Shown: piece by piece, positions 1-45,560 of the stretch
Layout: each line of letters opens with the position of its first letter
Position numbering within the stretch: position 1 is the first letter of the stretch
NCBI GenBank assembly: GCA_022573815.1
Contig: JACZTG010000017.1
Span: 1-45,560 of the forward strand
Length of the DNA stretch: 45,560 nucleotides
Source of the DNA: Candidatus Neomarinimicrobiota bacterium
Lineage (GTDB): Bacteria; Fidelibacterota; SORT01
Direction: 5' to 3'
The notes under the pieces: model-generated
Seen by the model: only the letters and a program-made list of their open reading frames with translations
What the model was told of the DNA's origin: nothing
Databases searched by the model: none
Translations under genes and position numbers: made by a program

Positions 1-1503
1 AGTCCCATCCAAACTAAGCAACTCGAAACTATTTTATATTACGCTGCAGATTCACCTCAAACCGTACCTGATATTGTTAAAAGAAGAATCGCAGCGGAAA
101 CAGCACAGGTCGAGACTTTATATGGATTTGATTTCAAGGTGAACGGTGAAACAATCAGTGCAAATGCTATTGACGAAACCCTCGGCAGCTCAACAGATAT
201 GGATGAGAGACTTGCTGTCTGGGCGGCATCTAAAGAAGTTGGTGTCGAATTAAGAGACGGCCTCACAAATCTTGTTTCATTGAGAAACTCCACTGTTCAG
301 GCGCTCGGCTATGATAACTTTTTTCAATATCAGGTGAGCGATTACGGTATGACGGTAGAAGAAATGACAGACCTCATGAACAGCTTCAACAGAGATTTAA
401 GACCGCTATATAGAGAGCTGCATACTTATTGGCGGTATGAGCTTGCTGAAAAATACAACCTGCCGGTTCCGGAGATGCTACCCGCTCACTGGCTTCCAAA
501 CAGATGGGGACAGGACTGGTCAGCATTTGTAACCGTGGAAGGGATGGACCTTGGAGCGGCACTTTCAGACAAGAGCCCGGAATGGATTGTTAAGCAGGCT
601 GAAGACTTTTTTGTAAGCCTGGGCTATGACCCGCTCCCACAAAGCTTCTATGATCTATCGTCTTTATATCCGCTGCCGGATGACGCAGATTACAAGAAAA
701 ATAATCACGCTTCAGCATGGCACATGGATCTTGAAAACGACATTCGGTCATTGATGAGCGTAGAGCCTAACCCGCGCTGGTATGAGACTACACATCATGA
801 ACTCGGCCATATTTATTATTATATGGCATATACCAACGAAAATGTACCACCGCTTCTGCGAGGAGGAGCAAATAGAGGTTTTCACGAAGCGATTGGAAGC
901 TTAATGGGGCTTGCCGCAATGCAAAAACCATTTGTTGAGGGAATAGGTCTCATTTCGGACACAGGAGAATTTGATGAGATGCAGGCATTGATGTTCGAGG
1001 CGCTTAGCAATGTTGTATTTATACCTTTCGCAACCGGACTTATGACAATGTTCGAAAAAGGTATTTATGAATCTACCATCTCTTCGGAAGATTATAATAA
1101 AGCGTGGTGGGACTTAAAGCTCAAATATCAGGGAATCGTTCCGCCAACCGAAAGAGGCGAAGAATACAACGACGCTGCCTCCAAAACCCATATAAACAAT
1201 GATCCCGCGCAGTATTACGATTATGCGATTTCAAATATTATACTCTTCCAGCTCCATAATCATATTGCGAAAAACATATTGCATCAAGACCCGCATGCCA
1301 CTAACTACTTCGGCAACAAGGAGGTGGGGGAATTTATCTGGTCAATACTCGAAACAGGCGGAAGCGGCAATTGGCGTGATATTATGAAAGATAAAACGGG
1401 AAGTGACCTGTCAGCGCAAGCCATGCTTGAGTATTTCGATCCGCTGATGATCTGGCTGCAAGAGCAGAACGAGGGTCGGGTTCACACTCTCGGAGATATA
1501 TAG
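1..1503 (+). CDS. M2 family zinc metallopeptidase (angiotensin-converting-enzyme-like), 5' end cut off by the window
   Basis: The reading frame is open from base 1, so 500 codons of a longer protein are seen; the GTG at 139 is only an internal codon. The zinc-binding motif HELGH is at visible residues 266-270 (bases 796-810). It is followed by the FHEAIGS segment that supplies the third zinc ligand (Glu) in peptidase family M2. Family M2 enzymes are dipeptidyl carboxypeptidases, and bacterial members are usually secreted or periplasmic proteins of about 600 residues, so roughly the first 100 residues, including any signal peptide, are missing. metF follows 22 bases downstream on the same strand, so the two may be co-transcribed, but no functional link is evident. 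The family call is secure; the natural substrate is unknown. Confidence 0.93.
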   Translation, partial: SPIQTKQLETILYYAADSPQTVPDIVKRRIAAETAQVETLYGFDFKVNGETISANAIDETLGSSTDMDERLAVWAASKEVGVELRDGLTNLVSLRNSTVQALGYDNFFQYQVSDYGMTVEEMTDLMNSFNRDLRPLYRELHTYWRYELAEKYNLPVPEMLPAHWLPNRWGQDWSAFVTVEGMDLGAALSDKSPEWIVKQAEDFFVSLGYDPLPQSFYDLSSLYPLPDDADYKKNNHASAWHMDLENDIRSLMSVEPNPRWYETTHHELGHIYYYMAYTNENVPPLLRGGANRGFHEAIGSLMGLAAMQKPFVEGIGLISDTGEFDEMQALMFEALSNVVFIPFATGLMTMFEKGIYESTISSEDYNKAWWDLKLKYQGIVPPTERGEEYNDAASKTHINNDPAQYYDYAISNIILFQLHNHIAKNILHQDPHATNYFGNKEVGEFIWSILETGGSGNWRDIMKDKTGSDLSAQAMLEYFDPLMIWLQEQNEGRVHTLGDI

Positions 1504-1525
1504 ATTCTTGCGAAAGCATAATTAA

Positions 1526-2389
1526 GTGCATATCTCCAAGCTTTATCGCGAGAGTAAAAAGGCTGTCATCTCATGTGAGTTTTTCGCGCCGAAAACCGAT
1601 GCAGGACATTTAAGCCTATACAAAACGTTTGATCGGCTGAAACAAATATCTCCGGCATTTTATTCTGTTACTTATGGCGCGGGTGGCGGAACGGCACAGC
1701 CTACTATGGATCTTGTTTGCAAGATACAAGATGATTATGGAATAACCGCCATGCCACACCTTACCTGCGTTGGTCATACTACCGGATATCTTTCAAGCTA
1801 TGTAAGCGACCTTAAAGAACGGGGAATTGATAATATCCTCGCCCTTAGGGGAGACGCCCCGGGGGGTGGTAAATTTAATCCTGTTCCCGGCGGGCTAAAA
1901 TATGCGTCTGAAGTAGTAAAATTAGTTGACGGGTTTGATCATTTCAGTATAGGGGTTGCCGGTCATCCTGAGGGTCATCCCGAATGCACCTCACTTGAGG
2001 CTGATGTGCAATACCTAAAAGACAAATTGGACGCAGGGGCCGGATTTGTGATAACACAATTTTACTTTGATAATAAATATTTTTTCGATTTCGTGGAACT
2101 TGCAAGAAAGGTCGGTATTGATAAACCGATAATTCCCGGAATAATTCCTTTTGTGAATGCAGAACATGTAATGCGTTTCGCCAAGATGAATCACACGAAT
2201 ATTCCGGAGCCTCTTTTAGCGCAAATGATTGATGCGGGCGGGGATAGACAGAAATCCACGGAGCTGGGAATCCGGCAGGCCGTAGGTCAATGTAAAGAAC
2301 TTCTCGATTCCGGGGTTCCCGGCATCCATTTTTTCACACTAAATAATTCAATGCCTACTATTGAAGTTATTGAACAGCTAAACATATAA
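1526..2389 (+). CDS. metF: 5,10-methylenetetrahydrofolate reductase
   Basis: This enzyme reduces 5,10-methylene-THF to 5-methyl-THF with a flavin cofactor, supplying the methyl group for methionine synthesis in the cytosol. The 287-residue length is close to E. coli MetF (296). Typical blocks are visible: CEFFAP at 17-22 (Glu18 matches the catalytic Glu of the family), SVTYGAGGG, MPHLTCVGHT, the LALRGDAPGG block that contacts the flavin, and the QFYFD segment. The start is GTG at 1526; no clear Shine-Dalgarno sequence precedes it, and no better in-frame start is seen after the upstream stop. The gene lies 22 bases after the M2 peptidase. No methionine synthase or other folate gene is in the window. 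Confidence 0.96.
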   Translation: MHISKLYRESKKAVISCEFFAPKTDAGHLSLYKTFDRLKQISPAFYSVTYGAGGGTAQPTMDLVCKIQDDYGITAMPHLTCVGHTTGYLSSYVSDLKERGIDNILALRGDAPGGGKFNPVPGGLKYASEVVKLVDGFDHFSIGVAGHPEGHPECTSLEADVQYLKDKLDAGAGFVITQFYFDNKYFFDFVELARKVGIDKPIIPGIIPFVNAEHVMRFAKMNHTNIPEPLLAQMIDAGGDRQKSTELGIRQAVGQCKELLDSGVPGIHFFTLNNSMPTIEVIEQLNI

Positions 2390-2437
2390 AGCGTGCCCGG
2401 CTAAATATATTTATTTTAAAAATGTTTTTGTTATTAC

Positions 2438-2467
2438 TTGACTTGTAGCAATAAATCGTTTTACTTT
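2438..2467 (+). promoter_or_regulatory. Possible sigma70-type promoter for the tail-anchored protein
   Basis: TTGACT at 2438-2443 is followed after 18 bases by TACTTT at 2462-2467, the same -10-like hexamer seen upstream of dnaN. A second TTGACT lies at 2468-2473, so the element TTGACTTGT occurs twice 30 bases apart. The -10 match is only 3 of 6, so the call is tentative. Confidence 0.35.
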
Positions 2468-2499
2468 TTGACTTGTTCCAAAATTAATTTGTTGGGCGA

Positions 2500-3474
2500 A
2501 TGAACGATAAGACTATATATAACGCAACAAAAACCCTCTCTGAAACATTACCAAATTATTCAGGTTACTTTAAATCTGAAAACCGAAAAACCTCCGCATC
2601 TGCTTTTACTTCCGGAATTAAACAAAAGATGGGTCCTATTTCCGAGGTTGCCGTAACTCTAAGAGAGAGATTTGCCAAAGTTAAAAAGCCCGAAATATTA
2701 GAGTTTTTTGAAAGCATAAGTAGCTTCTCGGGGCAATTCGTTTATAAACACAAATTGGATAATTACGAGTCAACGTTTTTTATTACCACCTATCTTAATA
2801 GGGATGAAGCGGAAAACCTGTCTCAGGTAGAGCTCGATTTACTAACTCACTTAGATCAATTTTTATTGGCAATAATGGGGGAAAACCGACATGAATTTTT
2901 ACAAGAAATAGAAGTCGGTATTCCCAGCCTAAGTGAAATATTCAGCGAATTTGATAGTTATTTCAGTAAAAGGGCGGAGCTCATAAAAAAATCCTCTGTC
3001 CGACATAACGAAATAACCCAAAGACTAAAAACCGTGGATAACCATCTTGGAAAACACAACACGACCAGACCTATTTCGGAAATTACCAGAAAATTGGAGG
3101 ATAGGTATGCAGGTGTTCCGATTATTCACATAAAATTATTAGAGATTTTTCATAGTCATCTTGATTCATATCAGAAAATCGCTGAATCATCAAACGAAAT
3201 CAATCAATCGGTAGTGGATTATTTTAATGAGTATTTAAAGATCATTGATAATGCAAAATTTATTCAAGAAACCGCTCCTGATGAGGACGGTCTAAAATTA
3301 AAAGAGCTCTTGATGTTATCAGATAATATTGAAGAATATGCGGATAAAATATTTCAACAGGAAGCGCCGCAACCGAAGGCTGTCAAAAAGAAGAGCTCGT
3401 CATTATTTGCCATCTATGCCGCCGTAGCTCTGATAGCAATCACCGCTGCCGTCTATTTCTTTTTCTTAAAATAA
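2500..3474 (+). CDS. Unrecognised protein with C-terminal tail anchor and helical cytoplasmic part
   Basis: I do not recognise this 324-residue protein. It has no N-terminal signal. Residues 1 to about 290 are charged and look mostly helical (for example ITQRLKTVDNHLGKH and the stretches rich in Leu, Glu and Lys after residue 225). A basic spacer KAVKKKSSS then leads into a single hydrophobic segment of about 20 residues (IYAAVALIAITAAVYFFF) ending one residue before the stop. This is the layout of a tail-anchored inner-membrane protein facing the cytosol. The start is ATG at 2500 with GGGCG a few bases upstream. It converges with the methyltransferase gene only 3 bases away. Function unknown; a scaffold or regulatory role would be a guess. 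Confidence 0.75.
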   Translation: MNDKTIYNATKTLSETLPNYSGYFKSENRKTSASAFTSGIKQKMGPISEVAVTLRERFAKVKKPEILEFFESISSFSGQFVYKHKLDNYESTFFITTYLNRDEAENLSQVELDLLTHLDQFLLAIMGENRHEFLQEIEVGIPSLSEIFSEFDSYFSKRAELIKKSSVRHNEITQRLKTVDNHLGKHNTTRPISEITRKLEDRYAGVPIIHIKLLEIFHSHLDSYQKIAESSNEINQSVVDYFNEYLKIIDNAKFIQETAPDEDGLKLKELLMLSDNIEEYADKIFQQEAPQPKAVKKKSSSLFAIYAAVALIAITAAVYFFFLK

Positions 3475-3477
3475 TTA

Positions 3478-4230
3478 TCAGAAACGAAAACTTTGTCGTT
3501 TTTCGGCTGTGCAAATCCAATTCAACGCAAAATCTCCGGTTTTTACCGGAAACTGTTCCCCGGCCGCAAGCATTAAGGATTTGCTCACATTCAACGCAAA
3601 ATCAAGGTTTTTTCTTTGATCATCATTCATCGTAAGCTTTCCCGATAGGGCGCTAAGCCACTTATATGCTTCATGACCCATGGCGAATTCTTCAGATGAA
3701 TCGGAATAAACATTTACGTTAGTGAAGCCTGCTGTATCGAAAAGGTGTTTTACTCCAAATCGTGTATATCTATAATAATCGTATGGCTGTTGGTGTTCGT
3801 GAAGTGCGAATGGTACCACAAGAAACACTTTGCCACCCGGCTTCAATATTCTGTACATTTCATCCACCATTGATTGAGGATTCGGAATGTGTTCCATTAC
3901 CCATATATTTAGCGCTGCGTCAGCGAAAGAACTTTCAAATGGGAGCTGCTGAACATCGCCAAAAACTGAAAGTTTAGAAAAATCCCAGTTGTCGTCGCCA
4001 ACCGCTAAATCAATCCCAATGTAATTTGAATCTTGAAAGAACATTTCGAGCTCGCATTGACCTGCCCCCACATCCACAACAATGGAGCTTGCTTCAACGG
4101 AATTGGAAAATTTCAGAATTTCGTCGAATATAAACCTATTCCTTGGATCCTCCTCGAAGGCACCGTGCGTGTCCACCATGAAAGTTAGCCATTGCTGAAA
4201 TAGGCCCGGTTTTGTATCTGTTGAGTTCAA
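3478..4230 (-). CDS. Class I SAM-dependent methyltransferase (Methyltransf_11 type)
   Basis: This 250-residue protein has the Rossmann-fold motif I VVDVGAGQCE at 51-60, the acidic end of strand 2 (YIGIDLA), a motif II/III region (DVQQLPFESSFADAALNIWVMEHI) and the RILKPGGKVFLVVP block that closes class I methyltransferase folds. The tyrosine-rich stretch YDYYRYTRFG after the core is common in methyltransferases linked to surface-polysaccharide or lipid genes, but the substrate cannot be read. The start used is TTG at 4230; the ATG just upstream is in another frame and no in-frame ATG precedes the stop codon there. It lies 37 bases downstream of gyrA on the same strand, so it may be read through from the gyrase operon. 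Confidence 0.85.
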   Translation of the reverse strand: MNSTDTKPGLFQQWLTFMVDTHGAFEEDPRNRFIFDEILKFSNSVEASSIVVDVGAGQCELEMFFQDSNYIGIDLAVGDDNWDFSKLSVFGDVQQLPFESSFADAALNIWVMEHIPNPQSMVDEMYRILKPGGKVFLVVPFALHEHQQPYDYYRYTRFGVKHLFDTAGFTNVNVYSDSSEEFAMGHEAYKWLSALSGKLTMNDDQRKNLDFALNVSKSLMLAAGEQFPVKTGDFALNWICTAEKRQSFRF

Positions 4231-4267
4231 CGCAGGTGGAGCGATAACGCCATTACCTTAATGGCTA

Positions 4268-6748
4268 TTATTCTTCAGACGAATCCGCGGATTCATTTTG
4301 TTCTTCTTCCGACTCAGTTTCAACCCTTTCCATCACGCGTGTCACCGATGCGATGGAATCGTTTTCATCAATTCGAATTAATCTTACGCCCTGTGTGGCT
4401 CTTCCGATTTCTCTGATTTTTCTAACCGGCTGTCTGATCATTATTCCGTTTTCGGTGATAATCATCAGGTCGTCGCTGTCAACAACTTCTTTTATTGAAA
4501 GCATTTTTCCAACCTTTTTGGAAGTCCTGATGGTCAGCACGCCCTTTCCACCGCGATTTCTCGGTGGGTATGCATCAATGCCTGTCCGCTTACCATATCC
4601 GTTCTCGCTGACTGCCAACACCGTACCCGCTCGTTTGATGACAATCATTCCGATGACCCTGTCTTTGTCATTTTGGAGTCTCATTCCGCGGACGCCACGA
4701 GTTTTCCTGCCCATGGGACGAACATTCGTTTCTGAAAACCTTATAGCTTTGCCGTTTTGCGACCCGAGAATTATATCCTGTGTGCCGTCGGTAAGCCTTG
4801 CTTCAATAAGCTTATCGCCTTCCTGTATATCAATAGCATAAATTCCACCCTTCATCGGTCTTTTATATGCAGAAAGAATCGTTTTTTTGACAAGTCCGTT
4901 CTTAGTTGCCATCAGGATAAAATGTTCATCGTCAAATTCTTTTACCGCCAAAAACGCCTGTGGGTTTTCTTCTTTATCCAGTTGCAGAATATTTATAATT
5001 GCCCGCCCCCTTGAAGCTCTTCCCGCCTGAGGAACCTCGTGCACTTTAAGCCAGTGAACCTTTCCTCGATCAGTAAAAATCAGTAGGTGGTGGTGGGTGG
5101 ATGCCACAAAGAGGTATTCAATAAAATCGTCATCCTTTGTGGAGGCGCCCTTTAGTCCCCTTCCGCCTCTTCCTTGTCTTTTAAAACCGCTTACCGGAAA
5201 TCTCTTTATAAATCCTTTATGGGAAATTGTTATTACCATATCCTCTTCGGCAATCATATCTTCGATAGAGAATTCGCCTTCATCGGCAACAATATCTGTT
5301 CTTCTATCATCGCCGTATTTTTCGCTTATCTCCTTAATATCTTTTTTCACCATTTCCATGCGCAGTTTCTTATTATCGATTATCGAACTCAGCTTTTCAA
5401 TCAATTTGAGGAGTTCCTTATATTCATCTACAATCTTTTTCTGCTCTAAATTAGTGAGAGATTGGAGTCGCATTTCAAGAATTGCCTTCGCCTGAAGCTC
5501 GGAGAGCTTAAACGATTTTATCAAATTACCACGTGCGTCTTCCGGAGATTTCGATTTCTTAATTACTGCTATAACGGCATCAATGTTATCGAGCGCTATC
5601 TTCAAACCCTCAAGAATATGAGCCCGTTTCTCTGCCTTTTCTTTATCGAATATGGCGCTTTTAAGAACAATATCATGCCTAAATTCAATAAAGGGTAAGA
5701 GGGATTCCTTTAAATTTAGTACTTTTGGTTGCCCATCCACGAGCGCCAAGAAGTTCACTGCAAACGAAGACTGGAGCTGGGTGTGCTTAAACAGCTGATT
5801 GATTACAACATCCGGAATCACATCTTTTTTCAGGTCCATCACTATCCTTATGCCGTCCCTGTCAGACTCATCGCGAATATCTCTGATTCCTTCGATAACC
5901 TTGTTTCTTACAAGATCTGCCGTCCTCATGATGAGATTTGCCTTATTTACCTGAAAGGGTATCTCTGACACAATAATTGCCTCTCTGCCGTTCTCACTCA
6001 CTTCAACGCTTACTCTTGATCTAATTTTTATGCTGCCGCGGCCGGTTTTGAGAGCGTCCGCGATTCCTTTTCTACCATATATAATACCTCCCGTTGGAAA
6101 ATCGGGGCCGCTTACAAATTTTATAAGCTCGTCAATTTCTATATCGGGATTGTCTATCATTGCAACAATGGCGTTTGAAATCTCCCGTAAATTATGCGGA
6201 GGTATATTGGTTGCCATTCCGACTGCGATGCCGCTTGCGCCATTCATATGCAAGTTCGGAATACGTGTCGGAAGAACAGAGGGTTCTTGAAGGGTGTCAT
6301 CAAAATTCGGTACAAACTTCACCGTATTTTTATCAATGTCGTGCAACATTTCTTCTGCAATATGATGCATCTTGGCTTCGGTGTATCTCATCGCGGCGGC
6401 GCCATCTCCATCAACAGAACCAAAGTTTCCCTGACCCCTAATCAGCGGGTACCTCAATGAAAAATCCTGCGCCATGCGCACCAGGGAATCATATACCGCC
6501 GTGTCTCCATGCGGATGATATTTACCCAATACTTCACCTACAATTCTTGCGGATTTTTTAAACGACCTATTTGCCCTGAGACCCAAATCATCCATACCGT
6601 ATAAAATACGCCTGTGAACGGGTTTTAAGCCGTCTCTTGCATCGGGAAGCGCCCGTGAAACTATTACTGACATAGAATAATCGAGATAGGAGCTTCTCAT
6701 CTCGTCTACAATATCTATAGGTAATATATTTTCTCTCTTAATGTCCAT
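4268..6748 (-). CDS. gyrA: DNA gyrase subunit A
   Basis: GyrA is the DNA-cleaving subunit of gyrase, which introduces negative supercoils. The 826-residue protein has the catalytic tyrosine at Tyr122 (AMRYTEAKM), the same number as in E. coli. The quinolone-determining region [10 protein letters not shown] places Thr83 and Asp87 at the positions of E. coli Ser83 and Asp87. The GyrA box QGRGGRG at 525-531 identifies it as GyrA rather than ParC; the usual form is QRRGGKG, so this is a slightly variant box. Six C-terminal blade repeats follow, then a very acidic tail (last ~20 residues). It follows gyrB by 20 bases and is the last of the dnaN-recF-dciA-gyrB-gyrA series. No parC or parE is in the window. 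Confidence 0.98.
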
Positions 6749-6768
6749 ATTCTATTTAAATTCCCTCA

Positions 6769-8971
<2,203 letters not shown>

Positions 8972-8972
<1 letters not shown>

Positions 8973-10051
8973 TATGTCAAACCAATAACATTAACGTTCT
9001 GCCCAACCATATCAGACCATTCATCAAAATTCGTTGTTGTAATTATTACCTGACCACTGTTTTCAATACGCTTTACTATTTCAACGGCATGTTTTCGATC
9101 CAGCTCCACAAAAATATCATCAAGGAGATAAATCGGTCTGATTCCTCTGTTCCGATGAATATAGTTGCCCTGGGCAATTTTTAATGCTACTAAGAATATT
9201 TTATTTTCGCCCTTCGAGCCGAAATTCTTTAAAGACTTGTCATTTATCTTGAATGACAGTCGGTCGCGGTGTGGACCTCTTGTGGTGTATCCCGCATTGA
9301 AATCCGTTGCCCGGCGATCCCTAAACGAGTTTATCATTTCTTCTTTGTTCCCCTCTATAGAAGGATGATATTTTATTGAGCCACTTTTCTTTCCGTTGTT
9401 CAATTCACTGAAAATCTTTTCGAATTCACCTGATATTTCTTCGATGAATTTCTTTCTGTCGTTCACGATTGACTCACAAAGCTCGCCAATTTGTACTTCT
9501 ACGACATCTAAGGTTTTTTCAAACGATTCGCTTCCAGACGCGGCATATCCGATTGCTGAATTTCTTTGTTTTAATACATTCCGGTAAGACATTAGATTAT
9601 TTAGGTGTCTCTTATTCACCTGAGAAATAGACAGGTTCAAGAATTTTCTGTGACCCGAAGGAGAGCTCAGCGTATTAATTACATCTTCCGGTGACAATAA
9701 TACTATCGGATGCTTCCCAACAATATCACCGGAAATTGTTACTCTTTTTCCATGGCTTTTTATTATTTTACCTGTCGTTTTTGAATATGAAACTGAAATG
9801 TTCTCGTCAATTCCTTCATCCGAAATAAACTTTCCTGATGTTAAAAAGTTATCCGAATCAAATTTGACAGATTCTTCGTCTTTATTCGATCGAAAACTTT
9901 TTGTTAGTGAAAGATAGTGAACTGCTTCAAGAATTGAGGACTTTCCCATCCCGTTGTCGCCCGTAATAATATTTAATCCCTCAGAAAAGTCCGTTTCAAA
10001 TTTATCATATATCCTGAAGTTAACCAATCGCAAGTTATCAAGATGCATCAA
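8972..10051 (-). CDS. recF: DNA replication and repair protein RecF
   Basis: RecF is an SMC-like ATPase that helps load RecA at single-strand gaps. The 359-residue length is typical (E. coli 357). The Walker A motif GDNGMGKSS is at 31-39 after the usual opening LRLVNFRIY, the signature region is seen as LSPEDVINTLSSPSGHRKFLN, and the Walker B is IYLLDDIFVELD near the end. The protein starts with two methionines, so the first or second could be used. It lies 10 bases after dnaN and overlaps dciA by 1 base. Confidence 0.97.
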
Positions 10052-10061
10052 AGAACTTGCA

Positions 10062-11183
10062 TTAAGCTTCTTCTGTAAGTCTTATTGGCATTATTAAAAT
10101 TGTATAATCTTCTTTTTCAGCTTGTTTAGATGGGAAAACTAATCCAGCGCTTATAGGAGCTTTTAAACTAATAATCAGATCGTCGGTATCTATTTGTCTT
10201 AAAATATCTTTCAGGTACTCCGAATTAAACCCAATTTCTATATCGTCACCACTATATTTACAAGTAATCTCTTCCGATCCTGATCCGCCTGATTCCGGAT
10301 CTGCAGAAGATATTTTCAAACTGTTTCCTGAGATTGTCAATTTTATCTGCTGAGTTGTCTTATTGGCAAAAATAGAGACCCTAACTACAGATGACAGTAA
10401 ATCTTCCGCCCTTACAGTAAGTTCTTTATCATTTTCCTTTGGAATAACGCTGTCATAATCAGGATATTTTTCATCTATTATTCTTGTATAAAATTTTGTG
10501 CTTCCAATCGTCAACATCACATGATTATCGCTGACTATAAACTCATTTTCTTCGCTGTTCACTAAAGCATTTACTATAAGATTTAAGAATTTTTTCGGAA
10601 TAATAATTCCCGGTTGTATCCCTGATCCATTTAAATTAGATAGAGTTATTTTTGCTAACCTGTGACCGTCAGTTGCTACAGAAGTTATTTTATCCTTTCC
10701 AATTTCAAACAGCACTCCGGTCAATGCCGGCCTCAGCATATCCGAGCTTACGGCAAACGCCGTTTTCTCAATTATCCGATGAAGTAAGCTGTTCTCTATA
10801 TTTATTTCTTTCCCACCGTCAAGTACAGGTGTAACAGGAAAATCATCGGGAGGTCTTCCGGCAATAGTATAACTCCCACTTGAACAATCTATTTTAACCA
10901 TATTCTTATCATCTGAAGATATAGTAAGTTCACCGGAAGGAAGAACACTTATAATGTCATTAAGAAGCTTAGAAGGAATTGCAACCGAACCATCTTCTGA
11001 ATTACTTACATCTATCTCACTGACTAAAGTTAACTCAATATCCGAAGCTACCAATTTCAATTTTGAGCTTGTCACTTCAAATAACACACAAGTTAAAATT
11101 GGAAGTGTAGAACGAACAGGAACAACCCTATTGGCTTTCTGAAGTTCTTTATGAATTAAGCTCTTATCAAGAGAAAGTTGCAT
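10062..11183 (-). CDS. dnaN: DNA polymerase III beta subunit (sliding clamp)
   Basis: DnaN forms the ring-shaped dimer that tethers DNA polymerases and other factors to DNA. The 373-residue length is typical (E. coli 366). The protein opens with MQLSLDKSLIHKELQKANRVVP, and the family blocks LPILTCVLFEV, RPALTGVLFEI, TDGHRLA and, at the end, YTILIMPIRL are visible, matching the three-domain clamp fold. An AAGGAT Shine-Dalgarno-like element lies about 9 bases before the ATG. It is the first gene of the dnaN-recF-dciA-gyrB-gyrA series and follows an AT-rich region with DnaA-box-like sites. The DinB encoded in this window carries a QTELF clamp-binding motif that would dock on this protein. Confidence 0.98.
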   Translation of the reverse strand: MQLSLDKSLIHKELQKANRVVPVRSTLPILTCVLFEVTSSKLKLVASDIELTLVSEIDVSNSEDGSVAIPSKLLNDIISVLPSGELTISSDDKNMVKIDCSSGSYTIAGRPPDDFPVTPVLDGGKEINIENSLLHRIIEKTAFAVSSDMLRPALTGVLFEIGKDKITSVATDGHRLAKITLSNLNGSGIQPGIIIPKKFLNLIVNALVNSEENEFIVSDNHVMLTIGSTKFYTRIIDEKYPDYDSVIPKENDKELTVRAEDLLSSVVRVSIFANKTTQQIKLTISGNSLKISSADPESGGSGSEEITCKYSGDDIEIGFNSEYLKDILRQIDTDDLIISLKAPISAGLVFPSKQAEKEDYTILIMPIRLTEEA

Positions 11184-11245
11184 ATAGTATATCCTTATAA
11201 ATTGCCCAAATTCAATTTAAGTTTAATAGGTTTCTATAGAACAAT

Positions 11246-11274
11246 AAAGTACAAAATTTAGCTGAAATTGACAA
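11246..11274 (-). promoter_or_regulatory. Candidate dnaN promoter
   Basis: Read on the minus strand, TTGTCA (11274-11269) is followed after 17 bases by TACTTT (11251-11246). Transcription would begin near 11240, giving a leader of about 55 bases before the dnaN ATG at 11183. The DnaA-box-like sites lie upstream of it. Confidence 0.5.
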
Positions 11275-11318
11275 GCAATTATTAACCTAAAAATAAGATA
11301 CATTACTAAAAGAAATAC

Positions 11319-11437
11319 TAATTATTATAGTGTTAGCTTAATAGAATAAACGTATTTAAGATAAATATAAACAAACATATACACTAATAATTATTATAGA
11401 ACAACTTGTTGATAAGTATTAAAGTATTTAAGATAAA
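11319..11437. repeat. Degenerate ~70-bp tandem duplication upstream of dnaN
   Basis: TAATTATTATAG occurs at 11319-11330 and 11388-11399 (69 bases apart) and GTATTTAAGATAAA at 11352-11365 and 11424-11437 (72 bases apart). The two pairs keep the same order and nearly the same spacing, so they look like two diverged copies of one unit of about 70 bases. The second copy contains the TTATCAACA box at 11407-11415; the first does not. Confidence 0.7.
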
Positions 11438-11533
11438 GATTATCATCATTTATCAATTGTATATGTAAAAATTAGCCAACCTATTTTTCAACAAGATACT
11501 AACAAGGATATCAACAGAATCTTATGAAGTTAT

Positions 11534-12832
11534 TCACATTTTAATATCTATAAAGACTTCATTTCTGAGAGAATTCAGCCACTCGTTATAAACCCTAAGC
11601 CGCTTATTTCTGATTACAATAGCTTCAATATCATGCCAATTTTTCTCAAGAGTCAACACTCCGCCTTCTCGTTTTTCGAAGATGGTTACGATGTGATAAC
11701 CGAAATCAGTTTTAAACGGGCTACTGATATCGCCAACAGGCAATGTATCAAGAACAGCAGAAAATTGAGGTATGCTAAGTGATGTTAAATCAAACCAACC
11801 AAGGATTCCCTTATTACTGTTTATTTCAGGATCTTCGCTATGTTCTAAGGCAAGAGTCTCAAAATCTTCACCTGCGATTAATTTCTCTTTTAATAAATTA
11901 AGTTTATCAACAATCAGCTTTTCATCGCGCTCATTTGATTTAAGCATAACAAGAATATGCTTAACATTTATTAGCTCCCCACGTCTTTCAATCATTTTAA
12001 TTATATGGTAACCGAATTCAGTTTTTACAATATTGCTTACTTCGCCCGGGGATAGTAAATATGATGCCTCTTCAAATTCCGGCACAAGCGTACCCCTTCG
12101 CATAAATCCGAGTTCTCCGCCCTTTAAGGCAGAGATTGTGTCTTCGGAGTGTTTCTGGGCTAGTTCAGAAAAATTCTCGCCGTTTTTTATGAGAGTATAT
12201 ATGCTATCGGCTTTATTGAATGCTGATTCATTGGCTCCAGCTCCCGGATTAATCTCAAGGAGAATGTGACCGATTCTGATAGCCGGCTTTAACTCCGGAA
12301 GGCTGTCTGATTGTTCATTGAAAAAATCTTCCACCTCTCGGCGACTGGCAGTTAGATCGCTGAATTTTCTTTGTTGAATTTTTTCAACAAGTTTCTGTTT
12401 TCTAATCTCTTCTCGATAAGTTCGCTTCAATTTGTTCAAAGAATATCCGATAATCTCTTCGGCTTTTTCTTTTGACCCTAGCCGTTGGATGATACCCTCA
12501 ATTTGAAAGTCTAAGGTTTCTTCCACTTCTCTTTCGGTAACATCAATACTGTCTATTTCGGCACGGTCTAATAATATTTTTTGGTCTATCATTGTTTGGA
12601 GCGTCTTTCTCCAAAGACTCTCAAAGCGATTCGGGCTTCTATTCGGGTCAATCCGCAGCCGGATCGCTTGTGATTGGGCAAATTGGTCAACCTCGCTCTT
12701 TAATATTATCTCGTCTCCCACAATTGCAGCGATTCCATCCACGACCTGCGATTTTAACGGAACAGAATATGCCAAAAGAGTAATAAAGATTAAGGCTATG
12801 TGTAGGTTATTTATTTTTGAAGTAATTTTCAT
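11534..12832 (-). CDS. surA: SurA-like periplasmic chaperone / parvulin-type peptidyl-prolyl isomerase
   Basis: SurA-type proteins escort unfolded outer-membrane proteins across the periplasm. This 432-residue protein begins with a signal peptide (basic KITSKIN, hydrophobic LHIALIFITLLAYSV). A SurA N-domain follows (VVDGIAAIVGDEIILKSEVDQ, then a helical region to about 175). Two parvulin domains come next, at about 180-285 (IRIGHILLEI ... GGELGFMRRG ... EFGYHIIKMIE) and 288-390 (VKHILVML ... KGILGWFDL ... DFGYHIVTIFE), and a short C-terminal helix resembles the SurA end. Its start overlaps the end of the preceding parvulin gene by 26 bases. The gene name is by architecture; orthology with E. 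coli surA is likely but not proven. Confidence 0.88.
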   Translation of the reverse strand: MKITSKINNLHIALIFITLLAYSVPLKSQVVDGIAAIVGDEIILKSEVDQFAQSQAIRLRIDPNRSPNRFESLWRKTLQTMIDQKILLDRAEIDSIDVTEREVEETLDFQIEGIIQRLGSKEKAEEIIGYSLNKLKRTYREEIRKQKLVEKIQQRKFSDLTASRREVEDFFNEQSDSLPELKPAIRIGHILLEINPGAGANESAFNKADSIYTLIKNGENFSELAQKHSEDTISALKGGELGFMRRGTLVPEFEEASYLLSPGEVSNIVKTEFGYHIIKMIERRGELINVKHILVMLKSNERDEKLIVDKLNLLKEKLIAGEDFETLALEHSEDPEINSNKGILGWFDLTSLSIPQFSAVLDTLPVGDISSPFKTDFGYHIVTIFEKREGGVLTLEKNWHDIEAIVIRNKRLRVYNEWLNSLRNEVFIDIKM

Positions 12833-13625
12833 TTAAATAGTATCCCATAGATAGTTTTAGGCTGTCCAAAAGTTGAAAGTACAATAAATTTTGTTTTTGA
12901 ATTTTAATTTTTTGGGTAATTTCGTCTTTCACTTCGTGCAGCGGAATTAAGGATTCTTCATCAAACCTATCAATTATTTGTAATATGTGATATCCATATT
13001 CCGTCTGAATAGGACCTACAATTTCCCTGCGTGAGCCGAAAGCAGCTGCAGAAATCTCTTCTATCACATCGTCTCTCCCGAATGTTCTGAGTGTCCCATG
13101 ATAGTTATTCAACAATCTGGCCTTTACATCATCGTCACTTGAAATTAAAGCTCCCTTCAGGTCATTTGCGGTTTCTTTTGTATCAAGAAGAAAGTGGTAT
13201 GCTCTTATTTGTTTTTTGTCACGAACAAAGGTTTCTATATTTTGGTTATAGAAATCAACAATTTCATCTTCGTTTATAAATGGAATCCGGCGATATTTAT
13301 TTTTGAGATAAATGCTTGCAAGAAGCTCTCTTCGGTAGCTTTGCAGGTTTTTATTTATAGTGATATTGTCCACTATGTTATTTTCGATTGCCGACTGAGC
13401 GAGAATTTCCTGGTCAATCCAGTTTTTGGCGAAGACCTTAAGCTTGTAATTATCCATTTCGGGGTTTGATATAAAATCAGCAAGGTCGGATTCGGTGAGA
13501 TTGGAATTGCCTACGCTTGCTATTATATTTTCAGTATCAGGATTTAAAAAACCGGATTTATTGATAATAACAAACGCTAAAACAGCAATAAAAATTAAAA
13601 TAGAATATTTTGTAATTCTACTCAA
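12807..13625 (-). CDS. Membrane-anchored parvulin-like protein (PpiC type)
   Basis: This is the middle of three chaperone-like genes in a row. I choose TTG at 13625, which overlaps the stop of the upstream gene (TTGAGTAG), giving 272 residues; a longer reading to 13709 would overlap that gene by 92 bases. The N-terminus MSRITKYSILIFIAVLAFVII is a single membrane anchor or uncleaved signal. A helical region follows, with ESDLADFI typical of SurA/PpiC-type N-domains. One diverged parvulin domain spans about residues 135-235 (IRAYHFLLDT ... FGSRREIVGPIQTEYGYHILQIID). The GGxLG block normal in parvulins is not clear, so isomerase activity is doubtful and a holdase role is possible. Co-transcription with both neighbours is indicated by the overlaps. 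Confidence 0.8.
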   Translation of the reverse strand: MSRITKYSILIFIAVLAFVIINKSGFLNPDTENIIASVGNSNLTESDLADFISNPEMDNYKLKVFAKNWIDQEILAQSAIENNIVDNITINKNLQSYRRELLASIYLKNKYRRIPFINEDEIVDFYNQNIETFVRDKKQIRAYHFLLDTKETANDLKGALISSDDDVKARLLNNYHGTLRTFGRDDVIEEISAAAFGSRREIVGPIQTEYGYHILQIIDRFDEESLIPLHEVKDEITQKIKIQKQNLLYFQLLDSLKLSMGYYLNENYFKNK

Positions 13626-15372
13626 CCTTATTCTCGGCGATTTCCGGAATGTACCTGTCAAAATAATACTTAGGCTTGAATTTATCTGATAAATAGTCTT
13701 CAAAAGCAATCCTCAGGCGCTTTGTTTCATAGCGCTTAAAATCCGCGGAAATCTGGCTCTTAACGTTTTCAAGGGGCTTGTAACCGGGGGGCGATTTGGA
13801 TATAACCTTAAAAAGGGACCACTTTGTACCGACCTTAACGGGCATTGCTACGTCGCCCACTTTCATCGAGGCAGCTATCTTACCTATCGGAGAAAGCTTG
13901 ATTCGCGAAATATCGCGAAGAACGCCCCCGTTTTTTTCTGCGTTAATTCTTTCAGAATAAGAAGAAGCAAGGTCAGACATATCCTGCCCATTTGAGACCA
14001 ATAAATAAAGAGAATCTGCTAAAGATTTTTCGGCGACAAGAATTTCTATAATATCGGAAACGCCGGATGAAACATACCTGTCCTTGTGTTCATTATAATA
14101 TGTTAAAAGTTTATCCTCGTTCGTAATTATTTTATTTACAATCTCAATCTTGGTTATTTCCTGTTGCATAAAATCCTGTTCTTTCTTTTTTAGGTCTCTG
14201 CGAACATCTTCATCTTCATCATATTTTGAACGAAAGCCAAATTGTTTTATCAAGTGGTCGGTAATATCGTCTTTAAGAATATTTTTGATTATTTTAACAT
14301 CACTGATTCTTTCTATTGACCAACCCGATGAAGGGTTCTTGAGGAGCTTTACGATTGGTTCGGTAGAGACTGATTTATCGTTTCCATTGTAAAGGTATGT
14401 CACAAGGGGACCGGGTAGCTCGACAGAATTGAGGAAATCAATAGGGGATTGTCTGCTGGTACGCTTTTTATTAGATGCATTGAAAGAATTGATTTTACCT
14501 GATAATAAATCGATATTTGTATCATAGTATTTTGTCTTAGCGGCAACTTTCAGAGAATCAACAAAGTTTTCTGCAGTAAGGCGCATTTCATTACGATAAA
14601 TAGTATATATCTTGTTTTTTAGCCCTACTTGCATCTGTTCAAATGGTTTTTGTGTAATATTTTTTACGCTGTCAACCCAGATAAGGTGAAATCCATATGA
14701 TGTTTCAATAGGGCTGGAAACAGTGTTTGGCTCTAAAGAAAAAGCTGTTTCCTGAAAAGCATCTTCCATTTTACCCCATTTGAAAAAACCAAGGTCACCG
14801 CCGCCAGCCGATGTTTTGTCCTCTGAAATATCATCAGCAGATGCAATAAAATCATCTTTGGAATTAATTTTGGATCTGATCTCGTTAATAAGATCAAGAG
14901 CCTCGTTTTTTGTCCTACCTACATTTTTGCTACCGCGGGTTGCGTCCTTATGAGATATAAGGATGTGTCTCGCCGAGACGCGCTTTTGAAGGCGTTCGTA
15001 AAGATTTCTAAGTGATTTTTCGTTTGCATATTTTTCCAACACGACTTTCTTATAAACCACGGTTGCCATATTTTTGTCAATATGCTCTATTAGTTTTTCC
15101 TGAACGGACTCTGTTTTATGTAAGTCCCTTGAGTAGCCCTCCCTACTGTACATTTTGTTTATTATGTAAAGCTTAAGCCGGTTCTTTCTGAATGCGACAT
15201 CTTTTCTCGAAAAAGATTCGAACTTCCCTTCGGGTATCATGTCATAGAGGTAAATATATTCATTGCCGATCTTTCCTATTTTAGGTCCCATATCGGCAGG
15301 ATGCTCCTTTGAGCACGCAATCAAAGAAAATATTATTAGTGTGGCGAGGGCAACAAATATTCGGGTTGTCAT
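13618..15372 (-). CDS. Parvulin-type peptidyl-prolyl isomerase lipoprotein with two PPIC domains
   Basis: The 584-residue protein starts with a lipoprotein signal peptide: MTTRIFVALATLIIFSLIAC, with the lipobox ending at Cys20, so it is predicted to be lipid-anchored in the periplasm. A helical N-domain leads into a well-kept parvulin domain at about 130-235 (SARHILISH ... GGGDLGFFKWG ... SYGFHLIWVD). A second, diverged one is at about 440-545 (IIEILVAEKS ... NGGVLRDISRIKLSP ... KVGTKWSLFKVI). Its role is probably folding or escorting of outer-membrane and secreted proteins. It lies 57 bases after mfd and overlaps the next parvulin-like gene by about 8 bases. It could equally be called PrsA- or SurA-like; no specific gene name is justified. 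Confidence 0.85.
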   Translation of the reverse strand: MTTRIFVALATLIIFSLIACSKEHPADMGPKIGKIGNEYIYLYDMIPEGKFESFSRKDVAFRKNRLKLYIINKMYSREGYSRDLHKTESVQEKLIEHIDKNMATVVYKKVVLEKYANEKSLRNLYERLQKRVSARHILISHKDATRGSKNVGRTKNEALDLINEIRSKINSKDDFIASADDISEDKTSAGGGDLGFFKWGKMEDAFQETAFSLEPNTVSSPIETSYGFHLIWVDSVKNITQKPFEQMQVGLKNKIYTIYRNEMRLTAENFVDSLKVAAKTKYYDTNIDLLSGKINSFNASNKKRTSRQSPIDFLNSVELPGPLVTYLYNGNDKSVSTEPIVKLLKNPSSGWSIERISDVKIIKNILKDDITDHLIKQFGFRSKYDEDEDVRRDLKKKEQDFMQQEITKIEIVNKIITNEDKLLTYYNEHKDRYVSSGVSDIIEILVAEKSLADSLYLLVSNGQDMSDLASSYSERINAEKNGGVLRDISRIKLSPIGKIAASMKVGDVAMPVKVGTKWSLFKVISKSPPGYKPLENVKSQISADFKRYETKRLRIAFEDYLSDKFKPKYYFDRYIPEIAENKVE

Positions 15373-15429
15373 TTTTAAAAATCCTTGTTCATTGTAGGTA
15401 TAGTTTTTTGCATAACATTACAACTTAAT

Positions 15430-18400
15430 TTATCCTGATAATGTTTCCAACAATCTTATTACCGATTCTAAATTCGATTTTCCATCTAAAGTTGCTCTAA
15501 ACGAGATGTTTTTGCCGGTGTCTATTGAAATATTATATTCTTCAATATCTGCTGCGGTCGAAAGAGACTTGAAAAACGAGTGGTCAGGTTTCACGTCCGC
15601 CGAGTCGCCAATAATTCCGACTAAGAGATCTCCGCTAATATCAATTGAAACAAGATTCATATATGAAGCCAAAATTTTTATCCTTGTCATCATAAGCAAG
15701 TTGTTGGCTTCAATTGGAATTGCTCCATATCGATCTACGATTTCTTCGGATAACGATTGAATATCTGAAATATCGGTGAGGGAAGCCATTCGTTGATAAA
15801 ATTCTATTCGCGCTTCGCCATCATCTATATATGTATCAGGAAGAAAGGCATCAATATCGCACCTGACCTCCGGGTCAGTTTTTTGGGTTGAGGCGAGTTC
15901 AATATTAAGCCCACTTTTTAACGCTTTAACTTCTTCGCCCACCAGCCTGTTGTACATTTCAAATCCCACCGACTCAATAAATCCGCTTTGTTTAGTACCA
16001 AGAAGATTACCGGCACCCCGAATCTCTAAGTCTCTCATTGCGATGCTGAATCCTGAGCCAAGATTACTGAATGCCTCCAGCGCCTTCAGGCGACTTATGG
16101 CAGTTGGCGTTAGTTTGTGGGTCGGAGGAATTAATAAGTAAGCAAATGCTTGCCTTTCAGACCGACCGACCCTTCCGCGAAGTTGATACAGCTGAGATAG
16201 GCCAAACCGGTCAGCTCTATTGATAAGAATTGTGTTTACATTGGGAATATCCAATCCGCTTTCGATTATCATGGTGCTTAAAAGCACTTCATATTCTCCA
16301 TCCATAAAATCTGACATCACCATTTCAAGTTCTTTCGGCTTCATTTGGCCGTGGGCAACACAAATCCTTACCTGGGGAACCCACCCCATAAGCATTTTAT
16401 GCATACGTTCAATACTTTTGACTTTGTTGTGGACGAAAAAGACTTGTCCGTCTCGCTCTACTTCTCTAAGAATCGCCTCTCTGACGACCCCTTCTTCCAA
16501 AGACGTTATCTCGGTATATATGGGAAGCCTGTTTTCAGGCGGCGTATTTATGAAGGAGATGTCGCGCGCGCCCAATAAAGAAAAATTAAGTGTTCTTGGT
16601 ATGGGAGTTGCCGTCATGGATATTATATCGACGGACAAGCGAAGAGACTTAAAACGCTCTTTCTGTCTGACGCCAAATCGATGTTCTTCGTCTATAATCA
16701 ACAGTCCCATGTCCTTAAATTCTACATCCTTTGATAAAAGTCGGTGTGTGCCAATTAAAATATCAACATTGCCCGATTTTACACCGCGCAGAATTTCAGC
16801 CTGCTTTTTCCTGGATTGAAATCTACTCAAGGATTCTACGGTAACGGGAAACGGTTTAAGGCGTTGAGAAAAAGTCTTGTAGTGCTGGTCGGCAAGAATC
16901 GTGGTGGGTACAAGTATGGCGGTTTGTTTTCCGCTAACGGCGGCCTTGAAAGCAGCCCTTAGCGCAACTTCGGTTTTCCCGAAACCGACATCTCCGCATA
17001 GCAACCGGTCCATTGGGAACGGTTTTTCCATATCGGATTTTATTTCTTCCATTGAAGCTAATTGGTCGGGCGTTTCTTCAAAGGGAAAGCTCGACTCCAG
17101 CGCCCAGTGCATATCGTCGTCTTTCGAGAATTTGAACCCAACGGTGTTTAGACGTTTGGCATAAAGTTCCACGAGATCCTTGGCGATTTTAGATGCGGCA
17201 TTCTTAGTCTTTTCTTTAATGCGATCCCATTCACCGGTACCGAGCCTATTCAATTTTGGTTTTATTCCTTCAGCCGCTTTATATATTTGCACCCGCCTAA
17301 AATTTTCAACAGGAAGAAATATTTTATCGCCGGCTGCGTAAACTATTTTAAGGCATTCTCTCATTGCCCCGGAAATACGGATTTTTTTCATACCACGGTA
17401 TTCTCCGATGCCGTAGTCTATATGGACTAAATAATTTCCGATCTCAAGCCCGGATAGATTTTTTATAGGCGTACCGATAGACCTGAATTTTTTAAAGGTT
17501 CGTTTTTTTCTTCTTCGTTCAAATATTTCGTGATCAGTTAAAAGGTGAAGATTCACCGATGGAAGGTGAAATCCGGATGAAAGTGGAATTGCCTGAATTT
17601 CTACACCACCGATATCAATGATGTTATTTATCCGCTCGCGATGAAATTCGTTCTCGCAGGCGATGAAACAATGATCATTATTTGACACCCACTTCTGTAG
17701 ATCTTTGTTGACCGCATTTACCGAGCTACGATATTTTGTTTGTCGGGTTGCTTCAAATTTTATTATATCTTTAGAAGAAAAGGAAAATACGTCCACGCCA
17801 CCGAACGTCTCGATTTTTTTTAAATCCTCTTCAAGATTTAATTCAGGAATTTCATCCTCCAATTTTTGGAGTAAATCTTTCTGTTCGAGCCAGATCAAAG
17901 ATTTTTCCCGGAGGTAAGATAATAAATTACTTTTCGGTCCGTTTGTAAATATATCCAACCGGATGTCTGGGGCTATGTTAATGTTATTAATGTTCTTACG
18001 AGACCTTTGTGTGATGACGTTAAACTCTCTAATTGAATCAATAGTATCGCCAAAGAGCTCCATTCTAACGGGATGTTCGAAAGAAACAGGAAAGATGTCT
18101 ACGATACCGCCGCGGACACTAAATTCAAATGGATGAGAAACCATTTTTTCTTGCTCGTAGCCAATTTCAATTAATTTCGAGGTCAAATTTTGTAAATTTA
18201 TTTCGCCGGATAATTTTAAATGAATTGATTTATCAAATATTTTTTGTGGTGGCGCGCCATGCTCGAGCAGCCCCCTAAAAGTTGTGACGATTAACGAACG
18301 CTTTTTGCTTATCATTGCCTGAAGTGCGTGAGATTGGAATGAGAGCATCGTAATGGCCTCGCTACCGGTAACCCTTCCGGGCTCGGGGTAGAAAAAAACC

Positions 18401-18651
18401 TTCTTATCGCCTATTATTGTTTCAAGATCGTCTCGAATTTCCTCGGCCCTCAGAAGCGAGTCAGCGACAATCAGTAAGTCCCTGGATGAGGAATTAAAAA
18501 CGGCGCTTGCCAAAAATGATGAAAGGGAGCCGGAAGCGCCGGAGATCTTTACCCTTCCCCCGGAAGTAACTTTATTAATAAATTTATTATACTGTCCGTC
18601 GCCGGTAATTAATTCTTTTATAATAGAAATTGAATCCTGCGGTACGGTCAA
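15430..18651 (-). CDS. mfd: Transcription-repair coupling factor Mfd
   Basis: Mfd removes RNA polymerase stalled at lesions and recruits UvrA. The 1073-residue protein has the UvrB-like N-terminal modules (GASGSLSSFLASAVF, FYPEPGR, HPFEFSVRGGIVDIFP), the RNA-polymerase-interaction region (VHIDYGIGEYRGMKKI), and the RecG-like translocase with Walker A GDVGFGKTE near residue 550, DEEH (LIIDEEHRFG) near 650 and the SMTATPIPRTL and QLRGRVGR motifs. The C-terminal D7 domain (DTYIDDGEARIEFYQRMA) is present. It lies 7 bases after mnmG and precedes the parvulin lipoprotein, suggesting one long transcript. No other nucleotide-excision-repair gene is in the window. Confidence 0.97.
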   Translation of the reverse strand: MTVPQDSISIIKELITGDGQYNKFINKVTSGGRVKISGASGSLSSFLASAVFNSSSRDLLIVADSLLRAEEIRDDLETIIGDKKVFFYPEPGRVTGSEAITMLSFQSHALQAMISKKRSLIVTTFRGLLEHGAPPQKIFDKSIHLKLSGEINLQNLTSKLIEIGYEQEKMVSHPFEFSVRGGIVDIFPVSFEHPVRMELFGDTIDSIREFNVITQRSRKNINNINIAPDIRLDIFTNGPKSNLLSYLREKSLIWLEQKDLLQKLEDEIPELNLEEDLKKIETFGGVDVFSFSSKDIIKFEATRQTKYRSSVNAVNKDLQKWVSNNDHCFIACENEFHRERINNIIDIGGVEIQAIPLSSGFHLPSVNLHLLTDHEIFERRRKKRTFKKFRSIGTPIKNLSGLEIGNYLVHIDYGIGEYRGMKKIRISGAMRECLKIVYAAGDKIFLPVENFRRVQIYKAAEGIKPKLNRLGTGEWDRIKEKTKNAASKIAKDLVELYAKRLNTVGFKFSKDDDMHWALESSFPFEETPDQLASMEEIKSDMEKPFPMDRLLCGDVGFGKTEVALRAAFKAAVSGKQTAILVPTTILADQHYKTFSQRLKPFPVTVESLSRFQSRKKQAEILRGVKSGNVDILIGTHRLLSKDVEFKDMGLLIIDEEHRFGVRQKERFKSLRLSVDIISMTATPIPRTLNFSLLGARDISFINTPPENRLPIYTEITSLEEGVVREAILREVERDGQVFFVHNKVKSIERMHKMLMGWVPQVRICVAHGQMKPKELEMVMSDFMDGEYEVLLSTMIIESGLDIPNVNTILINRADRFGLSQLYQLRGRVGRSERQAFAYLLIPPTHKLTPTAISRLKALEAFSNLGSGFSIAMRDLEIRGAGNLLGTKQSGFIESVGFEMYNRLVGEEVKALKSGLNIELASTQKTDPEVRCDIDAFLPDTYIDDGEARIEFYQRMASLTDISDIQSLSEEIVDRYGAIPIEANNLLMMTRIKILASYMNLVSIDISGDLLVGIIGDSADVKPDHSFFKSLSTAADIEEYNISIDTGKNISFRATLDGKSNLESVIRLLETLSG

Positions 18652-18658
18652 TATTGTG

Positions 18659-20554
18659 CTACCATCCGTCAGCGTTGTTAGCCTTGAGAGCCACCGCTAC
18701 CAAAGAGATGTCCGCCGGAGTTACTCCGGATATGCGAGATGCCTGACCAAGAGATTCCGGCTTAAAATCCGAGAGCTTTTGTTTTCCCTCGGAAGAAAGA
18801 GAGCGAATAGATTTATAATTGAAATCGACAGGTATTGGATTGTTTTCCATCTTTCGGAATCTTTGAACCTGATCTTCCTGTCGGCGGAGGTATCCCTCAT
18901 ACTTAATCTCAAGTTCTATTTGCTCGGCGGACCCGCGATCATTTAAAATAATTTTTGCAAGCTCCGGGAGTTTATCGGTAATAATCGGCATAATATCCGA
19001 TAAAGTAATTTCAGGCCGCCTTAAAAGACGAAGAAGCGTAGATGAATTATTAATGGGCTTTTCTGTTAGCCCGGAAAGATGACCATTTATATATTTTGCC
19101 GATAAATTCGTTTTTCCAAAAAGTATTATTGCTCTTGAAGTAAGAGACTTTTTAACGGCCGCTCTCTTATAAACAGATTCGGGTGTCAATCCGAGATTGT
19201 ATCCTTTTTCCGAGAGACGAATATCGGCATTATCGTGACGAAGAAGTATCCTATATTCAGCGCGGGATGTGAACATTCTGTATGGCTCAAGCGTTCCCTT
19301 GGTTACAAGGTCATCAATGAGGACGCCTATGTAGCTTTCAGCCCTGTCGGTGATAAACGGCTCGCGGTCTGATAATTTTAAGGCAGCGTTCACGCCGGCG
19401 ACGAAACCCTGTGCGGCTGCTTCCTCATATCCGCTTGTGCCATTTATCTGTCCGGCAAAATAAAGCCCCCCTACAATCTTTGTCTCCATTGTATGAAATA
19501 GTTGATTGGGCGGAAAAAAATCATATTCAACTGCGTAGCCCGCTTTTGTAAACTCCGCTCTTTCCAGTCCGGGGATGGTTCTAATTGCTTTAATCTGTAC
19601 ATCCTCAGGCAGGCTTGTTGAAAAGCCGTTGACGTAAATTTCATCTCTGCCAATACCCTCCGGCTCAAGGAAGAGTTGATGAGATGGTTTATCGGAAAAA
19701 CGAACGATCTTATCTTCGATGGATGGGCAATACCTGGGACCAATCCCCTTAATTTTTCCGGTAAACATCGGGGACCGATCTAACCCGGATGCAATAACGG
19801 CATGTGTTTTTTCATTTGTGTGGGTAATAAACGCAGGCTCATTGGGAGGAGAAAAATCCTTTGTACGGAATGAAAACGGTCTCGGGTTTTCATCGCCATA
19901 TTGAGCTTGAGTCAAATCAAAGTCGATAGAATCCTTTTTAAGTCTTGGCGGCGTGCCGGTTTTAAGCCGACCCGACTGAAATCCGATGGACAAAAGGCTT
20001 TCTGTTAGCCCCGCCACCTTGCTTTCGCCAATTCGTCCGCCGGATGTAGATTGAAGCCCGGTGTGCATGAGTCCGTTTAGAAATGTGCCGCAGGTAAGAA
20101 TTACGGAGTCGGAAGGAATTACGCCATGGGAGACAGAATTAACACCTATAACGCGCTTTCCAGAAAGCGTTAGGCCCGATACCGTATCGGTGATAAGGCT
20201 GATATTTTGTTCGGAAGCCACAACGCCTATCATATAGTCTGAGTAGGCATATTTGTCGCTCTGACAGCGCGGTGACCAAACAGCCCTACCTTTTGAGCGG
20301 TTAAGCATTTTAAATTGGATGCCCGAAGCATCTGCCGCAAGTCCCATTTCCCCGCCAAGCGCATCGATTTCACGCACAAGATGCCCCTTGGCAAGCCCTC
20401 CGATAGCTGGATTGCAGGACATTCTACCGATCGCTTTTGTGTCCATTGTAATAATCGCTACGCGATGACCCATTCGCGCTGCCGCGAGAGAGGCTTCTAT
20501 TCCTGCGTGACCGGCACCCACAACAATTATGTCATATTTTTCAGCCATAGGCAC
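18659..20554 (-). CDS. mnmG: tRNA uridine-5-carboxymethylaminomethyl modification enzyme MnmG (GidA)
   Basis: MnmG works with MnmE to install carboxymethylaminomethyl groups on U34 of certain tRNAs, using FAD, NADH and methylene-THF. The 631-residue length is typical (E. coli 629). The FAD-binding motif [12 protein letters not shown] starts at 11, and the family blocks [45 protein letters not shown] and [16 protein letters not shown] are all visible, as is the C-terminal helical domain. The start [13 protein letters not shown] could begin at either Met. It follows mnmE by 110 bases that hold two parS sites, and is followed 7 bases later by mfd. The rsmG (gidB) gene that often follows mnmG is absent here. 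Confidence 0.98.
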
Positions 20555-20598
20555 CCATTATAAGATTATCCGTATGAAAATGCAAACCGGATATCAGG

Positions 20599-20614
20599 TG
20601 TTTCACGTGAAACA
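20599..20614. promoter_or_regulatory. parS centromere site 1 (ParB-binding)
   Basis: The 16-base palindrome TGTTTCACGTGAAACA is a perfect match to the conserved chromosomal parS consensus, bound by ParB for origin segregation. It lies in the gap between mnmE and mnmG. Confidence 0.95.
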
Positions 20615-20645
20615 GGCTGTGTGTGGCATAAAATAATTCAGAATG

Positions 20646-20661
20646 TGTTTCACGTGAAACA
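20646..20661. promoter_or_regulatory. parS centromere site 2 (ParB-binding)
   Basis: A second exact TGTTTCACGTGAAACA, 47 bases centre to centre from the first, ends 4 bases before the mnmE stop codon. Neither parA nor parB is encoded in the window. Confidence 0.95.
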
Positions 20662-20664
20662 TAA

Positions 20665-22044
20665 TTACTTTCCAATGCAAAACCTCCCAAAGATCTCATT
20701 AAGTACGTCGTCAGTAGTAATCTCCCCGGTAATCTCTCCCAGATAGTTCATTGCATTCCGTAAATCAACCGCTATTAGCTCTCCGCTTGCAGAATCTCTT
20801 GCGCTTTTAAGTGCCTCTTTTAGTGATTCGGCACCCTTTTTTAACGCTGCCGCCTGTCGCGCATTGGTGATTAAAAGAGGCTCTCCATGATCCATAGTTT
20901 CTAGCTTTTCTATAATAGCCCCCATAAGGGCCTTCAAGCCCTCTCCGGTATGCGACGAAAGAGAAATATCTATATCTATATTCCTTTCCATTGGCGTGAA
21001 TTCTGAATGCCTATCAACATCCGTTTTACTTTCCACTGCAATTACGTTTTTCCCACGAAGAAGCGCCATTAATTCTAAGTCGTCATCGCTTATTGGAGCA
21101 GACCTGTCAAGAAGCCAGATAATGAGATCGGCGGCCTCAATTACAGAAAGAGAACGCTCAACCCCCAATTTTTCAATACTGTCATCACTAATATGAACCC
21201 CTGCGGTATCTATGAGTTGCACGAGATATCCGCCAATATCAACTTCTTCTTCAAGCGTATCTCTTGTAGTTCCGGGGATGGGGGTAACAATTGCCCGTTC
21301 GGTATCTAAAATAGCGTTTAATAAGCTTGATTTACCGGCGTTCGGCTTACCCACGATTGGTATAACTGCGCCCTCGCGAATAATTTTGCCGAACTTATAG
21401 TTGCCTAAAATGGTATTTGTTTTATCGGCTAACGAATTTATTAATTCAGTTATTTTGCTGTTTGGCGTCAAGCTTATCTCTTCGTCGGAGAAATCCAGTT
21501 CGGCCTCAATAAGAGCGGATAATTCAACAAGTTTGTTTCGAAGATCGGTAACCTCGGCTTTAAGGCTGCCGCGCATTTGAAGAATAGAGCTTTTGTGAGA
21601 TTTCTCAACTTTCGCCGCAATCAGGTCTGCTACGGCCTCAGCTTGCGATAGGTCTAATTTCCCACCTAAAAAAGCCCTTTTTGTAAATTCCCCCGGATCG
21701 GCAATTCTTGAGCCGAGCCCTGTGAGTATTTCCAACAATTTTGCCTGAACATAATGCCCGCCGTGGCAGCTGATCTCAACAAGGTCTTCAGATGTATAAG
21801 AATCGGGTCCGCGGAAAAAAGTAATAACCGCATCATCAAGAATATCACCGGTATTCGGATCTATAATAGTAGCTACGGTTGCCATTCTGTGCGATTTATT
21901 TGACAGCGACTTACTCTTTGGCAGCAATTTGTTCACAATGTTCAGAGAGTTTGGGCCCGATAGGCGTACCACCGCAATTCCGCCTATTCCCGGGGGGGTG
22001 GATAGCGCAGAAATCGTGTCTTCGTTTGTAGGGCGGTTTCCCAT
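20665..22044 (-). CDS. mnmE: tRNA modification GTPase MnmE (TrmE)
   Basis: MnmE is the GTPase partner of MnmG in U34 tRNA modification. The 459-residue length is usual (E. coli 454). An N-terminal tetrahydrofolate-binding domain (DTISALSTPPGIGGIAVVRLSG, GGHYVQAKLLE, DPGEFTKRAFLGGKLDLSQAEAV) is followed by helices and an inserted G domain with G1 GKPNAGKSS at 232-240, PGTTRDTLEE and G3 DTAG at 279-282. The protein ends in FCIGK, the conserved C-terminus with the functional Cys. The G4 motif, usually NKxD, reads SKTD here (VESKTDVD). The gene lies 28 bases after yidC. Confidence 0.97.
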   Translation of the reverse strand: MGNRPTNEDTISALSTPPGIGGIAVVRLSGPNSLNIVNKLLPKSKSLSNKSHRMATVATIIDPNTGDILDDAVITFFRGPDSYTSEDLVEISCHGGHYVQAKLLEILTGLGSRIADPGEFTKRAFLGGKLDLSQAEAVADLIAAKVEKSHKSSILQMRGSLKAEVTDLRNKLVELSALIEAELDFSDEEISLTPNSKITELINSLADKTNTILGNYKFGKIIREGAVIPIVGKPNAGKSSLLNAILDTERAIVTPIPGTTRDTLEEEVDIGGYLVQLIDTAGVHISDDSIEKLGVERSLSVIEAADLIIWLLDRSAPISDDDLELMALLRGKNVIAVESKTDVDRHSEFTPMERNIDIDISLSSHTGEGLKALMGAIIEKLETMDHGEPLLITNARQAAALKKGAESLKEALKSARDSASGELIAVDLRNAMNYLGEITGEITTDDVLNEIFGRFCIGK

Positions 22045-22072
22045 AATAATCAGCTATGGGTAAGTTTCTTAC

Positions 22073-23827
22073 TTAGCTATTTGCTTTCTCACTCTTTTTT
22101 TTACTGAAAAATCCGTCTGAAAGATATTTAGTTTGCACAACACTTAATATATTAAATAACGAGTAATAAAGGTTTAATCCCGAAGGAAACGTATTAAAGA
22201 ATAGTACCATAAATACAGGCATAAAATAACCCATCATCTTTTGTTGTTGATTTGAAGCCGATTGACCGGAAAATTTTTGTTGAAGATACATGGTTAAACC
22301 CATAAATACAGGAAGAAAATTAACATTATCACCATAAATCGGGAGCGAAAATGGAAGAGTGAATAATGTGTCCTGAGACGAAAGGTCCTTTATCCACCAG
22401 ATAAACCCGGCGCCTCTTAATTCAATTGTAGTCCTGAATAAGTTGAATAGAGCAAACAGTAACGGCATCTGAAGCAGCATTGGCAAACAGCCGCCTAACG
22501 GGTTTACACCATATTCTTTAAACAGAGCCATTTGTTTTTTCTGGAGCGTCGGTTGATCGTCTTTATATTTTTCCTTAAGTTCTGCAATAACAGGCTGTAA
22601 GTCCTGCATTTTTTTCATTGATACGAAGCTTTTATGAGTTAACGGATACACAAGGAGCTTGACCAGTACCGAAAATATTATTATTACGAAACCATAATTG
22701 GGAACGACTTTATGTATCTGAACAAAAACCCAAAGCGCGGCTCTGCTGATGGGTCGAATGAAGCCCCACCCGAAATTCATCATCTTCTCTAATCGAACAT
22801 CGTAACCCTTTAGTAAATCAAGATTTATGGGACCCACATAAATCGTAAATTTATGATTATATCCTGTAAGTTCGTTCTCAACGGGAATATCAAGAGAAAA
22901 TTTATATGATTTGGATACTTCATCGTTTGGCGTGTTCCTGGCCGTCCCATTTAACAGCACCCTGTCTGCCTGATTTCTCGGAGGAATAACGGCAGCGGTA
23001 AAATACTTGGTTCTGGCAGCTGCCCAGGATACCGAACCTATAAAATATTCATTTTCGATTTCACCGGGAGTAGCGTCAATCTCTTCCACATCTTCGCCTA
23101 AAAGAGCCAATGCGCGGGCATATTCGGCATCGTTTTTTAAATAAGGCTCGGTAGATAAAAGCGGGGTATCCCAATATAGAGAGTACCTGTTGTTTATTGT
23201 TGCTTCGCGCAATCCAGAAACATCCAAAGAAAGTGAAAAATCGTAACTATCGCCGTTAAACGTAAAGGTTTTACGAATAACCGAGCCTATTTCATCAGTA
23301 CGCGTGTAAAAAGAAACTTCTCGCGTTTCGCCGGGACCAATATTTAGCATAGAAAGGTTTTCATAGGATGGAATCCAGTTGAACCCTGAAAAATCAACAG
23401 TGTCTCGATTAACATCTATAATACGAATCCCGAGATTCTTTGTATCTAATGTATTTATCATTATTACAGGCTCATTGTTGAGGCCGGCAAAATTTTTAAG
23501 TTGCCATTTGGTTATGCGTCCCCCACCGAGAGACGACAGCGTAGCAAAGTAATAAGGTGTTTCTATAGAAATAAATGTTTCCGAAATGATTATTTCCTTT
23601 GGGCGAACGGTGGGAATCTGTTCCGCGGCTCTTCCAATTGAAGGTAATTTGGTTGAGAGTGTGGATGATGATACAGCTGCGCCATTACCCTGCCCAATAT
23701 TTTCAGAAACCGGTATGGGGGGTGTCTCTTGCTGTGGAGGAGAGACCCATTTCAAATAACTCGGCGTTAAAAGGAGTATTAAGCCAATAAGAAGAATGGC
23801 GATTATAGTATTTTTATTAGATTTCAT
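22073..23827 (-). CDS. yidC: Membrane protein insertase YidC
   Basis: YidC inserts and folds inner-membrane proteins, alone or with SecYEG. The 584-residue protein has the Gram-negative layout: an N-terminal membrane segment (TIIAILLIGLILLLTP), a large periplasmic P1 domain (about 60-355; SLGGGRITKWQLKNFAG is typical) and the conserved five-helix core (NYGFVIIIFSVLVKLLVYPLTHKSFVSMKKMQ; NPLGGCLPMLLQMPLLFALFNLF). The conserved Arg is absent from no visible position of the core, but I cannot place it exactly. The tail is basic and short. The start codon overlaps the yidD stop by 1 base (TAATG), so the two are translationally coupled. Confidence 0.97.
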   Translation of the reverse strand: MKSNKNTIIAILLIGLILLLTPSYLKWVSPPQQETPPIPVSENIGQGNGAAVSSSTLSTKLPSIGRAAEQIPTVRPKEIIISETFISIETPYYFATLSSLGGGRITKWQLKNFAGLNNEPVIMINTLDTKNLGIRIIDVNRDTVDFSGFNWIPSYENLSMLNIGPGETREVSFYTRTDEIGSVIRKTFTFNGDSYDFSLSLDVSGLREATINNRYSLYWDTPLLSTEPYLKNDAEYARALALLGEDVEEIDATPGEIENEYFIGSVSWAAARTKYFTAAVIPPRNQADRVLLNGTARNTPNDEVSKSYKFSLDIPVENELTGYNHKFTIYVGPINLDLLKGYDVRLEKMMNFGWGFIRPISRAALWVFVQIHKVVPNYGFVIIIFSVLVKLLVYPLTHKSFVSMKKMQDLQPVIAELKEKYKDDQPTLQKKQMALFKEYGVNPLGGCLPMLLQMPLLFALFNLFRTTIELRGAGFIWWIKDLSSQDTLFTLPFSLPIYGDNVNFLPVFMGLTMYLQQKFSGQSASNQQQKMMGYFMPVFMVLFFNTFPSGLNLYYSLFNILSVVQTKYLSDGFFSKKKSEKANS

Positions 23828-24057
23828 TATGGTACCAGGTCAGCTCCACCCTCATGAAATGGGTGACACTTTGCAATTCGTTTCAAGGATAAAGCTCCTC
23901 CTTTTAATGGCCCATATTTTTCTATGGCTTCCATCGAGTATTTGGAACATGAAGGATAAAACCGGCAATTGGCTCCAAGGATCGGCGAAATTAATAGGCG
24001 ATAGAGGCGCAAAAAGGATAGCACGATATATTTCGGGACTAATTTAATCTTTTTCAT
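23827..24057 (-). CDS. yidD: Membrane protein insertion efficiency factor YidD
   Basis: YidD is a small protein that assists insertion of membrane proteins; in many bacteria it lies between rnpA and yidC, as here. The 76-residue protein shows the family signature: amphipathic N-terminal helix ([16 protein letters not shown]), then [24 protein letters not shown] and the end [13 protein letters not shown]. The three conserved Cys residues (CRFYPSC and KCHPF) are present. It overlaps the end of rnpA by 14 bases and yidC by 1 base. Confidence 0.96.
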
Positions 24058-24394
24058 TGTTCGATAGGATTTCAGAAGCGATATTCCTCATGTCAAATTC
24101 TATTGATTGATAAGAGGGGCTGATAATCGGTTTTGAAACCCTAAAAATAATTGAAATATTTTCAGGGAAGAGATCCTTGTTTAGCCGATAAGATTCTCTT
24201 AAATAACGTTTGATTTTATTTCTAATGATTGATATTCCCACTTTGGCTGAAATGTGAAATGCTATTTTTCTCGAGAATGAAGGCAAATAAAATGCCGAAA
24301 TATTTCCTGAGGATATTTTATTTCCGTTTCGAAACAATTTATTAACGTCATTGCGTCTGCGGAGAATAACCTTCTTCGGAAGGCGCTTATCCAA
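24044..24394 (-). CDS. rnpA: Ribonuclease P protein component
   Basis: RnpA is the protein subunit of RNase P, which matures the 5' ends of tRNAs together with its RNA. From the TTG at 24394 the product is 116 residues, a usual length. It shows the typical start region ([20 protein letters not shown]), the central strand AFHISAKVG and the RNR-type signature [16 protein letters not shown]. The same frame is open back to an ATG at 24508, inside rpmH, which would give a 154-residue form; I prefer TTG because the added residues resemble nothing and the TTG lies 4 bases after the rpmH stop. No strong Shine-Dalgarno is seen for either. The rnpB RNA is not in the window. Confidence 0.92.
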
Positions 24395-24398
24395 AATT

Positions 24399-24554
24399 TC
24401 ATTTCTTGGGTATTTCAGAGGAGACGGTAAGTTTCTTCCTGCCCTTTGCACGCCGTCTCTTAAGAATGGCTCTGCCGTCAGCGGTGGACATTCGTTTGCG
24501 AAATCCATGCTTATTGCGTCGTTTGCGATTACTTGGTTGGAACGTTCTCTTCAT
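24399..24554 (-). CDS. rpmH: 50S ribosomal protein L34
   Basis: The 51-residue reading begins [18 protein letters not shown], continues [26 protein letters not shown], and ends SSEIPKK before TGA. This is the nearly invariant L34 sequence with a slightly long C-terminal tail (E. coli L34 is 46 residues). L34 is a small basic protein of the large ribosomal subunit. The gene is the first of the leftward rpmH-rnpA-yidD-yidC-mnmE-mnmG series and faces away from dnaA, the classical arrangement at bacterial origins. Confidence 0.97.
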
Positions 24555-24988
24555 TTCTTATCCATTTTTCCGTGTTGATAGTTTTAAAATTCAACTTTTA
24601 AGCGGAAAAAAATAGACAATAAATGGATTAAAATGCAAGACATTTCTTAGTTAAAAACCATTGCGGTAGCTTATTTTCAGCAATTTCTACAGAAACGGAA
24701 ATATTTCTTGACATTAACTCCGACACAGCCTTAAATCATTTCAAACATAAAAGCTGCTTGTTAATAAATTGTTAACAACTAAAACAAAATAGCTTTTTGT
24801 TGATAAATAAGCTGGGACACAAAAACACATAATATCTAGCTTTAACTTATAGGGGTCATACAATAGAATGAGAATGCTTTCGTTGCTCTTCGAACCACAG
24901 ATTCAGGTTGTTTTTTCTCAATTCTGTTACCGAGAAAAAAAATAAATAAATTAACAGACAACATTTAACCTAATGAGGTAGACAGGAA
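24555..24988. other. rpmH/dnaA divergent intergenic region, candidate oriC
   Basis: This 434-base gap holds no gene. It has AT-rich stretches and DnaA-box-like 9-mers: TTATCAACA on the minus strand at 24798-24806, CTATCAACA on the minus strand at 24573-24581 (8 of 9), TTATCCATT at 24558-24566 and the palindromic TTGTTAACA near 24768-24776. A T/A-rich run just before dnaA (around 24908-24955) could serve as an unwinding element. Between rpmH and dnaA is the classical oriC location, but the box count is low, and the gap upstream of dnaN is an alternative or second half. Confidence 0.6.
24708..24736 (+). promoter_or_regulatory. Candidate dnaA promoter
   Basis: TTGACA (24708-24713), a 17-base spacer and TTAAAT (24731-24736) read toward dnaA. 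The leader would be about 245 bases long and would contain the TTATCAACA-type box at 24798-24806, compatible with autoregulation by DnaA. Confidence 0.5.
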
Positions 24989-26350
24989 TTGCCACTAAAT
25001 TATGATCAGAACGCACCACATAACAATCTCTGGGTCGGATGCCTCAATTTTATAAAAACGAATGTTAGTGAACAGTCATATGAAACATGGTTTAAGCCGA
25101 TCACACCCGTCAATATTGAGGGAAGTGTATTAACACTTCAAATTCCCAACAGATACCATGTTGAATGGATAGAAAGTCACTATAGCGAAGTTTTACGGTC
25201 AGCTCTCGGTAATTTGGGATACCCGGAAGTTGTTTTAAATTATGTAATACCCTCCGATTCGCCTACGGCGGAATCATTTAATTCTACAGAAGAATCTATA
25301 GCGAGATCTAAAGACGATAAAAGCGGACTTAACGACCAATACACATTTGAGATGTTCGTGGAGGGCTCCTCTAATCAATTTGCGAGAGCCGCCGCCCAGG
25401 CAGTAGCCAATGCTCCAGGAAAAACTTCGTTTAATCCGTTATTTATTTATGGCGGTGTGGGGCTTGGAAAGACTCATCTCGCACAGGCTATCGGCAATCA
25501 CGCGAAGGCCACCGGTACGGCTGAACGCGTTTTATACGTACCAAGCGAAATATTTACAATTGATTTTATTAATTCACTTGAAAAAGGAAAGGTCGAATCA
25601 TTTAAAAAATATTATCGCAGTATCGACCTCTTGATATTGGATGATATACAATTCTTCATCAATAAGGAACAAACACAGGAACAATTCTTTCATACTTTTA
25701 ATGCCCTATATCAGGATGGAAAACAAATCGTTCTTACTTCGGATACGCCGCCTCGCGACCTACTCGGAATGGAAGCGCGCTTAATATCCAGATTTCAAGC
25801 AGGTCTGTCGGCGGATGTGCAGGAGCCGGAACTTGAAATGAGAATTGCAATCTTAAATCGGATGGCAATGGAAAACCATATTCCGATTTCCCCTGAGATA
25901 ATCGAATTGTTCGCCACTAATATCAAAGGAAATATTAGAGAGCTCAAGGGGTCTCTGATACGACTTCTCGCCTATGCATCACTTTCCTCTGCTGAAATTG
26001 ATTTATCTTTAGCGCATAGAGTTCTTAAAGAGGTTCTCGGCAGCTCAAAGGTTCATACAACAATTGAAGATATAATAATTTATGCCGCGCAGGAAAATGA
26101 TGTGGAATCCAATGCGATAATAGGTAAGGGTCGCCAAATGGAAGTTGCCGCCGCTCGACAAATTGCGATGTATCTTTCTCGAATTTTGACCGGGCACTCT
26201 CTTAAAACAATAGGTCTTCACTTTGGCGGAAGAGACCATAGCACAGTAATACACGCCTGTAAGTTGGTGGCTCGTAAAATTAAAGAAGATACGGAATATC
26301 GGGACAGAGTTGAGCACCTAAAAAAGAAGTTAGAGTATAATTCAGTTTAG
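24989..26350 (+). CDS. dnaA: Chromosomal replication initiator protein DnaA
   Basis: DnaA is the AAA+ protein that binds and opens the origin. The 453-residue protein has domain I (about 13-88; LWVGCLNFIKTNVSEQSYETWFKPI), a short acidic linker (about 90-115), the AAA+ domain with Walker A GGVGLGKT at 155-162 and Walker B LLILDD at 214-219, a sensor/box region around SRFQAGLSADVQ, and the DNA-binding domain IV ending with the signature LHFGGRDHSTVIHACK. The start is TTG at 24989, with GAGGT about 10 bases and AGGA 3 bases upstream; the region before it has no in-frame ATG that is better placed. It is transcribed away from rpmH and is followed 141 bases later by lexA rather than by dnaN. Confidence 0.98.
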   Translation: MPLNYDQNAPHNNLWVGCLNFIKTNVSEQSYETWFKPITPVNIEGSVLTLQIPNRYHVEWIESHYSEVLRSALGNLGYPEVVLNYVIPSDSPTAESFNSTEESIARSKDDKSGLNDQYTFEMFVEGSSNQFARAAAQAVANAPGKTSFNPLFIYGGVGLGKTHLAQAIGNHAKATGTAERVLYVPSEIFTIDFINSLEKGKVESFKKYYRSIDLLILDDIQFFINKEQTQEQFFHTFNALYQDGKQIVLTSDTPPRDLLGMEARLISRFQAGLSADVQEPELEMRIAILNRMAMENHIPISPEIIELFATNIKGNIRELKGSLIRLLAYASLSSAEIDLSLAHRVLKEVLGSSKVHTTIEDIIIYAAQENDVESNAIIGKGRQMEVAAARQIAMYLSRILTGHSLKTIGLHFGGRDHSTVIHACKLVARKIKEDTEYRDRVEHLKKKLEYNSV

Positions 26351-26424
26351 TTTCATACTGATTCAATAATTAGTTCCAAAATTTCATCAAGCAGTTTCAA
26401 ATCAATAGAGTATCATAAAAGAGC

Positions 26425-26453
26425 TTGACATACGCCATTTGTACGCCTATACT
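26425..26453 (+). promoter_or_regulatory. Strong sigma70-type promoter of lexA-dinB
   Basis: TTGACA (26425-26430), exactly 17 bases, then TATACT (26448-26453): a near-consensus promoter. Transcription would start near 26460, about 30 bases before the lexA start. The strength and the overlapping repeats suggest a promoter held down by a repressor. Confidence 0.85.
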
Positions 26454-26462
26454 ATATACGCA
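26431..26462 (+). promoter_or_regulatory. Candidate LexA operator: TACGC repeats and an imperfect palindrome over the lexA promoter
   Basis: The promoter spacer is bounded by two TACGCC copies (26431-26436 and 26442-26447, 11 bases or about one helix turn apart), and a third TACGC occurs at 26457-26461. In addition a 17-base imperfect palindrome, GCCTATACTATATACGC (26445-26461; arms match 6 of 7), covers the -10 element. LexA normally represses its own gene, so one of these is probably its operator; neither resembles the E. coli CTGT-N8-ACAG or Bacillus GAAC-N4-GTTC boxes. Confidence 0.5.
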
Positions 26463-26491
26463 TTCTGTTCACCAATTGAAAAGGAGATATT

Positions 26492-27100
26492 TTGGCGCTT
26501 ACACAAAAGCAGAGACGTGTCATTGATTATATCGGGAGCTTTCAGGAACTCAACGGATATTCGCCAAGCTATGAAGAGATAGCAAACGGACTTGGCTATC
26601 GTTCGAAGGGAACAGTCCATAAGCACCTAAAACACCTCGTTGAGAAGGGGATGATTACCAAACAATGGAATAAAAGCCGCTCTATAGATATAGTTCAGCA
26701 GTTAGAAAAAAGTAATGCCGTAAGTCTGCCACTGCTGGGATTGGTCGCCGCCGGCGAACCTATTGAAGCTATATCCGATCCGACAGAGTCTGTTAATGTT
26801 CCGGAAGATATGATCGGCATTGGAAATCATTATGTGTTGAAAGTTCGGGGAAATTCCATGATTGATGAGCAGATTCGTGATGGAGATTATGTAGTGGTAA
26901 AAGAACGATCAACTGCCGAAAGCGGAGAAACTGTGGTTGCTTTAGTGGGCGGTGAAGAGGCTACAATAAAAAAATATTATCCTGAAAACGGCAAAATACG
27001 CCTTCAGCCGGCGAATGATAAAATGCTGCCCTTTATTTTACCGGCACATAATGTGAAGATACAGGGAATCGTAATAGGAATTCTCAGAAAATATAATTAG
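26492..27100 (+). CDS. lexA: SOS repressor LexA
   Basis: LexA represses SOS genes and cleaves itself when RecA is activated by DNA damage. The 202-residue length equals that of E. coli LexA. The N-terminal winged-helix domain (about 1-70) includes the recognition segment NGLGYRSKGTVHKHLKHLVEKG. The cleavage site is Ala87-Gly88 (VAAGEP), and the catalytic pair is Ser122 (RGNSM) and Lys160 (EATIKKYY), so self-cleavage capacity looks intact. The start is TTG at 26492 with AAGGAG 5 bases upstream, which fixes the start. It has its own near-consensus promoter with repeats and is followed 16 bases later by dinB. Confidence 0.97.
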   Translation: MALTQKQRRVIDYIGSFQELNGYSPSYEEIANGLGYRSKGTVHKHLKHLVEKGMITKQWNKSRSIDIVQQLEKSNAVSLPLLGLVAAGEPIEAISDPTESVNVPEDMIGIGNHYVLKVRGNSMIDEQIRDGDYVVVKERSTAESGETVVALVGGEEATIKKYYPENGKIRLQPANDKMLPFILPAHNVKIQGIVIGILRKYN

Positions 27101-27116
27101 TCAAAATTAATTTCTA

Positions 27117-28175
27117 TTGAATAAAATTGCGCATTTGGATCTTGACCAATTCTTTGTAGCAGTTGAAAGAATAAAAGACCCAAACTTAGTTGGAAAACCG
27201 GTTGTAGTAGGTGGTAGTCCAACCGGTAGGGGCGTCGTTGCTTCCGCATCATATGAAGCAAGAAAATATGGCATACGTTCAGCTATGCCAATGTATCAGG
27301 CATTTAAATTATGCCCCCATCTCATCAGAGTCGGGGGTAGTCATGGTGAATACTCGAAATATTCACGATCGGTATTTGGAATTGTAAATGAATATTCATC
27401 AAATGTTGAAAGAACAAGTATTGATGAAGGGTATATTGACCTTTCCGAATCTAAGCGCAAGAGCAAATTACCTGCAATTGAAATTGCAGAAGAAATAAAA
27501 CTTCGAATTGCCAAAGAGCTTGGATTACCGGCATCGCTTGGAATTGGCACAAATAAAATGATGGCAAAGATAGCTTCGAAACACGCCAAACCGGAAGGAA
27601 TATTAGAGATACTTCCCAATATGGAAGAAATATTTCTCGAGCAAATGGATGTGGGAATTATTCCGGGAGTGGGGCCAAAGACAAAAGAGAGGCTTAAAAA
27701 TATCGGTGTAAATTCGATAAATGAATTAAAGAAGATTAGCGAAAAAGAACTAATCAGTAGATTTGGTATTCACGGCGAAGGGTTATATAAAAGAGCAAGG
27801 GGAATATCAGGTAATCGGCTTGAAATAAGCCGCGAGAGAAAGTCTATCAGTAAAGAACGTACATTCAACAAAAATATATCCAATCCGTCCGGTCTTGATC
27901 AGACTTTAAGAAAGTTGAGTGAAGGGATATGCGATTTAATGAATGACAAAAAAGTCAAAGCCAGGGGAATCGGAATCAAAATGCGTTATGAAAATTTCGA
28001 AACCATTACAAGATCAAAAACTCTTTCAAGGGGGAATAACGATAATATATTATTATTTGAAGTTGCGAAACAGATGATTTATTCAAATTTCAAGCCGGGA
28101 AGAAGCGTTCGTCTAATAGGGATAAAAGTCTTTACTTTCGAGCCGAGGGACATTCAAACAGAATTATTTGCCTAA
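27117..28175 (+). CDS. dinB: DNA polymerase IV (Y-family translesion polymerase)
   Basis: DinB copies past damaged bases with low fidelity. The 352-residue length matches E. coli Pol IV (351). The Y-family catalytic acids are Asp8 (HLDLDQF) and Asp103-Glu104 (SIDEGYIDLS; the usual form is SIDEAYLD, so Ala to Gly here). The palm/fingers segment GRGVVASASYEARKYGIRSAMP, the thumb helix-hairpin-helix (IPGVGPKTKERLKNIG) and the little-finger domain are present. The C-terminus ends QTELFA, a clamp-binding motif for the beta clamp. The start is TTG at 27117 without an evident Shine-Dalgarno; translation may depend on coupling to lexA, 16 bases upstream, with which it forms an SOS operon. Confidence 0.96.
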   Translation: MNKIAHLDLDQFFVAVERIKDPNLVGKPVVVGGSPTGRGVVASASYEARKYGIRSAMPMYQAFKLCPHLIRVGGSHGEYSKYSRSVFGIVNEYSSNVERTSIDEGYIDLSESKRKSKLPAIEIAEEIKLRIAKELGLPASLGIGTNKMMAKIASKHAKPEGILEILPNMEEIFLEQMDVGIIPGVGPKTKERLKNIGVNSINELKKISEKELISRFGIHGEGLYKRARGISGNRLEISRERKSISKERTFNKNISNPSGLDQTLRKLSEGICDLMNDKKVKARGIGIKMRYENFETITRSKTLSRGNNDNILLFEVAKQMIYSNFKPGRSVRLIGIKVFTFEPRDIQTELFA

Positions 28176-28202
28176 GAGAATAACCGGCAAAAATTTAGAC
28201 AA

Positions 28203-28616
28203 CTACATTATTTCCGGTCCGGTGTTGCGGAAATATTCTATAAAGTTAGAGAGAAGATAACCAATCACAATTCCCACAATTAACACTACCGTAAGAATTC
28301 GAGAATTTACAACTTCCTTGCTATATCCTTTTTTAATAGCAACGATTGAAACAAAATAACCAAGACCGTTTAAAAGCCATATTACGGGAAGTGACAATAC
28401 GCTGACTATAAGAGGACCTATCACCGGCAAAAGAGCAAGCATCGTCATTAAACCGGCGAATGCACCGGTTATCCAGCCAACGGCGATGATACCGCCACCG
28501 ATTATCTTTTTTGGTACTCCGAAATATATACCAGCGACTACAAAGAGAGACAACACAATCCAGATAATGATTGTTTTACGAAATGCACGTAAAAAATCTA
28601 ATAACGTGTTTTTCAT
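28203..28616 (-). CDS. Small multi-pass membrane protein of unknown function
   Basis: I do not recognise this 137-residue protein. It has a basic amphipathic N-terminus (LLDFLRAFRK) and four likely membrane segments: about 14-33 (IIIWIVLSLFVVAGIYF), 38-65 (glycine-rich, GGGIIAVGWITGAFAGLMTML), 66-95 (LPVIGPLIVSVLSLPVIWLLNGLGYFVSIV) and 107-128 (ILTVVLIVGIVIGYLLSNFI). It has no Cys and no obvious catalytic residues. It converges with dinB, 27 bases away, and has no close upstream partner (123-base gap), so it is probably a single-gene unit. Confidence 0.7.
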   Translation of the reverse strand: MKNTLLDFLRAFRKTIIIWIVLSLFVVAGIYFGVPKKIIGGGIIAVGWITGAFAGLMTMLALLPVIGPLIVSVLSLPVIWLLNGLGYFVSIVAIKKGYSKEVVNSRILTVVLIVGIVIGYLLSNFIEYFRNTGPEIM

Positions 28617-28739
28617 TTGTCTATTCTAATAAATTGCTTGTTCATATTTAGCTTGGCTTGAGCGAAGAAATTTTGTTGGGCGGGCATGGATTGAAAATAA
28701 AACAATCTTTCACATTATGCAAATTATAGATGTAGCAAA

Positions 28740-29780
28740 TTAAGAAATCCACCTTACTTTTTGAAACTGCTTAACCTTTAATCCTTCGGCACAATTCCGG
28801 CACATTTCGATAGATTGTCTGTCGCTGAGAACTGTTTTCCTGAATTTATTGAAACCATCATTTTTCCAAATTTCAATAATGTCCTCGTTATTAGCATCAC
28901 CAAGCCTATAATCCACATCTTTATCATAACAGCAAGGTGCAACGGAGCCGTCCCAATTGACCATGGTTGTAAACCAGATACGCTTACATCCGGCATGCCA
29001 ATCAGCCTTTAATACGCGATCTCCATCAACCACATCATAGCGATTCATGTCACTGTCATCGGGCAAAAATTTTTCTGCATCCTCATCGGTATATACCTGA
29101 ATTGTCTTGAAGGAATATTTATCAGCCCCGAGATCAGCAGCCATTTGATCTATTCTATTTATCTCGTGTTGGTTGTGTTTAAATAAAAGAAATTGAAGGT
29201 GAATTATAGGGTTTAACGCTCCGGTCTTCTTTTTCTCAGCAGATAAAATTCGTATTGCATCAAGCACTTTGTCAAAATCTCCGCCTATTCTATATTCTAA
29301 GTAAGACTCTTTCGAGGCGCCATCCAAAGATATTATTAGTTCGCTTAGTCCTGAATCGATAACAGATTTAGCTTCGTTGGAATTATTGATATAATGGCCG
29401 TTCGTGCTGACTACGGTAGCGATTTTATTATCGTGTGCGTATTTAATTTGTTCCATCAAAGTTTTGTTCATAAACGGTTCGCCCTGATTCCAGAACATTG
29501 TTAGAAAAAGAGTCCTCTTGGTTGTATCCACTAAATTTTTAAATAAATCCAAATCCATCATTCCCTTGTTTCGAATCATCATTCCGTTACCGGAAGGACA
29601 TAAAGGGCATTTTAAATTGCAATAGTTTGTGGGTTCGACCATAAGAATTACCGGACTTCCCCAATGAATTGATATTTTAGTATATCGAGAAAGATAAAAG
29701 GAAAGAGTAACTTTTAGAAAATTCCATATTTTATAAGCGCTTAATACGCGAATGTTCCTAAGCACAGTATGCAATGCCAC
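28740..29780 (-). CDS. Radical SAM protein with SPASM-type C-terminus
   Basis: The 346-residue protein has the radical SAM 4Fe-4S motif CNLKCPLC (Cys54, Cys58, Cys61). The fold elements are GEPFMNKTLMEQIKYAH and LIISLDGASKESYLEYRIGGDFDKVLDAI. At the C-terminus Cys-rich SPASM-like elements (CKRIWF, APCCYDKD and EMCRNCAEG) could hold additional clusters. The N-terminal 40 residues are hydrophobic or amphipathic and may associate with the membrane. Such proteins modify peptides, sugars or lipids by radical chemistry; the substrate is not evident. It follows two GT2 glycosyltransferase genes on the same strand (47-base gap), which hints at a role in glycan or glycolipid synthesis, but this is inference. 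Confidence 0.88.
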   Translation of the reverse strand: MALHTVLRNIRVLSAYKIWNFLKVTLSFYLSRYTKISIHWGSPVILMVEPTNYCNLKCPLCPSGNGMMIRNKGMMDLDLFKNLVDTTKRTLFLTMFWNQGEPFMNKTLMEQIKYAHDNKIATVVSTNGHYINNSNEAKSVIDSGLSELIISLDGASKESYLEYRIGGDFDKVLDAIRILSAEKKKTGALNPIIHLQFLLFKHNQHEINRIDQMAADLGADKYSFKTIQVYTDEDAEKFLPDDSDMNRYDVVDGDRVLKADWHAGCKRIWFTTMVNWDGSVAPCCYDKDVDYRLGDANNEDIIEIWKNDGFNKFRKTVLSDRQSIEMCRNCAEGLKVKQFQKVRWIS

Positions 29781-29827
29781 TCTAATTCGATAAGGTGAGA
29801 TAATTTTAAAGACCTGCCTTTAGGAGA

Positions 29828-30943
29828 TTAATTTTTTTGTCCTTTCCATCTAAATCTTCCAAGCGCCCCCCAGGCTCCGAAGACGACAACATAGAAAGGA
29901 TGAATAAATAGGGCAAGAAGAAATAATTTTGAAAAGCCCTTAGTACCGACTATGGAAGAAAACAGAGACAGTAATGAAAACTCAGCAATTGATTTCAGTA
30001 TCATTGCAATAGCGAGTCCTGAAAGGTCAGAGCTAATTCCGAGTAATCCGAAAACGATAAACAGATTGAAAATGTAAATAATCGGGAGCGCAATTTTCAG
30101 CCCCGTCATACCGCGCAACTCGTAATAGTGTAAGCCCTTAGACGCATGCCTGCGTCGCTGATTTGATATTTCAGTCATAGAGTCATAGGTAGATGACCTC
30201 ACAAAAGTAGAGGGCGATATGGAATATCGAACCCGGACTCCGTTGTAATGGGCTTTATGCAAAAGTAAATCATCATCACCGCTCATAAATTTCCATAGCC
30301 CGTCAAAGCCGCCAATAGATTCGAACGAGCTTCTGCGGTAAGATAAATTTCTGCCGGTGCATGTCATCGGATAATCATTTCCGATAGATCCGGCTGCTAC
30401 AGCGGCAAGCGATAGAGAATCCAGATTTATTAATCCACCCATTAACCCATTGTCATCATTCTTTATCGGCGCATATCCAGCCACGAATCCAACAGAATCT
30501 TCACTGTAATACTTCACCATTCCGGAAATCCATCCGTCAGGAGGAATACAATCCGCATCCGTTGTTAAAATAATAGTTCCATCTGATGCCTTAATTCCCA
30601 TCTGTAAAGCATGTTTTTTTGGCGAGGTGTCTGGCGGCAGATTCTTTATGTTAATTAGTTGAAAATTAGAACGTTTGGAAACGAATTTTGAGATGATTTT
30701 CTCAGTGCTGTCCTTTGAGCGATCATTTATTATAAAAACAGTATAGTTTTTTTGTGGATAGTCCTGAGCGGCAAGCGATTCCATACAATTCTTTATATTA
30801 TCCTCTTCATCGCGGGCAGCGACAATTACTGAAACGGTTAAATTTTGCTCCAGGCCGGAAGGTTCGTTTAGTTTTTTAAGACCTGCTATTAACCAGAGAA
30901 TACCAAAAGAATATATTAGAGATAGGAAAATTATCGGGGTCAA
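29828..30943 (-). CDS. Membrane-bound family 2 glycosyltransferase (second of a tandem pair)
   Basis: The 371-residue protein has an N-terminal membrane segment (IIFLSLIYSFGILWLIAGL). A GT-A catalytic domain follows (SVIVAARDEEDNI, VFIINDRSKDST, the DxD motif TTDADC and the acceptor-side SGDDDLLLHK), with QRRRH in place of the classical QxxRW. Three C-terminal membrane helices end in GALGRFRWKG. It transfers a sugar from an activated donor at the inner membrane; donor and acceptor are unknown. The ATG overlaps the stop of the upstream glycosyltransferase (ATGA). The two share long blocks such as PKKHAL, GxNLxYRxS and LGRFxWKG, so they are tandem duplicates. Confidence 0.9.
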   Translation of the reverse strand: MTPIIFLSLIYSFGILWLIAGLKKLNEPSGLEQNLTVSVIVAARDEEDNIKNCMESLAAQDYPQKNYTVFIINDRSKDSTEKIISKFVSKRSNFQLINIKNLPPDTSPKKHALQMGIKASDGTIILTTDADCIPPDGWISGMVKYYSEDSVGFVAGYAPIKNDDNGLMGGLINLDSLSLAAVAAGSIGNDYPMTCTGRNLSYRRSSFESIGGFDGLWKFMSGDDDLLLHKAHYNGVRVRYSISPSTFVRSSTYDSMTEISNQRRRHASKGLHYYELRGMTGLKIALPIIYIFNLFIVFGLLGISSDLSGLAIAMILKSIAEFSLLSLFSSIVGTKGFSKLFLLALFIHPFYVVVFGAWGALGRFRWKGQKN

Positions 30944-32073
30944 TTTTGTGCTGCCTTATATCCTTTCCATTTGAACCTTCCAAGCCCGCCAAGAATACCT
31001 ATGAAAAGGACGTATGGCGTAACCCTGTTAAACCAGCCGACAAAGCTTCTAAATAAGAATGTCTTATCCATTTTATACGAGGCGATTTTATAGAAAGCCA
31101 GCTCCGTTAAAAATTTATATATTGCCAGCGCAATTACAGGGAAATAAAATGTGAGATTTGTTACCATAAAAATAATTCCCGCGCCCACGAATAAATTCAT
31201 CAGATAATTTACACCAAGCATAAGGACAAGTAAGGGATTTAATCCTTTCCAGTATGCGTTAGATGCCCAGCGAGTCCTTTGAGAAATAAACTGCTTCCAG
31301 TCGCTTACCGGTATGGTGGATACGGTTGATTTAGGGTTCAGATTGCCAACTATATTCCAATTTGTTTTAGATACTTTGGTGATGAATAATATATCGTTAC
31401 TTACGTAGCGTTGAGAATTGACAGCGAGTCCTCCGACTTCCGCGAAGATACTTTTCCGGTATGCTAAATTCTGACCTGTGCCGCCCATAGGAATTCCGTG
31501 TCCAAGAGAGCCTTGGGCAGAAGCGACCAATAATAGAAAATCAACAGCCTGAAAATTTTCTAAGGCGGAGCCCGGGTTGCTGCTGATAAAAGATCCTCCA
31601 ACAACCAGGCCAACGTCAGAAGTAAATCGCTCGACCGTTGATTCGAGCCAGTTAAAACCGACAGTGACGTCAGCATCTGTTTCAAAAATTAAATCTCCGG
31701 TAGCTTTTTCCACGCCAATTGAAAGAGCGTGCTTCTTGGGATGTATTCCCGCCGGGACATTATCCACATTAAGAAGCTTTACACGTGAATCTAAATCAGA
31801 AATTCTTTTAACGATATCGGCAGTCTCGTCTGTAGAGCGGTCATTGATAACGATTACTTCAAAAAAATCATGAGGATAAGACTGAGATAAAATAGATTTA
31901 ATACAATTACCGATATTTTTTGATTCGTTACGCGCGGCGATGATGACAGAGACTCTATAGTTTTCTTTATTAATTTCAGTATTATTTTTCCTTAGAAGAC
32001 CAGTCAGAAAGTACAATATGACCAACCCGTGAAAAAATCCGATTAGAACAAATAATGTGTTAAAAGAGAACAA
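30940..32073 (-). CDS. Membrane-bound family 2 glycosyltransferase (first of a tandem pair)
   Basis: The 377-residue protein has one N-terminal membrane segment (NTLFVLIGFFHGLVILYFLTGLL) and a GT-A domain with SVIIAARNESKNI, VIVINDRSTDET, the DxD motif ETDADV, the acidic SNDILFITKV and a canonical QRTRW (QxxRW) motif. C-terminal membrane helices end in GGLGRFKWKG. QxxRW is typical of processive GT2 enzymes, but it also occurs in non-processive ones. It is the paralogue of the next gene, to which it is translationally coupled by a 4-base overlap, and it lies 30 bases after mgtE. The pair plus the radical SAM gene form a probable three-gene unit. Confidence 0.9.
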   Translation of the reverse strand: MFSFNTLFVLIGFFHGLVILYFLTGLLRKNNTEINKENYRVSVIIAARNESKNIGNCIKSILSQSYPHDFFEVIVINDRSTDETADIVKRISDLDSRVKLLNVDNVPAGIHPKKHALSIGVEKATGDLIFETDADVTVGFNWLESTVERFTSDVGLVVGGSFISSNPGSALENFQAVDFLLLVASAQGSLGHGIPMGGTGQNLAYRKSIFAEVGGLAVNSQRYVSNDILFITKVSKTNWNIVGNLNPKSTVSTIPVSDWKQFISQRTRWASNAYWKGLNPLLVLMLGVNYLMNLFVGAGIIFMVTNLTFYFPVIALAIYKFLTELAFYKIASYKMDKTFLFRSFVGWFNRVTPYVLFIGILGGLGRFKWKGYKAAQN

Positions 32074-32103
32074 TATTACTCAAGATTAAACGAAAATAAA
32101 TAT

Positions 32104-33453
32104 TTAGCTCAGCATATACGAGGCTACAAACAGATAAATAGTTATTCCGATAATATCAATTGATGTCGTGACAAACGGACCCGTCGCTACAGCCGGATCA
32201 ACATTTAACCGGTGTAGCAAAATCGGCGCAAGAGTACCTGTTAATGTGGCAAGTGTCATAGATGCAAGAATTCCTATGCCGGCTGCAAGTCCGATAGTTA
32301 CGTTAGAGCCGTAAAAATATGACGCAAATAATGTTAAAAGAATTGCATAGGTTAATCCGAGTAAAACGCCTACACGCATTTCTTTAAACAGAACTGTCCA
32401 CCAGGCATCTATTGAAACCCTTCCCGTTGATAAGCCGCGAACAATGATAGTGGAAGATTGAGTTCCGATGTTTCCGCCCATACCTACAATGATCGGCATA
32501 TATGCAGCTAAGATTATCCAATTCGTGAGGAGAACCTGATATTTACCGATTATCACAGAAGCGAATATGCCTCCGACCCAGGTCGCTAACAGCCATGGAA
32601 AACGAAGCTTGGCCGCGTCATAGGTAGATTTTAATAATATTTCTCTGTCTTTTCCGGCACCTGCCATTCGGAAGAAATCTTCCGTAGCTTCTTCTCTGAT
32701 AACATCCACTACATCATCGACAGTTATAATTCCTAAAAGTTTATTTTCTTCATCAACTACCGGAATGGCAATGATATTGTATCTTGAGACCTGTTTGGCA
32801 ACTTCCTCCTGCTCCACATCAGTCAATACGGAAATTGGCTTCTCGTTCATAATTTGAGAGAGCTTTTTAGATGGCGAATGAATAATTAGCTGTCTCAAGG
32901 AAACAACCCCTACCAAATGATTCCTATCGTCAGTGACATAAAGATAAAATGTCATTTCCGCTTCTTCAGATTCATGCAACGCATTTATCGCTTCTTGAAT
33001 AGTTGTGTCTTCATTTAGAGCAAAGTACTGAGGAGTCATTAATCCACCGGCTGATGTGGGATCATATTTGAGGAGCTCTTCAATTTCGCTGGTCTCCTCT
33101 TCCTTCATAAGATTTAAAATTTCTTCCGATAGTTCTTCCGGTAAGATTCCGAAAATGTCTGCCTCATCATCGGATGGAACGTGTTTTAACATCAACTGAA
33201 TTTCTTTGGCATTCCTCTGTGTCAATAATTCCACAACAAGAGTTTCATCGAGCTCTCTTATTACCTCAGCCGAATACTCAGGAGACATTTGCGAGAAAAG
33301 AACTATCCTTTCTTTAGGCGAGAAATCCCTGAAAAGCAGCGCCGTATCAGCCGTATGCGTTTTATTAAACATATTGGCAATATGTTTTGTGGCATTACGC
33401 CGGATAAGCTTACGGTAAGTATCTAAGAGTACGCGTATTTCTGTGGGCTTCAT
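32104..33453 (-). CDS. mgtE: Magnesium transporter MgtE
   Basis: MgtE is a dimeric Mg2+ channel gated by cytosolic Mg2+. The 449-residue length is usual. The cytosolic N domain (about 1-130; LLFRDFSPKERIVLFSQMSPE and MLKHVPSDDEADIFGILPEE) is followed by a CBS pair (about 135-255; MTPQYFALNEDTTIQEAINALHE and IPVVDEENKLLGIITVDDVVDVIREEATED), which senses Mg2+. The membrane part (about 285-449) contains PIIVGMGGNIGTQSSTIIVRGL, the conserved pore region, and several helices. No Mg2+-riboswitch-sized leader exists: the preceding gene ends 4 bases upstream, so expression probably depends on the CPBP-cbs-mgtE operon. Confidence 0.96.
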   Translation of the reverse strand: MKPTEIRVLLDTYRKLIRRNATKHIANMFNKTHTADTALLFRDFSPKERIVLFSQMSPEYSAEVIRELDETLVVELLTQRNAKEIQLMLKHVPSDDEADIFGILPEELSEEILNLMKEEETSEIEELLKYDPTSAGGLMTPQYFALNEDTTIQEAINALHESEEAEMTFYLYVTDDRNHLVGVVSLRQLIIHSPSKKLSQIMNEKPISVLTDVEQEEVAKQVSRYNIIAIPVVDEENKLLGIITVDDVVDVIREEATEDFFRMAGAGKDREILLKSTYDAAKLRFPWLLATWVGGIFASVIIGKYQVLLTNWIILAAYMPIIVGMGGNIGTQSSTIIVRGLSTGRVSIDAWWTVLFKEMRVGVLLGLTYAILLTLFASYFYGSNVTIGLAAGIGILASMTLATLTGTLAPILLHRLNVDPAVATGPFVTTSIDIIGITIYLFVASYMLS

Positions 33454-33457
33454 AAAT

Positions 33458-34831
33458 CTATTCCAATGGAGATGTGAACTCGATTATGTCAAATCTTGTT
33501 ATGACGCTAACTAAAGTGCCTCTGTCCCGGACGATTGCTGCGGGAGAGTCTTTTAATGTTTTTGACGCACTATCAAGGGTATTATTTTCATCTATTACAG
33601 GGAACGGATCATCCATTACTCCGCTAATCAGAGTGTTAACACTCTCGGCATCTTCAAGGACCATTGAGAGTAAACGGTTCTCTCGAACACTTCCAACAGA
33701 TTTATTGTCATCAATAATGGGAAGTTGCGAGATATTATATTCGTTCATAAGCTTTAAAGCGTCTTTTACGTAGCTATTCTGGCTTAACGAGACAAGACTC
33801 GGAATTTTATTAGGTTTTGTTTCTGCTATAAGCCGGACTGTCACACGATCGGGGCCGAGCATTCTCTTCTCACGCATCCATTCATCCGAGTGGTGTTTAG
33901 ATAAATATCTGTCACCCCCGTCGGGGATTATTACAAGGACAATCTGATCGGGTTTCATTTTCTCAGCCAGATTGACTGCCACGTGTACGGCTGTTCCTGA
34001 TGAACCGCCGCAAAAAATACCTTCTTCTTTTGTGAGGCGTCTGGACATTCTAAACGATTCTCTATCGGTGACATTAATAATTTCGTCAACAAACTTCAAA
34101 TGCAGCGTACCGGGTATTATATCTTCTCCGATTCCCTCCACAAGGTATGGAGTGCCCTGAGTTAGAATACCACTCTCTTTATAGGTTTTGAGCACTGAAC
34201 CGTACGGGTCGGCACCAACAATTCTAATAGCTGGGTTTTTCTCCTTAAGAAATTCACCGATACCGCTTATGGTACCGCCGGTTCCTAATCCGGAAACAAA
34301 TACATCAAGTTTGCCATCGAGCTGCTTCCATATTTCGGGAGCGGTAACCCTGTAATGGGCTTTCGGGTTTTCCTGATTAAAGTACTGATTGGAAAGATAG
34401 GCATTGGGAGTTTCGGAGGCGATTTTCTTTGCTACCGAATAGTAGCTTTCGGGTGACTCCGCAGCTACCGATGTAGGAGTAATAATGACCTCACCGCCAA
34501 GCGCTTTTAATAGTTGAATTTTTTCGATAGAAACTTTGTCCGGCATCACAAATATCGTTTTATACCCCAATACTGCTGCTGCAATAGCTAGTCCGGCACC
34601 GGTATTTCCGCTTGTAGCCTCGACGATAGTGCCGCCGGGTTTCAATTTTCCGCTCTTCACAGCGCCGTTAATTATACCCATGGCTATGCGATCTTTAATG
34701 CTTGACCCCGGGTTGAAATATTCGAGTTTTGCCAAAACCTGAGCTCCACCCTTCTTAACGACCTTGTTGAGTTTTACTATCGGGGTTCTACCGATAAGAT
34801 CAAGCACGTTATCGTAAATTTCTTTTGCCAT
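33458..34831 (-). CDS. PLP-dependent cystathionine beta-synthase-type enzyme with C-terminal CBS pair
   Basis: This 457-residue enzyme has the beta-substituting PLP fold: NPGSSIKDR with the Schiff-base Lys46, the phosphate/substrate loop TSGNTGAGLA, SGLGTGGTISG and the GGSSGTAVH loop. A CBS-domain pair spans about 335-457, as in regulated cystathionine beta-synthases. It condenses an activated or free serine with homocysteine, or with sulfide if it acts as a cysteine synthase; sequence alone cannot settle which. The start is ATG at 34831 because GAAGGAG lies 6 bases upstream; starting 15 bases earlier would swallow that site. It lies 11 bases after the CPBP protease gene and 4 bases before mgtE. 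No cystathionine gamma-lyase gene is near. Confidence 0.9.
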   Translation of the reverse strand: MAKEIYDNVLDLIGRTPIVKLNKVVKKGGAQVLAKLEYFNPGSSIKDRIAMGIINGAVKSGKLKPGGTIVEATSGNTGAGLAIAAAVLGYKTIFVMPDKVSIEKIQLLKALGGEVIITPTSVAAESPESYYSVAKKIASETPNAYLSNQYFNQENPKAHYRVTAPEIWKQLDGKLDVFVSGLGTGGTISGIGEFLKEKNPAIRIVGADPYGSVLKTYKESGILTQGTPYLVEGIGEDIIPGTLHLKFVDEIINVTDRESFRMSRRLTKEEGIFCGGSSGTAVHVAVNLAEKMKPDQIVLVIIPDGGDRYLSKHHSDEWMREKRMLGPDRVTVRLIAETKPNKIPSLVSLSQNSYVKDALKLMNEYNISQLPIIDDNKSVGSVRENRLLSMVLEDAESVNTLISGVMDDPFPVIDENNTLDSASKTLKDSPAAIVRDRGTLVSVITRFDIIEFTSPLE

Positions 34832-34842
34832 AAGAGGCTCCT

Positions 34843-35685
34843 TCAAAAAGCAGATTCTATCTTTGTGTTCTCAATAATTATGTTTGCAGCGGTTTGAGAA
34901 TGAAATTTTCTTAATGTAAACCCAAATATGAACAATGCAGGAACAATTATCAATGGAGATACATGATTTCCTAAAGTATAAAAAGAATAATCGGTTGTAT
35001 CGATATTAATAAAAGTTATCGCAATTGCGTTGTTCACCATGTGTAACACTATTGATGGATATAGGCTGTCAGTCCGAAGCGCAACATAGCCAAGAAGGGC
35101 TCCAAGAGAAAAAATCTGTAACAGCTGTGGTGAAAAATGTACAATGGAAAAAACTGCGCTTGAGATAATAACCGCCCTCAGGGGAGTATTTTCATTTTCA
35201 AAGGATTTTTGTAATATCCCGCGGAATAGTCCTTCTTCCACAATTCCGGCAATTATCACTACTCCGATTGCCATAAGAATAAATGAACTGACGTCCTCCA
35301 CTTTGAGAGATTCGTAAGCGCCCTGTAAATACTCGTCAAGGAATGACGGCATAGGAAGAATCTTTGATAAGAGCCTATCGAATTCATCAACCAGTGGCTG
35401 AAGAGAGATGGCAATAATCAGCGCTGATAATAGAGTTCCCTTTGGAGGAGTTTTCAGCCTGAAGGTTGCTCGAAAATCATAACGTCTGGACCGAACATAA
35501 AGTATGGCGGGTATTATTAGGGCGCCCTCGCCAATAATTAAAGCAATCCAAATTGAAACAGACATTCCGGCGAAAGGCGCTATCAATAGCCAGGTAATAG
35601 ATGCCAATATCAAAGCTGATATAACACCGAACACACTTAGCCATACAGCGGATTTTCCTGACGGCAATATTTTGATATCCAACAT
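34843..35685 (-). CDS. CPBP family (CAAX-protease-like, Abi) intramembrane metalloprotease
   Basis: The 280-residue polytopic membrane protein has the CPBP signature: EEGLFRG (Glu150, Glu151 and Arg155), His183 in SIVHFSP, and HMVNN (His215 and Asn219), the residues that form the metalloprotease site in Rce1-like enzymes. About seven hydrophobic segments are visible. Bacterial members have varied roles and their substrates are mostly unknown. It is the first gene of the leftward CPBP-cbs-mgtE group. The predicted promoter puts the transcription start within a few bases of the ATG, so the mRNA could be leaderless. The functional tie to its neighbours is unclear. Confidence 0.88.
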   Translation of the reverse strand: MLDIKILPSGKSAVWLSVFGVISALILASITWLLIAPFAGMSVSIWIALIIGEGALIIPAILYVRSRRYDFRATFRLKTPPKGTLLSALIIAISLQPLVDEFDRLLSKILPMPSFLDEYLQGAYESLKVEDVSSFILMAIGVVIIAGIVEEGLFRGILQKSFENENTPLRAVIISSAVFSIVHFSPQLLQIFSLGALLGYVALRTDSLYPSIVLHMVNNAIAITFINIDTTDYSFYTLGNHVSPLIIVPALFIFGFTLRKFHSQTAANIIIENTKIESAF

Positions 35686-35693
35686 AGCGCAAC

Positions 35694-35722
35694 AAGTTAT
35701 TTTAAGACTTTTTGTAAGTCAA
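35694..35722 (-). promoter_or_regulatory. Candidate promoter of the CPBP-cbs-mgtE operon
   Basis: On the minus strand TTGACT (35722-35717), a 17-base spacer and TAACTT (35699-35694) point at the CPBP gene. The expected start site, near 35687, nearly coincides with the ATG at 35685. Confidence 0.5.
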
Positions 35723-35784
35723 GGGCTTAGGCAGAAGTTGTCTTAGAAAAAATCAGATTGAAACATAGTTCTGATAAAAGAATG

Positions 35785-36567
35785 TTACACTTGAGAATTA
35801 TAATCCATTACGCCGAGTATAATGCCGCAGGATATAGCAAGATTCAGGGATTCCGCGGTTCCCTTAGAGGGAATTGAAAGCAGTGTGTCCGCCGCAGAAA
35901 TGATTGGAGCTGATATTCCATCTGCTTCGGAGCCAAATATCAGCAAGGATTTTTCGGCAAACTTAGTTTTATGTAAGCTTTGCCCTCCATGCGGAATGGT
36001 TGCTATAATTTGAAAATTCGCTGCTTTCGCTTCTTGTAATAAATCATTTAGTGTCACATTGCTGAATATGGGAACAGTGAAAATTCCGCCGGAAGAGGAA
36101 CGAACCACCTTTGGATTATAGACATCAACAGAACCGTTCGACAGTACGACGGCGTCAACGCCAAACCACGAAGCCGTTCTCACAATAGCGCCTAAGTTAC
36201 CCGGATCTGAAATAGATTCAAGGCAGAGAACCCTGCTCATTTTTGATAAATTAATATTGAGAGAGTCCGATGGGAGTTTCGCAACAGCAATTATATTTTG
36301 TGTTGTTACGGCATCTGCAATATCGTTCATTTCTTCGGGAGAAATTTCTTTGCTGTTGATTTTTTTAGCTTCAAGAATATCTATCAAGCCTTTGATACGA
36401 GGGTTAGATAATCCGGGTGCTGAATAAAATATATGGTCAACTTTAAATTCGGATTTTATCAACTCTTCGCATCCGCGAATTCCCTCGACAAGAAATAGCG
36501 AATGTTTATTTCTCTGTTTCTTTGTATTCAGAGACTTCACAATTTTCAGATATGCTTTTGACGACAT
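35785..36567 (-). CDS. SpoU/TrmH-family RNA 2'-O-methyltransferase
   Basis: The 260-residue protein has an N-terminal substrate-binding domain (KKQRNKHSLFLVEGIRGCEELI) and the SPOUT knot domain, with the three SpoU motifs: SDPGNLGAIVRTASWFG (motif 1), LLIFGSEADGIS (motif 2) and SLNLAISCGIIL (motif 3). These enzymes methylate ribose 2'-OH groups of rRNA or tRNA using SAM, with the deep trefoil knot forming the cofactor pocket. The length and N-domain fit the rRNA-type (RlmB or TsnR-like) branch, but the target base cannot be read. It lies 17 bases after lptD and is probably the last gene of the rarA-lptD transcript. Confidence 0.92.
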   Translation of the reverse strand: MSSKAYLKIVKSLNTKKQRNKHSLFLVEGIRGCEELIKSEFKVDHIFYSAPGLSNPRIKGLIDILEAKKINSKEISPEEMNDIADAVTTQNIIAVAKLPSDSLNINLSKMSRVLCLESISDPGNLGAIVRTASWFGVDAVVLSNGSVDVYNPKVVRSSSGGIFTVPIFSNVTLNDLLQEAKAANFQIIATIPHGGQSLHKTKFAEKSLLIFGSEADGISAPIISAADTLLSIPSKGTAESLNLAISCGIILGVMDYNSQV

Positions 36568-36584
36568 TTTAAAATAGTGAATCG

Positions 36585-39500
36585 CTACCTTCCGAAAAGG
36601 CTGCTTTTTCCTCCTCTTTCTTCAATTTTCAAATCACGTAATTGCGCTGATTTCACATTTATCAAGAGAAAGTATCCGGCTCCCGGACCTGATGGAGTCC
36701 AATTAAGGGCAAACTGCCAGCAGTGAAGATCGCGGCGAATATTCACGCTATGATTAGTAATGATTTTTCTCACCAAATCAATGTTGTAATTATATCCGAC
36801 TGACCATTCTCTTGTCGGGTTAAAATTTAAATTTCCCCGCATCCAAAAAGTTTTTGAAGTATTATCCGGATTTGTTTTATTCAGTGTGTAATTTAATGAA
36901 ATTCTTGCACTCCATGCGTCACCGGATAAATCGGCGAAATCTAAGTTATCAAACCTTGAATCAACGTCATCAGATGAATATTGTTCAACGGCGTCATCCA
37001 ATACGTCAACATCCTCTACCCTTTCAGCGCCCCTGAGATTGAAGCTGGTTGAAGCCGTAAAGTTAGTAAGTCGGGGAATAATAGTCGCTTCATTGGTTAT
37101 GCTGCCGTCGGCCCATTTGTAAAAATTGTGCCTTGTGGATATATCCAAATTTATTCCCGCGATTCCTTTAGTGCGAAAGCTCGAAGAAAGCGGGCCCATT
37201 CTTCTAAAATCGGCAGTGAAATTATAATTTCCCCTCAGGTTTATAGTAAACAAATCTAACTTCTTTTCGTTCTCGCTTCCTTCGTTCAGTTTCGCCTGAA
37301 AAATATTATTTATACTGTAGGTTAACGTTTTTGTTGCCTTAGATGGCGTGCCGCCGATTGCTGTTCCGGTAAATAAATCGTATTTAAGATTATTACCAAG
37401 TGTATCTGAGCCGGTAACGTAGTAACCATAAAAATCACTACTGAAATCGGGAGTGTATCTGAAGCTGATTGATGGAGTAATTACGTGTCTCACGGCGGAT
37501 AATGACCCAATATTGGGGGCAAAATTGCCATATACTTTGGTGGACATTTGAAATCCTGACGAGAAAGTACGTCTCGATTTGAACGAACGTCGAGTCCTTG
37601 TTTCTATCTTGCCGTTTTCATTCAGAATGAAACTGCCATCCGGATTCGTCTGTGGCTCTGTCCATTCATTTATCCATCCTTCAGAATAATTCAGACTTGG
37701 ATTAAATGTAAAATACTTTAAGAGTTTTTGCGGGCTATTTACAGAGACTGCGTGAGTTATTTTTTCTCTTGTATCTTCTGTAACACTGATTGTTGAATCA
37801 TTTATGGTTGTATGTATAAGAGAACGCTTCCGTTCACCACCATTTGAATACGTGTAGTAAAGTGAATTATACCAACGGGGATCATTGCCGATACCGGTTT
37901 TGAAAAGTTGTTTTCTTCCCATCCGGAAATTGAACTTTGGAAAGACTTCTGTAATGTCTTTAGACTGCAAATTTTCATTGCGGGAAAGGTTGACCGATAA
38001 TCCGTTACCGGAACCCTCCCAACGCTTGTTGAATGTAACATTAGAAATTAATTGTTGATTAAGCCGGCTGTTTCTATTTGATGATAAATCTTCATAAAAG
38101 CTCTCATCCGAGACAAGCTTAACGTTACTGTTAAATTTTAGCGTGGGAGTAATTGTTTGGCTATGATTCCATCTTAAATCCCAACGCCTCCGGTTTTGGT
38201 TATTGAATGAGCGTGGAGTAAGCGAGCCCGAAATCCCACCGTTGAGCGAATACCGTTTTTTATATTTTGAACTCCCACGAAACAAATATCCCTTCTTGTC
38301 GAAAAAATCTACTATAAATGTAGCATCATGATATTGACTTCCGGCCCAGTAAAAACCGCCTCCCCGTAAAAATCTGCCGTCAGACGAGGTAGAACCGTAT
38401 GAAGGCATTATCAGGCCGGAATGCCTACCGGTACGATTTGGAAATACGCCGAACGGGAGCGCAAATACAGGTACGCCGCTTATATAAAGTATAACGGGTT
38501 TTGCGATTATCTTGTTATTCAATATGAGTTTCATCTGTTTGCTTTTGAAGTAGAAATGTGGATTTTCAAGGTCGCATGTAGAAAAGTAGCCATCGGAAAC
38601 AACCATAATTTTCGAATTTAGTCTTAGAATTTTGTCTCCCCTATAATAACCGTCTTCCATTTGAGTTTTACCGGAACTGATTTTCCCATGATTTGTCCGC
38701 ATGTTATATTCCATTAGGTCACCATACATCGGTTTATTCCCTTTTTGATTAAGCTCGGGTAAGCCGATAACCATAATAGAATCTCCGGTGGCTTCAAAAA
38801 TGGAATCAGGGGCTGCTGTTTCAATACCGGAAGCCGTAAGAATTGAAGTATCCCAATCTACCAGTATTTGATGAGCTGTAAGCTTTAGACCCTCGTAATC
38901 TATAGAAGAATTTTTCTGTAAGCGTGTGGTTTTTTTCTGAACGTCGTACAATATGGTTTCAGATTTATAATAAACAGTTGTGTCCGACCCCTCAGCATAT
39001 TTATCCGGACTGTAATTTCCGACGGCACCACCCAATACTAATATCGTTCTAATTTCGTTATTTAAAAATCCAAGAATCAGGGTATCGCCCGATACAACGT
39101 TCAGACCCTGAAGTACGCTATCCTCGGACATATAGTAGCTGCTTGTGGCCATTCCAGAGACTACTATCCTTTTTACTTCATTGTCTTCAATGTACATCCG
39201 TAAAGATTTTCCGTGTAATCTGTCTGTTACTTTTTCCTTAGTTAGAATAAGATTGCCCTTTATAGATGAATCGGCAGCAGAGATGTCAATTGCAGGTCTA
39301 TTTGCGAAAAGAGTTTTAATTGATTCCGCATTAGCATCTTCAGGAACATATATTTGAGTTACTTTCTGTTCATCAAGGTACATTAAAATTTTTGAGCCGG
39401 TAAGTTTTTCATTACTTTGAAGAACGAACGGTTCTTTCATTAAAGTTATAATTCCTGCAGCGGCATTATATTCAGCTAATCTTGCTTCGGCATGCAATTG

Positions 39501-40226
39501 AAGGCGGTCAATCTTAACAGAGTCCTGAGCATAATACACTGAAGTGGACGTATTGCCGAACATTTTGAGGCTTCTGATATACAGGGTATCACCTGAAGTC
39601 GTGTCAATTTTAGTAAGTACCGGGTTTCCACTTGCGACAAGAGAATCTAAATCGAAAAAATAATTAATGATTCCTCCGCGAAGTTGAGTCTTATCCAGCA
39701 AATTATTGAACAGCGCATTTCCTTTCGCTTCTGAAGTTTGATTAATCTCATCGTATCGGATATTGTCAGCAAAAATTTCAATATTCCCATCATTTATTCT
39801 TGCGTTGCCCATGCCAACAGATACTTTTTGATTTCTGTAGAAATAAACACTGTCAGCTTTTAGGGTTGAATTTTTGTTTAGCATCACTACACTGCCGGTT
39901 GCAATAATTAGGTCTTCATTGGTTTTATAAATTACTTGCGGCGCTGTTAATTTTCTATTTTCGCCGGAAATAATAACGTTTCCTTTAAATTTAATCAAGT
40001 TCAGATTTGGAAGAAATTCAGCCTCATCGCTACTCATATCCATTCCACCCCTTCTGAACAATACGTCGCCAACGGCTTTTCTATATTGTTTTCCTTTAAT
40101 CCGGACAGTTTTCAATTCATCGGCGTGAATCAGTCTTAGTATTCCCCTATTACCTTTCTGCGCAGAAACAATACCACCTGAATACAAAATAAAAGTGAAT
40201 ATCAGGCAGAAACGAGATATAGCCAC
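36585..40226 (-). CDS. lptD: LPS-assembly outer-membrane protein LptD with greatly extended periplasmic OstA-like region
   Basis: The start is GTG at 40226, one base after the rarA stop (TAAGGTG), giving 1213 residues; an upstream reading to 40412 would lie inside rarA. A signal peptide (VAISRFCLIFTFILYSGGIVSAQ) is followed by about 520 residues of repeated OstA/LptA-like beta-jellyroll motifs. The LptD junction comes next (ILYISGVPVFALPFGVFPNRTGRHSGLIMP...GGGFYWAGSQYHDA), and then a beta-barrel of about 570 residues. E. coli LptD is 784 residues with a much shorter periplasmic domain. LptD places lipopolysaccharide in the outer leaflet together with LptE. The mature protein has only two cysteines, Cys551 and Cys1169, one on each side of the barrel, which could form an inter-domain disulfide. 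Confidence 0.9.
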   Translation of the reverse strand: MAISRFCLIFTFILYSGGIVSAQKGNRGILRLIHADELKTVRIKGKQYRKAVGDVLFRRGGMDMSSDEAEFLPNLNLIKFKGNVIISGENRKLTAPQVIYKTNEDLIIATGSVVMLNKNSTLKADSVYFYRNQKVSVGMGNARINDGNIEIFADNIRYDEINQTSEAKGNALFNNLLDKTQLRGGIINYFFDLDSLVASGNPVLTKIDTTSGDTLYIRSLKMFGNTSTSVYYAQDSVKIDRLQLHAEARLAEYNAAAGIITLMKEPFVLQSNEKLTGSKILMYLDEQKVTQIYVPEDANAESIKTLFANRPAIDISAADSSIKGNLILTKEKVTDRLHGKSLRMYIEDNEVKRIVVSGMATSSYYMSEDSVLQGLNVVSGDTLILGFLNNEIRTILVLGGAVGNYSPDKYAEGSDTTVYYKSETILYDVQKKTTRLQKNSSIDYEGLKLTAHQILVDWDTSILTASGIETAAPDSIFEATGDSIMVIGLPELNQKGNKPMYGDLMEYNMRTNHGKISSGKTQMEDGYYRGDKILRLNSKIMVVSDGYFSTCDLENPHFYFKSKQMKLILNNKIIAKPVILYISGVPVFALPFGVFPNRTGRHSGLIMPSYGSTSSDGRFLRGGGFYWAGSQYHDATFIVDFFDKKGYLFRGSSKYKKRYSLNGGISGSLTPRSFNNQNRRRWDLRWNHSQTITPTLKFNSNVKLVSDESFYEDLSSNRNSRLNQQLISNVTFNKRWEGSGNGLSVNLSRNENLQSKDITEVFPKFNFRMGRKQLFKTGIGNDPRWYNSLYYTYSNGGERKRSLIHTTINDSTISVTEDTREKITHAVSVNSPQKLLKYFTFNPSLNYSEGWINEWTEPQTNPDGSFILNENGKIETRTRRSFKSRRTFSSGFQMSTKVYGNFAPNIGSLSAVRHVITPSISFRYTPDFSSDFYGYYVTGSDTLGNNLKYDLFTGTAIGGTPSKATKTLTYSINNIFQAKLNEGSENEKKLDLFTINLRGNYNFTADFRRMGPLSSSFRTKGIAGINLDISTRHNFYKWADGSITNEATIIPRLTNFTASTSFNLRGAERVEDVDVLDDAVEQYSSDDVDSRFDNLDFADLSGDAWSARISLNYTLNKTNPDNTSKTFWMRGNLNFNPTREWSVGYNYNIDLVRKIITNHSVNIRRDLHCWQFALNWTPSGPGAGYFLLINVKSAQLRDLKIEERGGKSSLFGR

Positions 40227-40227
40227 C

Positions 40228-41547
40228 TTAACGATGATATTTCTTCCTGTTTTTCCACAGCCCGATAAGTCGGGTGGAGATTTTTCTTTCCCTCCCGTTG
40301 TCTGTAGGATTATAAAATATCTTTTCTTTAATTTCTTCCGGCAGATAAAGCTGCTCTTTAAAATTAGAAGGATGATCATGTGGATAAATATATCCATCTG
40401 AATATCCCTCATCTTTCATAAGTTTTGTGGGCGCATTCCTAAGATGTAATGGTACCGGATACTCCGGGCCATTATTAACCTCTTCAATCGCCTGCTCTAT
40501 AGCGAGATATGCAGCATTACTTTTTGGTGCAGATGCGAGGTAAGTAGTTGCCTGGGAAAGTATGATGCGCGCTTCTGGCATTCCAATCCTTTCGACTGCT
40601 GAAAAAGTGTTATTTGCCATTACAATTCCAAATGGATCGGCATTACCAATATCCTCTGAAGCAAGTATAATTAACCTACGCGCAATGAACTTGGGGTCTT
40701 CGCCACTTTCAAGCATCCTTGCCAGCCAATATACGGCAGCATCAGGGTCGGAGCCTCGAACACTTTTTATATATGCAGAAATAGTATCAAAATGGGCATC
40801 TCCCTTTTTATCATAGCCAGGAGCTTTAGTCACTAACGCTTGAGATACGATTTCCGGAGTAACAGACGAGTCTTGACCAGCCAGTCGGATTGACAGCTCA
40901 AGGTTGTTCAGCAAGCGTCTTGCATCGCCATTACATGTATTTATCAACATCTTAACTGACTTGGTTTCAATCGTCGGCTTAACGGATTGTAAAATTATGT
41001 CCTCCTCTAAAGCGAGATTTAATACGGATTTAAGATCTTCTTCGGTGAGCGCTTCCAATTTTATAACTCTCATCCTTGAGAGCAGCGGAGAAATTACTTC
41101 AAAAGAGGGGTTTTCCGTAGTTGCTCCAATTAATGTAATAATTCCGGTTTCCACGCCGGATAATAATGAATCTTGCTGCGCTTTATTAAACCGATGAATC
41201 TCATCAATAAATAATACAGTCCGTTTTCCTTGAGCAATATTGGATTTGCCAAAATTTATTATCTCTCGTAAATTCTTTACACCGCTGTCTATGGCGGAAA
41301 GCTGATAAAACTCAGCATCCGCAGCGTTTGCCAGGATTCTTGAAAGGGTGGTTTTGCCTGAACCGGGCGGTCCCCAAAAGATTACACTAAGTAAGTCATT
41401 GCTGTCTATGAGTTTTCGGAGGAATTTTCCTTTTCCAAGATATTTTTTATGACCGAAAAATCGGCCAACACTGTCTGGCCGCATGCGTTCGGCCAAAGGA
41501 ATGATGGCAGAATCGACAGTAGAGATATTTTCTTTAAAGATATCCAT
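40228..41547 (-). CDS. rarA: Replication-associated recombination protein A (RarA/MgsA), AAA+ ATPase
   Basis: RarA acts at stalled replication forks and contacts single-strand-binding protein. The 439-residue length is typical (E. coli 447). The clamp-loader-like AAA+ core has Walker A WGPPGSGKTT (58-67), Walker B TVLFIDEIHRFNKAQQD and sensor 1 GATTENPSFEV. The family-specific C-terminal part follows (KKGDAHFDTISAYIKSVRGSDPDAAVYWLARMLESGEDPKFIARRLI; YPVPLHLRNAPTKLMKDEGY). A perfect TATAAT on the minus strand at 41569-41564 lies just upstream, putting the transcription start about 10 bases before the ATG, with no Shine-Dalgarno. lptD starts 1 base after its stop. Confidence 0.95.
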   Translation of the reverse strand: MDIFKENISTVDSAIIPLAERMRPDSVGRFFGHKKYLGKGKFLRKLIDSNDLLSVIFWGPPGSGKTTLSRILANAADAEFYQLSAIDSGVKNLREIINFGKSNIAQGKRTVLFIDEIHRFNKAQQDSLLSGVETGIITLIGATTENPSFEVISPLLSRMRVIKLEALTEEDLKSVLNLALEEDIILQSVKPTIETKSVKMLINTCNGDARRLLNNLELSIRLAGQDSSVTPEIVSQALVTKAPGYDKKGDAHFDTISAYIKSVRGSDPDAAVYWLARMLESGEDPKFIARRLIILASEDIGNADPFGIVMANNTFSAVERIGMPEARIILSQATTYLASAPKSNAAYLAIEQAIEEVNNGPEYPVPLHLRNAPTKLMKDEGYSDGYIYPHDHPSNFKEQLYLPEEIKEKIFYNPTDNGRERKISTRLIGLWKNRKKYHR

Positions 41548-41661
41548 TATTTATAACAAGCCCATTATAGTACGTTAAATTAATCTAAATGTTTTCAATT
41601 AGCAATAATTGAAGACTGATATGAATAAAACTCGGTATATTTGATAATTCTTCAAAGTATG

Positions 41662-41734
41662 AGCCACCCATCGGAGTCGAACCGACGACCTGCCGCTTAC
41701 GAGGCGGCTGCTCTACCAGCTGAGCTAGGGTGGC
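41662..41734 (-). tRNA. tRNA-Thr (anticodon CGU)
   Basis: Read on the minus strand, a full cloverleaf forms: acceptor GCCACCC/GGGTGGC, D arm GCTC/GAGC, anticodon stem GCCGC/GCGGC around the 7-base loop CTCGTAA (anticodon CGT, reading ACG), a five-base variable loop, and T arm GTCGG/CCGAT with TTCGACT. The 3' CCA is not encoded. It is isolated between rarA and the receiver gene. Confidence 0.97.
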
Positions 41735-41748
41735 GATAGTGCTGAAGA

Positions 41749-41777
41749 AAGGTAGTTTCGGCTATGTATAGAGTCAA
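41749..41777 (-). promoter_or_regulatory. Promoter of tRNA-Thr
   Basis: TTGACT (41777-41772), a 17-base spacer and TACCTT (41754-41749) on the minus strand put the transcription start a few bases upstream of the tRNA. Confidence 0.65.
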
Positions 41778-42001
41778 GATGGAAGAAAAATACGATAAAT
41801 CGCGCGAGTATAAAATTGCGAAATAATGGAAATAATTCATAATTATTTTATAGTATTCATAAAATAGAGATATAACTATAAATAAAACAAAAATATAGAT
41901 AAACAGATTAAATTTTTACTTGTTTTTGGCTTTAGATTTCTTATTTTATAATGTTTTCATAGGAACATATATACCTCAATATTCGTAAAAGACACGTAAT
42001 A
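41778..42001. other. AT-rich spacer before the receiver-domain gene
   Basis: No gene is seen here. The stretch contains a perfect 8-base inverted repeat, TATTTTAT (41844-41851) and ATAAAATA (41859-41866), with a 7-base loop. Further on, TATAAT at 41947-41952, with TTTGGC 16 bases before it (41925-41930), could be a weak promoter for the receiver gene. No Shine-Dalgarno is evident before the ATG at 42002. Confidence 0.4.
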
Positions 42002-42388
42002 ATGATAGCAGCAGCTAAAATACAAAAAAATATCAGCCAGAACATATTAGTTGTGGATGATGAGCCCTTATTCCGGAAATTACTGAAAAGAGTGTTAGTA
42101 AAAGACGGTCACAAAGTAACTCTCGCAGGGGACGGTTTTGAAGGGCTACGTCAATTAAAAAACAGATCATTTGATATCGTACTTACAGATATAAATATGC
42201 CCAATATGGATGGCTGGGAATTTCTAAAACACGTTGATAACCTTTATCCGGAATTAAGAACGGCAGTAATTACCGGATTATCAAGCAGCGAGGGAATGTC
42301 ACAAGACCCCTCCTTTTCGACGAAGAAGATAATACGGAAACCGCTGTCGTTAAAAATTATTCGTAAATTAATTAGCGATCTCGCCTAA
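42002..42388 (+). CDS. Stand-alone response-regulator receiver domain (CheY-like)
   Basis: The 128-residue protein is a single receiver domain with no output domain. The acidic pair Asp19-Asp20 (LVVDDE), the phospho-acceptor Asp63 (VLTDINMPNMDGWEF), the switch Thr91 (AVITG) and the conserved Lys113 (RKPLS) are all present. A 15-residue extension precedes the domain. It would be phosphorylated by a histidine kinase and act by protein-protein contact, but no kinase, phosphatase or chemotaxis gene is nearby, so the pathway is unknown. The flanking gaps (over 260 bases upstream, about 120 downstream) suggest a single-gene unit. Confidence 0.9.
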   Translation: MIAAAKIQKNISQNILVVDDEPLFRKLLKRVLVKDGHKVTLAGDGFEGLRQLKNRSFDIVLTDINMPNMDGWEFLKHVDNLYPELRTAVITGLSSSEGMSQDPSFSTKKIIRKPLSLKIIRKLISDLA

Positions 42389-42510
42389 TATTTTCTCTAA
42401 ATAATTCTTACAATATTTAAGTAGTTACTCCACTAAAATCAGTTTCAGTGTGTATCATTTTTTTATCTGACCCTGACATACAGCCTATATATGAGTGAAT
42501 TAGACAGCAT

Positions 42511-44106
42511 ATGGGGCGAATCATGAGAAAAAAAATATGCGTTATAGGCGCAGGAAACTGGGGTAGCAATCACATTCGAACGTTATATGAATTGGGGTCC
42601 CTGGGCGGAGTTGTCGATTCAGATAGGAGAGCCCTGATCAAGATTAAGGCAAAGTACGATAATCTGAATGTCTATAATAATCTATCAGATTCCTTAAGCG
42701 ATGACTATGATGGATATATAGTCGCGACGCCCGCTGAAACACATTATTCTATTGCAAAAAGACTGATAGAGAACAAGAAACATCTACTGGTTGAAAAACC
42801 ATTAACTCTTGAGTTGTCAGAGGCAGAGCATCTTGTTCTGCTTGCAAAACAGAATAAAGTAAATCTAATGGTGGGGCATTTAATGTTATTTCACCCGGCC
42901 ATTCTGAAAATTAAGGATTATTTAAAATCAGGAAAATTAGGAAGGCTACAATATCTTTATAGTAATAGGCTTAACCTTGGGAAAGTGAGAACGAAAGAAA
43001 ATATTATGTGGAGTTTCGCACCACATGATATTTCCATTTTCGGATATTTAACTGAGGAATTACCGAGTGAGGTCGTTTCAAGAGGAGGGGCATTTTTACA
43101 GACCAACAAACCGGACACAGCAATTATGCTTTTGAAATATCCTGGAGGAGTATGCGGACACATATTCGTAAGCTGGCTGCATCCATATAGGGAGCAAAAA
43201 ATTATTTTGGTCGGCTCTAAAGGAATGATTTCATTCAGCAATACTGATGAGATGAGCGAACTTAAGTTTTATGATAAAGGAATCGATTTTATAATGGGTG
43301 AACCGGTAAATCGGGAGGGTGCCGTTAAATCGATAAAATTCGATGACAGCAAACCGCTCACCAATGAGATAAAATATTTTATTGATCATTTGGAGGGCTC
43401 CTCTTTACAAACAGCCAATGGGGAAAGCGCTCTTGATGTTTTAAGGGTGCTCATGCTTGCTACAGGCGAACTCCCCGGGGATAAATCAGTTGAAAAAAGA
43501 GATAGAAAAAATATTTATATTCACCCGACAAGCGTGGTGGATGAATTCAGTAATATTGGAAGAGGTACAAAAATATGGCATTTTTCTCATATACAAAAGA
43601 ATGTAACTATTGGAGATAATTGTACAATCGGGCAAAATGTTAACATCGGAGAAAAGGTAAAAATAGGAGATAACGTAAAAATTCAGAATAATGTCTCTGT
43701 TTATGAAGGAGTTGAATTGGAAAATAATGTTTTTTGCGGCCCGTCAATGGTATTCACGAACGTTTTATTTCCTCGTTCAAAATATCCGAAGAATAAAAAG
43801 GAAAGCTACCAACAAACGTTAGTTAAAGAGGGGGCGACACTTGGAGCGAATTCTACAATTATATGTGGAACTATCATAGGAAAAAATTCATTTGTTGCGG
43901 CAGGCGCAGTCGTGACAAAAAGTGTGCCTGATTATGCAATGATGGCGGGAGTTCCGGCGAAACAAGTAGGTTGGATATGTGAATGCGGTCAAAGGATAGA
44001 TGAAGAATACAACAGATTCAGCTGTTATAAGTGCGGAAGACAATTCGAATATTTAGGCGGTGATAATAAAAGGATTAAAGAGGCACAAATCACATATGCC
44101 GAATAA
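42511..44106 (+). CDS. Fused Gfo/Idh/MocA sugar dehydrogenase and left-handed beta-helix acyltransferase (WbpB-WbpD-like)
   Basis: The product is up to 531 residues. Residues about 5-325 form an NAD-dependent Gfo/Idh/MocA dehydrogenase (ICVIGAGNWGSNH Rossmann motif; LLVEKPLTL with the catalytic Lys). Residues about 340-485 are hexapeptide repeats (VTIGDNCTIGQNVNIGEKVKIGDNVKI) and an acyltransferase end (MMAGVPAKQVGW). Cys490, Cys492, Cys505 and Cys508 form a zinc-ribbon-like end, as in WbpD-like enzymes. In P. aeruginosa WbpB oxidises UDP-GlcNAcA at C3 and WbpD acetylates the 3-amino sugar after the aminotransferase WbpE; no WbpE-like gene is seen here. The ATG at 42523 (GGGG 6 bases upstream) may be the true start. 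The neighbouring glycosyltransferases suggest surface-polysaccharide synthesis. Confidence 0.9.
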   Translation: MGRIMRKKICVIGAGNWGSNHIRTLYELGSLGGVVDSDRRALIKIKAKYDNLNVYNNLSDSLSDDYDGYIVATPAETHYSIAKRLIENKKHLLVEKPLTLELSEAEHLVLLAKQNKVNLMVGHLMLFHPAILKIKDYLKSGKLGRLQYLYSNRLNLGKVRTKENIMWSFAPHDISIFGYLTEELPSEVVSRGGAFLQTNKPDTAIMLLKYPGGVCGHIFVSWLHPYREQKIILVGSKGMISFSNTDEMSELKFYDKGIDFIMGEPVNREGAVKSIKFDDSKPLTNEIKYFIDHLEGSSLQTANGESALDVLRVLMLATGELPGDKSVEKRDRKNIYIHPTSVVDEFSNIGRGTKIWHFSHIQKNVTIGDNCTIGQNVNIGEKVKIGDNVKIQNNVSVYEGVELENNVFCGPSMVFTNVLFPRSKYPKNKKESYQQTLVKEGATLGANSTIICGTIIGKNSFVAAGAVVTKSVPDYAMMAGVPAKQVGWICECGQRIDEEYNRFSCYKCGRQFEYLGGDNKRIKEAQITYAE

Positions 44107-44110
44107 AAAA

Positions 44111-45265
44111 TTACCGCTTCGGTGTCCAGTAGGTTTCCACTCTGCCGAATATAGTCTCTAACAAAGCGAGAAGGTCCGCGACCAGAATAGCAACCAGATA
44201 TGCCAAAGAGCCGATAAAATTAGGCAACAATTTACTTGGTAATAAAATTCCCACGATTCCGAGTGAAAAGAGAACAACAATAGAGTAAAAAGTAATCGAA
44301 TAAAAAAATGAATTCATCAGCAAACTGCTGGAGATTACAAGAAATATAACGAAAATGGGTGTAAGCCATCTTAGCACTTTATGAGATATTAAAGCTATTG
44401 AAAGAAAACCTACACGAGCAGGGTTTAGTAATCTTTTATTTTGCAATAAGCCGTGAATACTTCTTTTTACGATTCTACGCTTTCGTTTGAATTCGTTCCA
44501 TAAGTTTTTAGAACTTGATTCCAAAGAGACCGCTAAAGGCTCATAAAGAAACTTTTTCCCATTCAGCACGACGAGCAAAGGCTCAATAAAATCGCTGATA
44601 ATATCAGCATTTAGTTTAACATACGATTCACGCCGTACGGCATATATAGAACCATTTGCGCCGGTTAATATACTTAATTTCGATTCGGCGGACTTCATCC
44701 ACTGTTCGATTTGCCAGTAATCTTTTTCGAATTCAGCCGTTGTTTTAACAGAAGAACTTTCAGCGTAAGAAAGCTTACCCGAAACGCATCCGACAGAATC
44801 ATCAATAAAATGCTTCACAAGTTGGAGTATCGCATCTGGTTCATACATAGCATTAGCATCGGAAAAAACGATTATTTCTCCTCGACTCTTCTTAACACCC
44901 CTGTTTTGAGCTTCGGTCTTTCCTACTCGTTTGGATATTTTATGGAGTGAGACATTGTTAAGGTTGAATTCGTTCACTACTTTTTCTGTGTCATCCGTTG
45001 AGCCATCGGATACAACAACAATATCTAATTTTTCGGAAGGATAATCCAAAGCCAGAGAGTTTTCAATTTTTTTCTTGATAATAGCTGATTCGTTATAGGC
45101 AGCGATAAGCAATGTTACAGATGGTTTATAGTTCGATTCAGGCTCAGAATAAATAAATTTAATTTCTCCTAATAACCAAATTATAATTGGATAGACGATA
45201 TAGGTGTAAGTTAGTAACGAGAAAATAAACCAGAAGAAAAAGAGCAAAAATGAATTTACCGGCAA
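44111..45265 (-). CDS. Membrane-bound family 2 glycosyltransferase
   Basis: The 384-residue protein has an N-terminal membrane segment (FLLFFFWFIFSLLTYTYIVYPIIIWLLG). The GT-A domain contains SVTLLIAAYNESAII, IVVVSDGSTDDT, GKTEAQNRGVKKSRGEIIVFSDAN (the usual DxD is DAN here) and SILTGANGSIYAVRR, with KRKRRIVKRSIHG before three to four C-terminal membrane helices. It is a putative polysaccharide-type glycosyltransferase at the inner membrane; donor and acceptor are unknown. It converges with the WbpB-WbpD-like fusion gene, 4 bases away. It is only distantly similar to the tandem pair at 29828-32073. Confidence 0.88.
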   Translation of the reverse strand: MPVNSFLLFFFWFIFSLLTYTYIVYPIIIWLLGEIKFIYSEPESNYKPSVTLLIAAYNESAIIKKKIENSLALDYPSEKLDIVVVSDGSTDDTEKVVNEFNLNNVSLHKISKRVGKTEAQNRGVKKSRGEIIVFSDANAMYEPDAILQLVKHFIDDSVGCVSGKLSYAESSSVKTTAEFEKDYWQIEQWMKSAESKLSILTGANGSIYAVRRESYVKLNADIISDFIEPLLVVLNGKKFLYEPLAVSLESSSKNLWNEFKRKRRIVKRSIHGLLQNKRLLNPARVGFLSIALISHKVLRWLTPIFVIFLVISSSLLMNSFFYSITFYSIVVLFSLGIVGILLPSKLLPNFIGSLAYLVAILVADLLALLETIFGRVETYWTPKR

Positions 45266-45305
45266 TTAATTAGTACTCAGAGTTTGTCATTGTTTTAATA
45301 TGCGC

Positions 45306-45346
45306 TCCTGTTCATAAATTAGTAATTTTTAATATCAGGAACAGGA
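45306..45346. repeat. Inverted repeat between two glycosyltransferase genes
   Basis: TCCTGTTC (45306-45313) and its exact complement GAACAGGA (45339-45346) are separated by 25 AT-rich bases. It is too loose for a standard terminator hairpin; it might be an operator or a chance match. The rest of the 138-base gap holds nothing recognisable. Confidence 0.4.
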
Positions 45347-45403
45347 AAGAGAATATCAATAACGGTAAGAAAAAAAAGAATATAAACTCACATCCGGAAA
45401 AAG

Positions 45404-45560
45404 TCAGCGTCGAAGAATTTCTTCGTATTTGCTTCTCATTAAAGAACCACATATTTGTATATCGTAAATTGATTTGACGTATTTTCTGCCTTCGATACCC
45501 ATCTGGAGTCGCAGCCCGGGATTATCAATCAGTCTGATTATGCGATCCGCAATAGCATTT
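45404..45560 (-). CDS. C-terminal end of a family-4-type glycosyltransferase, cut off by the window
   Basis: The minus-strand frame is open from the window edge to the TGA at 45404. Its 51 visible residues (NAIADRIIRLIDNPGLRLQ, then MGIEGRKYVKSIYDI and LMRSKYEEILRR at the end) match the usual C-terminus of GT-B fold family 1/4 glycosyltransferases: a helix, a short DNPGLRxxMG turn, GR and a final YEEIL helix. The donor-binding core is outside the window. It belongs with the adjacent GT2 gene to a likely polysaccharide-synthesis cluster continuing to the right. Confidence 0.75.
   Translation of the reverse strand, partial: NAIADRIIRLIDNPGLRLQMGIEGRKYVKSIYDIQICGSLMRSKYEEILRR

Follow-up and report, generated by a model that had tools for sequence, protein, structure and literature searches.

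A predicted direct-repeat LexA operator at the lexA-dinB promoter of Candidatus Neomarinimicrobiota

The window, a 45,560-nucleotide stretch of contig JACZTG010000017.1 from a 2.39-Mb draft genome of a Candidatus Neomarinimicrobiota bacterium (Fidelibacterota; assembly GCA_022573815.1, here G000), carries lexA and dinB behind a near-consensus promoter. The LexA operator is known to change between lineages, and the locus raises the question of which sequence LexA recognizes here. A preliminary description had proposed a new operator type, consisting either of TACGCC direct repeats around the promoter spacer or of a palindrome centered on the -10 element. The coordinates it gave for the promoter, the TACGCC and TACGC copies and the palindrome all proved exact when checked against the sequence. 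The features of the region are as follows.

24989..26350, + strand: dnaA, named from its sequence, adjoining the lexA promoter on the upstream side and resembling the dnaA beside lexA in relatives
26425..26430, + strand: -35 element TTGACA of the lexA-dinB promoter, kept as TTGACA in G001 and as TTGACT in G002
26431..26447, + strand: predicted LexA operator 1, TACGCC-ATTTG-TACGCC, filling the spacer between -35 and -10 exactly
26445..26461, + strand: imperfect palindrome GCCTATACTATATACGC, real at this place, not conserved
26448..26453, + strand: -10 element TATACT of the lexA-dinB promoter, 17-bp spacer to the -35 element
26457..26473, + strand: predicted LexA operator 2, TACGCA-TTCTG-TTCACC, over the expected transcription start
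26481..26486, + strand: ribosome-binding site AAGGAG of lexA, recognized in the sequence by eye
26492..27100, + strand: lexA, 202 aa, TTG start (NCBIfam TIGR00498, 193.5 bits, cut-off 110.95)
27117..28175, + strand: dinB (DNA polymerase IV), 352 aa, in a co-transcription unit with lexA (PRK02406, 333.9 bits, cut-off 256)

The promoter (TTGACA-17-TATACT) scores 11/12, and lexA and dinB are separated by 16 bases. The LexA protein passes the TIGR00498 model with both an N-terminal LexA winged helix-turn-helix and a C-terminal S24 peptidase above cut-off. Its cleavage site, Ala87-Gly88, and the Ser122 and Lys160 dyad are invariant in the alignment, giving a canonical LexA with a complete autoproteolysis site. 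The adjacency of dnaA and lexA (24989-28175 in the window and at seven further loci) is kept across at least three families of the phylum, with dinB following in family f1, which places the replication initiator beside the SOS repressor. At one of these loci, in Candidatus Neomarinimicrobiota bacterium D37C9, lexA lies at 5936-6532.

Operator 1 consists of two TACGCC half-sites, at 26431-26436 and 26442-26447, in the same orientation and with a period of 11 bp. The third TACGC copy of the preliminary description is real, but it is the left half of operator 2 (TACGCA, 26457-26462), whose right half, GTTCACC at 26467-26473, had been overlooked. Operator 2 starts 26 bp after operator 1, and this spacing is identical in G001 and G002, relatives with lexA from two other genera of the window family. 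The lexA promoters of these relatives, TTGACA-TACGCTTTTTGTACGCT-TATAAT-ACG-TACGCATTTTGTTCACT in G001 and TTGACT, TGCGGTTTTTGTTCACT, TATTAT, TACGGTTTTTGTTCACT in G002, align over the whole stretch, and the counterparts of operator 1 read TACGCT-TTTTG-TACGCT and TGCGGT-TTTTG-TTCACT, respectively. Genera g1, g2 and g3 of the family thus all keep both operators before lexA, 26 bp apart. In the right half-site, TTCACY often takes the place of TACGCC, and the predicted half-site is TWCRCY (TACGCY or TTCACY), arranged as a direct repeat spaced by 11 bp. The box was also found before lexA in several other families. Family f7 (G010 and G015) has no clear box before lexA despite an almost identical LexA helix; the imuB of G010 has TTCACT-TTTTG-TTCACT.

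A search of positions 26350-26500 bore out the earlier remark that E. coli- and Bacillus-type boxes are lacking. Neither the E. coli (CTGT-N8-ACAG) nor the Bacillus (GAAC-N4-GTTC) palindrome is present, and the Geobacter, Bdellovibrio, Bacteroidetes, Leptospira and Fibrobacter boxes gave no match. The same interval contains no exact GTTC-N7-GTTC, so that the lexA promoter does not carry the alphaproteobacterial box in its literal form.

To look for further targets, we built a weight matrix from eight sites, all of them in lexA promoters (G000, G001, G002, G025 and G014), for which exact calculation gave a chance expectation of 0.23 sites of at least 20 bits per genome of the size of the window genome. 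Its top scores fell before a second Y-family gene, with 24.7 bits in G000, 20.1 bits in G001 and 25.2 bits in G002, in all three at a constant position, in reverse orientation and just downstream of a TTGACA promoter. This gene is without catalytic acidic motifs when inspected by eye and is, judging from its sequence, ImuB-like. In G002, G003 and G004, sites of 20-24 bits also precede a short second dnaE, and the corresponding promoter of G000 has one as well. This hutI-side promoter reads into the short second dnaE (996 residues in G004), which is distinct from the housekeeping dnaE (~1,150 residues) and which we took to be dnaE2 because in other families of the phylum the homologous gene comes after lexA and imuB in a single lexA-imuB-dnaE2 operon. 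In the window family, imuB and dnaE2 are separate and have an operator or operator pair apiece. At every dnaE2 promoter, a TTCACT-N5-TTCACT site lies upstream against the -35 element and a second site, reversed, covers the start. The G000 contig ends 371 bp past the hutI-side promoter and dnaE2 is absent from the assembly. A box also precedes the dinB of family f9. The scan of imuB and dnaE2 promoters that had been suggested as a check found the box with a matrix trained without them, and the repeat has the sequence properties of a direct-repeat operator: like half-sites of equal orientation 11 bp apart, present before lexA in relatives and before other SOS genes.

Operator and dnaE2 are separated by leaders of several hundred bases, which contain palindromic repeats of the form CCCCTCCTTTTTAAGGAGGGG. 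G002 has a second, nearly full-length dnaE2-like copy on contig C55, which is without a box in the 373 bases upstream.

We also searched five genomes of the window family with the repeat pattern itself, against a reversed-pattern control. Among the matches listed, those with at most one mismatch all lie at lexA, imuB, dnaE2 (the hutI-side promoter) or a Cys-rich gene, while with three mismatches the pattern was hardly commoner than the control in these genomes. The Cys-rich gene was located as follows.

G000 C5:20234-20710: Cys-rich gene (L218, L248), with counterparts on G001 C89, G002 C24 and G003 C27

It encodes ~160 aa with the motifs CPLCG...CGAHEN...CFxCxxCR and was found only in the window family. 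Its promoter is flanked by two convergent LexA-type boxes in four of four genomes, and we predict it to be an undescribed SOS gene. The matrix trained on lexA promoters also picks out the box before this gene, and at imuB, dnaE2 and the Cys-rich gene alike the box is kept throughout the family. The protein has no family above cut-off in Pfam, NCBIfam or PHROGs, and its AlphaFold model, built from four sequences, has a mean pLDDT of 46.

Two kinds of match were discarded. Those of the type of C7:19933 lie within coding sequence at ~16 bits, which is background. The match at C1:145139 of G000 sits by tRNA genes and is common to G002 C19. There, at C19:1434, an identical stretch lies beside different tRNA genes with an integrase adjoining in G002, and the shared stretch is probably the end of an integrative element common to the two genera rather than a promoter.

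The preliminary description had also named recA and uvrA as genes before which the motif should be sought, and had tied its proposal to the motifs occurring upstream of recA and of lexA in close relatives. The direct-repeat operators are present before lexA in these relatives, but no box was found upstream of recA or uvrA in the window family, and both were rejected as targets. The thpR-recA unit is without a box in G000 and G002, and a 14.5-bit match near thpR of G001 is at noise level; the best score upstream of uvrA was 5.7 bits. Most genomes of the phylum have recA behind thpR, a gene of the RNA ligase/phosphodiesterase family. As recA has no LexA box, the SOS response apparently does not induce the gene that triggers it.

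We then asked how widely the 11-bp period occurs by counting exact hexamer repeats at offsets of 7-25 in the regions upstream of lexA. Offset 11 was found in 19/30 genomes of the phylum (0-4 at other offsets) and in 26/80 named genomes of other lineages (1-8 at other offsets), and coding and far-upstream controls showed no peak at offset 11. Held-out loci fetched afterwards gave the same picture, with offset 11 in 19/30 Acidobacteriota and in 39/60 further genomes of the phylum, and 0-5 at other offsets in both sets. Many families of the phylum have TACGAG as the repeat; Acidobacteriota and Nitrospinota have TTCGCC, and Gemmatimonadota TTCGGG. One promoter from Terriglobia (L116) reads TTCGCC-ATTTG-TTCGCC-TATGAT, which is the design of the window with T for A.

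These spellings were compared with the recognition helix of LexA, SKGTVHKHL in the window. Two positions stand out, which we take to be residues 41 and 45 in E. coli LexA numbering from an alignment to that protein. Helices of the form SxATV (Ala41) go with TTC half-sites (33 vs 1 with TAC), and those of the form SxGTV (Gly41) with TAC half-sites (17 vs 0 with TTC), as read by a half-site scan that accepts only TAC or TTC and is thus even-handed between the two and blind to others. Fisher's test of residue 41 against TTC/TAC gave p ~3e-12, a naive value computed with 16 instead of 17 that ignores kinship. At residue 45, Glu goes with TTCGG (GGG end), Lys with TTCGC or TACGC (GCC end) and Trp with TACGAG (GAG end). 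In the held-out Acidobacteriota, 26/26 sites were TTC with C at position 5, one of them with a TAC right half, and all 31 sites found for held-out Trp45 proteins were TAC. The Lys45 and Trp45 rules were upheld in these 90 further loci, while the Glu45 rule rests on the original loci. About 18 of the 49 held-out Trp45 LexAs of other families gave no match in the simple repeat scan; these, eight of which we noted individually (from f22 and other families), may have a differing box or a promoter further upstream.

One genome, G025, encodes two LexAs with a box type each, the Lys45 protein with TACGCCTTTTGTTTACT and the Trp45 protein with TCTTACGGGTTACTTGCGAG. Its imuB-dnaE2 has TCTTGCGAGTAACTTACGAG, which is the type of the second LexA. 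Lys45 and Trp45 paralogues also coexist in G139, G147 and G176. In many genomes of families f5 and f6, the match is confined to a short S24 peptidase segment (residues ~75-200) and does not take in a LexA-type DNA-binding domain; for these we propose UmuD-like proteins or replaced SOS regulators.

The association of helix and half-site, whose counts ignore shared ancestry, is the strongest argument from sequence for a direct reading of the repeat by LexA. The TACGCC direct repeat is very probably the binding site (SOS box) of the LexA of this lineage; binding, repression and induction we infer from sequence. A different regulator with imuB and dnaE2 also among its targets, such as DnaA or an unknown repressor, could in principle bind the repeats, given that dnaA adjoins the lexA promoter and that LexA binding is a prediction. 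We regard this as very unlikely, since the half-site tracks two recognition-helix residues of LexA across phyla, the targets are classical SOS genes, and the box types of the two-LexA genome match both of its proteins.

The -10 palindrome is a poorer candidate. The majority of LexA boxes are palindromic, and the window has a single match to GCNTATA-N3-TATANGC, allowing one mismatch, against 0.08 expected, so that LexA might bind these 17 bases as it does the boxes of E. coli and Bacillus. However, the palindrome borrows its arms from the last bases of operator 1, the -10 hexamer and the first bases of operator 2, and neither G001 (GCTTATAATACGTACGC) nor G002 (ACTTATTATATATACGG) has it intact, although both retain the direct repeats. 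At the imuB and dnaE2 promoters it is the direct-repeat box that is present, and no matching palindrome was noticed there. This part of the earlier proposal was therefore dropped as scarcely credible; from the aligned sequences, the palindrome is read as a by-product of operator 1, the -10 element and operator 2. That the repeats arose by chance around a strong constitutive promoter has a negligible probability: TACGCC-N5-TACGCC occurs exactly once in the 2.39-Mb genome, at the lexA promoter, and with up to two mismatches is not commoner genome-wide than its reversed control, but the fixed spacing is conserved in three genera, held-out sites of 20-25 bits lie at SOS promoters and independent genomes show the sharp peak at offset 11.

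With the direct repeat as the LexA box, LexA bound to both sites of the lexA-dinB promoter, the one in the spacer and the one at the start, would keep RNA polymerase away from it. Upon DNA damage, RecA filaments would trigger self-cleavage of LexA at Ala87-Gly88 and free the promoters, switching on lexA-dinB, imuB, dnaE2 and the small Cys-rich gene in a mutagenesis-centered SOS response without recA or uvrA. For a symmetric LexA dimer to sit on a direct repeat, one DNA-binding domain presumably turns on its linker, as in Alphaproteobacteria.

These results suggest an SOS box, and with it a minimal SOS regulon, for Candidatus Neomarinimicrobiota (Fidelibacterota), a phylum with very few cultured members (we found none in the open-access literature searched). 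The predicted regulon is centered on mutagenesis, comprising lexA-dinB, imuB, dnaE2 and one unknown gene, with recA and uvrA outside it. We found no LexA motif for Marinimicrobia/Fidelibacterota in the literature searched, from which subscription papers were largely absent. The co-variation points to a two-residue code that can be read off the protein; with it, the SOS boxes of uncultured bacteria could be predicted from their LexA sequences.

Direct-repeat LexA boxes as such are already known (PMC8565304, PMC7739468, PMC3323433). The earlier proposal of a direct-repeat operator over lexA-dinB as the box of the lineage is strongly supported by its conservation in the family, the held-out imuB and dnaE2 sites and the co-variation with the helix, but not its novelty as an operator type, since the alphaproteobacterial GTTC-N7-GTTC is also a direct repeat with an 11-bp period. 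The upstream dnaE2 operators described here (GTTCACT-N4-GTTCACT) even fit that motif literally. The consensus half-site here differs, being TACGCY with TTCACY as an alternative, and so does the recognition helix, SKGTVHKHL as against SKSGIHRLI in an alphaproteobacterial LexA (L138). A lexA-regulated imuA-imuB-dnaE2 cassette is cited in PMC3323433; the same gene set stands under the box here, but imuB and dnaE2 lie apart in the window family. The Balneolaeota motif TTACACATATTTTWTACATA is a direct repeat too, with a network of lexA and Y-family polymerases (PMC7739468), but its period reads as 13 bp rather than 11 and its regulon includes recA. The LexA motif of Patescibacteria (Sanchez-Osuna 2017, per PMC7739468) and the LexA box of Acidobacterium capsulatum (Mazon 2006, per PMC7739468 and PMC3323433) are also cited as direct repeats. 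The Patescibacteria lexA promoters that we examined often have TTCGG/TTTGG repeats, a GG-type half-site often accompanied by Glu45, unlike the window. Those of Acidobacteriota have TTCGCC-N5-TTCGCC, in L116 with the same spacer, ATTTG, as the window; their half-site is TTC with Ala41, whereas that of the window is TAC with Gly41.

Direct-repeat boxes have been described as arising independently several times (PMC7739468). We lean somewhat towards the view that the direct-repeat operators of Fidelibacterota, Acidobacteriota, Gemmatimonadota, Nitrospinota, Patescibacteria and others form one family with a simple code, in which residue 41 (Ala/Gly) sets TTC/TAC and residue 45 (Lys/Glu/Trp) sets the GCC/GGG/GAG end. 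If so, direct-repeat LexA boxes would represent a single design, widespread and perhaps ancient, and not several independent inventions. The box of the window is a new spelling of this known direct-repeat design, in which only the half-site is new, and not a new class of LexA operator.
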